A stretch of 64,000 nt of DNA. Origin: Planctomycetia bacterium (lineage in GTDB: Bacteria > Planctomycetota > Phycisphaerae > UBA1845 > UTPLA1). The stretch covers positions 510,453-574,452 of the forward strand of contig JABTTW010000002.1 in NCBI GenBank assembly GCA_015075745.1. The letters are read 5' to 3'. A program made the position numbers and the translations under genes. Shown piece by piece: positions 1 to 64,000 of this stretch; within the stretch, counting starts at the first letter, position 1, and every line of letters begins with the position of its first letter. Below the pieces are notes generated by a model. It saw only the letters and a program-made list of their open reading frames with translations, searched no databases and was not told the origin of the DNA.

Positions 1-10
1 CGAATGGGGG

Positions 11-16
11 TATACT
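11..16 (+). promoter_or_regulatory. Possible -10 box upstream of the PEP-CTERM gene
   Basis: TATACT resembles a sigma-70 -10 hexamer and lies 70 bases before the ATG at 86. The matching -35 would fall outside the window or in its first bases, so this is only suggestive. Confidence 0.2.
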
Positions 17-85
17 AAGTAGCGAATAGGAGAAGGTCCGCTGCATCCCTAAGCGATGCGCGTGGGAAGGGAGATTCTAGGGGAA

Positions 86-754
86 ATGAGCCACACTAAT
101 CGATTCCAAATTACACTCTTCGCGGCCTTATTTGCGGTCAGCGCCGTGACGTCGCTCGCGCAGGCGTCCATTGTCGTCGGTCAGATTGACGACTTCGAGG
201 ACGGCACGGTGATGAACTGGGGCGGCGGCGCGAATCCTGTCAACATCGCGACCGGCGGCCCTGCCGGTGCGAATGACAACTATGTGCAGATAACGGCTGA
301 TCGACCGTCGGGCCCCGCGAGCCGACTGGCGATGTTTAACGATTTGCAATGGAGCGGCGATTACATCACTGCCGGAGTCACCGCCATCGAGATGGACGTT
401 CTTAACTCAAGCGGTCAGGACGTTCATATGCGACTGCTGAGCCTTTTCGGCGGCGGTGGTGACTACACCTCGCTCAACGCGACCATCGTTCCGGACGACG
501 GCCAGTGGCACCACATCGTCCTCAGCGTGCTGCCGGGCGACCTCGTTTCCGTCGGCGGCTTCGATTACAACGCGACGTTCAGCGCGTTGCCGCGGTTGAT
601 GCTGCGACACGATGCCGATCCAGCCGCGGGCGCCGGTCAGGGCGACGCGATCATGGGCGTGCTCGGCTTCGACAACATCACGGCGACCCCCGAGCCGGCA
701 ACGCTTGGCCTGCTCGCGTTGGGCGGCTTGCTGTTCGTTCGACGGCGACGGTAG
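86..754 (+). CDS. PEP-CTERM sorting-domain secreted protein
   Basis: A secreted protein of about 222 residues with no recognised catalytic domain. The N-terminus is a signal peptide (hydrophobic stretch FAALFAVSAVTSLAQA). The middle is beta-rich, with Gly/Asp-rich segments such as GQIDDFEDGTVMNWGGG, resembling a carbohydrate-binding-like jelly-roll domain often found in planctomycete PEP-CTERM proteins. The C-terminus is a classic PEP-CTERM tripartite signal: PEPATLGLLALGG, a hydrophobic helix, then RRRR. Such tails are known to be processed by exosortase-type enzymes; none is encoded in this window. I chose the ATG at 86 rather than the one at 56 because it starts directly with the signal peptide and has a purine-rich stretch (AGGGGAA) before it. 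The specific role is unknown. Confidence 0.85.
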   Translation: MSHTNRFQITLFAALFAVSAVTSLAQASIVVGQIDDFEDGTVMNWGGGANPVNIATGGPAGANDNYVQITADRPSGPASRLAMFNDLQWSGDYITAGVTAIEMDVLNSSGQDVHMRLLSLFGGGGDYTSLNATIVPDDGQWHHIVLSVLPGDLVSVGGFDYNATFSALPRLMLRHDADPAAGAGQGDAIMGVLGFDNITATPEPATLGLLALGGLLFVRRRR

Positions 755-1200
755 AACCGATTTTTCTCACTCAATTTTAGAGTTCGTCGCTTCTCATATT
801 ATCGCTGCGCACAGACCGTGGCGCGGTCAGATGTGCGCTATTTCACAAACATCTGTGCGAAGTACTTTGCCGTCAGCGGCTCTCCGGTCGCCCGTTTGGT
901 CAGTTCGTTCCACGAATAGAGATTGCCCGGACCGAAGATCTCTTTCTTGAGAAACGCCCCCGCCTCCTTGCGGCCGTAGTAGCATGTCTTGAGCGGATCA
1001 CTTTCGCCGCACACTTTGCGGGCGATCGTGTTATGCACCTGGCAGGCGAAGAGGTCGCCTAACCCGCATATTTCATCAGTGATCTTCGAATGGTGATGGA
1101 CGGAGTTTTTCGGCTTTGTGCGTGAGCGGAGGGATGAAGGTGGAGGTTGGAGCGCGCAGGGCCCCCTTACCCCCAAGCGGTGATCAGGTTGTTTTTCGGG

Positions 1201-2544
1201 TCATGATGGGGCGGGCGGGATCAGGCGGAGTCGTGGAACCAGGGATCGCCACAGGTCCTGCAGGGGGCAGCTGCTCGACAGTCGCAGTACGACGCGGCGC
1301 ACGGAGACGACCACCCGCGCGGCGACCTTGAAGAGTTTCAGGCGAATGGTGTTCACCTGGGCCTCGGCCAGTTCGGTGCCGGCCAGGGCCGTGCGGCGCA
1401 GCGTTTCCACCAGGACGTAGGCCGCCGAGGACAACAGCAGCCGGAACTGATTGGCCAGGAAGGCGTGGCAACTGGTGCGATCGGCGAAGAGCCCGAGCTG
1501 CTGCTCCTTGATGCGGTTCTCCATGTCGCCGCGGGCCGTGTACAGACCGTCGTAGATATCGTTCGGCGTGCGGTCGGTCAGGTTGGTCACCACGAATCGA
1601 ACGTTGGGCCCCTGAACCAGCCGCTCGGCCTTGACGATCACGCGGCGCGGGCGATCCCAGGTCTGCGCCGCGTACTCGATCTCGTGGAAGTTCCGCACCT
1701 TCTGCTGCGTGGTGGCGAACTGGGCCTCGGCCGCCTGCATGAAGGACTCGGCCGCTTTCTCCAGGACGGTGTTGCGGGCCAGGCCCAGCACGTACTTGAC
1801 GCCGTGCCGGTCGCACCATTTCATCATTCGCCGGCGGCAGAAGCCGGAATCCCCGCGGACGATGATCCGCACCCCGGGCCACGCCTGTCGCAAGCGCTGC
1901 ACCAGCAGCTTCAGGATGGGCCAGGCGTGATGGGCCCCGTCGATGTTGCTGGGCCGCAGGTAGGAGACCAGCAGCCGCGAGCCGCAGAACACATACAGCG
2001 GTAGGAAGCAGTGGTGGTCGTAATAGCCGTGGAAGAAGCGGCCTTCCTGGTTGCCGTGGATCGGATCGTCGGTCGCGTCGAAGTCGAGGATCAATTCCTC
2101 CGGCGGCGATTCATAGGACGCGATGAACTGCTCCACCAGCACACGCGACATTCGTGCCAGGTCGCCGCGCGTGACGCGGTTCTCCAGCCGGCACAAGGTC
2201 GGACTGCTGGCCAGCGGCTCATCCGCGCTCGGCGGCCGCCCGGTCAGGACCGCCAGCACGGGATCGCTCCGCAGGGCTTGATGGTCGTTGAGATCTTCGT
2301 AGCCCATCGCAATGGCAAAGATGCGCTGGGCCAGCATGACCCGCTGGTCATGTTGAATTCGGGCCGGATCACGCGGGTCGTTGATGACCCCGGCCAGTTG
2401 ATCGACCAGGCCCAGACGCCGCTCGACCTCCCGAAGCAGCAGACCCCCGGCGTCTGAGGTGAGCGTTCCGCCTGTGAAATCGGCCACGATTTTCTTGCGG
2501 CCGAGACTGGAAAAGAACATCGGTTTGCTGTTACAGTCTGTCAC
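1201..2544 (-). CDS. IS1380-family DDE transposase (copy 1)
   Basis: A 447-residue transposase that cuts and joins the element ends. The N-terminus (FSSLGRKKIVADFTGGTLTSDAGG) is typical of IS1380 transposases. Likely catalytic acidic residues are in ILDFDATDDPIHG (first Asp), VRGDSGFCRR (second Asp) and ARGDMENRIKEQQ (Glu in the YREK-like region). The start codon is GTG, with GGAGG seven bases before it; the next GC-rich stretch has no better start. The frame is intact and should be active. A leader inverted repeat around 2546-2615 may limit its translation. Confidence 0.92.
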   Translation of the reverse strand: MTDCNSKPMFFSSLGRKKIVADFTGGTLTSDAGGLLLREVERRLGLVDQLAGVINDPRDPARIQHDQRVMLAQRIFAIAMGYEDLNDHQALRSDPVLAVLTGRPPSADEPLASSPTLCRLENRVTRGDLARMSRVLVEQFIASYESPPEELILDFDATDDPIHGNQEGRFFHGYYDHHCFLPLYVFCGSRLLVSYLRPSNIDGAHHAWPILKLLVQRLRQAWPGVRIIVRGDSGFCRRRMMKWCDRHGVKYVLGLARNTVLEKAAESFMQAAEAQFATTQQKVRNFHEIEYAAQTWDRPRRVIVKAERLVQGPNVRFVVTNLTDRTPNDIYDGLYTARGDMENRIKEQQLGLFADRTSCHAFLANQFRLLLSSAAYVLVETLRRTALAGTELAEAQVNTIRLKLFKVAARVVVSVRRVVLRLSSSCPLQDLWRSLVPRLRLIPPAPS

Positions 2545-2545
2545 G

Positions 2546-2615
2546 AAAAAGCCTCCCTGCCTATGGACCGGAATGTTCTTACGAAACCCCAGTCTACAGG
2601 GCTTCGAGGCTTTTT
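2546..2615 (-). promoter_or_regulatory. Leader inverted repeat that can mask the transposase ribosome-binding site
   Basis: The arms AAAAAGCCTC (2546-2555) and GAGGCTTTTT (2606-2615) are perfect 10-bp inverted repeats about 50 bases apart. In the minus-strand transcript the second arm contains the transposase Shine-Dalgarno (GGAGG at 2556-2552), directly before the GTG start at 2544. RNA entering from outside the element would contain both arms and could fold to hide this site; RNA started between the arms would not. The same arms occur in copy 2 (51245-51254 and 51305-51314) and copy 3 (59742-59751 and 59802-59811). The regulatory role is inferred by analogy with other IS elements that block external read-through expression. 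Confidence 0.55.
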
Positions 2616-4136
2616 CTATTCCTATTCAACGCCGACCTGATGAAATATTCGGGCTAAGACGTAGCTGTGGTAATAGACGGGGGCTGCCACGACATGAATC
2701 TTGGCGGCATATGCCGGCAGGCTCACGTCATCCGGCGGCGGAAGCATCTGATACCTGGCCTTCAGATCCCACCAAAGCTTGCCGAGATTCTGATCGGGAT
2801 TCTCATACATGGCCTTCTCGAAGCGCACGATGACCTGCCCCCAGCGAGAAAAGATGAGCTTCTCTGCCCTAAGCTGGGCCCGGGCGGAGGCGATTACATC
2901 GGCCGCCTTGGCCGGATCGATCTTGCGCACCTTGGTGAGCCACTCTTCGTTCTTGCACATCGCCCCGAGCATCATCGCAAAGCCTTCCGTGGTGATGCTG
3001 TGTGACGCCTCGTGAAGGACAAAGGGCACGGACTTGTCAATGTACTTGTCATACACCGCGTGGCCCAATTCGTGCAGCAGCGTGTCCATCCAATAAGCGT
3101 TGGGCTTCAGATTGCAGAGCGTTCGAACGTCACCCTCGCGGTCGAGGTCCGTCGAAAAGGCGTGCGGGCTCTTGCCGGGCTTCTCGTACAGGTCGCTGCG
3201 GGCGATGATGTCCGAGACTTCGAGGCCGATGCTTTCGTAGTAAGCTTTCGTCAGGGCCAGTAGGTCCTGGTCTGCAAACACATCGTCGAGATTCACCTTT
3301 TGAATGTCAGGGGCGTCCTGGAAGAATAGGTCGCCGAAGCACCAGGGACGCAGCTTACCCGTCTCGACCCCGAAGCGCTTGGCCATTGCGGCGTCAATTT
3401 GCCCCTTCAAGGCGGCGAAAGGGCCGGCGGTCAGTTCGTCCAGTTCGTCGAAAAGATTGATGAGCTGGTCCCCGTCAATCTCCCCGACCGTCATCTGCAT
3501 GACCCAGAAATTCTTGAAACCGAGGCTGCGTGCAAGCTCGTTTCGTAGGCCCACCAGTTCCGTGAGCTTCTTTTCGACCTTTCCGCCGACGGCCATATAG
3601 CCCATCCAGGCCTTCTTGGCCTCAGACATGTCTTTGGTTTCGGAAAGGATCTTGCGGACGTCGTTTTCCGAGAGCTGCTTGCCATTCACGTCGCTACGGT
3701 GAGTGTTGAAGAGTTGCTCGACCTCGTTCTTAATGGCGACGATGCGCTTTTGAAGGGCGGTATCCGCCTGACCGGGAAGATAGGTTCGGTACATCACGTC
3801 CAGAACCCTCGCCGATACTGCGTCCTTCACGAGGCCGTCAGCCTTGAGCGACTTGAGCTGGGCAAAGGTCGCCTTGTCGCTGTGAAGCTCGACCAGCGCG
3901 TTCTCCGCATCCGTTTTCTCCTTGTAAGCCTCGTCTGAACCGGTGGTGTTTGCGACCCACCATGCCGTGGATGCCCGGCGAAAAAGCGGCCGGAATTTCA
4001 CGACGTATGCATCATGAATCTTGAGGAATTCCTCCTCGGCAGCGTTTCCCGCCGCCGGCAAAGCGGGGCTCCCCGCCTGAAGGGAAGCGACTCCGACGAA
4101 CACAAGGCCGATGGAAAATGCCAATCGCGTATGCAT

Positions 4137-4497
4137 CTGAAGACTCCTGAAATGGACGGGATAAAACGAGTTTCCAGAGGCGAAGGATACCGCAAAACAG
4201 CGGTGATCGCCAAATTTCGCATCCGTCGATTCGGCGTACTCATTCGCGAATTCGGGCCGGCATTTCGGAGCCCGGGTCGCCGGCAGAAGGCGTGGGGCCG
4301 TTCACTGACAAAGCACGGGTTGATTCGCCGCGAATCAGGATTGACGTGGACCATCGGACCGGCGCGCGTTAGAATATGTCGTGTATCCGCCAGAGCGACT
4401 CAGTTCGAAATCGCCTCTCCGTGCGATCAAGTCTCCGTGCTCGGGCGAAACGAATGCATGGGGTGGCGCGTTGCGTCCGCCCGAAATCCGGCGAGAT
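4137..4497. promoter_or_regulatory. Divergent intergenic region with a candidate fabG promoter
   Basis: The region lies between the start of the metallopeptidase gene (minus) and fabG (plus). For fabG the best promoter-like pair I see is TGGACC (4347-4352), a 17-base spacer and TAGAAT (4370-4375). An overlapping TTGACG at 4341-4346 fits -35 better but leaves 23 bases. There are no ORFs of note. The rest, including the minus-strand promoter, I could not assign. Confidence 0.3.
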
Positions 4498-4502
4498 GGA
4501 GG
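4498..4502 (+). promoter_or_regulatory. Shine-Dalgarno deciding the fabG start
   Basis: GGAGG lies nine bases before ATG 4512 but only three before the in-frame TTG at 4506. The ATG is therefore the likely start. Confidence 0.7.
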
Positions 4503-4511
4503 TGATTGGCC

Positions 4512-5258
4512 ATGATTAATCTTAAGGGTAAAGTCAGTCTCGTCACCGGAGCTTCGCGTGGTATCGGAAAGGCCATTGCCATGGCCCTGGCCGAGGCCGG
4601 TTCTGATGTTGCGCTGAATTATCACACACATCGCGAGCCCGCCGAAGAGGTGGCCGCGGAGATTCACAAACTCGGCCGCAAAGCGGTTGTATACCAGGCG
4701 GACGTCTCCCATCACGAGGAGAACGACGCGATGGTCGCCCAGATCAAGAAGGACTTCGATCACGTGCACATCGTTGTCAACAACGCGGGGATCACGCGCG
4801 ACAAATCCTTCGTGAAGATGGATCGAGAAATGTGGCACGAAGTCCTGGACGTCAACCTGACGGGGCCGGCCATGATTATCCACCGACTTGCCGGACCGAT
4901 GATCGAGGCCGGCTGGGGCCGTATCATCAACATCACCAGCATCGTCGGCCAGATCGGTAACTTCGGTCAGGCGAACTACGCCGCGGCCAAGGGCGGATTG
5001 ATCTCACTGACCAAGACGCTGGCCCGCGAATTTGCGCGTAAGGGAGTCACGGTTAACGCCGTAGCGCCCGGCTTTATCGAGACGGATATGACGGCCCTGG
5101 TGCCGGAAGCGAACCTTGACATTGTGCGTCAGATGACGCCCATGGCCCGTCTCGGCAAGCCTGAAGAAGTGGCGGCCGCGGTGGCCTTTCTGGCATCCGA
5201 GGAAGCATCCTTCATCACGGGTGAGGTGCTCGGCGTCAACGGCGGAATGTACATGTGA
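4512..5258 (+). CDS. fabG: 3-oxoacyl-ACP reductase (SDR family)
   Basis: Cytoplasmic enzyme of fatty-acid elongation that reduces 3-oxoacyl-ACP with NADPH. It is 248 residues long, the normal size. The sequence shows the Rossmann motif TGASRGIGKA, the NNAG motif (VVNNAGITRD), the catalytic Ser (ITSIVGQIG), the YAAAK Tyr-Lys pair, and the FabG-type end VNGGMYM. The start is fixed by GGAGG at 4498. Its stop overlaps the GTG start of aat, so the two are probably co-translated. SDR enzymes can act on other 3-oxoacyl substrates, but closeness to the FabG pattern makes this call firm. Confidence 0.9.
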   Translation: MINLKGKVSLVTGASRGIGKAIAMALAEAGSDVALNYHTHREPAEEVAAEIHKLGRKAVVYQADVSHHEENDAMVAQIKKDFDHVHIVVNNAGITRDKSFVKMDREMWHEVLDVNLTGPAMIIHRLAGPMIEAGWGRIINITSIVGQIGNFGQANYAAAKGGLISLTKTLAREFARKGVTVNAVAPGFIETDMTALVPEANLDIVRQMTPMARLGKPEEVAAAVAFLASEEASFITGEVLGVNGGMYM

Positions 5259-5890
5259 GGTCGATGCCGAGGCGAGGGTCAACATGGCGCCCTCGGCGAC
5301 GACTCGTGCGCAACGTGACCAAGCTGCCCCCTTCTTTGCTGATTTCCGCCTACTTGCAGGGCGTCTTCCCGATGGGCGTCGACGGCGAGCTGCATTGGTT
5401 CTCGCCTGATCCTCGGGCTATCGTGCCACTCGACGCGTTTCACGTCTCCAAGACACTTGCCCAGACGATTCGGCGGCAGCCGTTCGAGATCAGGATCGAC
5501 GGCGCATTTCGGGAGGTCGTCCTGGCCTGCGCGGATCGGCCGGAGGGGACATGGATCACCGCCGAGATCGTGAAGGCCTATACGGAGTTAAACCGGCTGG
5601 GGTTTGCTCACAGCGTGGAGGCCTGGCACAACGATTCACTCGTCGGCGGACTGTACGGCGTCTCAATCGGCGGGGCCTTCTTCGGCGAGAGCATGTTTCA
5701 CCGCCGGCGCGATGCGAGCAAGGTGGCGCTTGCCCATCTTGTCGAATGCCTGCGCTCGCGCGGGTTCGCGCTCTTGGACATTCAATTCATGACCGCGCAT
5801 CTCAAGAGATTTGGAGCCGTCGAGATACCACGAGATGACTATTTGAAGCTGCTCCGCAAGGCCGTCGCAGCACCGGTTTCATTCGTTTAG
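5255..5890 (+). CDS. aat: Leucyl/phenylalanyl-tRNA--protein transferase
   Basis: Cytoplasmic enzyme that adds Leu or Phe from aminoacyl-tRNA to proteins with N-terminal Arg or Lys, marking them for ClpAP (N-degron pathway). The family signatures are clear: SLLISAYLQGVFPM near the N-terminus, HWFSPDPRAIVPLD, the GGLYGVSIGGAFFGESMFHRRRDASKVAL core, and FALLDIQFMTAHLKRFGA near the end. The annotated start is the GTG overlapping the fabG stop; ATG 5264 is an equally possible start. Either gives a basic N-terminal extension of about 25 residues before the family core. It ends four bases from the convergent folP. Confidence 0.92.
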   Translation: MRSMPRRGSTWRPRRRLVRNVTKLPPSLLISAYLQGVFPMGVDGELHWFSPDPRAIVPLDAFHVSKTLAQTIRRQPFEIRIDGAFREVVLACADRPEGTWITAEIVKAYTELNRLGFAHSVEAWHNDSLVGGLYGVSIGGAFFGESMFHRRRDASKVALAHLVECLRSRGFALLDIQFMTAHLKRFGAVEIPRDDYLKLLRKAVAAPVSFV

Positions 5891-5894
5891 CGAG

Positions 5895-6749
5895 TCACCC
5901 GTCGATTGTACGAGGGCCCATCGCGTCGATGAGCCGTCGACATGTCCCAACGTCGTGGACGCGAACCATGTCTGCGCCGGTCAATCCGCAGGCCAGGACG
6001 ACCGCCGCTGTGCCGGCGTCTCGCAATTCCATGCGATCGTCGCCCATCAACTCACTGATGAATCGCTTGCGCGAGACTCCAACGAGAAGCGGCCAAGGCC
6101 CGGCCAGCCTTGATAATGAACTGAGCAGCGACAAGTTGTGCTCAGTGGTCTTGCCAAAGCCGATTCCCGGGTCGATCAACATGTTGGAACAATCGACGCC
6201 GGCGCGAGCAAGCCGATCGGCGGTCTCCGAGAAAAATGCGGCGACCTCTGCAACGATATCGGTGTAATGTGGAGACCGCTGCATCGTCGCCGGAGTTCCC
6301 TGCATGTGCATGACAACAAATGGCACACCGGACCGCCTCAGCAGATCCGGCATCTGCGGATCGTGCCGAATGCCGGACACGTCGTTGAGCATGTCGGCCC
6401 CGACATCAAGCGCCGCGGCGGCGACGGACGCCGAGCGCGTGTCAATGGAGATTGGCTGACGAACGCCGGCCGTTCGAAGACCCTTGATAACCCCGACGAC
6501 CCGGTCGATCTGAACCTCGTCATCCTCTCCCTCCGAGCCGGGCCTTGTGGATTCGGCGCCGATATCGAGGATGTCGGCGCCCTCGGAAAGCAGCCTGCGG
6601 CCGTGCATGATCGCGGCCTCGGTTTCGAGAAACTCTCCGCCGTCGCTGAAGCTGTCCGGCGTCACGTTCAGGATACCCATGACGAGACACCGCCCGCCGA
6701 ATTCGAGGGGGCCGTGTCGCGTGTTGAGTATCCGCCGCGTAAGATTCAT
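5895..6749 (-). CDS. folP: Dihydropteroate synthase
   Basis: Cytoplasmic TIM-barrel enzyme of folate synthesis that joins p-aminobenzoate to dihydropterin pyrophosphate. It is 284 residues, the usual length. Motifs are GILNVTPDSFSDGG (pterin and pABA loop), DIGAESTRPGS, SIDTRS, NDVSG, VVMHMQGTP, DPGIGFGKT and GVSRKRF, all intact. Its start codon is two bases from the divergent GT-C/TPR gene, so each promoter must lie inside the other gene. Its end is four bases from aat. Confidence 0.95.
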   Translation of the reverse strand: MNLTRRILNTRHGPLEFGGRCLVMGILNVTPDSFSDGGEFLETEAAIMHGRRLLSEGADILDIGAESTRPGSEGEDDEVQIDRVVGVIKGLRTAGVRQPISIDTRSASVAAAALDVGADMLNDVSGIRHDPQMPDLLRRSGVPFVVMHMQGTPATMQRSPHYTDIVAEVAAFFSETADRLARAGVDCSNMLIDPGIGFGKTTEHNLSLLSSLSRLAGPWPLLVGVSRKRFISELMGDDRMELRDAGTAAVVLACGLTGADMVRVHDVGTCRRLIDAMGPRTIDG

Positions 6750-6751
6750 GG

Positions 6752-9364
6752 ATGCTGATTGCTCCTGACCTTGATGATATGCAGCCCTCGCCGGAGAGGA
6801 TAGAGGGCGAAGATGCGACGCCGGCGCGCCGTTGGCAATGGCTCTGCTGTCCGCTCATCATCGCTGCGATTGCGCTGGCCTTTGGATGGCCGACTCGCCA
6901 CGGCGCGTTTCTCAGCGGCGACGACCAGCGATTGGTCACGGAGCATTTTCTCGTCAATCATCCGTCGCTTGCTCATGCCGGCGAGTTGTTTACGACTTTT
7001 CACGGCGACCTGTATCAACCACTCCCGATGGTGACGCTTCAGTTGGACTATGCACGCGCCGAGCCGACACCGACGGAGCGGTTCCCGGTCAGCGCTCGCC
7101 CGTTTCACGTGACGAACATCGCTCTTCATGCGCTCAACGCGGTCCTGGCCTATCTGTTGGCCACGCGCCTTGCGCAGTGCCGACGCGTGGGGCTTCTTGT
7201 CGGGCTCATGTTCGCCTGCCACCCGTTTGCGGTGGAGCCTGTTGCCTGGGTCAGCGGTCGGATGATCCTGCTAGCGACGACATTTTCGCTGGCGACGTTG
7301 TGCCTTTGCATCGGTCCGGCGAAATCGCGATTGGGAACCGACGCAGCAGCGATCCTGACGTGGATCGCCGCGATTCTCTCGAAAGTCGTGCCGACGGTGC
7401 CGATCGCAGCCGCGTGGTGCGATTATGTACAAGGCGGCCGATTATCTCGAAGAAAGATCGCGATCTATGTGGTGTTAATTCTGTTGGCAATCGGCGGAAG
7501 CTACCTCGCTTTGCAGGCCACCGAGGAAGCGGGCTTCCTCGAAGGAATGCAGGCCCAAGACGTAGCACCGATGCCGATACGCTTGCTTCTCGCGACACGG
7601 TACTACCTGGAAAACTACATCTGGCCGAGTCGGCTGGCCGCATGGTCGCCGCCGCCGGCTGACATGACGATCGGCTCACCGCCACCGCTGACGGCGATCG
7701 TCGAAATCGCCCTGCTCGTGACGCTGGCCTGGGTCGCAAGAAAACGTTTGCCCGCTGCGTATGTCGGGATCGTGCTATTTGGCATCTTGCTGACTCCCCT
7801 GCTTGCAGCGAGCGCGGCGAGGAACTTTCTTTCCGCTGACCGGTACATGTATCTGCCGATCATCGGCTTGCACCTGGCCGTGGCGGCGACGGCTGTTACT
7901 GCGCTGGATGAACTCTCGCAGCGATTTACGCGGGGCCGCGCCGACCTTCTGGTCGGGTTACCGCTCGTTCTTGTGCTGGCGGCGTGGATGTCGTATTCGT
8001 GGCTGCTCACATCAACTTGGAGAAGCTCGGTGAGCCGCGACAGCCGCGTCGTTCACGTGTACCCCGATTCCGAGCTTGCTTATGCGGAGTTGGCAAAGGC
8101 CTTCAACTTCGAGGGCGATCCGGACGGGGCAGTTCGTGTGGTAGAGACGGCTCGAAAACTCTGGCCGGAGAGCGGACCACTGGCTGCGGCGGCGGGAAAT
8201 GCCTATCGGCTCAAGGGCGAATACGAAAAGGCACGGGAGGAACTCGAAATCGCCGTCAAACGCATGCCCGAACATGTGCTGACGCGATACCGGCTTGGGC
8301 AGGTGCTTGAAGAATCCGACGCATTGCCCGAGGCCCATGAGACGTTTCGCACCATCGTCACGAGGCATCCCGATTATTTTCCTGCGCACGTTGCATTGGC
8401 GCGATTATACAAATCGCAAGGTGAAGACTCATTGGCTCTCGTCGAGTGGGAGAAGGCATTGAAGCTAAACCCGATCGATCGGGAGGCGATGTTTGAGGTG
8501 TCCGCGATCTTCATTGGCAACGGGCAGCTTGAGGCCGCGAAGGGCGTACTCGAACGGCTTTTGCGAGTGTATCCGTCCGATGTGCCGGCGAAGATGAACC
8601 ATGCCGCGACACTGGCACAACTGGGTGAAGCCGAACGAGCTTTGAAAGCGTACGATGCCCTGATTGCTGACCGGCCGCGCAGTATTAATCTGTTGATGAA
8701 CCGAGCGGCATTGTTAAACTCGCTTGATCGCGGTGCGGAGGCTGAACGCGACTATCTGGCTGTGCTTAACCGGCGACCTCGTTACCTTTCGGCCATGACC
8801 GGACTCAGCCTTGCCCTTCAACGTCAGAAAAAGTACCTGGAAATGGTCGACTTCTGGCGTATGCAGTCAGGAATCACCTCTTGGATCCTCGGACAGGATG
8901 ACCAAGTCAGGGCATGGCTGACTTGGTCGCACGCGATACGTGGAGATTCGTCCCATACAACGATGATGGCGGGACTCGTCTCACGGGATAGTCCTTGTTT
9001 CGAACTTGTCAGGTGGGCATATATCCTTGTGGAAATAGAAGATGTTGGGTTTGACAACCTCATGACAATTCTCGGGTCGTCGGATGCTGCGCTAAGCCGT
9101 TCGCAGCCCCGGAGCGACGAAAGCCGGGCGGTCATGCTGGCGGTCGGTGATCTGCCGAGAGACGTCAAGGCATCCACGGTGGGAGTATACCTTCTGACGC
9201 GGGCGGCGCTATTCGCGGGAAAGCTTGAGATCGCTCGAACGGCTGCCGAGCAACTCGCGTCCTCGCCCGAAGACGAGAAATGGAGAAGAGCGGGGACAGA
9301 TGTCTTGAACTACCTCAGCAACATGTCCAAACCGGATGCTACTTCCCAATCAGCGCCGCGTTGA
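6752..9364 (+). CDS. GT-C-type membrane protein with C-terminal TPR repeats (TMTC-like)
   Basis: An 870-residue protein. The N-terminal half has a cytoplasmic tail, then about ten hydrophobic helices. The first outer loop carries SGDDQRLV (an acidic DD as in GT-C transferases), DLYQPLPMVTLQLDY and FHVTNIALHALNAVLAYLLA. This pattern is characteristic of bacterial relatives of TMTC O-mannosyltransferases. From about residue 440 there are roughly six or seven TPR-like repeats (for example GNAYRLKGEYEKAREELEIAVKRMPEHV). The likely role is transfer of a sugar from a polyprenol donor to extracytoplasmic protein, with TPRs for protein binding; this is inferred from the family, not shown here. Its 3' end overlaps the convergent NPCBM gene by 26 bases. 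ATG 6779 is an alternative start. Confidence 0.7.
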   Translation: MLIAPDLDDMQPSPERIEGEDATPARRWQWLCCPLIIAAIALAFGWPTRHGAFLSGDDQRLVTEHFLVNHPSLAHAGELFTTFHGDLYQPLPMVTLQLDYARAEPTPTERFPVSARPFHVTNIALHALNAVLAYLLATRLAQCRRVGLLVGLMFACHPFAVEPVAWVSGRMILLATTFSLATLCLCIGPAKSRLGTDAAAILTWIAAILSKVVPTVPIAAAWCDYVQGGRLSRRKIAIYVVLILLAIGGSYLALQATEEAGFLEGMQAQDVAPMPIRLLLATRYYLENYIWPSRLAAWSPPPADMTIGSPPPLTAIVEIALLVTLAWVARKRLPAAYVGIVLFGILLTPLLAASAARNFLSADRYMYLPIIGLHLAVAATAVTALDELSQRFTRGRADLLVGLPLVLVLAAWMSYSWLLTSTWRSSVSRDSRVVHVYPDSELAYAELAKAFNFEGDPDGAVRVVETARKLWPESGPLAAAAGNAYRLKGEYEKAREELEIAVKRMPEHVLTRYRLGQVLEESDALPEAHETFRTIVTRHPDYFPAHVALARLYKSQGEDSLALVEWEKALKLNPIDREAMFEVSAIFIGNGQLEAAKGVLERLLRVYPSDVPAKMNHAATLAQLGEAERALKAYDALIADRPRSINLLMNRAALLNSLDRGAEAERDYLAVLNRRPRYLSAMTGLSLALQRQKKYLEMVDFWRMQSGITSWILGQDDQVRAWLTWSHAIRGDSSHTTMMAGLVSRDSPCFELVRWAYILVEIEDVGFDNLMTILGSSDAALSRSQPRSDESRAVMLAVGDLPRDVKASTVGVYLLTRAALFAGKLEIARTAAEQLASSPEDEKWRRAGTDVLNYLSNMSKPDATSQSAPR

Positions 9365-10502
9365 GCAGATTCACGCGATCCTGTACATCGCCGCGGTCGC
9401 CGAAACCAATCTCGATCGTCAGCGTCTCGCCGCCGCTCACGTCCACATCGACGAGTCTGAGGGCCTCATTTTTCCTGACGTGTTCCAGCTCCACAAGTAG
9501 CCGACCATCAATCAAGATGCGGACATCGGCATCGCCAAGCGGGCCGGCGGTGTCATCCAAGGCAACGGCCGCGCGAAATTGTCGAAACCGTTTGTCGAGT
9601 GCGTAGGAAATTCGGCACGCCGAGTGCAGACCAATTCCCCGGGCGTATGTCTCGCCCGCGACGCACAACGGACCGCCGACGACATTGCGATCTCGCTCGA
9701 AGCCCCAGCGAATGTCAAAGTAAGGCGTGGTCTTGTACTCCGCGGGCTCCATCATGCTGAGCCAGGTTCGCCGCCCGCCGATTGGCTCGATCGAAACCAA
9801 CTGATCGATGGGAGCGGACATTTTCCGGTCCAACACAGTCTTGATTGATAAGGAACCACTCTCAATCCGAAATGCCGTCCCCACCAGCGATGTCCCGTCG
9901 GTTAGCGTGACGATCCACTGAAGGCCCGAGCCTGGCCGACGAGTGAGAGCGGCCAGTTGCAGGCCCGCGATGTCGGCCCAGCGAAACTCCCGATCTCTCT
10001 TGCCGTCAAAAAAAGTGACGCCGGAACTCGCGCAGCCTGCAACGGCTCCACGGAGGAAGTCGCCGTTTGTCAATTGAAGCAGGTCCTCTTCGCCGGCCAT
10101 GGGTTCGGTAGTCACGGCTGCTGCGACCCGCTGGACGCGGGATATCTCCGTAAGCGCAATCTCCAACTCGCCCAATATGGCGTGCTTCAGTTGTAGCTGC
10201 TTTGAGTTGCCTCCGACGATCTTTCCAAACAGGCGATCTCCGGCATGCAGCGACACCGCCCAGGCACCGACGGCCTTCGAAGCGGGCGGATTATCGAACC
10301 GTACAACATCGACGTCTTCCCAGGCGACCTTCGAATCGGTCCCGTCCTTGCCATGGCACAACAGTGAGTCCGGCGCAGCGATGGAAGCGACATCGGCCTG
10401 GTAGACTGTTCCATTGATGGACTGTACCACGGCGGCCAGCTTGGTCTGTCCAACCGATCCCGTAGCCAATAGGAGTGATAGAAGGTACGTCGTCATCATC
10501 AT
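9339..10502 (-). CDS. NPCBM/NEW2 domain secreted protein
   Basis: A 387-residue protein with a signal peptide (MMMTTYLLSLLLATGSVGQ). Its C-terminal third fits the NPCBM carbohydrate-binding fold: YARGIGLHSACRISYALDKRFRQFRAAVALDDTAG, then ILIDGRLLVE and LTIEIGFGDRGDVQDRVNLLNAALI. The middle (LFGKIVGGNSKQLQLKHAILGELEI) has short repeats often seen with NPCBM in planctomycetes. It is the last gene of the MoxR operon, 21 bases after the preceding one, so it is probably a cell-surface partner of that system. Enzymatic activity is not indicated. Confidence 0.8.
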   Translation of the reverse strand: MMMTTYLLSLLLATGSVGQTKLAAVVQSINGTVYQADVASIAAPDSLLCHGKDGTDSKVAWEDVDVVRFDNPPASKAVGAWAVSLHAGDRLFGKIVGGNSKQLQLKHAILGELEIALTEISRVQRVAAAVTTEPMAGEEDLLQLTNGDFLRGAVAGCASSGVTFFDGKRDREFRWADIAGLQLAALTRRPGSGLQWIVTLTDGTSLVGTAFRIESGSLSIKTVLDRKMSAPIDQLVSIEPIGGRRTWLSMMEPAEYKTTPYFDIRWGFERDRNVVGGPLCVAGETYARGIGLHSACRISYALDKRFRQFRAAVALDDTAGPLGDADVRILIDGRLLVELEHVRKNEALRLVDVDVSGGETLTIEIGFGDRGDVQDRVNLLNAALIGK

Positions 10503-10523
10503 GTTGATTGCACCGTGAAGGCC

Positions 10524-11612
10524 TCACTTCTGGAAGATCGGCAGCGTCTGCTTGGGTATTTGAAGGATGATGAGCGCCATGGCGGTTCCGTATTCGCTGC
10601 CGGTCTGTCCGTGCCAGTAGCCTTCATCGGTTTGCTTCTCAATGAGCTCATCGCGAATGGCTGGCCACCACCTTTTCCAGGTCTTGCCGCCGGCGAGATA
10701 CATCGCCTGGGCAGCGTAGTAGTGACCGTAGAAGTAGTGCGTTTGCTCCTGCGCTTTTCCGGGCGTGAACTTCTCCAGATAAGCCAATCCGGTGCGGATG
10801 GATTCGTCATCGTAGATGCCGGCGTAAAAAAGCGCCGCAACCCCCGCTGCCGATCGGGCGAACATCGAGCCTGCCGAATCTAGCATGTAACGAAAGCCGC
10901 CGTCGGGGTTCTGGCTGTCCTGAACATATTTGATGGCGCGGTCGATCGTGCTCTTTGGCACGGCGATGCCGGCATTGCGCGCCGAGCGCAGGGCCATGAT
11001 CTGGCAGATGGTGACGGAAAGATCGGCATCGGCCTTGACCGGGTGGTATCGCCAGCCGCCTTGATCATTCTGCGTTCGCACGATGAGAGAGACCGCCTTT
11101 TGAAGCTTCTCGCGCAGGTCGGGGCGGTTGGACATACCGTAGACCTCTCCGAGGAAAAGCGTGGCGAAGCCGTGACCGTACATCGGCCCATAGGAAGTCT
11201 CGGCAGCAACGAGGCCGGACTGCTCAGAAGCGGAGTCGAGAATGAATTTGAGTCCCGCATCGATGTTCCCGGCGTATCGACCGCGGCCGGGGACGCTGCC
11301 CTCACTCATGAAGGCCAGGCACGCCAGCGCCGTGATGCCAACGTGACGACCGTACTGCGAATCCGACCCGAAAGAGCCATCCTTCTCCTGTCGACGGGCA
11401 AGCCATTCCAACCCGCGATGGATGGACTCCTGCATCTGCGACGAGGAAGCGCCGTCGTCGGAAATGCGCGTCATCTGCCGCGTCGGCGCAGGCGAATCCG
11501 CTGACTGAGCGGCCACCGGCGCAGAGATAAGTATCAGGAGCGTCAACGCGCCTACGCCCATCCGCACGGTGCGGGACGACTTATCTGATTGAAACTCGTC
11601 AGTCATTTTCAT
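10524..11612 (-). CDS. Terpene-cyclase/prenyltransferase-fold repeat protein, secreted
   Basis: A 362-residue protein with alpha/alpha-toroid repeats like those of squalene cyclases and prenyltransferases: GLEWLARRQEKDGSFGSDSQYGRHVGITALACLAF, VRTQNDQGGWRYHP, IKYVQDSQNPDGGFRYML. An N-terminal hydrophobic stretch (VGALTLLILISAPVAAQS) looks like a signal peptide. The DxDD cyclase motif and prenyltransferase zinc ligands are not evident, so it is probably not a cyclase. This family commonly sits beside BatA/VWA operons in planctomycetes, where its role is undefined. The start overlaps the end of the previous gene by 14 bases. Confidence 0.72.
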   Translation of the reverse strand: MKMTDEFQSDKSSRTVRMGVGALTLLILISAPVAAQSADSPAPTRQMTRISDDGASSSQMQESIHRGLEWLARRQEKDGSFGSDSQYGRHVGITALACLAFMSEGSVPGRGRYAGNIDAGLKFILDSASEQSGLVAAETSYGPMYGHGFATLFLGEVYGMSNRPDLREKLQKAVSLIVRTQNDQGGWRYHPVKADADLSVTICQIMALRSARNAGIAVPKSTIDRAIKYVQDSQNPDGGFRYMLDSAGSMFARSAAGVAALFYAGIYDDESIRTGLAYLEKFTPGKAQEQTHYFYGHYYAAQAMYLAGGKTWKRWWPAIRDELIEKQTDEGYWHGQTGSEYGTAMALIILQIPKQTLPIFQK

Positions 11613-12252
11613 GCGCCATCCGCGCCTGCTCGGCGAGCGTGCGATAATACTGCTTTATCTCTTCCCGGTATTTCTCCATGAATTGCTCGTCGAAGCCCTG
11701 GGCGATCTCTTCGCGATCACGCTGCGGAAGGAAGCCCCATCCCCGCGTCAACTCTCCCTGAACCGAGCGGCCCTGCTTTTTTTTGTCGGCATCCGGACCC
11801 TGTGCTGGCTTGCCGCCCTCACCCTCCCCTGTCGGGTGCGGCGCTGCTGAGCCTGAGGCGCGGCGCGACGAGGATTGACGCTGTCCGGACCGCTCTTCGC
11901 GCCGGCGCTTCGACTTATTCCCACCGCGCGACGCTGCGCGACTCTTTCGCGCCTCTTCTATCAGCTTGTCAAGACCAGCGATCACCTCTTGCTGAGCCTC
12001 CTGAGTTCTTGCTCCGGCATCGTGTTGTCGAGTGAGTAAATCGGTCGCCCGATCGAGCTTTGCGAGGGTCTGGTCTACCGTGTCAACCGAGGTGGACTGC
12101 CCACCCAAAAGCCGTCGCACCAGTTCCGGGTCCACGACGTCCGACGGACGAGTCGTCGGTAGCGTCGGACCAGGCTGCGGGGCTGTAGTGGACTGCTGAT
12201 CAGCCCGAAGCGGTGCAATCAGAAAAACAAGCATGAGGGTAGCGGCTGTCAT
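11599..12252 (-). CDS. Secreted low-complexity hypothetical protein
   Basis: A 217-residue protein I do not recognise. It begins with a signal-like segment (MTAATLMLVFLIAPLRAD), then a Pro/Thr-rich linker and a helical part. A strongly basic low-complexity tract follows around residues 105-135 (SRAASRGGNKSKRRREERSG), then a Gly/Lys/Glu-rich part and a final helix (REDREEIAQGF-like, ending in EQARMAHEND). ATGA overlap with the upstream 1171-residue gene shows translational coupling. The position matches a small conserved gene often found at this spot in planctomycete BatA operons. Confidence 0.65.
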   Translation of the reverse strand: MTAATLMLVFLIAPLRADQQSTTAPQPGPTLPTTRPSDVVDPELVRRLLGGQSTSVDTVDQTLAKLDRATDLLTRQHDAGARTQEAQQEVIAGLDKLIEEARKSRAASRGGNKSKRRREERSGQRQSSSRRASGSAAPHPTGEGEGGKPAQGPDADKKKQGRSVQGELTRGWGFLPQRDREEIAQGFDEQFMEKYREEIKQYYRTLAEQARMAHEND

Positions 12253-15200
12253 TTGCTCTCGGCCTCCTTCTCGGCATCGGCGATCATTTGCGCGGCGAGC
12301 CCCCGAATCTCCGATTGCGCCGCCCCGAGCAATTCGATCTGCCGAACTTGCGGCTCCGCTCGCCGGTCAGCTTCCGGTAGTTCCTTTGCCAAAGTGGCTG
12401 TACGCTCCTTTACATCAGCCTGCATGGCGCGCAGGACTTTCAACTCCGCGAGCTTCGGCACCGGCTTGCTTGCGGTCGGTTGGCCTGCCGCGCCGCCGCC
12501 GGCGTCGACAGAATCCTGGACAAACGTAGGATCGTTCGCCCGTTCATTTTCATCAACGGAATCGATCAGCCAACCCAGATCGCGGATGATCCGGTCTTCC
12601 TCGAGCAAGGATGCATGTACCTGGTGACCCGACAAGAGCGATGCCGCTTTTTCGACACGCCCGACGACTCCTGTCAGGACATGCGAATAGACTACGTTCT
12701 CCCCGAGCTTCTCAACCAGAGGCCGAATCGGCTCAGCAAGCTCAAGCTGGAGCTTTCCAAGTCGGGCGAGCCTGAACATGTCGGGCCGGGCCAGATCGCC
12801 GTCGGTGTTCGCGCGCGCGGCGATGTCGGAGGTCTCGGCGCGGATCGCCTGCTCTTTGGCGCGAACTTCACGCAACGCTTCGATCATCGCATCCAGGGAT
12901 CGCTGGCCAATCTCCTCATCCACGCGATTCTCAATGCGCAGCAGTTCATCCTTCGCCGCCTCAAGCGCATCCTTGGCGGCCAGTTGATGCACGCCCGCCT
13001 CCTCGCCGGACAGCGATTCCAGGCGAAGTGAGGCCGCGCCCATTTCCCTTTTACCTCGCCGGACGTGCTCGCCCACCGATCGGGCATCCGGCTGCTCGGC
13101 CTTGAGCAGATTCTGCAAGCTGCCGGCTGTAGTCTGCAGGCTGTACTGCCGATCCGCGAGCGCCTCATACTCCTCGGTCGGATCGGCCTCCTCGGCCGCG
13201 GCTCGGGTCCGATCGATCAGGGCTTGTTGACTTGCGATGATTCGATCGAGCCGGGCGAGGATATTCTTCAAGTCTCGCGAAAGTTCCGCGAGCTCGCGGT
13301 CCGGCTTTGAATCGAGCGCGGAAAGCATGGCTCGAAGCCCAGCCGCGGCATTTCGCTGGTGCTCAACAGCTCTGGCGAATTGGCCGGCCTGTCCCGCGCC
13401 GACGGCCTCGTCCATTCGTTCGAGCACACCCTCCTGACTTGCCACGACCAAGGCAGCCCGCACCGATTCTGCGGCGAGGCGATCAGCGGTCTCCTTTTTC
13501 TGAGCAAAGGCGTCCATCGCGACAAGAAGATCAGCCGCGTCGGATCGCAATAGCGATTGAGAAAGCGCGGCCCCGACACGCCGCTGCTCCTCATCAGTCT
13601 CTGCCGACTCACCCGATTCAGCGGATGGAGCGGCGCTTGACGCGAATTCCCGTTCGAGCGACTCCTGGCGATCGAGTACGTCACGCAACTGCCGGACGAG
13701 GTCGTCGTACTGATTCCATCGCTCCATCTCCGAGAGAACGGAACGGAGCGATTCGACGAAGTCCTGCTGGGCGGCGGAAGCAGCACGAAGCCCCGCGAGT
13801 TGCGCTGAGGTCCCTGAAGACTCCGCCGCCTTAAAAGCGGCCTCCTGCGCCTGTCGCGCGGAAGGAAGAGACTCTCTCATCAATCTGCCGGCCAGGCGAC
13901 GGGCCTGCTGAGCCGTACTCGACTGGCTTTCGCTGTTGCGCAGTGCTTCCTGATAGATAAGAGCCAGCGTTTCCGCAGATGCCTGGGAGGCTGCGCCGAG
14001 TCGGTCCAGGTCGGATGCCAACTGTCGCGCATCGGCCTTTTGAGAGTCCGAGAGCGGTACATCGGCCGCGGGCCCAACCTCCAGCGCCGCGGTACGCTTC
14101 ATGGAGCCCTGAGTGCTGGTCATGAGTCTGCGAAGCTGTTCGCGAACGCTCAGTAGATCGAGCCGAAGCTTCTCGCCGATCCGGGCCGACGATACGACAC
14201 GAATGCGTCCAACCGGGGATCGGACAGGATCGTGCATCCGTCCGTCGTGGAGATATGCATCGCGAGCCTCGGCGTAATACTCGATGGTGTCGTCGATGGT
14301 CGCGCTCAGCGCTCTAAGCGACAGGTCATGCTCCGCTGTCAGCTCACGCGGCTGAGCGATCTGTCCGGACGCATCGCCAATGAGCTCGGCAACGAGGGTG
14401 GGCGGGGCATTGTTCCTGGAAGCAAACAAGGTTAGCGACTGCAGGCCAACATCGTCGGACGCCTTGATGCGCATCGCGATGACGGCGTCGGCGGTGACCT
14501 CGATGACGCTTTCCGGTTGCACAATCGAGACCAACGGGGACTCGTCCGGCCTGACGATCAATTGATACATCTCACCACCGCGGGATCGCAGCCCGTTGCG
14601 GTCAATGAGTGAAACGTCGAATCGCAGCGGTTCCCGCGCCTCAAATTCAACTCGGAGTCGCCCGTCGGCGGATTGAACCAACGGCCATTCGCTCGATTCG
14701 CCCGCGTCATTAAGAGTACGAATCGTTGACTCAGCATCGGTCGCCGGTTGCTTGCTGGGACGAACCGTGATTGCAACCAGACTGCCCTCAAGAACCTCTG
14801 CCACGCGGTCGTCCAGTGAGTCGCGAAGAGCAGGCAGATGGCGGGCATAATCGGGCGGCGAGGCGTCCATGGTGATCGACTCAATCTCGGGTCGCTGGAC
14901 GACGCGAATCAGGCTTGCGTGCTCAGAGGTATCGTCGTCGCCGGCGACGAAGTAGTATCGAACCGGCAGGCGCAGGTTATCCAAGGCCAGTCGATAGATG
15001 CCGTCCGGATCGCGCCGCATGAGCGTGCGCTGCTTTTTTTCATTGCCAAGTGCCCAGTGGAGATAGGCTCGCACATTCGGTTTGTCTCCCCGGGTAAGGC
15101 GCATCTGGGCTGTGAACGATTCGCCAACCGCGACGACGGCATCCGCGGTCAAGGGCTCGATTTGCCGGCTTCGCGGCCACTCGTCGCCTCCCAAGGGGTG

Positions 15201-15764
15201 AAACACCCGCGCGACGCCGATAGCGGCCGCGCCGGGGTCAATCCAGACGAAAGCCGCAACTGGAAGGATACTCGCCGCCAGCGCAGCGGAAGTCCGAATG
15301 AGTCCACGATGACTCAGAAGCCGGCTTCGCTGAAGCAGCTCCGCCGCCCCGCCGACTTGTTCGAAGACGCGCCGCCACAGTTCCGCTGAGCCGTCCCCTG
15401 CCCCGCGAAGATACGAGACGGCGCTGGCCAACTCATCGCGCATTCCAGCGGGCAATCCTTTCAGCCCGAGAGCGAGTTGATCGAGCGGAATCGGCTGGAG
15501 CAATGGCCGGGCAATCTTCCGGCATGCCCATACGGCCGCGATCCCGGCGCCCAGCAACAGGATGCACAGCCGGACGAAATCGGGAAACCGCACGAGCCAG
15601 TCCAGAATTGCGATGAGCAAACCGATCGCAATGGTCGCAGTCAGCAGACGGCCCATCGCATCTACGGAGAGAAAAACTCGCAGACGCAGACGCAGACCCT
15701 TGATCGCCCGAAGGGTCTGTGCCGCCGATTTTGGAGCATCAGCAATGTCCGGCTCCCGTCTCAT
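12249..15764 (-). CDS. Large membrane-anchored coiled-coil protein (DUF4175-like)
   Basis: About 1171 residues. Near the N-terminus two hydrophobic helices (LLTATIAIGLLIAILDWLV; LCILLLGAGIAAVWA) and a third around residue 170 anchor it in the membrane. A beta-rich part of roughly 300 residues follows (YYFVAGDDDTSEHASLIRVVQRPEIESI and similar, resembling extracytoplasmic Ig-like segments). The C-terminal 600 residues are mostly coiled coil, rich in Ala, Glu, Arg and Gln. This resembles the DUF4175 proteins of proteobacterial and planctomycete MoxR operons. I chose ATG 15764 because it forms an ATGA overlap with the upstream stop and has GGAAGGGGG before it; the frame could extend to 15794. The function is unknown. 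Confidence 0.7.
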   Translation of the reverse strand: MRREPDIADAPKSAAQTLRAIKGLRLRLRVFLSVDAMGRLLTATIAIGLLIAILDWLVRFPDFVRLCILLLGAGIAAVWACRKIARPLLQPIPLDQLALGLKGLPAGMRDELASAVSYLRGAGDGSAELWRRVFEQVGGAAELLQRSRLLSHRGLIRTSAALAASILPVAAFVWIDPGAAAIGVARVFHPLGGDEWPRSRQIEPLTADAVVAVGESFTAQMRLTRGDKPNVRAYLHWALGNEKKQRTLMRRDPDGIYRLALDNLRLPVRYYFVAGDDDTSEHASLIRVVQRPEIESITMDASPPDYARHLPALRDSLDDRVAEVLEGSLVAITVRPSKQPATDAESTIRTLNDAGESSEWPLVQSADGRLRVEFEAREPLRFDVSLIDRNGLRSRGGEMYQLIVRPDESPLVSIVQPESVIEVTADAVIAMRIKASDDVGLQSLTLFASRNNAPPTLVAELIGDASGQIAQPRELTAEHDLSLRALSATIDDTIEYYAEARDAYLHDGRMHDPVRSPVGRIRVVSSARIGEKLRLDLLSVREQLRRLMTSTQGSMKRTAALEVGPAADVPLSDSQKADARQLASDLDRLGAASQASAETLALIYQEALRNSESQSSTAQQARRLAGRLMRESLPSARQAQEAAFKAAESSGTSAQLAGLRAASAAQQDFVESLRSVLSEMERWNQYDDLVRQLRDVLDRQESLEREFASSAAPSAESGESAETDEEQRRVGAALSQSLLRSDAADLLVAMDAFAQKKETADRLAAESVRAALVVASQEGVLERMDEAVGAGQAGQFARAVEHQRNAAAGLRAMLSALDSKPDRELAELSRDLKNILARLDRIIASQQALIDRTRAAAEEADPTEEYEALADRQYSLQTTAGSLQNLLKAEQPDARSVGEHVRRGKREMGAASLRLESLSGEEAGVHQLAAKDALEAAKDELLRIENRVDEEIGQRSLDAMIEALREVRAKEQAIRAETSDIAARANTDGDLARPDMFRLARLGKLQLELAEPIRPLVEKLGENVVYSHVLTGVVGRVEKAASLLSGHQVHASLLEEDRIIRDLGWLIDSVDENERANDPTFVQDSVDAGGGAAGQPTASKPVPKLAELKVLRAMQADVKERTATLAKELPEADRRAEPQVRQIELLGAAQSEIRGLAAQMIADAEKEAESK

Positions 15765-18121
15765 GCGACCCCCTTCCATCGGCGTATGGCCCATTCGGAG
15801 GTCAACATGATCATCAGGAGCGCGAACATTAATCGAGAATCCCAGATCGGCTCCTCAATGTCGTCCGCAATCTGAACACTTCGGTCGGGAATGATATCGG
15901 CCAGGTCCAGGTAGCCGTCGCTGAGTCGACGAAATACTCCGCCGGTCCCGGCGGCGATGCGTTGCAGATACTCGTGATTAGCCTCTCGACGGGACATCTC
16001 GGGGTTCAGTCGCTCGACGACAATGGAGCGACTCAGCACGCTCGGTTGAAAAGTGTGACCCGGAACACTCATCGTGAGGAACAGGCTGCCCTCCGAGGTT
16101 GGCACGAATCGGCCTTCCCATACTCGATCGGATCCTTCGACGGGCCGAAGCTGCACGCGAGCCTCCGGCGCTCCATGGGCGTCCTTAACCCACACTTCCA
16201 GATCCGCTCCCTGGGCCGACGGGCCGGACTCAGTGCACGCCAGAGAAATCCTCACTTCCTGACCCAACTCGTAACGTCGACGATCCGTTTGGAGCTGCCA
16301 GGGCGTCGCGGTACCGAGCTTTCGACCACGGGCAAGCGTGTGAATGATCTGCAGCCAGATACTCTCGTAGTAGGTATCTCCGGAGTACTGTCGCCATCGC
16401 CATAGTTCGTCCGTGCCAAGGAAGAAGGTCCTCCCCGCCCCGTATCGACCCAAGACGGCCAATGGCAAGGGACCTGCCTGCGTTGATGCAGTCGGGTGAA
16501 CAGCGAGAACCGTGGCGCCGAACTGCGCGCGGGCGACCTTGGCAAACCAGTAGAAGCCCGGCATGCCTCGGAACGTCTGTTCGTTCGCTTCGGCCTCACG
16601 CTCCAGGCGAAAGATCGGATTCGCTCGACCGTCCGTCGTCAGTTCCGGCAGATAGTCCGCGGTCAACGTGCTTGAACTGGTTGACGATCGCCCCCGTTCA
16701 ATCACGACCGGCAGGATCTTCTCCAAGGGCGTGCGCTCCAACGCGGCGGGCATAAAATGCTCCCCTGCGAGGAACGCTATGCCCGCTCCCTGCACGGAGA
16801 CATAGTCCGCCAGCATCGTTAATTGTGCCGGCGCAATCCAATTCGCCCGCAGATCAACGTCCCCGAGGATAATCACGTCGTATTGCCCAAGCTTCTCGAT
16901 GCTGTCCGGAAAACGCCGAATCGGCCGGGTCCCCTCCGGCGGGAAGCCCGGCGATGCATCGAGGAGAAGGCAACTGCTCTCGATATTCTGTTCGCGAAGG
17001 ATCAGATTCTTGAGATACCGGTACTCGAACCGCGGCTGTTTTTCGACATAAAGAACACCGATCTTCTCGTCGTGGGCATTGATGCCGGTTCGTGCCTCGT
17101 TGTTTTCGATGATCTCCTCATCCGGCAGCGGAACCACTCGAACGACCAGGCCTCTACGACCCTTTACGCCCGGCGCGAACTGCAGTTCACCCGCAAACTC
17201 GGCCTCGCCCACGGGAAGATGCTGCGTCTGCGAAACGAGAAGTTCACCATCTCCCTCATCGCGAAGTTCAATCATTAATTCCACGGGCTGCGTGACTGCC
17301 TTCGCCGAGCCTTCGTAATGAACGGAGACGGTATCTCGCAGGAAAACTTCTTCCGGGGCCCAAAGTGAAGTGATCGCCAGATCGCGTCGAGGTTCGGGCG
17401 AGCCGGCGGCAAGGACGTGGATCGGAAGGGAATTAGAACGGGCCAGCGAAATGATCGGTTCGAGGTCGTCCTGCTCAGTCTGCGAACCGTCGCTGATGAG
17501 AATGAGGCCTGCGCCGCGGCGTCCCTGAGATTCGTGAAGCACCTGCCGGACGGCTCGCGGTATATTCGTTTGATCCTGCTCGGGCGAGATACCGTCCAGC
17601 ATTTCGGCGACTTTTGACATTTCCGGTTCTTCAATCCCGAGACCAAGTGAGGTAGCGGATCGTCCAAAGCCCCAGAGGCCCAGTTGATGTCGTTGGACGA
17701 GCCTTTGCATAAGCCCACCCTCTGACGCGAGCGCTTCCACCGCTGCGGTCCACCGGTTAACGCCATCGACGTGGCCGACCTGCGATCTAAGCCGGTCCGA
17801 GTTCGACATGCTTGCGGAATCATCGATGAGGATGCCCACAAAGCTGGGCTCGGTGCGTACCCGGCTCAATACGAGAAGCGGCTGCCCGCAGACGAAAAGG
17901 ACACTCATGATGATGCCAAATCGCAGTAGTCCCAGGAGCCATCGTAGATGAACGGGCAGCTCATAGCGACGATAAGACATCGCTACAACAACCGAGGTAA
18001 TCAGCGCACCGAAAAGCATGATCCACGGCGCAGGAGGCGTTCCGAAGCGAAACGAAATCGGCGCGGAGTCGTCGAACCTGATTTGATCGAGACCCAGCAA
18101 CCAGTGAATTACTTCGTTCAT
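15761..18121 (-). CDS. VWA and glutamine-amidotransferase-like membrane protein
   Basis: A 786-residue protein. It has two N-terminal membrane helices (WIMLFGALITSVVVAMS; LLGLLRFGIIMSVLFVCGQPLLVL), then a von Willebrand A domain with a MIDAS start VGILIDDSASMS. A class-I glutamine-amidotransferase-like fold follows (YDVIILGDVDLRANWIAP, LADYVSVQGAGIAFLAGEHFMP), without an obvious catalytic Cys. One C-terminal helix (LMFALLMIMLTSEWAI) closes the protein. This architecture is typical of planctomycete and Bacteroidetes BatA/BatB-associated proteins. MIDAS sites bind a divalent metal and protein ligands. It overlaps both neighbours by four bases, so the operon is tightly coupled. Confidence 0.8.
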   Translation of the reverse strand: MNEVIHWLLGLDQIRFDDSAPISFRFGTPPAPWIMLFGALITSVVVAMSYRRYELPVHLRWLLGLLRFGIIMSVLFVCGQPLLVLSRVRTEPSFVGILIDDSASMSNSDRLRSQVGHVDGVNRWTAAVEALASEGGLMQRLVQRHQLGLWGFGRSATSLGLGIEEPEMSKVAEMLDGISPEQDQTNIPRAVRQVLHESQGRRGAGLILISDGSQTEQDDLEPIISLARSNSLPIHVLAAGSPEPRRDLAITSLWAPEEVFLRDTVSVHYEGSAKAVTQPVELMIELRDEGDGELLVSQTQHLPVGEAEFAGELQFAPGVKGRRGLVVRVVPLPDEEIIENNEARTGINAHDEKIGVLYVEKQPRFEYRYLKNLILREQNIESSCLLLDASPGFPPEGTRPIRRFPDSIEKLGQYDVIILGDVDLRANWIAPAQLTMLADYVSVQGAGIAFLAGEHFMPAALERTPLEKILPVVIERGRSSTSSSTLTADYLPELTTDGRANPIFRLEREAEANEQTFRGMPGFYWFAKVARAQFGATVLAVHPTASTQAGPLPLAVLGRYGAGRTFFLGTDELWRWRQYSGDTYYESIWLQIIHTLARGRKLGTATPWQLQTDRRRYELGQEVRISLACTESGPSAQGADLEVWVKDAHGAPEARVQLRPVEGSDRVWEGRFVPTSEGSLFLTMSVPGHTFQPSVLSRSIVVERLNPEMSRREANHEYLQRIAAGTGGVFRRLSDGYLDLADIIPDRSVQIADDIEEPIWDSRLMFALLMIMLTSEWAIRRWKGVA

Positions 18122-20286
18122 CGCACGCCGCCAAGTACCGTTCCGACAATGGTCTCAACGACGACCACTGCAAGCAGACAGATCATCATGATTTGGGCGA
18201 ATTCTTTTGGCGGCGCGGCCCGGCGGATCGCCGACGTAATACCGGCTTCCGTCACGATTTCGACGTTGGCGCCGAGAGCTCGCCGAACCTGCTCGATCGA
18301 GGCCCGTGACAAGTCGCTGTCACCCGTATCGCTGTTCACGGCCGCCAATCGACGCAGTACACCCGCACCAGCGCTGTAGAAGCCGGACTCGTCCACTTTC
18401 TCAACGGTCAAGATTGCGAAGCCCTCGTCGGCAAGCAATCCGGATTGATGCGTGTGGCTGCCCGGCGTGACAACCGGAAACTGCTCGCCCGCCGACTCCA
18501 TGGGAAAAGTCCAGATGACGTTTCTCCCAATCATCGTGTTCACTTCTCGGGATGCACCCGACGCCGCGAGGTGGGCGAGATTGAGCATCAGCGGCACAAA
18601 ATCCGGTTTCCCGGGGAGGTTTGTCCATGACATATCGATGCTGGTGAGCCAGCATAGTACCACACCTCGGCCGACACGCTGCTGTACCAGCGCCGGCGCA
18701 CCATCGGAAAAAGCAATCAGCGTCTGCAAACCGGGTTTGCCCGCTATTTGCGCCTCCCGGTACGCAGTGACGTTAGCGCGCTGAAGACCCCCCACCGGGT
18801 TGTCGCCAAAATCTCGCAGCGCGAAATTGTGAGGATCGGCCAGTTGATATCCCAGAGCCTGGGCGGGATTGGCCGCTCTCACGACGGCGCCCGGCTGCAC
18901 GGGCAGCCATGAGGCATCGCCATCGCGATGAACCGAGTAACCCTCCGGCGCCGCCCTCTCGGCCAGGACAACGATTAATCCACCGCCGGCCACCACGAAT
19001 TGCTGAAATCTCCGGCCCGTCTCGACGCTGATGCGTGGCAGGTCACCGAGAATCACAACCTCGTAATTCGACAGCACCTCCGACGCGAGGCCGTGCGAAG
19101 AGCATGTACGAATCCAAACCCGATCTCGATCGTCGACCGAATCGGAACCACCCAAGGCCGCCCGGACATAGAACAACGGCTCCGCCTCTGCATTGGAAGT
19201 CGGGACATCCTGCACGCACAGAACGCGCATCTCATTGACGACATCCACCGCGAGAAAGCGAACATCATCCTCGGGCAGGCCATCGTCGGCATTCTCTATT
19301 CTTGCGACGATCCTGTGCGGTCCGGGTACACTCAGCGTCAGCTCAAACTCCTCCACCACAGTCTGCCAGGGTCCGATCTGCTCGAGCTGAAGTTTTCTCG
19401 TTGTGACGCCATCCAGCCCGATCGAAACCGTCAGGGAATTGACGACCTCATCAGACTCGTTGGCGAGCTCCAGGGAATAGGTGGCAGGACGCTTTGAGCC
19501 AATGACCTGGCTGATCCGATTAAGCCTCTTAATCGAGAGATTTCGCCGAGCTTTCGGCCCGACATCCAGGATGATCAGCCGATCGACGGACTCGCTGACC
19601 TTCGCGATCGAAGCCGATGATGCGGCCTCCGCCAGACCCCCGTGCGCGAACGCGCCGGCGGTCATGTCGGTAATCACGTAACAATTTCGCGATCCTGACG
19701 CATCGTCTCCCGTATCGAGATTTGCAGCGGCGCTCTCCAACGCGCCGCCTAAGTCGTTCATCCTGAGGGAGCATTGCAGCGCATCCAGGGCCGACCGCAC
19801 CGCCTGATGATCGCGCGTGCAGCGCTGAATCACGCTTCTCGCGGGAGCGGACGCCAGGACCAAGCCGATCGCATCCCGCGCATCCGACGAATCGACGATT
19901 TGTCGCGCCACTCCCAATCCAGCCTCAAACGAAGAGGCCCCGTCGTCTCGTCGGGCCCGCATGGAAAGACTGTCGTCCAGCACAATGACTTTGGACTCGG
20001 CGGCATGACCGAGCGCCCCGATGACGGATGACGAGGCGAGAAAGGGCCGGCTCAGCGCCAGACCCACCAGGAGAACTGTGAGGATCCGAAGGGCCAATAG
20101 CAGCCATTGCTCGATTCGCAGCCGACGGCGAGTGACGGTCTGAGCCGCGGCCAGAAACTGCATGGCAGCCCAGGGCTCGGTGCGATAGGCGCGGCGACTG
20201 AGAAGGTGGATCAGGAGCGGGACTCCAGCCAGTCCCGCGGCCGTAATCATCAATCCTGTGTGAACAAACGACACACTCGCTCCCAT
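18118..20286 (-). CDS. BatA-domain VWA membrane protein
   Basis: About 722 residues. The N-terminal double-membrane BatA domain is clear (LAGVPLLIHLLSRRAYRTEPWAAMQFL, then RRRLRIEQWLLLALRILTVLLVGLALSRPFL). A von Willebrand A domain follows (KVIVLDDSLSMRAR, with the MIDAS DxSxS), then a Rossmann-like part near residue 410 (VVILGDLPRISVETGRRFQQFVVAGGGLIVV). A C-terminal helix (IMMICLLAVVVVETIVGTVL) ends it. I prefer ATG 20286 over TTG 20298. It lies 63 bases after the DUF58 gene and overlaps the next gene by four bases. BatA systems are linked to envelope stress and MoxR chaperone function. Confidence 0.85.
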   Translation of the reverse strand: MGASVSFVHTGLMITAAGLAGVPLLIHLLSRRAYRTEPWAAMQFLAAAQTVTRRRLRIEQWLLLALRILTVLLVGLALSRPFLASSSVIGALGHAAESKVIVLDDSLSMRARRDDGASSFEAGLGVARQIVDSSDARDAIGLVLASAPARSVIQRCTRDHQAVRSALDALQCSLRMNDLGGALESAAANLDTGDDASGSRNCYVITDMTAGAFAHGGLAEAASSASIAKVSESVDRLIILDVGPKARRNLSIKRLNRISQVIGSKRPATYSLELANESDEVVNSLTVSIGLDGVTTRKLQLEQIGPWQTVVEEFELTLSVPGPHRIVARIENADDGLPEDDVRFLAVDVVNEMRVLCVQDVPTSNAEAEPLFYVRAALGGSDSVDDRDRVWIRTCSSHGLASEVLSNYEVVILGDLPRISVETGRRFQQFVVAGGGLIVVLAERAAPEGYSVHRDGDASWLPVQPGAVVRAANPAQALGYQLADPHNFALRDFGDNPVGGLQRANVTAYREAQIAGKPGLQTLIAFSDGAPALVQQRVGRGVVLCWLTSIDMSWTNLPGKPDFVPLMLNLAHLAASGASREVNTMIGRNVIWTFPMESAGEQFPVVTPGSHTHQSGLLADEGFAILTVEKVDESGFYSAGAGVLRRLAAVNSDTGDSDLSRASIEQVRRALGANVEIVTEAGITSAIRRAAPPKEFAQIMMICLLAVVVVETIVGTVLGGVR

Positions 20287-20349
20287 TCTACGCGGCAATC
20301 GCTTGCGCGCTTACCGCCATTCACCGTCAACGCGCCTTGGCACAGCGCA

Positions 20350-21267
20350 CTATCGCCGAACCCGTGAGGCCCTCGCCGCGAGGTATGTTCCCAGTGCACC
20401 ACCGACGGGATTACTCGTATCGAACGCGGCATAGTCCGCCTGCTGGTCGTGACATCGCCGGCGCAGCTCCGTCATGAATGAGCGCAAAGCGGTCAGGTAC
20501 GCTTCGCGCATGACTCGAGGCTCGACTCGCATGATGTCCTTCTCCTCGAGGCCGACCAGACGTGTCGGTGTCTTGAAAGGGAAAGTCATCTCTGCGCGAT
20601 CGAGCACCTGCATGACAAGCGGCTCGTGTCGGCGGTAACGCATGTGCTTGAGGCCGGCCGCAATCTCCTCCATCGGTCCCAGGAAGTCGCTGATGATCAC
20701 AATGAGATGCCGCTCATGCGTGCTCTCAGCCAATTCATCCAGCGCATGGCGAAACGAAGTTCGACCGACGGTCGTAGCCGCCGCCAGCTCGTGAACGATG
20801 GACTTCCACTTGGCCGGATTGTTTGACCCGCGACTGGTCCGGTGAGTCTTGGAATCAAACGTCGCCAGAGACACCGAGTCCGCTTGTCGCAAGGCAAGGT
20901 ACGAGATGGAAGCCGCGAGCGTTGTCGCGTAATCGAACTTCGACCAGGCAGAGTCCGCCGAACGGTAGCCCATGGATTCCGAGCAGTCGACGGCCAGTAG
21001 GAGCTGAAGATTCGACTCCATCTCGTACTCTTTAATGTAATGTTTGTCGGTCCGGCCGTAGACCTTCCAGTCGAGGAATCGCAGATCGTCCCCCTGGGCA
21101 TATTTTCGATGTTCGGCGAACTCAACCGAAAAGCCGTGGGAAGGAGAACGATGCATCCCGCTCAGAAATCCGCGGACAAGCAATCTCGCACGCAGATCAA
21201 GCCCACCGATTCGGGCCAATACCTGCGGATCGAGATACCTTCGAAAGCTCTCGGTCGACTGTACCAC
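20350..21267 (-). CDS. DUF58 domain protein of the MoxR operon
   Basis: A 305-residue cytoplasmic protein with the DUF58 signature GFSVEFAEHRKYAQGDDLRFLDWKVYGRTDKHYIKEYE. A degenerate VWA domain follows (LLLAVDCSESMGYRS with MIDAS residues, then HLIVIISDFLGPMEEIAAGLKHM). DUF58 proteins nearly always follow moxR genes, as here (21-base spacing), and are thought to act as adaptors between the ATPase and the membrane VWA proteins. The length is standard. Confidence 0.9.
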   Translation of the reverse strand: MVQSTESFRRYLDPQVLARIGGLDLRARLLVRGFLSGMHRSPSHGFSVEFAEHRKYAQGDDLRFLDWKVYGRTDKHYIKEYEMESNLQLLLAVDCSESMGYRSADSAWSKFDYATTLAASISYLALRQADSVSLATFDSKTHRTSRGSNNPAKWKSIVHELAAATTVGRTSFRHALDELAESTHERHLIVIISDFLGPMEEIAAGLKHMRYRRHEPLVMQVLDRAEMTFPFKTPTRLVGLEEKDIMRVEPRVMREAYLTALRSFMTELRRRCHDQQADYAAFDTSNPVGGALGTYLAARASRVRR

Positions 21268-21288
21268 GCGGCGAGTCCTCCCCCATCA

Positions 21289-22434
21289 TCACGATCGATT
21301 CAAGACACGATCAGCTCCCACCGCGTCCAGCGCCGGGGTTGAATCCTTCGGTGTTTCACTGATCAGTCGAGCCACGAGGTCGTCCGTCGCGACCGCGTCG
21401 GCCTCGGCGTTGAAGTTGGTGACAAGCCGATGTCGCAGCACCGGATATGCCACGGACGTGATGTCTTCAACCGTGACGTGAAATCGTCCGTGGAGGATGG
21501 CGCGGGCCTTGGCCGCAATGACCAGGTACTGCGACGCACGCGGACCGGCGCCCCAGCTTACATAGTCCCGAATGAACTGCGGTGTGCCGGGCTCCTGTGG
21601 ACGCGAGCTGCGTGCAAGGCGCATCGCGTAACGCATGACATGGTCCCCGCAGGGCACGCGACGGACAATATCCTGAATAGACAGAATGTCGTCACTGTTG
21701 AAAATCCGCTGCAGCGGAGTCTCGCCGCCTGAGGTCGTGAGGCTGATGATCCGAAGCTCCTCCTCTTCGCTCGGATAGCCCACAAGGATTTTGAACATGA
21801 AACGGTCGAGCTGAGCCTCGGGCAATGAATAGGTGCCCTCCTGCTCGATAGGGTTCTGCGTCGCAAGCACGAAGAATGGCTGAGGCAGGCGATGCGCAAA
21901 GCCTGCGGCCGTCACCTGGTATTCCTGCATCGCCTCAAGCAGCGCCGCCTGCGTCTTGGGAGGCGTACGATTAATCTCATCCGCAAGGATGACGTTGGCG
22001 AAGATCGGACCGTTGACAAAACGAAGTTGCCGAACGCCGGTCGCCTTGTTTTCCTCGATGATCTCGGTGCCCGTGATGTCGCTGGGCATCAGGTCCGGCG
22101 TGAACTGAATTCGATTGAACGAGAGACTCAGCGTCTGGGCCACGGCGCGGATGGCCCGAGTCTTAGCGAGACCGGGCACGCCCTCAAGAATGCAGTGGCC
22201 CCTCGAGAAAAGGCAAATGAGCAACTGCTCAAGAACCTCCTCCTGACCCACGATGGACTTCGCGAGTTCTTCCGTAATTCGCTTCCTGCTTTGGGCCAGC
22301 ATTTCGACGGCCGCGATCTCGTCGTGCCCGAGCTGGGCGGGCATTCCGGCATCCTCGGTTGACAATGGACCATCTCCCCTGGGCGACGAGGCGCTCCTGC
22401 TGATTCTACGCACGCCAGCCGCATGAATGCCCAA
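21289..22434 (-). CDS. MoxR-family AAA+ ATPase
   Basis: A 381-residue AAA+ chaperone-like ATPase. Motifs: Walker [12 protein letters not shown], Walker [25 protein letters not shown], sensor 1 [16 protein letters not shown], arginine region [12 protein letters not shown], and the helical lid [12 protein letters not shown]. It would remodel or help mature envelope proteins together with DUF58 and VWA partners. It is the first gene of an eight-gene minus-strand operon reaching 9339. An internal Met at residue 31 is a possible alternative start. Confidence 0.93.
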
Positions 22435-22828
22435 CGAGCATCAAGAAACCGAGACCGGCATACGACTATATCGACCTGATAAATGGCCTCTCGCTAAGCA
22501 TTTAGATTCCGGCTAGGTTCCTGAAAGTCAGCCCGCCATGCCGAAGATTTGACGCCCGACATGGGTCAGCCAGATGGCGCGATTAAGACCTCTTGGAGGA
22601 GATTGGGGGCCGCTTTCCAAGGTAAGGACTTCATCGGGGGGCAGTTCGGCGTGATCAGGCAGCAGCCTTGCACTCCCGAAGCCTGACCCCGGATTGGGCT
22701 ACCGGTATCATGTGAGGTTCGAATGACGCGGTCAGAGATCCGACAATATCACCACGAACGGACAGCACACGCGGGACTGCCGCGCATAGGGAATCGCACT
22801 TTGCAGTACTGAAAATGAGAATCAGCGG
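22435..22828. other. Intergenic region without a recognisable gene
   Basis: This 394-base stretch separates the MoxR operon (minus) from a plus-strand membrane protein gene and must hold promoters for both. Its frames are broken by stops and I recognise no RNA gene or protein remnant. No promoter pair is convincing. Confidence 0.4.
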
Positions 22829-23914
22829 ATGGCGACGATCGGTCATACACTCGTCGGTCTGACCCTTGCGGCGGGCCCCAAGTCTCGTCCACCGGGCCGC
22901 TTTCTGGGCCTTATGTGGATCGGCCTGATGGTCCTGTTCGCCCACTTGATCGATCTTTCCGAGTGGATGCTGTTGCTCCTGGCCCCGAGCAGGTTCTCAA
23001 CTCATTCCGTGACGAATCAGCCCTGGCTGATCACTACAGTGACACTTTGCGCCTTTGCCCTGCTCGCCTTTGGGCGTGTCAAAAATCCAATTCTCTATCT
23101 GGTCGCAGGGATATCAATACTCAGCCATGTTGTGCTCGATCTTCGTTTCATCCGCATCTCACTGGCCAATCTCTACGGTTGGAGTGGAGACCTGGGCTTT
23201 CCGACTTTTCGAGAAGTGTTCATTTCAGAGGTATGGCTGTTCGGTCTCGCCCTTTCACTCGTCATGCTCATTCGCAGCTTGCGAGAATCGAGGATCAAGC
23301 GGCCCACGAAGTACCTCGGAGCCGCCCTGGCAACGATTGCGACGGTCGCTGCAATGTCGCGCATGCCGTACCTGTGGGCTCCCGCCTATTCGATTGCCGT
23401 CATTCACGCCCTCCTGGTCATGAAGTGGAAACTTCGTCCGGCCCATGCGTGGGTCCTGGTTCCACTTGCGCCGCTTTTGGCCCTTGTGGTAACGGAGGTT
23501 TACGCCGGGCAACTTCAATCACGTGGACAGAAACTGACTCAGGCCAAGGAATATCAGGCCGCCCTCAAACCACTCCAGGCAGCGCTCCGCATCGCCACAA
23601 GGTCTTCAAAGGTCGGCACTCGTGTCTACCTCAGCACTTGCAAGTACATGCTGAACGATTTACCCGACGCAGAGCATCAACTGCTACAGGTCATCGACGA
23701 TCCCGAGAATCCTTACTGGCCCCGCCTCATGTTGGCCTATTTCTATGTCGCGCCAAAGACGAGGAACACGCCGTTCCACAGACCGGAGGAAACCCGAAGA
23801 CTCCTGGAGTCAATCGCTGCTGACCCACGTGCCGGGCGAACCAGTGAGATTGCGCGCGAACAACTCAAGAGAATGATCAATGAACACCTCATTCCTCCGG
23901 CCGCCCCCAGATAG
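22829..23914 (+). CDS. Multi-pass membrane protein with C-terminal TPR-like region (YdjM-like N-terminus)
   Basis: A 361-residue protein. The start MATIGHTLVGLTLA with later HLIDLSEW and SHVVLDLRF resembles YdjM/DUF457 membrane-bound metal-dependent hydrolases, which carry His and Asp ligands in these places. About seven hydrophobic helices are visible up to residue 225. The last 130 residues are helical and TPR-like (EYQAALKPLQAALRIA; YLSTCKYMLNDLPDAEHQLLQVIDD). The gene stands alone on the plus strand. A hydrolase role is only suggested by the N-terminal pattern. Confidence 0.5.
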   Translation: MATIGHTLVGLTLAAGPKSRPPGRFLGLMWIGLMVLFAHLIDLSEWMLLLLAPSRFSTHSVTNQPWLITTVTLCAFALLAFGRVKNPILYLVAGISILSHVVLDLRFIRISLANLYGWSGDLGFPTFREVFISEVWLFGLALSLVMLIRSLRESRIKRPTKYLGAALATIATVAAMSRMPYLWAPAYSIAVIHALLVMKWKLRPAHAWVLVPLAPLLALVVTEVYAGQLQSRGQKLTQAKEYQAALKPLQAALRIATRSSKVGTRVYLSTCKYMLNDLPDAEHQLLQVIDDPENPYWPRLMLAYFYVAPKTRNTPFHRPEETRRLLESIAADPRAGRTSEIAREQLKRMINEHLIPPAAPR

Positions 23915-24069
23915 GTCTTCCGCCGCTCGCAACCGTGCGTCTGCGCGAGGTTTCGCACATTCCCCCAGACGGCTACCATACCGGTCATCCTGATCGAATC
24001 GGCCTGGCGAGGCTCGGGAAAGGCCCCGCCGACCGGATTTAGTATTCGTTCAGGAATGACGAGGAATAC

Positions 24070-25047
24070 ATGAAAGCACTTATCACCGGCGGCGCAGGTT
24101 TCATCGGTTCACACCTGGCGGATCGACTCCTATCCCGGGGTGACGAGGTCACGGCGCTGGACGACCTCTCGACTGGAAGCCTTCGAAACCTTGAGTCGGT
24201 TATGAAGACTCCCCGATTTCGCTTCGTCCAGGATGACGTCCGTAACAGCCAGGTGATGCACATGCTCGTTGAGCAGTGCGATATGGTCTTTCACCTTGCC
24301 GCGGCCGTGGGCGTGCAATTGATTGTCGAGCAGCCGGTTCACACGATCGAGACAAACATCCACGGGAGCGAAGTCGTCCTCAGTATCGCCAACAAGTTTC
24401 GCAAGCCCGTCCTGATCGCCTCCACGAGCGAGGTGTATGGCAAAAGTGAAAGAGTGCCGTTCCGCGAGGATGACGACACCGTGCTGGGGGCCACTCGGTT
24501 TTCTCGTTGGTCCTACGCCTGCTCGAAGGCCATCGACGAATTCCTGGGACTCGCCTATCACCAGCAATTTGGCCTTCCGGTCGTAGTCGTCCGATTCTTC
24601 AACACCGTCGGGCCCCGGCAGACCGGCCAGTACGGCATGGTCATCCCACGATTCGTGGAGCGTGCGCTGCGCAACGAACCGATCCAGATCTACGGCACAG
24701 GTACGCAGGCGCGCTGCTTCGGCTACGTCGGCGACGTCGTCGACGCAGTCATCGATTTAATGCATTCAACGGAAGCGCCGGGCCGAGTCTACAACATCGG
24801 CTCGACCGAAGAAGTGACGATCAATCAGCTTGCTGATCGTGTGATCGAGCTTGTCGGCAGCAAGAGTCCAAAGGAGTACATCTCCTACGAACAAGCCTAT
24901 GGAAGGCCGTTTGACGACATGATGCGCCGAATCCCCTGCCTGGACCGCATTAAGGGCGTGATCGGCTATCAGCCGAAAACGGGCCTTAATGAGATCCTCC
25001 GGCAAGTCATCGCCGAGAAGAAATCACTAATGGGAAAAAAGGGCTAA
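24070..25047 (+). CDS. NAD-dependent sugar-nucleotide epimerase/dehydratase
   Basis: A 325-residue extended SDR enzyme. It has the NAD-binding TGGAGFIGSHLADRLL, LDDLSTGS, the FHLAAAVG motif, the STSEVYG strand with catalytic Thr/Ser, and the catalytic Tyr-Lys in YACSKAIDE. The C-terminal substrate half includes RFFNTVGPRQTGQYGMVIPRFVERAL and IYGTGTQARCFGYVGDVVDA. The closest families are UDP-glucuronate decarboxylase and UDP-glucose 4-epimerase-like SDRs; the exact substrate cannot be read from the sequence. GAGGAA lies four bases before the ATG. It converges on the glycan operon (27-base gap) and probably supplies it. Confidence 0.82.
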   Translation: MKALITGGAGFIGSHLADRLLSRGDEVTALDDLSTGSLRNLESVMKTPRFRFVQDDVRNSQVMHMLVEQCDMVFHLAAAVGVQLIVEQPVHTIETNIHGSEVVLSIANKFRKPVLIASTSEVYGKSERVPFREDDDTVLGATRFSRWSYACSKAIDEFLGLAYHQQFGLPVVVVRFFNTVGPRQTGQYGMVIPRFVERALRNEPIQIYGTGTQARCFGYVGDVVDAVIDLMHSTEAPGRVYNIGSTEEVTINQLADRVIELVGSKSPKEYISYEQAYGRPFDDMMRRIPCLDRIKGVIGYQPKTGLNEILRQVIAEKKSLMGKKG

Positions 25048-25074
25048 GTCGGCATCCTCGGAGTGCGTAATTTC

Positions 25075-26190
25075 TTAGGCATTATCCGAATCGCCGAACG
25101 TGAGATGCCAGTTAGACAGGCTTGATGGGTCGTGCGGAAGGCCGGTAACGCCCGTTCGCCGGTAGACAAAGTGAAATCGCTTTCGAATCACTGAAGGCGG
25201 CCCATTTCGAAATCCCTCAAAACGAAGCGCACGGAGCAAAGCCGGACTCGTTGCCTGGCATGTGACGATTCCGAAGCCGCGCTGCCTGAGGTCATTCTCT
25301 GCAAAGCGGATGAGGCTCCGAATGACCGCCTCGTCGGCCTGGCTCACCAGATCCACGATCATCCCGACCTTGATTCGCGCTCGAACACCATGCGATGTCA
25401 CGACCGCGCCCGCGATATCGCTCCCCCGCCGCGCCACGAATAGCTGATATGCCGATTCCGGGCGCGCCGCATATCGCCAGTTCAGGTAGTCGGACGTACG
25501 CCGGATCAGCAAACTTCCGATGTGATCGGCGAACTGATCGGCCGCGATGTCAAGCTCCTTGGGAAAGTCAGCCACTCGCTCGAACGACAGGCCGCCGTCA
25601 CTGCCCCCTACGCGCCTTCGACGAAACGCAACCGCCGGCACCCACTGAAGAATCGTTCCCAATGGCTGAAAACCGGCATCCCTCATCACGGCTCGCGGAT
25701 TGACAACCTTCAGCATCAGGCTGATGAGACCTGGATACTGCCAGTCGCCAAACCTCTGAAAGCCCGGCAACGACGCATCGTTGGGCAGCGTCATAATGAA
25801 CTGCGCGCCGACTTGGGCCGCATGTTCGTTACTGCTGTCAATCAATGAACGAAACACGCCCCGGCGCCGATGATCCGGGTGAGTCAGCACACCCGTGTAC
25901 ATCGCCCCCTTGAGCGCGGCCGAGCCCCACTGCCAATCGAAAATGGCGATGGGCTGAATGCCGATGGGCCGGCCGTCGTGCTCCGCGAGCATGACGCTTG
26001 CTCGAAACGGAGTGTCATTCAGATAGCGCCAGCAAAAGTATGCGTCATCGAGCTCAAGATGGGAATCGCCATGAACAGCGCGCACTAATTCAAGAATCGG
26101 CCCCTGCTCATCAGGGCGTGCAAGCCTGTTGACCCAATACGGCCGCGTCGATCGGGCACTCCTGTCATCTTTTTGCTGCACGGGGTCCAC
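25075..26190 (-). CDS. GNAT-family acyltransferase (FemAB-like length)
   Basis: A 371-residue protein with a GNAT acetyl-CoA site, AMYTGVLTHPDHRRRGVFRSLI (the RRRGxF pyrophosphate loop). A second GNAT-like half follows (VAGAVVTSHGVRARIKVGMIVDLV, RFAENDLRQRGFGIVTCQAT), as in the two-domain acyltransferases of exopolysaccharide loci. The last gene of the 24 kb operon, it lies 41 bases after the GT4 gene. It may acylate an amino sugar or attach an amino acid; the acceptor is unknown. Confidence 0.7.
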   Translation of the reverse strand: MDPVQQKDDRSARSTRPYWVNRLARPDEQGPILELVRAVHGDSHLELDDAYFCWRYLNDTPFRASVMLAEHDGRPIGIQPIAIFDWQWGSAALKGAMYTGVLTHPDHRRRGVFRSLIDSSNEHAAQVGAQFIMTLPNDASLPGFQRFGDWQYPGLISLMLKVVNPRAVMRDAGFQPLGTILQWVPAVAFRRRRVGGSDGGLSFERVADFPKELDIAADQFADHIGSLLIRRTSDYLNWRYAARPESAYQLFVARRGSDIAGAVVTSHGVRARIKVGMIVDLVSQADEAVIRSLIRFAENDLRQRGFGIVTCQATSPALLRALRFEGFRNGPPSVIRKRFHFVYRRTGVTGLPHDPSSLSNWHLTFGDSDNA

Positions 26191-26231
26191 GGGTTGCCCT
26201 TGCGTCGGATGACTTCCAGACGTCTCGACAC

Positions 26232-27446
26232 TCAGCGGAGGCAGGACTCGAACACTTCGGCGAGTTGCTCCGCGATCATCCGTCGATCGTATTTTGCATA
26301 CGCAACTTCTCGCGCATGCTTACCAATCGCAGCCCGCTCATCAGGATTATCCGCGAGCCGGCGAATCTTCGCCGCCAGATCTTCCGCGTCGCCGGGCTTA
26401 CTGGCAAAACCCGCCCCGTCCGCCTCGACCATCTCCGCTGTCGTCCCCGCGAAGTTCACGATGCTGGGAATTCCTGTGAACATATAATCGAATATCTTGT
26501 TCGGCGTGACCCAGCGTGGGCGAGAAATCTGCTTGAGAATCATGAGCCCCATGTCGCAGGCGGCCAATATTCCCGGCAGCTCCCGCTTGGGCACCGGGTC
26601 CAACAGGTGCACATTGGACAGCCCTCGTGCCGCAACGTCGGCCTTAAGAGCCTCCTTCATTTTTCCTTCCCCCATCAGGACAAATGCGATGTCCGGGCGA
26701 TCTATCAGCAATGCGGCAGCGTCGAGAATCTGCGGCAGACCGTTGGCGTCGCCATGGGCGCCGGTGTAAATGGCAATCTTCTTGTCTTGGAGTCCACGTT
26801 GCTCAAAAAACTCGCGATTGGGTACCACATCTCGAAATAGACTCCCGTCGGCGCCGAGAACGATTGTCTGCAATCGGTCGGGCGCCATTCCTCGTTCAAG
26901 CAGCCGATCGTGAAAGCCCTTTGAGACCAGGAGGATCTTCTTCGCTTTCGCGTAACTGAACTGCTCGATCCACTCCCACACCTTGTATTGAAGACCAGGC
27001 CCTAACCGTCCGGCATCGAGCAGATCTTCCGGCCATAGATCTCGCACCTCGAACACATAAGGAATGCGCTTGAAGGCCGCCCCAATTCTGCCGGGAATAC
27101 CGACCGTGAGCGGCGTGCTGGTGGCGAATATCAAATCGGCCCCGCGCTCGAGTACCGTGACCAGCAGCGCCACAAGGGCAAACTTACCAAATGCCCAGAG
27201 TCGGGCCGGGACCCCCTGCTTATTGCTGTAATATGCGTTGCAAATCCTGACCTTGATCCCGTCAATGTGCTCCGTTCGGAACAACCGCCAAAAGGCCATT
27301 CGTTTCAGATTACTCTGATCATGGAGCCCGCAGACGATCGTGACTTCATGCCCCATCTGAACCAGATAGCGGCTTACGTCGTACGTGCGCGTCCCGGTCG
27401 TGCCTTCGTTGGTAACGAAATGCTGATGAATGTAGATGAGCTTCAT
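26232..27446 (-). CDS. GT4 glycosyltransferase (WbuB-like)
   Basis: A 404-residue GT-B enzyme. The N-terminal acceptor domain starts MKLIYIHQHFVTNEGTTGTRTYDVSRYLVQMGHEV, the WbuB-type pattern. The donor domain shows IAIYTGAHGDANGLPQILDA, LMGEGKMKEALK, VPKRELPGILAACDMGLM, and the GT4 PNKIFDYMFTGIPSIVNF. It would add a sugar to the lipid-linked glycan on the inner face of the membrane. It starts in a four-base overlap with the heparinase-fold gene. Confidence 0.85.
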   Translation of the reverse strand: MKLIYIHQHFVTNEGTTGTRTYDVSRYLVQMGHEVTIVCGLHDQSNLKRMAFWRLFRTEHIDGIKVRICNAYYSNKQGVPARLWAFGKFALVALLVTVLERGADLIFATSTPLTVGIPGRIGAAFKRIPYVFEVRDLWPEDLLDAGRLGPGLQYKVWEWIEQFSYAKAKKILLVSKGFHDRLLERGMAPDRLQTIVLGADGSLFRDVVPNREFFEQRGLQDKKIAIYTGAHGDANGLPQILDAAALLIDRPDIAFVLMGEGKMKEALKADVAARGLSNVHLLDPVPKRELPGILAACDMGLMILKQISRPRWVTPNKIFDYMFTGIPSIVNFAGTTAEMVEADGAGFASKPGDAEDLAAKIRRLADNPDERAAIGKHAREVAYAKYDRRMIAEQLAEVFESCLR

Positions 27447-29479
27447 GGTCGCTCCAACCGGAAGAGCACATATGTGACCAGTGCGACAGGGAGGTTCTCG
27501 TTCAACTCAATTTCCAGCGTTGGGCGCGATGTCCGCTCTCCATAGTAGAGCGATTGCCACCCCACCGCTTGATCGGGTTCATCCTCTCCGCGCCGTAACC
27601 TCAGCGAGCAGTTGGAAGGGGCTTCGATCTCGATTCGGACCGACTGATCTCCAACCATTGCCGAAACACTCTTATCGTCGGCATTCAGAGTCCAGTTAAG
27701 GTCGGCAAGATGCCAGCGCAGAATCACCCGCTGCGTTCCATCGCCCTCCAGATCATCGCGAATGGTCCAGTTGCCGCCGACCGACAGTTGAACGGAGCGG
27801 CGATGAACGACCCACCACGGGTCGCGATCATAGGAGTCATGCTCGCCAATGAATCGATCGTGGCCAGATTCCAGGCATCTTCCCGATGGCCACGGCATCC
27901 ATAGAAACCTTGAGACCAAATCAAGTGGCCCTTTGCCGCCGATTTCCACGCAGTTATGAGCCTGGATATCTTTGAAGCCCTTGTCGAGACTCGGCGACTC
28001 CGGACAGTAATACTTGTAGGTGCCGCTATCGGAGAGGATGTTCACCCCTCCATGCCAGAGGTCCACATGTAATGGGTCCACATGTGCCGGACGGTCGTGA
28101 TAGCTGTGGCATCGAACCATGCACCAGCTTTCGGAACCGCGAATCGTGTAATAGCCGCCGGCGTCGAATCGCTGGGAAGTCGGTCGATCCTGCAACGAAG
28201 CCCCCGCAACCGCCTTGGACCCGAAGAGCCAGAACAACGCCTCATTCCAGGGGCCGTCAGCCAGGACTCGCCGTTGAGTTGAGAAATACTGTGCTGCCTG
28301 CACCGTCGCGCGAAAATCCTGATAATCGCAAGATGAAAGAGGCAAGACGAGCGCCCCGTCGTTCGAGCCGTAATTCGGCACATGCCCGCTTTCCACATCC
28401 AACATCTGAAACAGAAACTCGCCCGCCCGACTAATTCGCAGCAGGACTTCGTCGGATAGCGGCTCGTCCGCAAGATCGCAGAGCTGCGCGGCCCAAAGGC
28501 AATCGTGCAGCATCACCCGATGGTAATTCATCGAATGCTGCACGAAGCTACCGTCAACGTAAACTTGGCGCAAGACCTCCTGATCCAAGAGCTCTCGGCC
28601 CCGGCGAAGCCATCTTGCTGAATGCCTCAGCTCCGGAAATAACAGACCCACGGTAAGCAGCCCTACCGCCTCGCTGATTCCGTGGTTGTTCTTTTGAGAG
28701 ATGGCGTATTCGATGTGCCCCTCGATGCGCTCGGCCGAAAAAGCGATGGCCTTGACGATCGCGGCCACACGACTGGGCGTCGTCGCCGGACTGCGCCAGA
28801 AACCGTAAAGGGCGAAACACCACCCAAAGACACGGATGGCCGTCTCCTGGCCGCATTTCCAATTCGGCCCGCGATTGGGCGGATTCTGTCGACACCAGGA
28901 CTCGAATAACTCCCAAAACGCGACGGCATACTTATCATCACCTGTCATCGCGTAGGCACGCACCAGCCAGTATGCGCACGCGAATCTCGATGGCTCCCAG
29001 ACGTCCTTGATGTCTCCCAACTCAGGAGAAAACGTCGGGTAATCGCACCAGTGCGTCTTATTCTCGTGTTGACCGCCCGTAGATGGGTTCCTCAGCCAAT
29101 TCACGGGCCATCCGAGATCGTGGACGTGCTTGCTATAGTAAAGAAATTTACCTGCCGAATAATCATCGGCCACGGAAATTGTTCGGTAGACGCCGGCTTC
29201 GCCAACGACCCGACGAAGCGCATCGGAGGAAACCGGCTCTCCGATGGGGAGGAAGAATCGCGCCGGACTCAATGCTCGAAATCGTGAGTACTCGGCAGAT
29301 TCCGAAGGGACGCCATCGTGACACAACTCTCGGAGCGAAATGGCATCCCACGCGGGCGTCTCGAACCGTCGCCGCAGAGCGCCGCTGCGCTTTCGAAGGG
29401 CCATACCCCCGCGGTACAGTACCCAGCCCGCCCCCAGGTGTGTCACCAGGCGAGAAAATGTTCGAAGTGACGATTTCAA
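27443..29479 (-). CDS. Heparinase II/III-family protein
   Basis: A 678-residue protein. The N-terminal part is an alpha-toroid (NRGPNWKCGQETAIRVFGWCFALYGFW; HIEYAISQKNNHGISEAVGLL with the Asn-His pair). The C-terminal beta-sandwich contains CHSYHDRPAHVDPLHVDLWHGGVNILSDSGTYKYY, the family's catalytic and metal region. Proteins like this, found inside polysaccharide loci next to AsnB-type and dehydrogenase genes, are thought to modify or trim uronate-containing glycans. The start is TTG 29479 with GAAGAGAG before it; the in-frame ATG 25 codons later (near 29404) is an alternative. No signal peptide is clear. Confidence 0.82.
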   Translation of the reverse strand: MKSSLRTFSRLVTHLGAGWVLYRGGMALRKRSGALRRRFETPAWDAISLRELCHDGVPSESAEYSRFRALSPARFFLPIGEPVSSDALRRVVGEAGVYRTISVADDYSAGKFLYYSKHVHDLGWPVNWLRNPSTGGQHENKTHWCDYPTFSPELGDIKDVWEPSRFACAYWLVRAYAMTGDDKYAVAFWELFESWCRQNPPNRGPNWKCGQETAIRVFGWCFALYGFWRSPATTPSRVAAIVKAIAFSAERIEGHIEYAISQKNNHGISEAVGLLTVGLLFPELRHSARWLRRGRELLDQEVLRQVYVDGSFVQHSMNYHRVMLHDCLWAAQLCDLADEPLSDEVLLRISRAGEFLFQMLDVESGHVPNYGSNDGALVLPLSSCDYQDFRATVQAAQYFSTQRRVLADGPWNEALFWLFGSKAVAGASLQDRPTSQRFDAGGYYTIRGSESWCMVRCHSYHDRPAHVDPLHVDLWHGGVNILSDSGTYKYYCPESPSLDKGFKDIQAHNCVEIGGKGPLDLVSRFLWMPWPSGRCLESGHDRFIGEHDSYDRDPWWVVHRRSVQLSVGGNWTIRDDLEGDGTQRVILRWHLADLNWTLNADDKSVSAMVGDQSVRIEIEAPSNCSLRLRRGEDEPDQAVGWQSLYYGERTSRPTLEIELNENLPVALVTYVLFRLERP

Positions 29480-29803
29480 AATGCGTCTCTCTTCATATTT
29501 TCACATCGTGTCGCATCTTCCAAATTCGAGACGTCGCGCCGAATTTGCTCCAAACGGGAGATTCGCTTGCATAAGACACAATCGTCACATTGCCGATAGG
29601 GCGATCGGGAAGGGCCTAACCGGGCGGCGGAAAAAAATCAGGCGGAGCACTTCGAGGAATCGAGTAGCTGCCCAAAACCAGAATAGATCGCAAGAGCGCG
29701 ATGAACAGAGCCTGGGTTCCAACCTGCTGATCTAACTTAGCAAATGAACCAAGCCTCGCTTGGAAACCTGAATCAATTTACAACCGCGAATTACCGTGCA
29801 ATC
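29480..29803. other. Gap inside the glycan operon
   Basis: A 324-base gap between the BNR gene and the heparinase-fold gene, unusual for this tightly packed operon. It contains a short perfect inverted repeat CCAAGC-CTC-GCTTGG (29749-29763) just after the BNR stop, without a U-run. No ORF over 60 codons on the minus strand looks real. Confidence 0.35.
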
Positions 29804-30874
29804 TCAGGTGTTTCCGCTCCATTCGGCGGTGATAACCCGGTTGTCAATTCCGCGCAGGGCCTGTCCGCTGAAGATGATTGTGTCGGATTGGCATGCCCCG
29901 CGCGGCAGCACCATCGAACCGAATTGAAACAAAACCGGATGCCAGCGGTCTTTTTCAGCCGCGAAGACTCGCTCCCAGCGATCGCAATCAACGGATAGAT
30001 AAAGTGCCGCCTCACGAGAGAAATTAACGCGCGATGGCTCAACCGTCGTCGAAATCGCGTAGTACTTCCCAAACCGACAGGCATATATGCAACTGCCCTC
30101 TATCGGTCTGATATCCGTGACCTTTCCAGTTGACTTATCCAGGGAGACGATGCGATTCGCCTCTAATTCACTGTCGGTTCCATAAACGAGTCGATCGCCC
30201 AGATCAAAGATCTCCACGGCGCGATATTTCTGCTCGCCCCTGCCAATCCACTCGATGCCCGAGAAGTCCTTGGCCAGAAGTCCGATTCCGGGCTCATGGT
30301 TAACGTCACCGACAAGTATCCAGTATTTCTCCAGTCGCCGATCAAACAGAAAATTATGGACATGGCGGACAGTCCCGGCATCAAAGACGTAAGCAACTTC
30401 AAAGGTCCGGCCGCCATTCTCGGAGACATAAACTCTGACCGGCTTTCCGTGGGCGTCACGAGGATCGTATTCACCCCAGATGACTCGATCGTCCGGCCCC
30501 ACATGGATGCACATCGGGGGCGATAGAGGCTGATTGTCAACCGGAACGCGCGAAGGGCTCATCAATGGGTCATTCGGCCTCGAGAAAAAAACTCCTTCGC
30601 GATTGCATGCGACCAGCCCTCCGTCGCCCAGACGGCCGCATGCTCTGATTTCATGTCGCGCGAGGCGCGCCCCGAGTCGGGTCGTGCCCAGAAGGCCTCG
30701 CAGACCTCGCGGCGGTATCCGAGTAACATACTGCCAGTTGTGCCCGTCATCCGTGGAGCGAAAGATCGCCTGGCGAATGCATACGTACACGGCATTGTCG
30801 CGACCGAGATGAAGGGCCCTACCTCGGGATTTCGCGAGCACCGTGAGCCCGGAAGCATTCACATCGCCTGTCAT
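29804..30874 (-). CDS. BNR/Asp-box beta-propeller protein (sialidase-like fold)
   Basis: A 356-residue protein. Asp-box type motifs FRSTDDGHNWQYV, VSENGGRTFEV and LYLSVDCDRWERV recur at intervals, indicating a sialidase-like propeller. No signal peptide is visible, unlike the sialidase-like lipoprotein at 55836. It overlaps the dehydrogenase fusion gene by four bases (ATGA), so it belongs to the operon. Relatives are found in many exopolysaccharide loci and may bind or act on the glycan. No sialidase Arg triad can be confirmed. Confidence 0.6.
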   Translation of the reverse strand: MTGDVNASGLTVLAKSRGRALHLGRDNAVYVCIRQAIFRSTDDGHNWQYVTRIPPRGLRGLLGTTRLGARLARHEIRACGRLGDGGLVACNREGVFFSRPNDPLMSPSRVPVDNQPLSPPMCIHVGPDDRVIWGEYDPRDAHGKPVRVYVSENGGRTFEVAYVFDAGTVRHVHNFLFDRRLEKYWILVGDVNHEPGIGLLAKDFSGIEWIGRGEQKYRAVEIFDLGDRLVYGTDSELEANRIVSLDKSTGKVTDIRPIEGSCIYACRFGKYYAISTTVEPSRVNFSREAALYLSVDCDRWERVFAAEKDRWHPVLFQFGSMVLPRGACQSDTIIFSGQALRGIDNRVITAEWSGNT

Positions 30875-33021
30875 TCCAACCCTATTTGCACATTCGCCCC
30901 CGAATGCGCCGATTCCACCGCCGCAAGAGTCGCCCGCATGACGTTGTCAATTTGTTCAAACGGCATTACCGCCGGACCACCGCTCGCGACGGCGCCGATC
31001 AGTTGCCGAAACTCCTCCGCGTGCCCCTTGTCCTGCCGCCGCAGCTTCATGCTTGCGAAACCGGGCCAGCCATAGCCGCGCAACATTCGGAAGTTCTCCA
31101 GCCGCAGTACCTTTCCGTCGCAGAAGACTTCCATCGTCTCCTTCTCGTAGGATTTGTGGCCATTGCCGAAATAGTGCAGCGTCCCGATCGACCCGTCAGC
31201 GAATGACATTGTCACGCTCATCTTGTCATCGCGCACCGTGACGCCGGGCGAATCTCCGATGCGCGTGGCGCTGACCTGCACGACCCGCGAGCCAGTGAGA
31301 TACACCATCAGATCGATCCAGTGACAGCCCTCACCGATCATGCGACCACCGCCGACTGAGGGATCGTTCACCCAGCTCTCGGACCCGATGATGCCGGCGT
31401 TGACCATCATGCTCATGCACATCGGCTGCGATCGGGCAGCCAGTAACTGTCGCATTTTGATCGCGTGCGGAGAGAATCTGCGATTGAACCCTACGAGCAA
31501 TTGCAGGCCCGCCGTCGTCGCGTATGCCGAGCGGATTTCGTTCAACTCTTCCGACGTCACGCAAAGCGGCTTCTCCACCGCAACATGCTTGCCCGCCGCG
31601 AGCGCCTCGAGTGTCATCTTTGCATGCAGGTCATGCCGTGTCGTAATGACGACCAGGTTAATCTCCGGATCTGACAACAATTCGCGATAGTCCGTCGTGG
31701 CCAGCTCGAATCCGAATTTTCGCCCAGCATGGACGCCGCTCACACCCCCGGCACTGGCAATCGTTCGTAGCCGAACATCGCAGCCCTTCAGCGCGGGAAG
31801 CAACGTCACCTTCGTGAAATTCCCCGCTCCAATGAAACCCATGACCACCCTGCCTGCCCGAGTGCTTTCAACCGGCTTCGGCAAGGTCACGGTCCGGGCG
31901 ACGCCGGCGGCCTCTGCGGGATAAGTGAGAATGATGCCGAGGGCATCCTTGTCACCTGTCAGCGACTGATACGCCAGATCCGCCTGCGCCTGTGGAATCT
32001 GCTTGCTGATTAACGCCTGAACGTCAACTCTGCCTGAGGCGAGCAGATCAAGAATCGCTGTAAAGTTACGTCCCTCGGTCCATCGCACAAACGGCAACGG
32101 ATAATCCCGGCCGCGGTCCTCATACTCCGCGTCATAGCGACCGGGCCCATAGGAACAGGAAACCTGAAATGACAGCTCCTTTTTGTAGAAATCAGATCGG
32201 CTCAATTCAAGCCCCACCACGCCGACCAGCACGATGCGGCCGCGCTTTCGACACATCGTCGCGGCCTGCTTCACGATCTCATTGCTCTTGGACGACGCGG
32301 TGATCAGAACGCCGTCAACCCCGACTCCCTTACTGAATGCTTGCGCCGCCGCAATGGGGTCCGCGCCCGAACGAATGTCGACCGTCTCCGCACCGAACGA
32401 TCTGGCCAATTCCAGCCGGGATGGGTCGAGGTCGATGCCCAGCACGCGGCATCCGTTGGCCCTGAGAATCTGGACCGCGACAAGCCCGATGAGCCCCAGC
32501 CCTGTCACGACAAACGTCTCGCCGATCGTCGGATCTATAAGCCGAATGCCCTGAAGTGCGATCGAACTGAGTACGGTAAACGAAGCCTGTTCATCGCTGA
32601 CGCCTTCGGGAATCTTCGCGCATAGATTCCGGGGTACGCACACGTATTCCGCGTGCGGTCCGTTTGAAATCACGCGATCGCCGACTTTGAGGTCACCGAC
32701 CCCCTCGCCGACCTCCACGACAATTCCGGCATTGCAATAGCCCAGTGGAAGCGGCTCATCCAGGCGAGAGAAAACGGCCTCCAGCGTGGGAAGCAATCCA
32801 TCCGTCTTGATCTTGTCGAGCACCTGTCGAACCTTATCAGGTTGGGCCCGCGCCTTGGCGAGCAGGGAGCTTTTCCCGAATTCGACAAGCATTCGCTCGG
32901 TACCGGCCGAGATCAGACTAGCTCGGCTGCGGATCAGCACCGACCCAGGCCGGACCAGCGGGCAGGGCACCTCCGTCACTTCCACAACGCCAGTCTTGAG
33001 ATTCTGTAGGACTTGTTTCAC
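30871..33021 (-). CDS. Fused zinc-type alcohol dehydrogenase and Gfo/Idh/MocA oxidoreductase
   Basis: A 716-residue two-domain protein. Residues 1-350 are a medium-chain dehydrogenase/reductase (LPLGYCNAGIVVEVGEGVGDLKVGDRV, FVVTGLGLIGLVAVQILRANGCRVLGIDLD). Residues 385-716 are a Gfo/Idh/MocA dehydrogenase (VVMGFIGAGNFTKVTLLPALK, AGKHVAVEKPLCVTSEELNEI with the conserved EKP, GGRMIGEGCHWIDLMVYLTG with the His). This fusion is a known component of LPS and exopolysaccharide loci, commonly beside heparinase II/III and AsnB genes. It is likely to oxidise or interconvert a sugar nucleotide through a keto intermediate. The substrate is not known. Confidence 0.85.
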   Translation of the reverse strand: MKQVLQNLKTGVVEVTEVPCPLVRPGSVLIRSRASLISAGTERMLVEFGKSSLLAKARAQPDKVRQVLDKIKTDGLLPTLEAVFSRLDEPLPLGYCNAGIVVEVGEGVGDLKVGDRVISNGPHAEYVCVPRNLCAKIPEGVSDEQASFTVLSSIALQGIRLIDPTIGETFVVTGLGLIGLVAVQILRANGCRVLGIDLDPSRLELARSFGAETVDIRSGADPIAAAQAFSKGVGVDGVLITASSKSNEIVKQAATMCRKRGRIVLVGVVGLELSRSDFYKKELSFQVSCSYGPGRYDAEYEDRGRDYPLPFVRWTEGRNFTAILDLLASGRVDVQALISKQIPQAQADLAYQSLTGDKDALGIILTYPAEAAGVARTVTLPKPVESTRAGRVVMGFIGAGNFTKVTLLPALKGCDVRLRTIASAGGVSGVHAGRKFGFELATTDYRELLSDPEINLVVITTRHDLHAKMTLEALAAGKHVAVEKPLCVTSEELNEIRSAYATTAGLQLLVGFNRRFSPHAIKMRQLLAARSQPMCMSMMVNAGIIGSESWVNDPSVGGGRMIGEGCHWIDLMVYLTGSRVVQVSATRIGDSPGVTVRDDKMSVTMSFADGSIGTLHYFGNGHKSYEKETMEVFCDGKVLRLENFRMLRGYGWPGFASMKLRRQDKGHAEEFRQLIGAVASGGPAVMPFEQIDNVMRATLAAVESAHSGANVQIGLE

Positions 33022-33051
33022 TTATTATCTATCGGCCTTGGGAGCAAAGCA

Positions 33052-34998
33052 TCATCGGGCATGCACGTTCAACGAGACCTCGCTGCCTGCCTGGTCAATG
33101 AAGGTCTGCATCCATACTTCCAGCGTTAGCAGGGCATAAAGGAGATAGGTATGGTCCGCCTTCCCGGCCCGGTTGTCGCGTAGAACTTGAGTGATCGCCC
33201 CCGCGTCGAACAGCCCTCGATGGCCGACTCGCTGCTCCCCAAGCAGATCGTTGATTTCCGCGTCAAGGTCTTCGTTGATCCACTTCCGCAGCGGAGCGCC
33301 GAAGCCGGTCTTGCTGCGGTAGATGACCTCTCGCGGCAAGTATCGCTCCATCGCCCTTTTGAGTACATATTTCGTTGTCTGACCTTTGAGCTTCACATCC
33401 TCTGGCATTCGCGCCGCCAGACGCATCAACTCGACATCCAGGAACGGAACGCGAGCCTCAACTGACGCGGCCATGCTGGTCTTGTCGGTATAGAGGAAAT
33501 TGTGCGATGCGAGAAATGTCTGAATCAGCACATGGGACCGGCGATTCAATTCACCGCGCCCTTGAAACTCGTTGTAGTAACGGCGCATGCTCGCCGGGGG
33601 ATTCTCGCAGCCCGCCAGGGCTGAGCTCAGCTCCCTCGAATAGAGCCGGGCCCGCACGTCGTCACTCGACCAATCAGAGAGCGCCATGTGTCGATGAATG
33701 CCGTTCCGCGACAACAGGTTGCTGAACTTCGCCAGCCGCCTCGGCAGGGCCTTGTGCGCCCCTAAAGCACCCCGGGTCACGGATGCCGCCGCTGCAAGCA
33801 GTGGCGCCGTCAGCCATCGCGGCATGGCCGATATGGCCTGCAATCGCCGAAGGGCCTGATGGCTTCGGTATCCGAAAAAGATCTCGTCCCCACCGGTCCC
33901 GGACAGGAGTACCGTCGTGCCATCCTCACGGGCAAGCTTGGAGATCAGGTATGACGGGAAGATCGCGGCATCGGCATCCGGCTCGTCAAGGTGATAAATC
34001 AACTTGGGAAGAAGCGAGATGACCTCTGAACCGAGTTCGACGGCCTTCAGACGAACACCAAGATGATCGGCCACCCGTTGGGCGTGCGGATAATCGTCCT
34101 CAAACTGGTCCAGCCGCATGTCGCCGGGCCGGAGCTTCACGGTGTAGCAGTTGATCTCGCGTTGAGGAAAGGCCTCCCTCATGCAGGCGACGATGCTCGA
34201 AGAGTCGAGTCCGCCGGACAAGAATGCACCGAGGGGCACGTCGGAGACCATCTGTCGTCTTGTCGCCCGGAGAAACGTGTCATGAGTCGCGTCCACCCAG
34301 GCGTCTTCGCTGAGCGAGTAATCCGGCTCATAGGCCAGATGAAACCACTGCCTGGTCTCGATGCGACCGTCTCTCCATGTCAGCCAATGGCCCGGTTCTA
34401 CCTTCATGATCCCCTCGAGCATTGTCTCCTCGCCGGGAACCCAGAGGAATGTCAGGTAGGCATCCAACGCTTCGTGATTAAGCCGCCTCGGAATTTCCGG
34501 AATCTTGAGCAGCGCCTTAATCTCCGATGCAAAAAAGAGTCGCCGACCATCCTGCATATAGTAAAGCGGCTTAATGCCGGCATGATCCCGCGCAAGGAAT
34601 AACTCCCGCTTGTGCGTATCCCATATCCCCAGTGCGAAGATGCCGTTCAGATCGTCAAGGCACGCCGGCCCCTTTTCCGCGAACAAGGCGAGAATGACCT
34701 CGGTATCGCTGTGTCCGCGCAACTGCATCCCCTGCTTTTCGAATCGCTCACGATGCTCCTGAAAGTTGTAGATCTCCCCGTTGTAGGTGATCCAGTAGCG
34801 GCCGTCCGGCGTGGACATCGGCTGATGACCTGCAGGGCTCAGATCGAGAATCGACAGCCGTCGATGCCCCAGACCGACCTGACCCTCCGTGCTGTGCCAC
34901 GTCCCCATGTCGTCCGGTCCGCGATGAACCATGGCCAATGCCATGGGCTCAAGCAGCTCAGGTCGATGATCGCCTACGTATCCGCAGATGCCGCACAT
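33052..34998 (-). CDS. asnB: Asparagine synthase (glutamine-hydrolysing) family amidotransferase 1
   Basis: A 648-residue enzyme. The N-terminal Ntn glutaminase begins MCGICGYVGDH, with Cys2 as nucleophile, followed by HRRLSILDLSPAGHQPM and YNGEIYNFQEH. The ATP-pyrophosphatase domain has the P-loop FLSGGLDSSSIVAC. In glycan loci such proteins more often amidate uronic acids or other carboxyl groups than make asparagine; the presence of ugd here supports that, as an inference. It is separated by 16 bases from the upstream GT4 gene. Confidence 0.87.
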   Translation of the reverse strand: MCGICGYVGDHRPELLEPMALAMVHRGPDDMGTWHSTEGQVGLGHRRLSILDLSPAGHQPMSTPDGRYWITYNGEIYNFQEHRERFEKQGMQLRGHSDTEVILALFAEKGPACLDDLNGIFALGIWDTHKRELFLARDHAGIKPLYYMQDGRRLFFASEIKALLKIPEIPRRLNHEALDAYLTFLWVPGEETMLEGIMKVEPGHWLTWRDGRIETRQWFHLAYEPDYSLSEDAWVDATHDTFLRATRRQMVSDVPLGAFLSGGLDSSSIVACMREAFPQREINCYTVKLRPGDMRLDQFEDDYPHAQRVADHLGVRLKAVELGSEVISLLPKLIYHLDEPDADAAIFPSYLISKLAREDGTTVLLSGTGGDEIFFGYRSHQALRRLQAISAMPRWLTAPLLAAAASVTRGALGAHKALPRRLAKFSNLLSRNGIHRHMALSDWSSDDVRARLYSRELSSALAGCENPPASMRRYYNEFQGRGELNRRSHVLIQTFLASHNFLYTDKTSMAASVEARVPFLDVELMRLAARMPEDVKLKGQTTKYVLKRAMERYLPREVIYRSKTGFGAPLRKWINEDLDAEINDLLGEQRVGHRGLFDAGAITQVLRDNRAGKADHTYLLYALLTLEVWMQTFIDQAGSEVSLNVHAR

Positions 34999-35014
34999 TA
35001 CGCTTGCTTTCGAT

Positions 35015-36085
35015 TCATTGGTTCGTTACCTGTCTTCCGCTGCCCGCCAATTCCTTGCAAAACCGGGCGAATTCATCAACCCAACGCGAAGTGCTGTAGA
35101 ACTCGCGCCGGGCACGAACACCGCTGCACAGTTTTCGATAAAAGTCTGCGTCGTCGATCAATTTCTGCATCGCCCTCTGAAGCTCATCGGCGCTTTTAGG
35201 CTCTACGAGAATTCCACAGGTATGGTCAACGATTTCTGGAATCGCCTTCCACTTCGTTGTGATGACCGGTAGCCCCGCGCCAAAGGCCTCAAGGATAATG
35301 CCCGGATACCCCTCGCCGACCCAATACGTCGGGAGCAGAAGGGCGTCGTATTTTGAAAGCAGTTCGTCCGCCGCTCCGGGTTTGATTTTCCCGCAGTACC
35401 GAACCCGCTTCAGCCCATCAAAGTACGCCTCGGTTGTTCCGTCGAGCAAAGGCCCGTAGACATCCACCTCAACGTCTCCCTCAAGCTGCTCGGCCGCCTG
35501 AACCAACTCACCAATGCCCTTGGAAGGCTTGACATGGCTTAGGAACACAAAGCGACGACAAACCTTGGCGGGGGCTAAGGGGGCCAATCCTCCTGGCGCC
35601 ATCGGGCGATTCGTTGGATACCATTCGACGCGTCGAAGCCGGTCTGAATTCGCCGAGGCAACAAGCGCTTTCGTCTGCGCAAGATAGAGATCAGTTGATC
35701 GCACGATAAATCGAACGATGTAACCGCGAATGCCGCCAACACTCAAGAAGTCCTGGCCACCGAACATACGGATCATGAATGGACGTCGCCACAATCGCAC
35801 AGAACCCCATACGACCGGCCCCATGAACGGCAGCCCACTCGGAACAGGCTGAAGGCTCACGACATCGGCCCGACACGCACCCCAGAAAACCCGCCACGCG
35901 ATCCAAAGAAATCGAAACGGCCCGGTGATCGGGTGCCCCCTCACTCGCCCGGTATTGACGGCAACGACCCGAAAGTCCTTTCGCTCGGATAGCGCGCCGA
36001 TAAGGTGTTGAAGAGATACCGCCGCTCCGCCAATGGGCGGCGGCAACGTGCCAATGATGAGAACTGTCAAAGGTCTTGAGCTCAT
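35015..36085 (-). CDS. GT4-family glycosyltransferase
   Basis: A 356-residue GT-B enzyme. The start TVLIIGTLPPPIGGAAVSLQHLI is the usual N-terminal loop. The donor part contains FLSHVKPSKGIGELVQAAEQL, YCGKIKPGAADELLSKYDALLLPTYW, and the GT4 E-x7-E region EGYPGIILEAFGAGLPVITT. It adds a sugar on the cytoplasmic side. Donor specificity cannot be read from the sequence. Confidence 0.85.
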   Translation of the reverse strand: MSSRPLTVLIIGTLPPPIGGAAVSLQHLIGALSERKDFRVVAVNTGRVRGHPITGPFRFLWIAWRVFWGACRADVVSLQPVPSGLPFMGPVVWGSVRLWRRPFMIRMFGGQDFLSVGGIRGYIVRFIVRSTDLYLAQTKALVASANSDRLRRVEWYPTNRPMAPGGLAPLAPAKVCRRFVFLSHVKPSKGIGELVQAAEQLEGDVEVDVYGPLLDGTTEAYFDGLKRVRYCGKIKPGAADELLSKYDALLLPTYWVGEGYPGIILEAFGAGLPVITTKWKAIPEIVDHTCGILVEPKSADELQRAMQKLIDDADFYRKLCSGVRARREFYSTSRWVDEFARFCKELAGSGRQVTNQ

Positions 36086-36121
36086 GTCAATAACTCTCGG
36101 CCCAGCTCGGTAAGTCGGGAG

Positions 36122-37987
36122 TTACGAAAGGTATAGATTGCGCCAGATGACGAGTTGAATCAGCTTGTAAAGCAATAGTCCGTTGTTTCTCGAACGAGAA
36201 ACGTGATCGTTGATGCAGCTTTCCAAAGCTCCCCTGTCGAATACACCCCAATTGAGGGTGGATTCATCCAGTAGAAGTGATTTCATGTAATCGACGAGCG
36301 GACCACGCAACCAATTTGCAACCGGCACACTGAAGCCGGCTTTCGGAGCATCGAGTACCCAGTCGGGAACTGTGCCCCGCAATGCCTTGCGTAAAATCCA
36401 CTTCTTCTGTGTCCCGCGTACTTTGAGTCGTGAGGGCAGAGCCATCACATAGCTCGTCAGATTCGCGTCGAGGAATGGAACACGAATCTCAATTCCATGT
36501 GCCATCGTGGACTTGTCGACTTTTTCCAGAAATGTGTCCGGCAGTAGGATCTGACTGTCGATGTAGAGCATCCGCTGAACCGCGTCCAGATGCTCAAACC
36601 GTCGGTACATCTCCAGATAACGAGAAAACGGATCGCTTCTCGACAAGTGTGCAAGGGCATCTCTTGAGAACACGCGCGTCGGCGGCGGTTGTCTGACCTC
36701 GGTCGTCATGAATAGCGCTGTGCGCAAGTTCGGATCGGTCTGGCTCATCACATCGAAGAACCTCAGCGCGCGTTGCATACGCGGTCCACGAGGCAACGCG
36801 AATCGGGCGCTGACTGCGGCACGAGACACTGTCTGCCAGAATCTCTCATGAGCGAGGACGTTATACCGACGATACCCCGCGAAGATTTCATCCCCTCCAT
36901 CGCCCTGAAGAATGACTTTGGGCTGACCGCCAAGCTGCTCACATAACAGGAAGAGCGGGATATTAGCGGGGTCTGCAAACGGCTCGTCGTGAGAGCGCAC
37001 AAGACGTTCAATGATTTCCGGAATATTCCACGGAGCATAGCGAAGCGGGTGATGGTCCGTCTTGAAATGCTCGGCCACTCGCTGCGCCTGGGGCAACTCA
37101 CTCTTCTCTTCGTCAAAATCAAATGCGACCGAATAGGTGCTCAGTCGCCCCTTGTAATGCCTTGTAGCCAGCGCAGTAATCGCCGATGAGTCAATGCCGC
37201 CGCTTAGAAACACTCCAACTGGAACATCGCTGATCAGGTGATCGCGCACCGCACAATCCAGACGCTGGCGAACCTGGTCAATTGCGTCGGCTGCGCCTGC
37301 TCTAATGGGCTTCAGCTCCTCTAGCTGCCAAAAAGGCTCGATCTGCAATCCGTTACGATTAAGCACGGCGTGATGCGCAGGCAAGAGCTTCTGAACGCCG
37401 TCGAAGAGCGTTCGGCTACCGAGGGCGTTGCCGTAGTACAAGTACTCGTGCAGGGCCGGCCAGGATAAGTCGCGATTGACGCGCCCGGAAGCGAGAATGG
37501 ACTTGATTTCAGATCCAAAAACTATGCTCCTCGGCAAGTGGTGGTAGTAAAGCGGCTTGATGCCGAATCGATCCCTGGCAAGGTGCAGTTGCTGGAGTGC
37601 CGTGTCCCAAATCGCGATCGCAAACATTCCGTTGAGTAAGCCAAATACCCGCGTACTCCAGCTTGCAAATGCCTCCAACACGACCTCCGTGTCAGAGGTA
37701 CCGCGGAATGAACAGCCCTCAATTAAAAGGCGCTGCCGGATCTCCGGAAAATTGTAAACTTCGCCGTTATAGCTGATCCAGTACCGACCATCGCTGCTTT
37801 GCATCGGCTGATGACCGGTCGCGGAAAGATCAATGATGCTCAATCGTCGATGCCCGAGCGCGGCAGACCCAAGTAGAGCGACGCCCTGGTCGTCCGGCCC
37901 CCGATGGCGGATTGAGTCTGTCATTGCCTGAATCGTCGCACTCACAACAGGCCGATCGAAGTCAACGATTCCACAAATACCGCACAT
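36122..37987 (-). CDS. Asparagine synthase (glutamine-hydrolysing) family amidotransferase 2
   Basis: A 621-residue enzyme with N-terminal MCGICGIVDFD (Cys2 nucleophile), HRRLSIIDLSATGHQPM, and the synthetase P-loop FLSGGIDSSAITALA. It is clearly homologous to the other amidotransferase at 33052 but differs throughout, so it is not a recent tandem copy. The two probably amidate different groups or positions on the same glycan. Confidence 0.86.
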   Translation of the reverse strand: MCGICGIVDFDRPVVSATIQAMTDSIRHRGPDDQGVALLGSAALGHRRLSIIDLSATGHQPMQSSDGRYWISYNGEVYNFPEIRQRLLIEGCSFRGTSDTEVVLEAFASWSTRVFGLLNGMFAIAIWDTALQQLHLARDRFGIKPLYYHHLPRSIVFGSEIKSILASGRVNRDLSWPALHEYLYYGNALGSRTLFDGVQKLLPAHHAVLNRNGLQIEPFWQLEELKPIRAGAADAIDQVRQRLDCAVRDHLISDVPVGVFLSGGIDSSAITALATRHYKGRLSTYSVAFDFDEEKSELPQAQRVAEHFKTDHHPLRYAPWNIPEIIERLVRSHDEPFADPANIPLFLLCEQLGGQPKVILQGDGGDEIFAGYRRYNVLAHERFWQTVSRAAVSARFALPRGPRMQRALRFFDVMSQTDPNLRTALFMTTEVRQPPPTRVFSRDALAHLSRSDPFSRYLEMYRRFEHLDAVQRMLYIDSQILLPDTFLEKVDKSTMAHGIEIRVPFLDANLTSYVMALPSRLKVRGTQKKWILRKALRGTVPDWVLDAPKAGFSVPVANWLRGPLVDYMKSLLLDESTLNWGVFDRGALESCINDHVSRSRNNGLLLYKLIQLVIWRNLYLS

Positions 37988-38015
37988 TCGTCACCAAACC
38001 CCGAGGGAATTCCGT

Positions 38016-39128
38016 CTATTGTCGCGATCGATCGAATGCTTCCTGATAAACAGCATATAAATTGCGGGCCATCGCCGACATCGTGAATCGACTGCGAATG
38101 GTTTCGCGGGCCGCCTCGCCCAGCCGCTCGCGCAACTTGGCGTCAAGCAGCAGACTGATGACATGGGATGCAAGCGCCCCGGCATCTCCCATTGGAGCAA
38201 TTAAGCCGTCATGACCATCGGTGATCAGCTCATTGACGCCTGCATACGCAGTCGAGACCACGGGGCGCCCGACAGACATGGCCTCTAGCAGGCTGTTCGA
38301 GACTCCCTCATAGTGTGAGGTCAGCATGATAATGTCGGTCGCGGCAAGCACATCAGGTATGTCGGACCGGCTTCCAAGGAACCTCACCTGCTTGCCAACG
38401 CCTAGTGACTCGGCAAGACGCTCAAATACCTGCTGCTCATCACCGGTTCCGTGGCCAACAACCAGAAACTCGGTCGCAGGAAGTTGCTTGGCTACAAGCG
38501 CTGCCGTCTGAATAAATAGAGAGTGGTTCTTTTGAGGGCGTAATTGTCCAATGATCGAGACCGTTCCGGCGTTCTCGGGAATCCCGAGCTTTGCTTTTGC
38601 TTCAACAGCGGTCAGCCCGGATGTAAAGGCCTTGGGATCGATGCCATTATATACGACCCGCACCTTGGACGGGTTCGCCCCAACGCCCCTGACCAGGGAC
38701 GGCACGGTGGCCTTCGAGTTGACAATCCAACCCGTAACAAGCTTGTTCACGACGCGATGCGCCGTTTTCGTGGCGCCAGTCCCATCGTACTCGCATCGAT
38801 AGCCCGCAAATACGACTGGAACACCGGCGACCCGACCGGCAATGCCCGCGTAAATGCTCGGACCGCCCATCCAGCCGTGCACAACGTCAAATCGTTTGCT
38901 GCGGAAGTAAGCTTGAAGTTGCCAAAGAAAGCGAAATGGCCTGCCCTTCTTCGGCATGAAGGAAACAGTATCGGGCCGCAGAGCGGACGCATCGTAGGCC
39001 GCGTCGACTCGATTATAGTAAATGAGTTCAACATCGTAACCGAGATTTGTAAGTTCCCCGGTGGCGTAAAGCGCTTGGCGCTCTGCTCCCCCACGAATTA
39101 ACGAGTCCAGAACAATCGCGATACGCAT
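38016..39128 (-). CDS. GT4-family glycosyltransferase
   Basis: A 370-residue GT-B enzyme. N-terminal IVLDSLIRGGAERQALYATGELTNLGYDVEL is typical of GT4. The donor half shows SIIGQLRPQKNHSLFIQTAAL, VRFLGSRSDIPDVLAATDIIMLTSHYEGVSNSLLEAMSVGRPVVST. It is the third GT4 enzyme of the locus. Confidence 0.87.
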   Translation of the reverse strand: MRIAIVLDSLIRGGAERQALYATGELTNLGYDVELIYYNRVDAAYDASALRPDTVSFMPKKGRPFRFLWQLQAYFRSKRFDVVHGWMGGPSIYAGIAGRVAGVPVVFAGYRCEYDGTGATKTAHRVVNKLVTGWIVNSKATVPSLVRGVGANPSKVRVVYNGIDPKAFTSGLTAVEAKAKLGIPENAGTVSIIGQLRPQKNHSLFIQTAALVAKQLPATEFLVVGHGTGDEQQVFERLAESLGVGKQVRFLGSRSDIPDVLAATDIIMLTSHYEGVSNSLLEAMSVGRPVVSTAYAGVNELITDGHDGLIAPMGDAGALASHVISLLLDAKLRERLGEAARETIRSRFTMSAMARNLYAVYQEAFDRSRQ

Positions 39129-39234
39129 AGGAATGTGGGGGCTGAGCGGACCAGGGCTGGTTGCGGATGCCAGGGATCTCCGGAACCATTGGCGCTAGGC
39201 TTCAGAGCTTTAGAGCGGCTTGCGCATCTGCGTA

Positions 39235-39258
39235 GCGTCCGGCGCCTCTGCCGGACGT
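39235..39258. terminator. Strong intergenic hairpin (possible terminator or attenuator)
   Basis: GTCCGGC (39237-39243) and GCCGGAC (39250-39256) form a perfect 7-bp stem, extended by one C-G and one G-U pair, with a 6-base loop. It sits in the only 250-base gap in the middle of the operon, between the polymerase gene and a GT4 gene. There is no U-run on either strand, so it is not a classic intrinsic terminator. It could slow transcription or mark an RNA processing site. Confidence 0.35.
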
Positions 39259-39382
39259 GAATCGCAAGGAACATTTCCTGATATACAACGCTGCATCAAC
39301 GCGCAATCTGCCATAGCTTTGCATTCAGGGATGGTATTAGTCGGATGATCGTGAGTCGTGAGTAGCCTGCCCTGAAGACAAC

Positions 39383-40675
39383 TCAACGACGCTGGGATGC
39401 TGGAAAACCGCGACGAGGTAGCGCTGCGAATGTGCCGAGTCCAGGTCTGATTGAAGTCGCGGCATACTTCTGCTGCATGTTCCACAGATACGCGGCGAAT
39501 GCTCCGCATAGCGGCCAGATCAGGCGATGCGTATCAACGATGGCGACCGCGTTAAATGAAATGATCATGGCAAGCATGGACATGATCATGTTGGCAACTA
39601 CCCTCTCTTCCTTTGGTAAATCCAATTTGCGGACCCGTCTGACGAGTTGGAACATCGCAAACAGGCTCGCAAAATAAAAGAGAAATCCCGGAAGCCCTGT
39701 CGTCGAAAGCGTCTCCGCAACCGAGGTATGCGAGTAGTGGCCGATGCCTTTGCTCGATTTACCCAGCTTGTTCAATGCAAATCCACCCAATCCTAATCCG
39801 AACACCGGGCTCTCCGAAATCACGTCGAGTGCTGTGAAAAAGTAGCGTACCCTCGGCTCCTTCATCAGTTCCTCTTTGCTTGAAAGCACATCCACCATGC
39901 GATAGAAGAATGGGAGCTTTGTGATGAACACGCCCGTGCCGACCAGCAGGCCCAGTCCAAAGATGACCGCCGCCATCTTCGCGGTGATGCTCGAGAGTCC
40001 TAGCTTTCGGAAGTGAAAGACAAATGTCGCTACGACGCCGCAAGCCAACCCCACCATCGCAGTCCTGGAACCGGAAGCGGCCACAAGATACAAGCCTGAG
40101 AGGGCCCCGGCGACAGCGAGACCCTTCAATATCAGGTTTCGGTAAGCCAAAAAGCAAGTGAGTCCGCACAGGGCAACAAGAGCCGCAAACATCCCCAGAT
40201 AGTTTGCGTTACCCAGCAGCGTATCACTCGCACGCGCTTTCGCCGCATCGCCGACAACCGTGTGAGCCGACAGTGCTCTGGCAATTTGGTCCCGTCCCAG
40301 TATCGCGACCACAATGCTCGACAAGGCGATTGCCATACAGCACGCCAATACGTCTTTTCGGGTCTTAATGGTCTGTGACAAGACCCAGGTAATGATCGCG
40401 ACCTTCCAATAGGTCTTTAATACCAAGAGGAAATATTCTTGATCGATCGTCACAAGGATTCCGGTGCAGGCCCAACCGCAAAAAAGCAAATAAAGCGAAA
40501 TCGGCTTGATCCAGCGAATCCGTTGGCCCTGAAGAATCACTCCGACGCAAATCCACAATGCGCCGACACAGCCTGCGACCACCTGGGGAATCCACGAAAC
40601 CGACTCACTCGCCGTACTGGCGAGGCACGTACTCATGATAAAAGCCGCCGATGCTGTGCCGAGAAAAGTCGGCAT
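39383..40675 (-). CDS. O-antigen ligase/polymerase family membrane protein (Wzy/WaaL-like)
   Basis: About 430 residues with ten or more membrane helices (for example VAGCVGALWICVGVIL, LGMFAALVALCGLTCFLA, MAAVIFGLGLLVGTGVF). The large outer loop carries PVFGLGLGGFALNKLG and YSHTSVAETLSTTGLPGFLFYFASL, the O-antigen ligase (Wzy_C) signature with its essential His region. It would polymerise or ligate the lipid-linked glycan on the periplasmic side. I start at ATG 40675 because the frame upstream (to 40786) is basic and not membrane-like. Confidence 0.8.
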   Translation of the reverse strand: MPTFLGTASAAFIMSTCLASTASESVSWIPQVVAGCVGALWICVGVILQGQRIRWIKPISLYLLFCGWACTGILVTIDQEYFLLVLKTYWKVAIITWVLSQTIKTRKDVLACCMAIALSSIVVAILGRDQIARALSAHTVVGDAAKARASDTLLGNANYLGMFAALVALCGLTCFLAYRNLILKGLAVAGALSGLYLVAASGSRTAMVGLACGVVATFVFHFRKLGLSSITAKMAAVIFGLGLLVGTGVFITKLPFFYRMVDVLSSKEELMKEPRVRYFFTALDVISESPVFGLGLGGFALNKLGKSSKGIGHYSHTSVAETLSTTGLPGFLFYFASLFAMFQLVRRVRKLDLPKEERVVANMIMSMLAMIISFNAVAIVDTHRLIWPLCGAFAAYLWNMQQKYAATSIRPGLGTFAALPRRGFPASQRR

Positions 40676-40905
40676 CTTCGGCTCGCGGACCTGCGCCGTC
40701 GCCGAATGGGCACCCCGAATGGGCGCAGATCGCCCGCGCATCGGGCTCCTCGGCGATTGAACAATGGTCCAAGATCCAGCCATCAAAGTGTTCCGTCAGG
40801 AGCCAACTGAGCGGTCACAGCGAGCGACCGCGGATTGACTCGGTATTCTATCGCTGGCACAAAGACTCTGCGCCTCTACATGCCGTGCGCGCTTCGTATA
40901 TATTG

Positions 40906-42402
40906 CTATTCATCGGCCGAACTCGATCCAGGCGCGCAGGCGTTCTCGTAGACGCCATCCGGCAATGGCCTTACGTCGCCGGCCTCATCGAGCTCGCAGT
41001 GGCCCCGCCAACCGACGGGCGGTATGAATCTCCTGCCATACTCGGGAAACAACTTATTTAATGAAATGGGGCTTCCGGCGGCGATGATCTGGATGTCGTC
41101 TGGGGCGAAGTCAGTTAGCGGGAAGCGATGGTCCGCAAACGCCTCTCTAACAAGAGCAATCTTGTTGGGGTCCAATCCCATCAGAATGCAGTGGACCCAC
41201 TCTATCGCCGCCGTATTCAACCCCATGGTAAGCAGGCCCAGCGGAACTGGAATGGGACAAAGAGGTCCCTCGCCCTCACCGGCAATCAGGGCATCGGTGA
41301 TTGACAGCACCGTCCGCTGTCGCGCTGCCGAGAGGCTTCCATCGACCTGGCCATAATGAAGGATCCGCTGAAGATCGAGGCACGTTCGCCAGATCGTGTC
41401 GTTTCCGTGCCAGGCGCCTTCAAAGTTCGAGTCCGCTCCCAGCACCTTTCCGACGGCAGATCCAATCCGCGACGCGACGACCATGGCCCTTCGCATGGCC
41501 AGGTTCTCAGTGCGGTTGCCAATGTCAAGAAAGTCCTCTACGACGCTCTTCACCCAGAGACCGCCGTCGTAACAGTCCCCGCCCTGGCCGACCCCGCCCT
41601 TGCGATGATGAGGAAGGTACTCTTTGTGACCGTTAATCCCCACCATGTTCTTCAGCGCGCCGGTCACGCATGACTTGCGATGAGTCTTGAGCTTCGGAAC
41701 GTTGATAACGACATCCGCCTCTATGACGTCTCGAGCGATCAGATACTGATGTCGCCCCGGCCCATGAGTCTTCTTCATCAGATCGGGGTTGTACATCGTG
41801 ACTCGAAAATCCGGATCTTCGCCGCTGATATCCTCCAGCGCGCTATCCTCGCCCATGTCATAGAGGACGAACTCATCAAGCGGTCGACAATCGTGACGTT
41901 GACCCGCCTGTGCCTTGTCCTCATGCCGAATCGTCCTGCGGAAGTCCTTCACAATGACCTTCGTATCCGCCGAACTAAACTTCCCCGCAATTCGATCGAA
42001 CCCGCAGCTAGTGTTCAGGCTCTCAAAATCGCACCCTTGAATTGGAGCGTCTCCCACGACCACCACCGAGGGTCCGGCCTTGACAACATATGTCAGGATC
42101 GCCTCGATGACGGAAATGTGCGTGATCAGACAATCTAATCCCAGACCGGACTTATTGACATGCAGAACCCAGTTTGGCTTCAAAACAACCCGCATGCCCT
42201 TTTGCACGAATTCGCCCAGCGGATTCCAGTCTCGCGTGCCGAAGCGCGCCCGATCTAATCCGGCGTCATGCAAGAGTCTGCGGAGAGTCGCCAGTGCCTG
42301 CGTCGCGGGGATCTCTTGCGGTATCTCCGGCCATTGGCCTCTTGGGCATGGGCCGTATCGGGGCTCCGCTGCGCGGGCGATATATACTTCATTTGGCTTC
42401 AT
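40906..42402 (-). CDS. DUF362 domain protein
   Basis: A 498-residue protein of the DUF362 family. Typical segments are GMRVVLKPNWVLHVN near residue 70, ISVIEAILTYVVKAGPSVVVVGDAPIQGC, DVVINVPKLKTHRKSCVTGALKNMVGINGHKEYLPHHR, and LAMRRAMVV. DUF362 proteins have no settled biochemical function. Some are iron-sulfur proteins, but no CxxCxxC cluster site is seen here. The gene overlaps the upstream ATP-grasp gene by 14 bases, which implies a shared pathway. I start at ATG 42402, where the DUF362 homology begins. Confidence 0.75.
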   Translation of the reverse strand: MKPNEVYIARAAEPRYGPCPRGQWPEIPQEIPATQALATLRRLLHDAGLDRARFGTRDWNPLGEFVQKGMRVVLKPNWVLHVNKSGLGLDCLITHISVIEAILTYVVKAGPSVVVVGDAPIQGCDFESLNTSCGFDRIAGKFSSADTKVIVKDFRRTIRHEDKAQAGQRHDCRPLDEFVLYDMGEDSALEDISGEDPDFRVTMYNPDLMKKTHGPGRHQYLIARDVIEADVVINVPKLKTHRKSCVTGALKNMVGINGHKEYLPHHRKGGVGQGGDCYDGGLWVKSVVEDFLDIGNRTENLAMRRAMVVASRIGSAVGKVLGADSNFEGAWHGNDTIWRTCLDLQRILHYGQVDGSLSAARQRTVLSITDALIAGEGEGPLCPIPVPLGLLTMGLNTAAIEWVHCILMGLDPNKIALVREAFADHRFPLTDFAPDDIQIIAAGSPISLNKLFPEYGRRFIPPVGWRGHCELDEAGDVRPLPDGVYENACAPGSSSADE

Positions 42403-43510
42403 CATCACCACTTCCGGAGCCCAGGCCCTGCATGGCATTGGCTCGCGTTCGCGCTGGTTTCGCATTCACTTCCTTGATCAGATCCTGAAGAATCACGTCC
42501 TGCGGCCAATAATGCCCCTCATGCCATTTCAATTCCGGATCCCAGTAACCCGGACATTCGTAAATGAAGTCAGCCAAAAAAGTATAGCTGATCTCCACGA
42601 GGATGAGCGATTCCGACGGGCCCTTGATGTAATCAAAAGCCAACGCCTGGGTTCCGAGCCTCCTGGCAATTCGAAATGCTGACTCGATGCAGCGAGGGTC
42701 TATCTGATTCTGGTCGAATACATTCAGGCCGCTCCCGGATGCTCGAAAGTCATCGGCCCTCACCATGCGCAGGTAGCCAAACGCGCGATTCCCAATGACC
42801 GTGATCCTCGTGTCGTACTCGTTGTTGGGCAGGAACTCCTGAAAGTAAATGTATCCTCGCTCGCGCGGCATCTGCCTGCTCAAGCGCACGAATTCCCGCA
42901 AAGTCTTCGGCAACCGCTTGACCGTCGGCCAGATATCACCCTTTCTGCGGTGCTTTGCCAATTTCGACCGTGCATCACCCCAACCTGACGCAACGGAACG
43001 AAACCCTGCGCCGAATGCGCGGTTCACAAGCTTTCTAGCCTTTGCCGCCGAGTGAATGAGCTGGACATTCTGAGACCCCGCGCCTCGGCTGAGCTTGAAG
43101 ACCTTAGGCCACTTTGTGCTCGCAACCCACTTAAGTGCCGACTCCTTGTCATAAAAAACGAAGGTCGGGGCAAGCTCCGCGCCAATTGCCTCAAGCAGAT
43201 ACTTTTGGCCGACTTTGTCGTCATAGTGCTCGCATGTCGCGGAATTGGGGAAGACAACAAGGCCCATCGCCTCTGCCGCGCGAATCACTCTCAGTGCCGC
43301 GAGCACATCCCTCGGATCCCCGTATTTCCACTGCCAAAGCAGTCCGCCGCAACCCGCCAGTTGAGAGATAATGTCAGAGTCATAGCAATTAACGATGCGA
43401 TGTGGGACGCGGTGTCCGCAACAGTATTCAAGCCACCTATCAGAATAGGAGCCTTCGCAATGATGAATAGCTATCTCCGGACAAGTCTCCATGTTATGAC
43501 TCAATTCCAT
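42389..43510 (-). CDS. ATP-grasp ligase-like protein
   Basis: A 373-residue protein of RimK/ATP-grasp type. It has KWPKVFKLSRGAGSQNVQLIHS (ATP-binding Lys), YIYFQEFLPNNEYDTRITVIGNRAFGYLRMVR (the adenine/Mg region), and LAFDYIKGPSESLILVEISYTF (the C-terminal Mg-binding Glu). ATP-grasp enzymes join a carboxylate to an amine through an acyl phosphate. In this locus it might attach an amino acid or similar group to a sugar. I start at ATG 43510 because the upstream extension overlaps the flippase gene. Partner: the DUF362 protein immediately downstream. Confidence 0.8.
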   Translation of the reverse strand: MELSHNMETCPEIAIHHCEGSYSDRWLEYCCGHRVPHRIVNCYDSDIISQLAGCGGLLWQWKYGDPRDVLAALRVIRAAEAMGLVVFPNSATCEHYDDKVGQKYLLEAIGAELAPTFVFYDKESALKWVASTKWPKVFKLSRGAGSQNVQLIHSAAKARKLVNRAFGAGFRSVASGWGDARSKLAKHRRKGDIWPTVKRLPKTLREFVRLSRQMPRERGYIYFQEFLPNNEYDTRITVIGNRAFGYLRMVRADDFRASGSGLNVFDQNQIDPRCIESAFRIARRLGTQALAFDYIKGPSESLILVEISYTFLADFIYECPGYWDPELKWHEGHYWPQDVILQDLIKEVNAKPARTRANAMQGLGSGSGDDEAK

Positions 43511-43542
43511 GTTCAATCGATCATCCGTTGACTTGGTATGGA

Positions 43543-45090
43543 TTAACTGCGGCTCACGTTCGGCATGACCCGGGCCTTGACTCGACTCATGAATGACCCC
43601 AGATGCGCTCGCTCTTCGACGCCCAATCCCAGTGCGATGATCAATCCGAGAAACACAACTTCCCCGATGCCGACTGCACCCAATATCCGAAGCCAGTCTC
43701 CCGTGCCGATCTGACTCGACACCACCCACGTTAGCAACGCGGAGGCCGCCCCAAGTGCCGCCGGCAGCGCCATGCCCTCAAGGATCAACCGACGAACGCC
43801 CACTCCGATCTCCCGACTACCGTGAACAAACACGACTAAGCTGAAAAATACTTGAATGGCATATAACCACACGGCGGCTCCGGTTAATGACGGCTCTTCT
43901 GAAAAATACATGTAGAGTCCGGCCACTACCAGGCTCACCGCCCCCCGCGAAAAAACCGCGGGACTGGTGATCCTCAGCCGACCAAGACCAATCAGCATCT
44001 GTTGCGCGCTCAGCGAGGCCGAGATCGGCAACTGCGCCAGCATGATCACAATCAGAAGGGTCGTTAGCGATGCGAACTCCTCCCCCAACCACAGGCGAAG
44101 AAACGGGCCAAAAACGGCAAGCGGTACCAGGCACATCGACGCAGCCGCCACAGAGGAGTACTTCGTCGACGCCACAAGAAGCTTCCCAAGTGCCTCGGCG
44201 GACCCGCGGGCCTCGAGCGCGCTCGCCGTGGGCGTGAGCACATTGGTCATGCTGCAAATGACCATGAACACCATCGAACGAAACGCCCACACCGCGGACA
44301 GGCCGCCGACGTCGGCCATGCTCAGGCCCTTTCCGACGAGCACGCGAAATCCCTCCTGGCCGAGAACATTTCCGACCGTCATCACCAATCCCGCGGCGGC
44401 AAAAACCAGAAGAATCTTGAATCGATCGAGACGAATATGGCGTACAGAGAATTCGAGCTTGGGTATGGCCCGTTTCAGGCAAATGAAAAACATGACTGAC
44501 GCGAGGATCATCGCGACCATGTGAGACAGGGCGAATACGACGATGCTGCCCGCTCCAAGCTTGAAGAATGCGATGATCGCCAGCATGCGAAGTACGGTTG
44601 TCGCTCCCGTATAGGCGCCGACAAGATCGAATCGTTGGATCGCCTCAAGTCCAGCCTGAAAGGTGAGCAACGGCCCCTCAACGAGCATGAAGATCGCGAC
44701 GATGAAGAAGGCCATATTGCCGTCAGCCCTCAGTTCGGGGGTGATGCCCGGATCATCAAGATACCAATCCCGCAGAAGCAAGATGGTAATGGCTGCCAGG
44801 AGCCCGAGCATTCCGAACATTGCCATCGCGGAATTGAATGTCCCGTTGACGCGCTCCGCGTCGGCCGACTCCAGATCCTGTGGCAGGTACCGCTGCATGG
44901 CGCGATTGACCGCATTGCCGAGAGTGGTTGTGACAGTGATGCCCGAAAGGAGCATCATGGCAAGGCCGTATCCAGTCTGCGTCAGGTCGTTGACCACTAT
45001 CGGCACGACAATCAGCGATGCAATGCCCGCAACCACGGTCAGCCCGTAGTTGGACAGAACATTAATGATGAGTCGGTCAGTTTGGCGCAT
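43543..45090 (-). CDS. Oligosaccharide flippase (Wzx-like, MOP superfamily)
   Basis: A 515-residue membrane protein with about 14 hydrophobic helices (LSNYGLTVVAGIASLIVVPIVV, MVAMILASVMFFICL, VFLGLIIALGLGV). The helix pairs and the basic N-terminal RQTDRLIINVLSNYG fit polysaccharide flippases. It would move the lipid-linked repeat unit across the inner membrane, ahead of the Wzy-like polymerase at 39383. Confidence 0.82.
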   Translation of the reverse strand: MRQTDRLIINVLSNYGLTVVAGIASLIVVPIVVNDLTQTGYGLAMMLLSGITVTTTLGNAVNRAMQRYLPQDLESADAERVNGTFNSAMAMFGMLGLLAAITILLLRDWYLDDPGITPELRADGNMAFFIVAIFMLVEGPLLTFQAGLEAIQRFDLVGAYTGATTVLRMLAIIAFFKLGAGSIVVFALSHMVAMILASVMFFICLKRAIPKLEFSVRHIRLDRFKILLVFAAAGLVMTVGNVLGQEGFRVLVGKGLSMADVGGLSAVWAFRSMVFMVICSMTNVLTPTASALEARGSAEALGKLLVASTKYSSVAAASMCLVPLAVFGPFLRLWLGEEFASLTTLLIVIMLAQLPISASLSAQQMLIGLGRLRITSPAVFSRGAVSLVVAGLYMYFSEEPSLTGAAVWLYAIQVFFSLVVFVHGSREIGVGVRRLILEGMALPAALGAASALLTWVVSSQIGTGDWLRILGAVGIGEVVFLGLIIALGLGVEERAHLGSFMSRVKARVMPNVSRS

Positions 45091-45197
45091 GTAAGGAAAA
45101 GCGCTGGAAGGAACTCAGCTTCCCGGATTTGAAATCGCTCTTATCCGTCGCGGGGAGATGGTTTGTAAGAAGGTGATGCGATGCGACGCGGCAATCG

Positions 45198-45634
45198 CTA
45201 CTTTAACGGAATGTGATACAGGCTGGGCTTCGGACGACCCACGAGACTCGAAAAGTACCGGTTGGCCATCACCGCGATCGGAAAAACGCCGGGCAAAAAG
45301 GGCACATAGGCGAGCATCCATCCAATACGTCGGAGATCTTTAGTCAACGGAGCCGCAGCCCCCCGCCGACCAGGTCTCGATGAATGTATGTGTGACAAAA
45401 CTCCGTCTCCGGAAACATGGCAATGCCGAAACGTCGATCCAGCATTACCGCAAGCGCCGTCGTCCCGCTCCATTGACTGCCGACTAAAAAAATCGGCTTC
45501 GTCCTTTCGATGAATCGGAAGAGCTTGACCCGATCTTGATCGCGAGTACACCGACTCTGCTCTTCGAGAAGTGCAAATGACTGGTTACAGATTCGCGATG
45601 ATCGTATGAAGCTCTCGTAAAGATTCGGTCTCGC
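45198..45634 (-). pseudogene. Remnant of a sulfotransferase-like gene
   Basis: The minus-strand frame 45634-45344 has no start codon but encodes FIERTKPIFLVGSQWSG then TTALAVMLDRRFGIAMFPETEF, the 5'-phosphosulfate (PAPS) loop of sulfotransferases. It stops at TGA 45346-45344. A second frame continues from about 45340 to 45198 (IGWMLAYVPFLPGVFPIAVM then ANRYFSSLVGRPKPSLY) and looks like the C-terminus of a real protein. An internal deletion or frameshift, together with loss of the N-terminus, would explain both. It lies between the flippase and the kinase-like/methyltransferase genes. The C-terminal part may come from a different gene. Confidence 0.45.
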
Positions 45635-45682
45635 TCACCCTCGCCCCCATTAATTCGGGGCTCTGAATCCAAGCAAATCCCA

Positions 45683-47086
45683 TTACCGTTCGCTCCGCAA
45701 AAGGATAGCGGCGGTTCGCTCGTTTGACGCGCCATCCTCCGCGGACGTCATGGCGCCGATCTCAAACGACACGTTGTTCCGAAGCTCGCCAAGGTACCGC
45801 TCGACATCAGCCCGCGTGTCGAACTCATGTCCCTCATAGATCAAGAACGACCACGGGATCCTCGCAATTGATTCCATCCACCCGATGTGCCCATGAACCG
45901 CCAGGTATGAAAGGCCGCAACCCTGAACCGACGGCCCCAGCCAGTCGGGCAGGTCGTCTCCCAGGCGCCGATCACGTTTGAGTTGAGCGCCCGTCGTCGA
46001 GTACCGCGTACAGCCCAGACTGGAAAGCAATCGCTCAGTGTGCGGCACGACATTCGGAAAGTCCCAACCATGGCACCACTTTGCGCCCCACTTCAGATAC
46101 TCGGCGATCATCATGCCGATGTTGCAGCCGACATCGAGCATCAGCCGATCCCTCACTTGAACCCCGGCCTTTTGGAGTAATTCCGTGAACATGGTCGATC
46201 GTGACTCCACCGATCGCTTGGCTGGCATGTTCACGCCGGGAATGGATTGATAAAGTATTCGACCCCCGCCGAGCAGACGCTTATCCCCGAAGTGTGAGTC
46301 GTCGACGGCCGTACGGGCAACCTGGTCCAGATACTTGCTGTAGTTTCCGGTGACGAAGTTCTGAAAGTCAACGTACTGAAACTTCCCGTCCTCATCGATA
46401 ATGGCGTTCCCATTACAGGAAGGTGGCAGAAAATCAATATTGCGATGCGCCCCCGTCGCAATCGTCATCAACGTGCCTTCTTCTTCGAGCCGGCGCATCT
46501 TCGCGACACCCGCCTCGCACTCCTCCGTCGTCGGCTCTCGTCCCTGAACGTGCCGCATCACGTACGCAGTCCAGATCTGGCTGCCGCAAACCAATTCCAC
46601 AAGATCGTAAATGCGCGGCCCAAGTCCCTCGTTGTAAAGCATGTTCGCCGCAAGCAGCAAATGGCGATCGATTTCCTTTCGCTTAATCCCCGGACCATAC
46701 GTACTCTCGCCGACAGGGCCCGCAGCCTTCAGGAGTTTTACCCCGGCGTCTGGCGGATACTCGTTCTTAAGAACCTTAAACGGCGTTCCCGCCACGGTCT
46801 CGGGAGGCAGGTACAACGCAAATACGCCGTTTCCATGCTTTAAGCCCGCTGCCTCTACGCAACCCTTGATCGACTCCACTGTCGGAAAGTCTGCCTGAGG
46901 AATCTCGATTCGCCGAATCCCCTGATACGGAAGCACGTTCTGCCAGCTCGCCGCCTTCTGAAGTCCGGGGAACAAGTGTCGCCAGCTCAAACGCCGGACG
47001 ACGTAATATTCCATTCGCGCGCGATCCTTGATGTCTCGCGCAGCGGCGAATGCTCTTGGAAACTGGGCCTTCAGAAATGCCTTCAT
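45683..47086 (-). CDS. Kinase-like/methyltransferase fusion protein
   Basis: A 467-residue protein. Residues about 120-270 resemble the lipopolysaccharide-kinase/RIO-like fold: RHLLLAANMLYNEGLGPRIYDLVEL, TAYVMRHVQGREPT, then KFQYVDFQNFVTG in the place of the metal-binding DFG-like loop. Residues about 310-467 form a class-I SAM methyltransferase: RLMLDVGCNIGMMIAEYLKWGAKWCHGWDFPN. Together they could add a phosphate and a methyl group at a chain end, which would stop chain extension (inferred by analogy with WbdD-type terminators, whose domain order is different). It starts 10 bases after the uronate epimerase gene. Confidence 0.65.
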   Translation of the reverse strand: MKAFLKAQFPRAFAAARDIKDRARMEYYVVRRLSWRHLFPGLQKAASWQNVLPYQGIRRIEIPQADFPTVESIKGCVEAAGLKHGNGVFALYLPPETVAGTPFKVLKNEYPPDAGVKLLKAAGPVGESTYGPGIKRKEIDRHLLLAANMLYNEGLGPRIYDLVELVCGSQIWTAYVMRHVQGREPTTEECEAGVAKMRRLEEEGTLMTIATGAHRNIDFLPPSCNGNAIIDEDGKFQYVDFQNFVTGNYSKYLDQVARTAVDDSHFGDKRLLGGGRILYQSIPGVNMPAKRSVESRSTMFTELLQKAGVQVRDRLMLDVGCNIGMMIAEYLKWGAKWCHGWDFPNVVPHTERLLSSLGCTRYSTTGAQLKRDRRLGDDLPDWLGPSVQGCGLSYLAVHGHIGWMESIARIPWSFLIYEGHEFDTRADVERYLGELRNNVSFEIGAMTSAEDGASNERTAAILLRSER

Positions 47087-47096
47087 CTCTCTTCCT

Positions 47097-48047
47097 CTAG
47101 GGTGCTACGGACTTGCTCAACCATTGAGCGAACTTGGCCAACCCGGCCTCAATCTCCGTGCTTGGTTCGTATCCCAGTTCCGCCTTCGCTCTGCTTACGT
47201 CTGCATAAGTCTGATGCACGTCCCCCGGCTGAAGCGGAAGTCGCTCAATCATCGCCTTCTTGCCGACCGCCCGCTCAATCGCTGCGATCAAGTCACTGAG
47301 CGACACCGGCCGGGATTCCCCAAGATTGTAAATCTTGTATCCACCACAGTGATCGATTGCGGCAACAACCCCGGCGATGATGTCATCAATATAGGTGTGG
47401 TCCCGCATCATGCTGCCGTCGCCAAAGACCGGGATCGACTTGCCCGCAAGAATCAACTTTGCAAACTTATGGATCGCAAGGTCCGGCCGCTGTCGCGCGC
47501 CATACACCGTAAAGAACCGAAGACACGTGATATCCATCCCGAACAGATGGTGATAGGCATGGCAGATCAGTTCGCCGGCCTTCTTTGTCGCCGCATATGG
47601 CGAGATCGGATTGTCCACCACATCCGTCTCGGAGAACGGCACCTTCTTAATGTTCCCGTACACGCTCGAACTGCTGGCAAAGACCAGCTTCTTCATCCCC
47701 AGCTTTCGCATCGTCTCAAGGATGACGTTCGTCCCGCGAACGTTCACGTCCTGATAGAGCAGCGGATCCTCGATCGATGGTCGCACCCCGGCACGCGCCG
47801 CCAGATGAACCACCAGATCACACCCCTTCAGCGCGGCGGCCACAACTTCCGCATCGCGAATGTCACCCTCAACCAGACGAAAATTGGAATTCGTCAGGCA
47901 TCCGGCGATGTTCGCGCGCTTGATCTTCGGATCATAAAAACTGTCGAAACTATCCAGCCCCACGACGCGCCGGCCATCCGCCAGCAGTCGCTCGCAAAGA
48001 TGGGAGCCGATGAAGCCCGCCGCACCGGTTACAAGTATCGTCTGCAT
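47097..48047 (-). CDS. NAD-dependent epimerase, UDP-glucuronate 4-epimerase-like
   Basis: A 316-residue extended SDR. It has TGAAGFIGSHLCERLL (NAD loop), LDSFDSFYDPKIKRANI (the FYDPxxKR motif of UDP-glucuronate 4-epimerases), SSSSVYGN, and the catalytic YAATK. Substrate loop: RFFTVYGARQRPDLAIHKFAKLIL. Located six bases after ugd, it probably converts UDP-glucuronate to UDP-galacturonate for the glycan. UDP-glucose 4-epimerase activity is an alternative. Confidence 0.82.
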   Translation of the reverse strand: MQTILVTGAAGFIGSHLCERLLADGRRVVGLDSFDSFYDPKIKRANIAGCLTNSNFRLVEGDIRDAEVVAAALKGCDLVVHLAARAGVRPSIEDPLLYQDVNVRGTNVILETMRKLGMKKLVFASSSSVYGNIKKVPFSETDVVDNPISPYAATKKAGELICHAYHHLFGMDITCLRFFTVYGARQRPDLAIHKFAKLILAGKSIPVFGDGSMMRDHTYIDDIIAGVVAAIDHCGGYKIYNLGESRPVSLSDLIAAIERAVGKKAMIERLPLQPGDVHQTYADVSRAKAELGYEPSTEIEAGLAKFAQWLSKSVAP

Positions 48048-48053
48048 ATTCTC

Positions 48054-49376
48054 TCACCCACACTGACCGGCCGTCGGTCGGCCCACGCTGTGATATTCGA
48101 AACCCATTCGCTTCATAAACGCGGGGTCGTACAGATTCCGCCCATCGAACACCACCGGCCGCCGCAGGTTCTTCTTCATCAGGTCGAATTCCGGCACCCG
48201 GAACTCCTGCCAGTCCGTGAAAATCACCAGACCATCGGCCCCGTTCAATGCCTCGTAACCATCCTCATGATATGTGATGCCGGTCTCGCCAAGCGTCCTT
48301 CGCGCATTCGGCATGGCTTCGGGATCGTGCGCCCGAATGGTGACACCGTTCTTCAGAAACATCTGGATGGCCGTGATCGCCGGCGCCTCGCGGATGTCAT
48401 CAGTCCGCCCCTTGAACGCCAGCCCCCATACCGCCAGCGTGACCGGGCCCTTGCCCTTCTCAAAACGCTCAATCACGCGCTGAGCGAAATGCCGCCGCTG
48501 CTTTTGGTTCGTATCCTGGGCCGCCTGCGTGATGAGCGGGATGTAATCCACCTCGCGCCCCATCGAAACCAGCGCGCTCACGTCCTTCGGAAAACACGAT
48601 CCGCCATACCCCACACCGGGAAACAAGAATGGATGGCCGATTCGCGAGTCCGAACCAACGCCCGCACGAACCAGTTCCACGTCCGCCCCATACCGCTCGC
48701 ACAGGTTGGCGATCTCATTCATGAATGAGACCTTGGTCGCCAGCAGCGCATTCGCCGCGTACTTGGTCATCTCCGCGCTCGCCGGGTCCATCACCAGAAT
48801 CCGCTCGCGCTTCCGCATGAACGCCGAGTAGAGCTGCTTCATGATCTCCACGACCGCCGGATTCGTCGTACCGATCACCACTCGGTCTGGCTTCATGAAG
48901 TCGTCGAGCGCCGCTCCCTCCTTCATGAACTCCGGATTGCTCACGCAATCGAACGGGTGATCCGTCGCTGCCTTGACGACATCTCCAATTTTCTTATGCG
49001 TCCCCACCGGTACCGTGCTTTTCGTCACAATGATCCGGTACCCGTCCATGACCTTGGCGATCTGCTCGGCGACACTGAGCAATGCCGACAAGTCCGCGCT
49101 GCCGTCGTCCGCTTGCGGCGTCCCCACCGCAAGGAACATGATCAGCGAATTGGCCGTCGCATGAGCCAGGTCGGTGGTAAACTCCAGCCGACCGGCCTTG
49201 GCATTCCGCTGAACAATCTCAGCCAAACCGGGCTCATAAATGGGAATCTCGCCCTCGCGCAGCTTGGCAATCTTCGCCTCGTCAACGTCAACGCAGATGA
49301 CGTGATTTCCAACATCCGAGAAGCACGCTCCCGCGACGAGCCCGACGTAACCAGTCCCAACCACACCTACTCGCAT
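48054..49376 (-). CDS. ugd: UDP-glucose 6-dehydrogenase
   Basis: A 440-residue enzyme that oxidises UDP-glucose to UDP-glucuronate in two NAD-dependent steps. N-terminal MRVGVVGTGYVGLVAGACFSDVG is the NAD loop; VGTPQADDGSADLSAL follows. The catalytic Cys lies in GVGYGGSCFPKDVSAL, and the C-terminal domain has GLAFKGRTDDIREAP. The first gene of the 24 kb glycan operon, preceded by a leader with two hairpins. UDP-ManNAc dehydrogenase is a less likely alternative. Confidence 0.93.
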   Translation of the reverse strand: MRVGVVGTGYVGLVAGACFSDVGNHVICVDVDEAKIAKLREGEIPIYEPGLAEIVQRNAKAGRLEFTTDLAHATANSLIMFLAVGTPQADDGSADLSALLSVAEQIAKVMDGYRIIVTKSTVPVGTHKKIGDVVKAATDHPFDCVSNPEFMKEGAALDDFMKPDRVVIGTTNPAVVEIMKQLYSAFMRKRERILVMDPASAEMTKYAANALLATKVSFMNEIANLCERYGADVELVRAGVGSDSRIGHPFLFPGVGYGGSCFPKDVSALVSMGREVDYIPLITQAAQDTNQKQRRHFAQRVIERFEKGKGPVTLAVWGLAFKGRTDDIREAPAITAIQMFLKNGVTIRAHDPEAMPNARRTLGETGITYHEDGYEALNGADGLVIFTDWQEFRVPEFDLMKKNLRRPVVFDGRNLYDPAFMKRMGFEYHSVGRPTAGQCG

Positions 49377-49757
49377 AGCTATTCCGCCCTTATACCTACG
49401 AGCCCCCGAAATACATCAGGTACTTTGGCTCTGGATAGACTCCGTCCCCGTCAACCGCTTATCGCGATCTCACCGAATCCCTTGTCTATTCTGGACTTGC
49501 GCACGAAACGTGCGCCCCCGCAAGGGGCATCAATGATATCGGTTTCGCCTTGTGAGAACTACAGACTGAATGGATCCGCCGATCCCCCCACAATTGCCGC
49601 TCTCTCAATACGTTCCGCGCCTATGCAGGGTTTGATTTGAGGCTGAACCTCTTGATCGGGCGACCCCGCGCCGACTGCTCAGACATACCGACCAAAGAAA
49701 CTCATAAGCCATGTATTTGCAACATCTTAAGACATGGACGGATGATCGATCCTCGGA
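49377..49757 (-). promoter_or_regulatory. Leader region of the glycan operon with two tandem hairpins
   Basis: This 381-base region precedes ugd. Two perfect stem-loops lie side by side with no spacer, 123-151 bases before the ugd start. The first is GCGCAC (49499-49504), loop GAAAC, GTGCGC (49510-49515). The second is CCCC (49516-49519), loop GCAA, GGGG (49524-49527). On the transcript (minus strand) the GGGG/CCCC stem comes first. Adjacent stems can stack. Leader hairpins of this kind are known targets of NusG-paralogue antiterminators, and such a gene lies upstream at 51353. I see no clear -35/-10 pair. Confidence 0.4.
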
Positions 49758-49761
49758 TTAG

Positions 49762-51352
49762 CCCGCATATTTCATCAGTGATCTTCGAATGGTGATGGAC
49801 GGAGTTTTTCGGCTTTGTGCGTGAGCGGAGGGATGAAGGTGGAGGTTGGAGCGCGCAGGGCCCCCTTACCCCCAAGCGGTGATCAGGTTGTTTTTCGGGT
49901 CATGATGGGGCGGGCGGGATCAGGCGGAGTCGTGGAACCAGGGATCGCCACAGGTCCTGCAGGGGGCAGCTGCTCGACAGTCGCAGTACGACGCGGCGCA
50001 CGGAGACGACCACCCGCGCGGCGACCTTGAAGAGTTTCAGGCGAATGGTGTTCACCTGGGCCTCGGCCAGTTCGGTGCCGGCCAGGGCCGTGCGGCGCAG
50101 CGTTTCCACCAGGACGTAGGCCGCCGAGGACAACAGCAGCCGGAACTGATTGGCCAGGAAGGCGTGGCAACTGGTGCGATCGGCGAAGAGCCCGAGCTGC
50201 TGCTCCTTGATGCGGTTCTCCATGTCGCCGCGGGCCGTGTACAGACCGTCGTAGATATCGTTCGGCGTGCGGTCGGTCAGGTTGGTCACCACGAATCGAA
50301 CGTTGGGCCCCTGAACCAGCCGCTCGGCCTTGACGATCACGCGGCGCGGGCGATCCCAGGTCTGCGCCGCGTACTCGATCTCGTGGAAGTTCCGCACCTT
50401 CTGCTGCGTGGTGGCGAACTGGGCCTCGGCCGCCTGCATGAAGGACTCGGCCGCTTTCTCCAGGACGGTGTTGCGGGCCAGGCCCAGCACGTACTTGACG
50501 CCGTGCCGGTCGCACCATTTCATCATTCGCCGGCGGCAGAAGCCGGAATCCCCGCGGACGATGATCCGCACCCCGGGCCACGCCTGTCGCAAGCGCTGCA
50601 CCAGCAGCTTCAGGATGGGCCAGGCGTGATGGGCCCCGTCGATGTTGCTGGGCCGCAGGTAGGAGACCAGCAGCCGCGAGCCGCAGAACACATACAGCGG
50701 TAGGAAGCAGTGGTGGTCGTAATAGCCGTGGAAGAAGCGGCCTTCCTGGTTGCCGTGGATCGGATCGTCGGTCGCGTCGAAGTCGAGGATCAATTCCTCC
50801 GGCGGCGATTCATAGGACGCGATGAACTGCTCCACCAGCACACGCGACATTCGTGCCAGGTCGCCGCGCGTGACGCGGTTCTCCAGCCGGCACAAGGTCG
50901 GACTGCTGGCCAGCGGCTCATCCGCGCTCGGCGGCCGCCCGGTCAGGACCGCCAGCACGGGATCGCTCCGCAGGGCTTGATGGTCGTTGAGATCTTCGTA
51001 GCCCATCGCAATGGCAAAGATGCGCTGGGCCAGCATGACCCGCTGGTCATGTTGAATTCGGGCCGGATCACGCGGGTCGTTGATGACCCCGGCCAGTTGA
51101 TCGACCAGGCCCAGACGCCGCTCGACCTCCCGAAGCAGCAGACCCCCGGCGTCTGAGGTGAGCGTTCCGCCTGTGAAATCGGCCACGATTTTCTTGCGGC
51201 CGAGACTGGAAAAGAACATCGGTTTGCTGTTACAGTCTGTCACGAAAAAGCCTCCCTGCCTATGGACCGGAATGTTCTTACGAAACCCCAGTCTACAGGG
51301 CTTCGAGGCTTTTTCTATTCCTATTCAACGCCGACCTGATGAAATATTCGGG
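49762..51352 (-). mobile_element. IS1380-family insertion sequence, copy 2
   Basis: This 1591-bp element has the same ends as copy 1. The target duplication is TTAG at 49758-49761 and 51353-51356. On the minus strand this is CTAA, the last base of the final Pro codon plus the TAA stop of the NusG-paralogue gene, so the gene still ends correctly. Sequence and length match copy 1. The element now separates the antiterminator gene from the ugd operon leader. Confidence 0.93.
49900..51243 (-). CDS. IS1380-family DDE transposase (copy 2)
   Basis: A 447-residue transposase identical in sequence to the copy 1 protein, with the same acidic catalytic regions, GTG start, GGAGG seven bases upstream and leader inverted repeat (51245-51254 and 51305-51314). 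The frame is intact. Confidence 0.92.
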   Translation of the reverse strand: MTDCNSKPMFFSSLGRKKIVADFTGGTLTSDAGGLLLREVERRLGLVDQLAGVINDPRDPARIQHDQRVMLAQRIFAIAMGYEDLNDHQALRSDPVLAVLTGRPPSADEPLASSPTLCRLENRVTRGDLARMSRVLVEQFIASYESPPEELILDFDATDDPIHGNQEGRFFHGYYDHHCFLPLYVFCGSRLLVSYLRPSNIDGAHHAWPILKLLVQRLRQAWPGVRIIVRGDSGFCRRRMMKWCDRHGVKYVLGLARNTVLEKAAESFMQAAEAQFATTQQKVRNFHEIEYAAQTWDRPRRVIVKAERLVQGPNVRFVVTNLTDRTPNDIYDGLYTARGDMENRIKEQQLGLFADRTSCHAFLANQFRLLLSSAAYVLVETLRRTALAGTELAEAQVNTIRLKLFKVAARVVVSVRRVVLRLSSSCPLQDLWRSLVPRLRLIPPAPS

Positions 51353-51898
51353 TTAGGGCGCGTTCATTCTTTCCAGTACGTCGTCCGATACCTCTACGCT
51401 CACGGATTGGCCCAGCATCACCACATTGAGCACCAGGCGTACGCGTACGCGTCCGCTTCGCTGGAGGACAATCCCCTCAACCCCCATCAGCGGCCCCGAC
51501 GTCACGCGCGCCCAATCCCCCACCTTGATCTCGGGATGCCAGCGAAGTCCGACGCCGGTCGAGATCGCTTTGTAAATCTCCCGAAGCTCGCGCACCAGCG
51601 ACTCCTGCCGAGGCACATCGATCACCGTCACGATGCGGTTCGTCTTCAGCGCTCGCAGCCGCTCCTCCTCCGTCGCATTGAAAAACAGGTAACCGGGAAA
51701 AATAGGGACGACGCTCTTGTAAACACGTCGCGAAATGCGGCCTCGCGTCTGTCGCGGCTGAAGCGGCAGAAAGTGAACGATGCCCGACTGCACAAGCTCC
51801 CCGGCCAGCGACTTCTCATTACGCGGCTTGGTGTGCGCGACCCACCAGCGCCCCGCGAGACCATCGGGAATCGCTTCCTCTGCCGGCAACATGATCAT
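51353..51898 (-). CDS. NusG-paralogue transcription antiterminator (UpxY/LoaP/RfaH type)
   Basis: A 181-residue protein. The NGN domain begins RWWVAHTKPRNEKSLAGELV, the pattern of specialised NusG paralogues, with FPGYLFFNA in the core. The C-terminal KOW domain contains VKVGDWARVTSGPLMGVEGIVLQR. It differs from general NusG by lacking the long acidic N-terminus. Such proteins bind RNA polymerase and prevent termination in long capsule and polysaccharide operons. I choose ATG 51898, 11 bases after fcl; the frame upstream (to 52063) lies in fcl. Its stop is inside the target duplication of IS copy 2. Confidence 0.82.
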   Translation of the reverse strand: MIMLPAEEAIPDGLAGRWWVAHTKPRNEKSLAGELVQSGIVHFLPLQPRQTRGRISRRVYKSVVPIFPGYLFFNATEEERLRALKTNRIVTVIDVPRQESLVRELREIYKAISTGVGLRWHPEIKVGDWARVTSGPLMGVEGIVLQRSGRVRVRLVLNVVMLGQSVSVEVSDDVLERMNAP

Positions 51899-51909
51899 CG
51901 ATGCGTCCG

Positions 51910-52860
51910 TCACAACTTGATGCCCCGCTCGTTGCAGTACCAATCCACCGTTCGTTGCAGCCCCTCGTCGAACCCCGTCGTCGCCTCGAATCCAAACGCC
52001 GCCTTCGCACGACTCGTATCCAGACACCGTCTCGGCTGTCCGTCGGGCTTCGTCGAATCCCAAATAATCCGCCCCCTGTATCCGACGATTCCGCGAATCT
52101 TCTCCGCTAGGTCGCGGATCGTGATCTCCCGCCCCGTCCCGATGTTCACAGGCTCCGCACCATCATAGCGCTGCGTCGCCATCACAATCGCCCGGGCACA
52201 GTCCTCGACATAGAGAAACTCGCGGCTCGCCGACCCCGTCCCCCACAGCGTAACCTCCGCCGCCCCCGACACCCTGGCATCGACAAACTTGCGAATCATC
52301 GCCGGAATGACGTGACTCGTTTCCAGATCAAAGTTGTCGCCAGGCCCGTAAAGATTGACCGGAATCAAATACACGCCGTTAAGCCCATACTGCTGCCGAT
52401 AGGCCTGAAGCATGACCAAAAGCGCCTTCTTCGCAATCCCATAAGGCGCATTCGTTCCCTCAGGATAGCCGTTCCAAAGATCGTCTTCGCGAAACGGAAC
52501 CGGCGTATGCTTCGGATAAGAGCAAACCGTCCCGACCATGACGATCTTCTTCAGTCCGGCATCTCGGGCCTGTTCGATAAGATGCATGCCCATCGCCAGA
52601 TTGGCATAAAAAAACCGCCCGGGACTCGCGCGATTGGCCCCGATCCCCCCCACTTCCGCCGCCAGATGAATGACGATATCAGGTCGCAATTGCACATACA
52701 TCTGCGAGACCGCTTCCCGTTGCGTCAGATCAAATTCCGCCCTCCGCGGCACCGCAATTTGCTCGCGGCCCATTTCATTTCGCTCCAAATCTGCGCAGAC
52801 GTTTCGACCGAGGAACCCCGCCCCTCCAGTTACTGCTATGCGATGTCCCTCAAATGACAA
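51910..52860 (-). CDS. fcl: GDP-L-fucose synthase
   Basis: A 316-residue epimerase/reductase that converts GDP-4-keto-6-deoxymannose to GDP-L-fucose. It has [35 protein letters not shown], and the catalytic Tyr-Lys in [37 protein letters not shown] is the typical GDP-fucose synthase segment. It works with gmd (53477), but a DUF4160/DUF2442 pair lies between them. Confidence 0.92.
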
Positions 52861-52962
52861 GTCAATTCTCGATGTGCAGTGGTTTAATGCGCTTGCGAAT
52901 TAGAAGTCGTAGCAAACGATCGCATATTCGTTCAATCGCCAAGTCTCGAAGCGACACCAACC

Positions 52963-53220
52963 CTAACTAGACCGCGACTTGCGCCCTGAGAGCAAACCTT
53001 CGACACTAAGATCCTCGTCGATGAGCGGCCAGTGTATCCCCTCGCCGTCGCCCAGCAGTTCCCATTTATTTCTCTGCTCAGGCGTCGCCCTGCTAAGCCG
53101 AGGAAACCAGACGATCGGCACGGATATCCGCCGCCCATCTGCAAGTGAAACGACCAGTTCCTCATCGGTCACTTCGACGCCCTGAGCAAGCGGAGTTATC
53201 TCAACCACCGAAGAATTCAT
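52963..53220 (-). CDS. DUF2442 domain protein
   Basis: An 85-residue protein. GVEVTDEELVVSLADGRRISVPIVWFPRLSRAT is characteristic of DUF2442, and IHWPLIDEDLSVEGLL ends it. It is coupled to the DUF4160 gene by a 20-base overlap. Such pairs are widespread and often suspected of toxin-antitoxin function, which is not proven. I start at ATG 53220; the longer frame (to 53292) is not part of the domain. Confidence 0.82.
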   Translation of the reverse strand: MNSSVVEITPLAQGVEVTDEELVVSLADGRRISVPIVWFPRLSRATPEQRNKWELLGDGEGIHWPLIDEDLSVEGLLSGRKSRSS

Positions 53221-53437
53221 TCCACGCCTCCAGAAACCTGCCCTTGTTCTCCAAGACGAGCTTCTCAATCTGTCGAAGCTCATGCGCGGCAAAGCCTCGC
53301 GACTTCGCTAGCGCCACTTCGTTCAACCAATACTTGGCCAACAGCCGCTCCCGCTGAACGTGTATGTGAGGAGGCTCGTTACCCTCGTTGCCAAAAAAGA
53401 AAAACCGGTAGGGACCGATTCTTGCGACCGTCGGCAT
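53201..53437 (-). CDS. DUF4160 domain protein
   Basis: A 78-residue protein. MPTVARIGPYRFFFFGNEGNEPPHIHVQRE is the DUF4160 signature with its PPHIHV motif, and RGFAAHELRQIEKLVLENKGRFLEAWNEFFGG completes the domain. It is the first gene of a small two-gene unit with DUF2442, inserted between gmd and fcl. It may act as a toxin-antitoxin-like or DNA-binding module; the function is unknown. Confidence 0.85.
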   Translation of the reverse strand: MPTVARIGPYRFFFFGNEGNEPPHIHVQRERLLAKYWLNEVALAKSRGFAAHELRQIEKLVLENKGRFLEAWNEFFGG

Positions 53438-53476
53438 ATCATTATACCTCGCGAATTCGGGCAGGTATCTCGTGAC

Positions 53477-54490
53477 CTAGCCGTTTCTCGCCCGGTGATC
53501 CGTCAGTACCCGCTCTTCCTTCGCCAGCCGCCAGTCGTGTTCCGTCATCAGCTTGGCCAGCTCGGCAAACATCACGATCGGCTTCCAGCCCAGCTTGGTG
53601 CTTGCCTTCGAGGCGTCGCCGCACAGTTCGTCGACCTCCGTCGGCCGCAGGTACCGCGGGTCATGCTCGATGGATTTCTGCCAGTCCAGACCGAGCTGCC
53701 CGAAGACCGCCTCGGCAAACTCGCGCACGCTGTGCATCTTCCCGGTCGCGATCACATAGTCGTCCGGCTCGCCCTGCTGCAGCATTCGCCACATCGCCTC
53801 GACGTAGTCCCCGGCAAATCCCCAGTCGCGCTTCGCGTCCAGATTGCCGAGAAACAGCTTGTCCTGCAGGCCCTCCTTGATCCGCGTCGCCGCGCGCGTG
53901 ATCTTTCGTGTGACAAACGTCTCCCCGCGTCGCGGGCTCTCGTGATTGAACAGAATCCCGTTGCAGGCAAAGATGCCGTAGGCCTCGCGGTAATTGACCG
54001 ACTGCCAGTGCGCATACGCCTTGGCACACCCATAGGGGCTGCGCGGTCGAAACGGCGTGGCCTCATTCTGCGGCGGCGGCATGTTGCCGAACATCTCGCT
54101 GCTGCCTGCCTGATAGAACCGCGTCGGCATCTGCAGATCGCGGATGGCCTCCAGCATCAACAGCGTGCCGATCGCCCCCGTCTCCGCCGTATAGACCGGC
54201 TGATCGAAGCTCAGTCGCACATGCGACTGCGCCGCGAGATTGTAAACCTCATTCGGTGCGACCTGGTGCAGCACGTTGCGCACACTGGCGCCGTCGTTTA
54301 AGTCGCCGTAGTGCAGGAAAAGTGCCGCGTCTTTGTCATGCGGATCGCGGTAGAGATGCTCGATGCGCGCCGTGTTAAAGCTGCTCGACCGGCGAATCAG
54401 GCCGTGGACTTCGTAGCCCTTGGATAGCAACAACTCAGCCAGATAGCTGCCGTCCTGGCCCGTGATACCGGTGATGAGCGCCTTCTTCAT
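53477..54490 (-). CDS. gmd: GDP-mannose 4,6-dehydratase
   Basis: A 337-residue extended SDR that makes GDP-4-keto-6-deoxymannose. It has [22 protein letters not shown], the [15 protein letters not shown] loop specific to GMD, the GSSEMFG strand, and the catalytic [26 protein letters not shown] is another GMD signature. It feeds fcl. The frame starts with ATG at 54490. Confidence 0.95.
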
Positions 54491-54527
54491 ACCATCCCGC
54501 CGCAGCCGTCACTTGCGGTGCCTTGCG

Positions 54528-55622
54528 TCACGCGATCGCCGCGAAGATCGCCGCGATGCGCTCCGCCGCCTTGCCGTCCCAGAGCTCGGGCCGCTTCGCC
54601 GATGCGCCGCCGCGCGCGAGCTGTTCGCGGTAGGCCTGCATGATGCTCGCCGACTCCGGCTTGCACAACCGGTTCGTCCCCTCGGTGATCGTCACCGGCC
54701 GCTCGGTGTTCTCGCGCAGGGTGAGACAGGGCACGCCCAGAATCGTCGTTTCCTCCTGAATCCCGCCGGAATCGGTCAAGACCATCGCCGAGTCCGCCAT
54801 CAGTTTCAGGAAGTCCAGATACCCCAGCGGCTCGGGCGTCTGAAAGCCGGCTATGGATCCTACGCGCTGTCCAAGGCCCATGTTCGCCATGTTCTTGCGC
54901 GTCCGAGGGTGCATCGGAAAGACGATCGCCATGTCCTTCGCGATCTGCTCGAAGGCATCGAGGATCGATCCCAGCGTCCTGGCATCGTCCACGTTGCTCG
55001 GCCGATGCAGCGTGACCACGGCGTATTTCTTCGGCGTCAGGCCCAGGTCGGTCAGAATCTTCGACTCGTTGGCCCGCTGGCGGTTCTTCATCAGCGTGTC
55101 GATCATGACGTTGCCGACGAAGTGAATCTTGCTGTCGTCCACGCCTTCCTTGCGAAGATTCTCAACGCCCGACGGCTCGCTGACCAGCAGCATGTCAGAG
55201 ATGGAATCCGTAAGGAGCCGGTTGATCTCCTCCGGCATGCCGCGATCGAAGCTGCGCAGGCCGGCCTCGACGTGGGCCACTTTCACGCCGAGCTTCACGG
55301 CGACTATGGCGCAGGCGATCGTGCTGTTTACGTCGCCGACGACGATCACCCAGTCCGGCCGATTCTCGATGACGACCGGCTCGAAGCGGCGAATGATCTC
55401 CGCCGTCTGCGAGGCGTGGCTCCCGCTGCCGACTTCGAGATTGATGTCCGGCTCGGGTATGCCGAGGTCGCGGAAGAAAAGCTGACTCATCCGCTCGTCG
55501 TAGTGCTGACCCGTATGCACGAGGACGGCTTTGACCTTTCCGGTGCGGGCAAAGGCGTCCATCAACGGCGCGATCTTCATGAAGTTCGGCCGGGCACCGC
55601 AGACACAAATCACTTTAAGCAT
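54528..55622 (-). CDS. wecB: UDP-N-acetylglucosamine 2-epimerase (non-hydrolysing)
   Basis: A 364-residue GT-B-fold enzyme that interconverts UDP-GlcNAc and UDP-ManNAc. Motifs: CGARPNFMKIAPLMDAF at the N-terminus, HTGQHYDERMSQLFF, HVEAGLRSFD, and VLTDSGGIQEETTILGVPCLTLRENTERP near the C-terminus. It heads the minus-strand block wecB-gmd-[DUF4160-DUF2442]-fcl-nusG paralogue and probably provides ManNAc for the glycan. Confidence 0.95.
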   Translation of the reverse strand: MLKVICVCGARPNFMKIAPLMDAFARTGKVKAVLVHTGQHYDERMSQLFFRDLGIPEPDINLEVGSGSHASQTAEIIRRFEPVVIENRPDWVIVVGDVNSTIACAIVAVKLGVKVAHVEAGLRSFDRGMPEEINRLLTDSISDMLLVSEPSGVENLRKEGVDDSKIHFVGNVMIDTLMKNRQRANESKILTDLGLTPKKYAVVTLHRPSNVDDARTLGSILDAFEQIAKDMAIVFPMHPRTRKNMANMGLGQRVGSIAGFQTPEPLGYLDFLKLMADSAMVLTDSGGIQEETTILGVPCLTLRENTERPVTITEGTNRLCKPESASIMQAYREQLARGGASAKRPELWDGKAAERIAAIFAAIA

Positions 55623-55835
55623 CAGAACCCTCGCTCCGAACTTCGCCTCGACAAAAAAGACACCGCCGCGTGCGCTGTCTCCCCGTATCCAAGTTCGGAC
55701 CGTATCGGGCGGCCATTGAGTTTAAGCCCAGCGGCAGCCAGCGGATAGGCGCCGGCGGGCATTCGCTGCGGCCTGCGTGTCCGATAAGGCCGGCCTCACT
55801 TGTCGGTGGTGGTTGCCACCCTTAAAACCTGCGCG

Positions 55836-56963
55836 ATGCCTGTTTCGAGTTGGGTTCTGATTTTAGTTCGCTACGGCCGCCGATTATTCACCGCGGCCGC
55901 ATTGCTTTCCGCCATTCTCCTTTCTGCCTGCGCCGCGACCAACGAGCTTCAGGTCGCCGATCGGGCCGGCTCCACGTCGAGCATCGCGCCCATCACCTCG
56001 CTTGAGATTCTGTCGACCGAATCGCTGCCGACGACCTACGCGTACAACCACGCGTCGACCATTATCGAGGCGGCCAATGGCGACCTGCTCACCGCATGGG
56101 GCGCCGGGTCGGAGGAACTGGCCGACGACTGCGTCATCGTCCTGTCGCGCAAGCGACCGGGCGAAACGACTTGGAGCGAGCCGATCGTCGTGGCGGACAA
56201 GCCGGGCTATGCGGATGCGAACCCGGTGCTGCTCGCGGGCGAGGGCGACGAGCTTCGGCTCTTTTACGTCGAAATGTTCGGCGACTCGTTTTGCCTGGGC
56301 CGGGTGATGGAGCGCGTCAGTCGCGATCACGGCCTGACATGGGGACCGCCGCGCGATGCGCTCAAGACCGTTTGCACGATGATCCGCAATCACATCCTCA
56401 TCACCCGAAGCGGGCGCTGGGTGATGCCCGCGTATCAACAGGCGATTTATCAATCGCAGTTCCTCCTTTCCGAGGATCGCGGCGCGACGTGGAGCGCGAC
56501 GGGCGGCCTGCTGACCCCGTCGGCCAACAATCTTCAGCCGGCCGTGGTCGAGCTTTCCGACGGCTCGCTGTATGCCCTGATGAGGACGGGCGGCGGGAAC
56601 AACGAGACATGGGAAGGCCGCTCGACGGACGGCGGCCGAACGTGGAAGCTGGGCCAGCGGCCGGAGCTGCCCAACCCCAACAGCGGCCTCGACCTGATCC
56701 GGCTCTCGGGCGGCCAACTCGTGCTGGCCTACAACCCCAGCAAGACGGAGCGGACGCCGCTTTCTGTCTCGATTTCAAACGACGAGGGCCGCACCTGGTC
56801 GGCCCCGCAGACGATCGAAGACGGCGAGGCTCAGCTTTCATATCCAAGCCTCTGGCAATCGAGTGACGGCGCGATCCACCTGACATACTCGCAGCGGTTG
56901 CAGCGGATTCGGCACGTCGAACTGCGGACGGGGGACGCTCGCGGGGCAGCAAATCGGAAGTGA
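55836..56963 (+). CDS. Sialidase-like BNR lipoprotein (exo-alpha-sialidase family)
   Basis: A 375-residue protein. The N-terminus is a lipoprotein signal peptide with lipobox LLSAC, which places it on the cell surface or in the periplasm. Asp-box motifs SRDHGLTWGPP, SEDRGATWSAT, STDGGRTWKLG and SNDEGRTWSAP identify the six-bladed sialidase fold; the family includes BNR_2/GH33-like glycosidases. It may cleave an exopolysaccharide or host-type sugar. I start at ATG 55836; a TTG 36 bases earlier (55800) is less likely. Its last 15 bases overlap a direct repeat (see 56949). Confidence 0.82.
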   Translation: MPVSSWVLILVRYGRRLFTAAALLSAILLSACAATNELQVADRAGSTSSIAPITSLEILSTESLPTTYAYNHASTIIEAANGDLLTAWGAGSEELADDCVIVLSRKRPGETTWSEPIVVADKPGYADANPVLLAGEGDELRLFYVEMFGDSFCLGRVMERVSRDHGLTWGPPRDALKTVCTMIRNHILITRSGRWVMPAYQQAIYQSQFLLSEDRGATWSATGGLLTPSANNLQPAVVELSDGSLYALMRTGGGNNETWEGRSTDGGRTWKLGQRPELPNPNSGLDLIRLSGGQLVLAYNPSKTERTPLSVSISNDEGRTWSAPQTIEDGEAQLSYPSLWQSSDGAIHLTYSQRLQRIRHVELRTGDARGAANRK

Positions 56964-57045
56964 CATATAGTGACACAGCGCGTTCGGGGATTGTGCCAAC
57001 AGATGTGGCGGACAAGGGTTGGCGTGGTTCGGGTTTGGGTGATTT
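56949..57045 (+). repeat. Direct repeat, unit A
   Basis: This ~97-base segment starts inside the 3' end of the sialidase-like gene (GCAAATCGGAAGTGACATAT) and runs downstream with GTGCCAACA and TGTGGCGG. A related copy of ~104 bases lies at 57354-57457; by eye about 75% of positions agree. Confidence 0.55.
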
Positions 57046-57353
57046 TTTGAGCGCATTCGAGTGACTCCTTCACCCCTGCCGGGGTTGGGTTCTTGCTGGG
57101 ATGCTTACCACCGGTTGCGCTCGGCTTGCTGCGCGGCGCCTTGCTCCACCGGTGGCTACAACCCGGCGCCCCATTCGGGGCTCGAACGGGGGCGATGCAT
57201 TCGTGGGTATGTGCATCCACATTGTTTGGGCTGAAGTTTGTGGCGGGGATGCGATAAATCGATGGTGACAATAGGCGAAAGAGAATGGGCTGAGCGACCG
57301 AGGGGCCGAAGGGTCCAGGGTGAAATCGAAGACGATGATCTCGCGCAAGAGCT

Positions 57354-57457
57354 GCAAATCTGAAGGTGACATAAGGTGACACAAGGCCTCTGGAAACTGT
57401 GCCAACACTTGTGGCGGGCGCGGGTTGGGGCGGTTCGAGTTTTTGGCGGTTTTTGGT
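57354..57457 (+). repeat. Direct repeat, unit B
   Basis: GCAAATCTGAAGGTGACATAAGGTGACACA followed by GTGCCAACACTTGTGGCGG and GGGTTGG; homologous to unit A over its whole length, with the bases before it (CTCGCG) also shared. Confidence 0.55.
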
Positions 57458-57848
57458 GAAAAACGGCAAGGTGAAACAGGACCGGTGTATGCCCGAATGA
57501 GCACGGAAAGTTTCGGGAAAGTTCGTTTGTAAGTCCTTGAAAAATGTGCCGGAAAGGTGACACAGAAGGTCGGCGGGATTGCGGGTCAAGACAGGGCGGG
57601 AGGTGGGCACGCGTCGTGACGACTTTGCCGGCGCTTCGGGCTGGTTCGGGCGCGGAATGGGCGGGGCATTACGCATTGCATAGGAGATACTTGCCCCATG
57701 TGCGCGCGGATTTTTTTGGGAGCGGGCGGGGATGGTGCGTGGGGATGAGCCCCCGATCAATGGCCGGAGCAAAACGGTTCGGGGTGCGGTTGCGCGGAAG
57801 ACGGCGGCGATGGGGATGTCGAGCGTTAATTCGTCACCCACAAGGGGT

Positions 57849-57992
57849 GACGGTACGGATGGGGCGCGAGGGGACGGTACGGATGGGGCGCGGGGGGACG
57901 GTACGAATGGGGCGCGGGGGGACGGTACGAATGGGGCGCGAGGGGACGGTACGGATGGGGCGCGGGGGGACGGTACGGATGGGGCGCGTGCG
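57849..57992 (+). repeat. 24-bp minisatellite, six units
   Basis: The tandem unit GACGGTACGGATGGGGCGCG plus four bases repeats with an exact 24-base period at 57849, 57873, 57897, 57921, 57945 and 57969, followed by a decayed seventh unit to about 58016. Units differ only at a few positions (GGAT/GAAT, GCGAGG/GCGGGG). Since 24 is a multiple of 3, all frames stay open, which creates misleading ORFs. Confidence 0.9.
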
Positions 57993-58257
57993 GCGCTACG
58001 GATCGGGGTGCGGGGGTGGTTTGTTTGTGGCGAGCGCGGACGAGGTCGTGGGGAGTGGGTTGGTTGTCCGTCGCCAAACGGCAAGCCGCGGTGGGGGTCG
58101 CGCGGTGATCGGATCGGAGCGAGGATAGGGCTACAGGGAATGATCGCGGGGCGGCGGCCGAGGTCGGCGGGCAAATGCGGGGGCGATAGGCCGAACGGGG
58201 ATGATTCGGTTACGGCCCAATGGGGGCGGACAATGATGCGTCGCGGGCCCCTGTTAG

Positions 58258-59849
58258 CCCGCATATTTCATCAGTGATCTTCGAATGGTGATGGACGGAG
58301 TTTTTCGGCTTTGTGCGTGAGCGGAGGGATGAAGGTGGAGGTTGGAGCGCGCAGGGCCCCCTTACCCCCAAGCGGTGATCAGGTTGTTTTTCGGGTCATG
58401 ATGGGGCGGGCGGGATCAGGCGGAGTCGTGGAACCAGGGATCGCCACAGGTCCTGCAGGGGGCAGCTGCTCGACAGTCGCAGTACGACGCGGCGCACGGA
58501 GACGACCACCCGCGCGGCGACCTTGAAGAGTTTCAGGCGAATGGTGTTCACCTGGGCCTCGGCCAGTTCGGTGCCGGCCAGGGCCGTGCGGCGCAGCGTT
58601 TCCACCAGGACGTAGGCCGCCGAGGACAACAGCAGCCGGAACTGATTGGCCAGGAAGGCGTGGCAACTGGTGCGATCGGCGAAGAGCCCGAGCTGCTGCT
58701 CCTTGATGCGGTTCTCCATGTCGCCGCGGGCCGTGTACAGACCGTCGTAGATATCGTTCGGCGTGCGGTCGGTCAGGTTGGTCACCACGAATCGAACGTT
58801 GGGCCCCTGAACCAGCCGCTCGGCCTTGACGATCACGCGCGCGGGCGATCCCAGGTCTGCGCCGCGTACTCGATCTCGTGGAAGTTCCGCACCTTCTGCT
58901 GCGTGGTGGCGAACTGGGCCTCGGCCGCCTGCATGAAGGACTCGGCCGCTTTCTCCAGGACGGTGTTGCGGGCCAGGCCCAGCACGTACTTGACGCCGTG
59001 CCGGTCGCACCATTTCATCATTCGCCGGCGGCAGAAGCCGGAATCCCGCGGACGATGATCCGCACCCCAGGCCACGCCTGTCGCAAAGCCGCTGCACCAG
59101 CAGCTTCAGGATGGGCCAGGCGTGATGGGCCCCGTCGATGTTGCTGGGCCGCAGGTAGGAGACCAGCAGCCGCGAGCCGCAGAACACATACAGCGGTAGG
59201 AAGCAGTGGTGGTCGTAATAGCCGTGGAAGAAGCGGCCTTCCTGGTTGCCGTGGATCGGATCGTCGGTCGCGTCGAAGTCGAGGATCAATTCCTCCGGCG
59301 GCGATTCATAGGACGCGATGAACTGCTCCACCAGCACACGCGACATTCGTGCCAGGTCGCCGCGCGTGACGCGGTTCTCCAGCCGGCACAAGGTCGGACT
59401 GCTGGCCAGCGGCTCATCCGCGCTCGGCGGCCGCCCGGTCAGGACCGCCAGCACGGGATCGCTCCGCAGGGCTTGATGGTCGTTGAGATCTTCGTAGCCC
59501 ATCGCAATGGCAAAGATGCGCTGGGCCAGCATGACCCGCTGGTCATGTTGAATTCTGGGCCGGATCACGCGGGTCGTTGATGACCCCGGCCAGTTGATCG
59601 ACCAGGCCCAGACGCCGCTCGACCTCCCGAAGCAGCAGACCCCCGGCGTCTGAGGTGAGCGTTCCGCCTGTGAAATCGGCCACGATTTTCTTGCGGCCGA
59701 GACTGGAAAAGAACATCGGTTTGCTGTTACAGTCTGTCACGAAAAAGCCTCCCTGCCTATGGACCGGAATGTTCTTACGAAACCCCAGTCTACAGGGCTT
59801 CGAGGCTTTTTCTATTCCTATTCAACGCCGACCTGATGAAATATTCGGG
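58258..59849 (-). mobile_element. IS1380-family insertion sequence, copy 3 (decayed)
   Basis: A 1592-bp copy with intact terminal repeats and target duplication TTAG (58254-58257 and 59850-59853). Compared with copies 1 and 2 it has four small indels in the transposase: one base lost near 58840, one lost near 59047, two gained near 59086 and one gained near 59557. It also has a G-to-A change near 59070. The leader inverted repeat is unchanged. Confidence 0.9.
58396..59740 (-). pseudogene. IS1380 transposase, frameshifted (copy 3)
   Basis: The GTG start and first 60 or so codons are normal, then a +1 near 59557 shifts the frame. The remaining frame resumes as a 390-codon ORF with a further shifted stretch between about 59090 and 58840, where the second catalytic Asp region sits. 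No active protein can be made. Sequencing or assembly errors cannot be excluded for a repeated element. Confidence 0.85.
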
Positions 59850-59916
59850 TTAGCCGTGGTGATAGGCGAATTCATCAATAGATGCGGCCGGGGCCTGAGC
59901 GGGATATGATTCCCCC

Positions 59917-60714
59917 ATGGCTCAAAACACACCCCCACAAAGCGTAGCAGCGGATCCGAAGCCCGCCGGCGGATTTCCGTGGTTGCTGGCGGTCGGTGGC
60001 ATCGTTGTCTCGCTTGCCGGGCCGGTTGTTTACACCGCGCTGATGGGCGTGCCGTGGATTCGCTCGACGGGATTGCCGGCGTTCGCGTTGATTTTTCTCG
60101 GCATTGCTCTCTCGTTGACGGCGGTCGCGAAACGACCACGACTTTCCACCAAGATCATGGCGGGTCTGAACACGGCGTTTCTGGCGCTCTTCGGGTTCGG
60201 GTTTTTCGTCATGGCGGCAGTCCCGGAGTCTCCGAAGTTCGAAGGACTCAAGACCGCGCCGGACTTCACGCTGAAGGATGAAAACAACAACGCCGTCTCG
60301 CTGGCCGACGCGCGGGCGCGTGGGCCGGTGCTGCTGGTATTCTATCGCGGCTTCTGGTGACCGGTTTGCATCTCGGAGCTCGTTGGGCTCCATCCGGTAG
60401 TTGATGAACTGAAGGAGTTGGGCGGCCGAGTTCTGGCGATCAGCGTGGACCCACCCAAGGACTCGCTCGGTGTCGTCAAGAAGGCGAAGCTGGAGTTTCC
60501 CATTCTGTCTGACGAGACGCGCGAAACACTCGAGGCCTATGGGCTGGTCCATGCGGGCATGGGGCCAGGCAAATCGGACATCGCCATGCCGGCGATGGTC
60601 CTCGTCGGTCAGGACGGCAGCATCCTTTGGCGTCGCAAAAGCGTTCGCGTTCAGGATCGGCCGGCGCCGGAGGAAGTCCTCGAGGCGGTTCGCGCGGCGG
60701 TCGGAAAGCCGTAG
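59917..60714 (+). CDS. Membrane-anchored peroxiredoxin-like protein, probable selenoprotein (UGA = Sec148)
   Basis: The frame runs through TGA at 60358 without a shift and gives 265 residues. Three membrane helices (about 20-42, 53-71 and 81-101) are followed by an AhpC/TSA thioredoxin-fold domain: APDFTLKDENNNAVSLADARA, then LLVFYRGFW-U-PVCISEL, where the peroxidatic Cys of the family is replaced by the TGA (residue 148), with Cys151 three residues later (U-x-x-C). Downstream, VLAISVDPPKDS, ILSDETRETLEAYGL and AMVLVGQDGSILWRR are normal for the family. Positive charges between helices 2 and 3 (AKRPRLSTK) put the redox domain outside the cytoplasm. A SECIS-like hairpin follows the TGA. It starts 68 bases from IS copy 3. 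Alternatives are a stop mutation or a sequencing error in a TGC or TGT codon. Confidence 0.75.
60358..60398 (+). promoter_or_regulatory. SECIS-like element after the in-frame TGA
   Basis: A 5-bp apical stem GGAGC (60375-60379) and GCTCC (60387-60391) closes a 7-base loop (TCGTTGG), with its first G 22 bases after the TGA. An outer stem ACCGG (60360-60364) pairs with CCGGT (60394-60398), starting at the last base of the TGA. Bacterial SECIS elements lie just 3' of the Sec codon and have a G/U in the apical loop, which SelB recognises. The fold is drawn by eye; the energy was not computed. Confidence 0.55.
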
Positions 60715-60779
60715 AATCTACCGCGAATCGAACCTGTAACGACGGGCCATTCCCTGACGGTCCGGCATTCCGAGACGAC

Positions 60780-62306
60780 ATGAATCGCCATCAATTCCAC
60801 TTTGTCAGAACCCGAGTGTTTCGCGCCCTTTCCGCGACGCTGATTTTCCTGGCGGTGTGGTCGCCGGCGCTTGGTTTCGACGGCAAGCCGACGCCGATCA
60901 TGGACTTGGTACCGTCGGATGCCTTGGTGGTGTATGCCGCCAAGCCGTACTCGTTTCTGATGGGTGAGAGTCCGACTCAGTCCGACGGCGAGACGAAGGG
61001 GCCGACGGTCTCGCTCACGTCGATCGTGGGGTTCTTGAACGCCGCGGGGCTCATTCCCGGCGACGGCCAGGTCTATGCGGACATCATTTCCGCCCTGCCG
61101 CTATTGGGTCGATACGAGCACGCGCTGGCACTGTTGGACGTGTCCACCAAGCTGGTCCAGCCGGCCGGCGACGACGATCAAACGGGCACGCAGAAGAAGA
61201 TTCTCCGGCTCGATCGGCTTCAGGTCGCGGTTGTCTTCCGCACAGGGGAGAACTGCAAACCGGTGACCGATCAGCTTTATCGCGTCATGAGCCGTTACAC
61301 CAACCGGGATGTGGCGGCGCTGTCGACCCACAAGACGGGCGACTATGAATATCAGCGGTTGGTGGACGAGCGGCTCAAGGAATGGGCCGTCTGGGAATGG
61401 GGCACAATCGGCGACTGCTTTGTGCTGACGTTTGGCGAGGGCGCTTACGACCGGCTGGTGTCGGTGGCGAGCGGCAAGACGACGTCGATGTCTCGGAACG
61501 ACTGGTATCGCAGGGGCGCCGAGCAGACGCACGTAGGCGACTGTTTCGCGCACTGGGTGACCGATTTCACGCAGCTTCGCGAGCGCCTGGGCGAGGCGGC
61601 CGAGGGCCGGGTGGCGCGTGTGGCGGCGGCGCTTCAGGCTGACGACATTCGGCAGGACATGTGGGCGGTGGGCATCGAAGGTCGGGCGCTGACCTGGCGT
61701 CGATATTATCGTCGCGGAAGTGAGGACGTGACGCGGCTGTACAGCGATCCGTCGCTCTATTCAAAGGAGCATCTGCGAATTGTCCCTGACGAGGCCCGGC
61801 ACTTTGCGATCATCAAGGTGCCGACGCGGTGGCTGGTGGACAATCTTCCGCGGGCCTGGGTCGCGGCGCAGTCGGAGAGCAACTATCGAAAGTGGAAGAC
61901 CGCATGGCAGCGCCTCGAACAGGAGCGAGGCCTCGACATCGGCGGAAACCTGATCGAACACATCGGCGAGACGGTGATATTGTTCGACTACCCCGAGCAT
62001 CCCCTGCGCATCCCCTTCGCGCTGACGATCGCCATTGAGATCGATAACGGTCGCGCCGTCTCCGCGGCGATCAATTCGCTGCTCGAGGCCTGGAGCCGAT
62101 ACCTCGATGAGCGCGCCGAACGCAATAAGACGGTGCTGGCTCGGGTGAGCGTCAAGCGCGACGACGAGGGCATCTGGTACCTTCAGGCGGCCATTCCCGG
62201 CCCGGCCTTGAAAGTCACCGACCGATACATGGTGATCAGTTGGTCGCCACAGGCACTGCGCGACGCGCTGCGGTTTATCGAACCCGAAAAGAAGGCCCGC
62301 CGGTAA
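60780..62306 (+). CDS. Secreted planctomycete hypothetical protein
   Basis: A 508-residue protein I do not recognise. A signal peptide is visible (RALSATLIFLAVWSPALGFDG). The rest is globular mixed alpha/beta, with MDLVPSDALVVYAAKPYSFLM, HALALLDVSTKL, and a C-terminal half containing DIGGNLIEHIGETVILFDYPEHP and WSPQALRDALRF. The repeated patterns 'LVPSDALVVYAAKP' and 'ETVILFDYP' resemble large DUF3352-like surface proteins that bear no known enzyme site. I start at ATG 60780, where the signal peptide begins; the frame continues upstream in the Prx gene. Confidence 0.7.
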   Translation: MNRHQFHFVRTRVFRALSATLIFLAVWSPALGFDGKPTPIMDLVPSDALVVYAAKPYSFLMGESPTQSDGETKGPTVSLTSIVGFLNAAGLIPGDGQVYADIISALPLLGRYEHALALLDVSTKLVQPAGDDDQTGTQKKILRLDRLQVAVVFRTGENCKPVTDQLYRVMSRYTNRDVAALSTHKTGDYEYQRLVDERLKEWAVWEWGTIGDCFVLTFGEGAYDRLVSVASGKTTSMSRNDWYRRGAEQTHVGDCFAHWVTDFTQLRERLGEAAEGRVARVAAALQADDIRQDMWAVGIEGRALTWRRYYRRGSEDVTRLYSDPSLYSKEHLRIVPDEARHFAIIKVPTRWLVDNLPRAWVAAQSESNYRKWKTAWQRLEQERGLDIGGNLIEHIGETVILFDYPEHPLRIPFALTIAIEIDNGRAVSAAINSLLEAWSRYLDERAERNKTVLARVSVKRDDEGIWYLQAAIPGPALKVTDRYMVISWSPQALRDALRFIEPEKKARR

Positions 62307-62503
62307 TGAGTCTGCTGATCCGCTCGCCGCAGGGTTGGGCCGTTTGCGGCATGCCGCGAAAGGCCCCGGCCGGTTGACTTTGGGCGTCAAGCGTGATAAA
62401 TATGGCATCCGCAAGCTTTTGGCATCATGCATGCCCCGGGGGGAGTTCGGTCACGCGCCAATTGCGGGTCGAACCCGGTAAGTTCAACTAAGGGATCACA
62501 AAC

Positions 62504-64000
62504 GTGGCAGGAAAACCCGGCGGAATACTCGGTCTGGGCCTCGCCGTTGTCCTCGTGGGCGCGCTCGCAGGCTCTCCGTTCTACCTCAGGATGTTGCGCT
62601 CGGACGATCGGGCGCTGGCGGAGGCAGCTTCCGCGGACTCTGACACGCTGCGCCGGGCCGTCGCAAACCTCGATCACGAACTGGCCCTTCTCAACTACAT
62701 GATGCACAGCGGCGACGATCCGGAAGGGATCGACTCCGCGGTGGGATTTCGCTTCGCTCGGGAGAACCCGGGAATCTGGAACCGCGAAGTCATGCGCGAA
62801 TCGGCCGCCCTGGTTGAAGAATTGACGGCGATAGAAAATCGCGACATGGAGCGCAACACGATCGTCCTGGGCAAGGGCACCGTGAGCCGCGTGAATCCGC
62901 GCGGCGAGGATGTCCTGAGGGAAGCGCTCGAGCCGCTTAAGGCCGGCCAGAGCATTCTGTCACGGGCCGACGCGGCGATGAATCAGATTCGATCGCTGAC
63001 GGTTGGCAGCGCGTCCGCATCCAACAGCCTGGACGTCAATCGCGTGCGGTCGCTTTACCTGATGGCCAAGGCGCGATTGGAAGTTGACAAGGCGCGATTC
63101 GAGCGATCGCAGGCGTCAATTCTGCGTACCGGCGTCGAGCAGCGGGCCACCAGTTTGGGCAAGACACGATCGGTTCTCACCGCGCTCGAAGCAAGGCAGA
63201 CCGAGACGATTATTCAGCAAAAGCAGGAAAGCCTGGCACGCGCCGATGCGGGAAGCCAACAGGCGGCGCAGGCGATGGCCGGGCTTGAGGCATTGATCGC
63301 TTCTCGCAAGGCGGACATGAATTCGCTGTTGGAAGAGGCGGATCAGGCACGATCTGAGCTTGCGGAGCTGGCGGCGTCCGGAAACATCGATTCTCAAAGC
63401 GATCGCTATGCGGCGCTGTCGAAGAAGGCGCGCGAGGCAGAGGCAGCGGCGGCTGCCATTCAGAACGGCACGCTCCGGGGAGCGACCGAGGTCGCGGCCG
63501 ACGATCGGGAATTGGCAGGGCCCGCCTACGAAGGCGGCACGCCGGAGCCGGGCATCGGCGTGCTGGAGTTTCGGATGGAACAACTTCGCCAGCAGACGGC
63601 GGCGCTGAACTCGATGCGCGAGTCGCTGACGAAGGAGATCGCGGCGCTTCAGGAAACGGCCGAGGCCACCGCGACGAGCAAGGCACAAATCGCCGAAGGA
63701 CTCCAGGCGGAAGTTGCACGCATCGACGAGCAGCTTGCTCAGGCTTCGCAGCGCGTGAAGAATGCGGAGAAGAGCGAAGACGCTGCCCTGAAGCTACTGA
63801 AGGAAGCAGCCCTGGCCGCGAAGTCAGCAGTCGGCGCCGCCAAGAAGCGCACCAGTGATGCGATGCAAGGCACCGGCTCCGGCGAAAGCGTTGACGAGCG
63901 ATTGCAGCGCGTCAGCCAGGATCACGAAGCCGAGGCTTATGTACAGACGCTCGTAGGTAATGCGCTGTTTGCCTCCGCCGCCGTTCGATTTGATCAGATT
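62504..64000 (+). CDS. Membrane-anchored coiled-coil protein, partial at window end
   Basis: An uninterrupted frame from GTG 62504 to the window end (499 codons), so the C-terminus is missing. It has one N-terminal membrane helix (GILGLGLAVVLVGALAGSPFY), then long helices rich in Ala, Glu, Arg and Gln (for example RADAGSQQAAQAMAGLEALI, VARIDEQLAQASQRVKNAEK), suggesting a periplasmic coiled coil. AAGGGA lies a few bases before the GTG. No family is recognised. The 197-base gap before it holds nothing I can name. Confidence 0.6.
   Translation, partial: MAGKPGGILGLGLAVVLVGALAGSPFYLRMLRSDDRALAEAASADSDTLRRAVANLDHELALLNYMMHSGDDPEGIDSAVGFRFARENPGIWNREVMRESAALVEELTAIENRDMERNTIVLGKGTVSRVNPRGEDVLREALEPLKAGQSILSRADAAMNQIRSLTVGSASASNSLDVNRVRSLYLMAKARLEVDKARFERSQASILRTGVEQRATSLGKTRSVLTALEARQTETIIQQKQESLARADAGSQQAAQAMAGLEALIASRKADMNSLLEEADQARSELAELAASGNIDSQSDRYAALSKKAREAEAAAAAIQNGTLRGATEVAADDRELAGPAYEGGTPEPGIGVLEFRMEQLRQQTAALNSMRESLTKEIAALQETAEATATSKAQIAEGLQAEVARIDEQLAQASQRVKNAEKSEDAALKLLKEAALAAKSAVGAAKKRTSDAMQGTGSGESVDERLQRVSQDHEAEAYVQTLVGNALFASAAVRFDQI

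Follow-up and report, generated by a model that had tools for sequence, protein, structure and literature searches.

The locus

The 64,000-nucleotide stretch of planctomycete DNA analysed here (the window) contains a single frame on the forward strand, from 59917 to 60714, which comprises 265 codons when TGA is translated and holds one TGA, at codon 148 (Table 1). Re-translation thus confirmed the frame that an earlier note on this DNA had described. A standard gene finder cuts the region in two at the TGA, as that note had expected. The match to PF00578 nevertheless spans the TGA (residues 112-237, E 1.5e-27, 96.5 bits) and the part before it reaches by itself only 23 bits, below the cut-off, in keeping with the note's claim that Prx/AhpC homology continues without a shift on both sides. 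By itself the open stretch of 117 codons says little, because the window is GC-rich and 12% of random stretches of this length are open in it; as open frames are this cheap, the case was built on comparison with relatives.

Table 1. Features of the candidate selenoprotein locus and its surroundings (positions in the window).
Feature	Position	Strand	Remarks
Complete gene of the predicted selenoprotein	59917-60714	+	265 residues including Sec148; final stop TAG
Three predicted transmembrane helices, about residues 17-35, 53-71 and 84-102	59965-60222	+	N-in/C-out by the positive-inside rule
Peroxiredoxin-fold (AhpC/TSA) redox domain, residues 112-265	60250-60711	+	PF00578 match, predicted model, fold comparison
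TGA codon 148, predicted to be read as selenocysteine, motif FYRGFW-U-PVC	60358-60360	+	TGA in 30/30 aligned full-length relatives
Cys151, invariant partner of Sec148 (UxxC)	60367-60369	+	At the place of the peroxidatic Cys in alignments with classical peroxiredoxins
Putative SECIS hairpin: stem GGAGCUC (60375-60381), loop GUU (60382-60384), stem GGGCUCC (60385-60391)	60375-60391	+	Comparison with relatives
Insertion sequence of 1.6 kb, right-hand copy	58254-59853		99.6% identical to 49758-51356; context, not part of the gene

Between the right-hand insertion sequence copy and the start codon lie 63 bp, and the promoter of the gene may have been replaced by the element. This copy is disrupted, and the one at 49758-51356 retains an intact transposase frame of 447 amino acids. 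Downstream, at 60780-62306, a protein of 508 amino acids without a Pfam match is encoded; conservation of it and of the gene that follows it is confined to the three nearest relatives. Across the relatives no partner gene is conserved beyond the genus or the closest relatives, and proposals on substrate and electron donor are for this reason guesses.

Conservation among relatives

Strong matches (E < 1e-38) were found in 33 genomes including the source genome, with 100 relatives searched, and each of them carries one in-frame TGA. In an alignment of 30 full-length relatives from the same order the TGA column holds TGA without exception, and the frame runs on for 113-121 codons past it. The residues F142, Y143, R144, G145, W147, residue 148, C151, E154 and L155 are invariant, giving a family motif FYRGxW-U-x-x-C in which U-x-x-C does not vary. 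Among close pairs dN/dS amounts to 0.23-0.46 before the TGA and to 0.11-0.22 after it, which indicates that the part after the TGA is selected as protein. Homologues had also been proposed for comparison at position 148, and beside the uniform TGA of the aligned relatives this revealed Cys at the same column in some other relatives. Across the phylum, for which 392 genomes were surveyed, TGA is present in about 37 full-length matches (membrane part included) and absent from three, a count for which only the fetched matches were inspected at the site itself. A scan of genome contigs returned only Cys relatives (Bacteroidota, Verrucomicrobiota).

A number of other proteins of this kind came to light. 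In five soluble peroxiredoxin-like relatives of the same class (L105, L106, L110, L112 and L115) a TGA occupies the same position (WURYC, WUPYC); L112 has two TGA codons, which give WURYU and with it the UxxU arrangement of SelL. One genome encodes, next to a normal Sec copy, a paralogue with FYRTGRDPSC and thus Asp for Sec (L107, G047:C1:2075190-2075615), possibly a decayed or non-redox duplicate. In the source genome, an N-terminal region which we take to be DUF3179-like is fused to a Cys-containing peroxiredoxin-like domain with FYRGGWCPIC (L014, G000:C1:2941583-2942113).

Redox domain and active site

The redox domain is modelled with good confidence, pLDDT values over residues 111-210 being mostly 85-96, and its fold is that of a PrxQ/AhpE-type peroxiredoxin (TM-score, normalised by target length, about 0.85), followed by the ResA type (about 0.80). 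The best sequence matches are likewise PrxQ/AhpE peroxiredoxins. Fold and matches would suit a classical selenoperoxidase, in which Sec takes the place of the peroxidatic Cys as the earlier note had assumed. However, alignment to solved peroxiredoxins, by single sequence as well as by profile, pairs Sec148 with the Thr/Ser of PxxxT/SxxC, and it is Cys151 that coincides with the peroxidatic Cys. The classical motif is absent: YRGxWUxxC has Sec at the T/S place, and Cys151 stands at the peroxidatic place without the Pro and the Thr/Ser. Moreover, the Sec peroxiredoxins treated in the relevant passages of PMC1088965 and PMC13188914 are TxxU and not UxxC. The assumption about the peroxidatic Cys was therefore mistaken; the related statement that the family has Cys exactly here holds in so far as relatives do have Cys at this column, but by alignment the column is not the peroxidatic one. 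We consider a classical selenoperoxidase unlikely, and peroxide reduction, which a Sec at the first position might perform as in glutathione peroxidases, is only one possible activity, given that Sec148 does not occupy the peroxidatic place. With Sec148 on the Thr/Ser and Cys151 on the peroxidatic Cys, the site is rather of the thioredoxin/TlpA type, with a UxxC pair, and the protein looks, from its sequence, like a thioredoxin-type selenol oxidoreductase on a peroxiredoxin fold.

Predicted membrane anchor

The model places the helices at residues 21-43, 46-71 and 77-96, with low model confidence there. Three hydrophobic segments are found in 28 of the 30 relatives and two segments in the remaining two. 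Lys and Arg cluster in the N-tail and in the second loop, from which the redox domain is predicted to lie outside the cytoplasm; both the helix count in relatives and this charge distribution agree with the topology that the earlier note had put forward.

Since a product ending at the TGA would be a complete membrane segment, one might envisage the UGA as a regulated fork, at which low selenium yields a three-helix protein of 147 residues with a purpose of its own and selenium the full enzyme. The N-terminal part is, however, more variable than the domain, and a function of the short form gained no support from any test here, so that we regard such a fork as improbable.

A hairpin downstream of the TGA

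The stem-loop of the window begins 14 nt past the UGA, with 21 nt between the UGA and the loop GUU, and the 45 nt after the UGA fold with -13.9 kcal/mol. Bacterial SECIS elements are described as having a loop of 3-9 nt with G in the first two positions, 16-37 nt after the UGA (PMC13188914), to which the GUU loop at 21 nt conforms. Folding energy alone was rejected as proof of a SECIS, as neither dinucleotide shuffles (z -0.62) nor synonymous shuffles (p 0.20) single out the window's own hairpin; because it folds no better than these, the case for a SECIS rests on comparison.

Codons +7 to +11 past the TGA show a synonymous lock that sets them apart from the rest of the genes, other nearby columns deviating much less. 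CTC is used at codon +7 in 26 of 30 sequences (expected 6.6) and at codon +10 in 28 of 29 (expected 6.4), GGA at codon +11 in 19 of 21 (expected 2.6), and GGC never at codon +9, where 14.4 of 29 would be expected. These locked codons form the hairpin, which in most relatives reads CUCCGA-GGUC-UCGGAG; in many relatives the apex loop AGGUCU matches E. coli fdhF exactly. A shift by one codon sets apart the form seen in the window and its nearest relatives (GGAGCUC-GUU-GGGCUCC), and three registers become distinguishable once distant relatives are added. In these three registers stem pairs are retained in 97%, 93% and 100% of cells, respectively, and compensatory changes, with both partners altered, occur in 10, 8 and 8 cells. 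Because predicted folds served to sort the sequences into registers, the pairing percentages are flattered, the compensatory changes less so. The covariation score was reached by 0 of 500 shuffles in each register, and sliding the partner by 1-3 columns lets pairing fall to 23-63%. Four distant relatives with TGA (L145, L150, L162 and L177) have no clean hairpin in the minimum-energy fold, and an Rfam scan of the region gave no match to a SECIS family, bacterial SECIS being poorly covered in Rfam.

Selenocysteine machinery and possible replacement by cysteine

A search for selA, selB, selC and selD, which the earlier note had suggested, was successful in the source genome (5.0 Mb in four contigs): selA (533 bits), selB (296 bits), selD (356 bits) and a tRNA-Sec (69 bits, anticodon TCA) are all present, the latter being the only tRNA with a TCA anticodon examined. 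Together with the uniform TGA of the relatives, this supports the note's central proposal of an in-frame Sec codon in a peroxiredoxin-fold redox domain. The 16S gene of this genome comes closest to the planctomycete probes EUB338-II and PLA886, but with two mismatches to each, so that Planctomycetota is a likely phylum. The selD gene (L010, G000:C2:592115-593038) forms its own frame with an in-frame TGA and thus probably encodes a selenoprotein itself. A TlpA-like secreted protein with the motif WAVG-U-PPC (L015, G000:C1:1909240-1909728, minus strand) is a probable second selenoprotein of this genome. Within the order, co-occurrence of selA with the gene is not discriminating, because most of the order has selA: it is present in 32 of 33 orthologue genomes versus 89 of 101 in the order background, hardly a difference.

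A useful contrast in selA and selB came instead from a distant family, f74, with members in the genomes G541, G687, G512, G665 and G461, of which G512 and G541 belong to the same genus. The members in G512, G665 and G461 have TGA at the site and the hairpin CUCCGAGGUCUCGGAG, and their genomes contain both selA and selB. Those in G541 and G687 have TGC at the Sec site and no such hairpin; in their genomes we found no selA, and for selB an EF-Tu-level match at best or none, an absence which is weaker for G687 owing to its completeness of 79% (91% for G541). The third match without TGA, from G457, has Cys in spite of selA and selB being present in that genome. In a phylogenetic tree, the Cys forms of G541 and G687 each adjoin a Sec form (support 97 and 80) and lie within a clade of membrane-anchored proteins in which nearly all other members have Sec (counts are approximate here, a few sites, L015 and L173, having been called by a loose pattern), while Cys relatives without membrane helices group elsewhere. 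Because the Cys forms adjoin Sec forms in such a clade, the tree fits Sec as the older state, replaced by Cys upon loss of the machinery.

These comparisons also bear on whether the TGA is a true stop with a dead part behind it, through decay or sequencing error. The split made by the gene finder and the insertion sequence just upstream would agree with a pseudogene, but intact frames with TGA throughout the aligned relatives, the low dN/dS after it, the constrained hairpin and the appearance of Cys exactly where the Sec machinery was lost all disfavour it, as the earlier note had anticipated in arguing that a pseudogene would not break at this very codon; for the family conservation already refutes the reading, and for the gene itself we hold it to be very improbable. 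A suppressor tRNA, or general recoding, that supplies Trp, Cys or Gly at the UGA would leave the frame open too, but is least probable of all, since about a third of the orthologues themselves terminate in TGA and UGA is thus no general sense codon, the genome has a canonical tRNA-Sec, and a hairpin lost in Cys forms points to SelB-dependent insertion.

Although the gene looks broken by a stop, its UGA is hence almost certainly read through with selenocysteine at the active site, judging from the comparative evidence. Very probably, 59917-60714 is an active selenoprotein gene whose UGA is read by SelB and Sec-tRNA(Sec) via the hairpin, giving a membrane-held UxxC product.

Proposed function

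The reading that we favour, inferred from fold and motif, is an oxidoreductase of thiols/disulfides or of peroxides that acts through a selenol, Sec148 being the nucleophile and Cys151 its resolving partner. SelB with Sec-tRNA(Sec) would decode UGA codon 148 under direction of the downstream stem-loop, as comparative genomics suggests, and the product would be held in the cytoplasmic membrane by its three helices, the C-terminal peroxiredoxin-fold domain being predicted on the periplasmic side. At the putative active site, Sec148-x-x-Cys151, the selenolate of Sec148 might attack an oxidised substrate, either a (hydro)peroxide or a disulfide in a protein or small molecule; Cys151 could then resolve the intermediate as a selenenylsulfide, which some membrane or periplasmic thiol donor may re-reduce. 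The family would thereby tie selenium use to the membrane exterior, where oxidants and disulfide chemistry are met.

Comparison with known families

Peroxiredoxin-like UxxC selenoproteins are an established predicted class, as far as the relevant passages of PMC1088965, PMC2398784 and PMC13188914 go, and only the membrane-anchored subfamily would therefore be new. The consulted part of PMC1088965 separates Sec peroxiredoxins (TxxU) from peroxiredoxin-like selenoproteins, which are UxxC and called "thioredoxin-like", and that of PMC13188914 counts more than 110 prokaryotic selenoprotein families, including Prx-like UxxC (PF00578), cd02970 UxxS and redoxin UxxC. By domain and motif, i.e., PF00578 with UxxC, the window protein belongs to the Prx-like UxxC class (listed representative WP_010940744.1). 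Like the members known from the Sargasso Sea and GOS it combines this domain with UxxC instead of TxxU, and it differs from them by three N-terminal membrane helices and FYRGxWUxxC; the passages searched in PMC1088965 and PMC2398784 make no mention of membrane forms. A paper on Porphyra planctomycetes lists selenoproteins in its supplement (PMC4807772). Within the partially covered literature that we searched, no description was found of a three-helix membrane-anchored form or of a planctomycete naming of the family.

The membrane-anchored, almost always Sec-containing subfamily thus looks undescribed. Gene finders will show such a gene as a pseudogene or as two fragments, and annotation throughout the phylum has therefore probably overlooked an envelope redox enzyme that is widely conserved. 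We lean, by a modest degree, towards the broader view that this is an undescribed family of membrane-tethered, outward-facing selenoproteins with a peroxiredoxin fold, found widely in a single phylum; Sec would be their ancestral and normal state, and Cys only a secondary one that follows loss of the machinery. If true, it would offer a compact system for following Sec-to-Cys replacement and the loss of the SECIS hairpin, and the within-genus pair G512/G541 a testable case of how a Sec enzyme, along with its chemistry and hairpin, fares after the Sec machinery is lost.

No NCBIfam model accepts the window protein above its cut-off. Its best match there by score, the SelL-related redox protein NF040769, reaches 56 bits against a curated cut-off of 120; SelL shares the peroxiredoxin-like fold and has UxxU, whereas the window protein has one Sec in UxxC. 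The Sec peroxiredoxin PrxU has the same fold and a Sec too, but is TxxU and soluble, and its model NF040737 gives 28 bits against a cut-off of 270. With the Cys-containing FYRGGWCPYC peroxiredoxin-like family, to which the cd02970 UxxS selenoprotein presumably belongs, the protein shares the FYRG-W-C core, with Cys at the Sec position, and the fold; that family is mostly soluble or secreted and forms a separate branch of the tree. The membrane-anchored thiol-disulfide oxidoreductases ResA and TlpA are likewise tethered and outward-facing, and the fold carries their redox pair in the same position. A single anchor is usual for ResA, and the window protein is distinguished from both by its fold, which is closer to PrxQ/AhpE, by its three helices and by its Sec.
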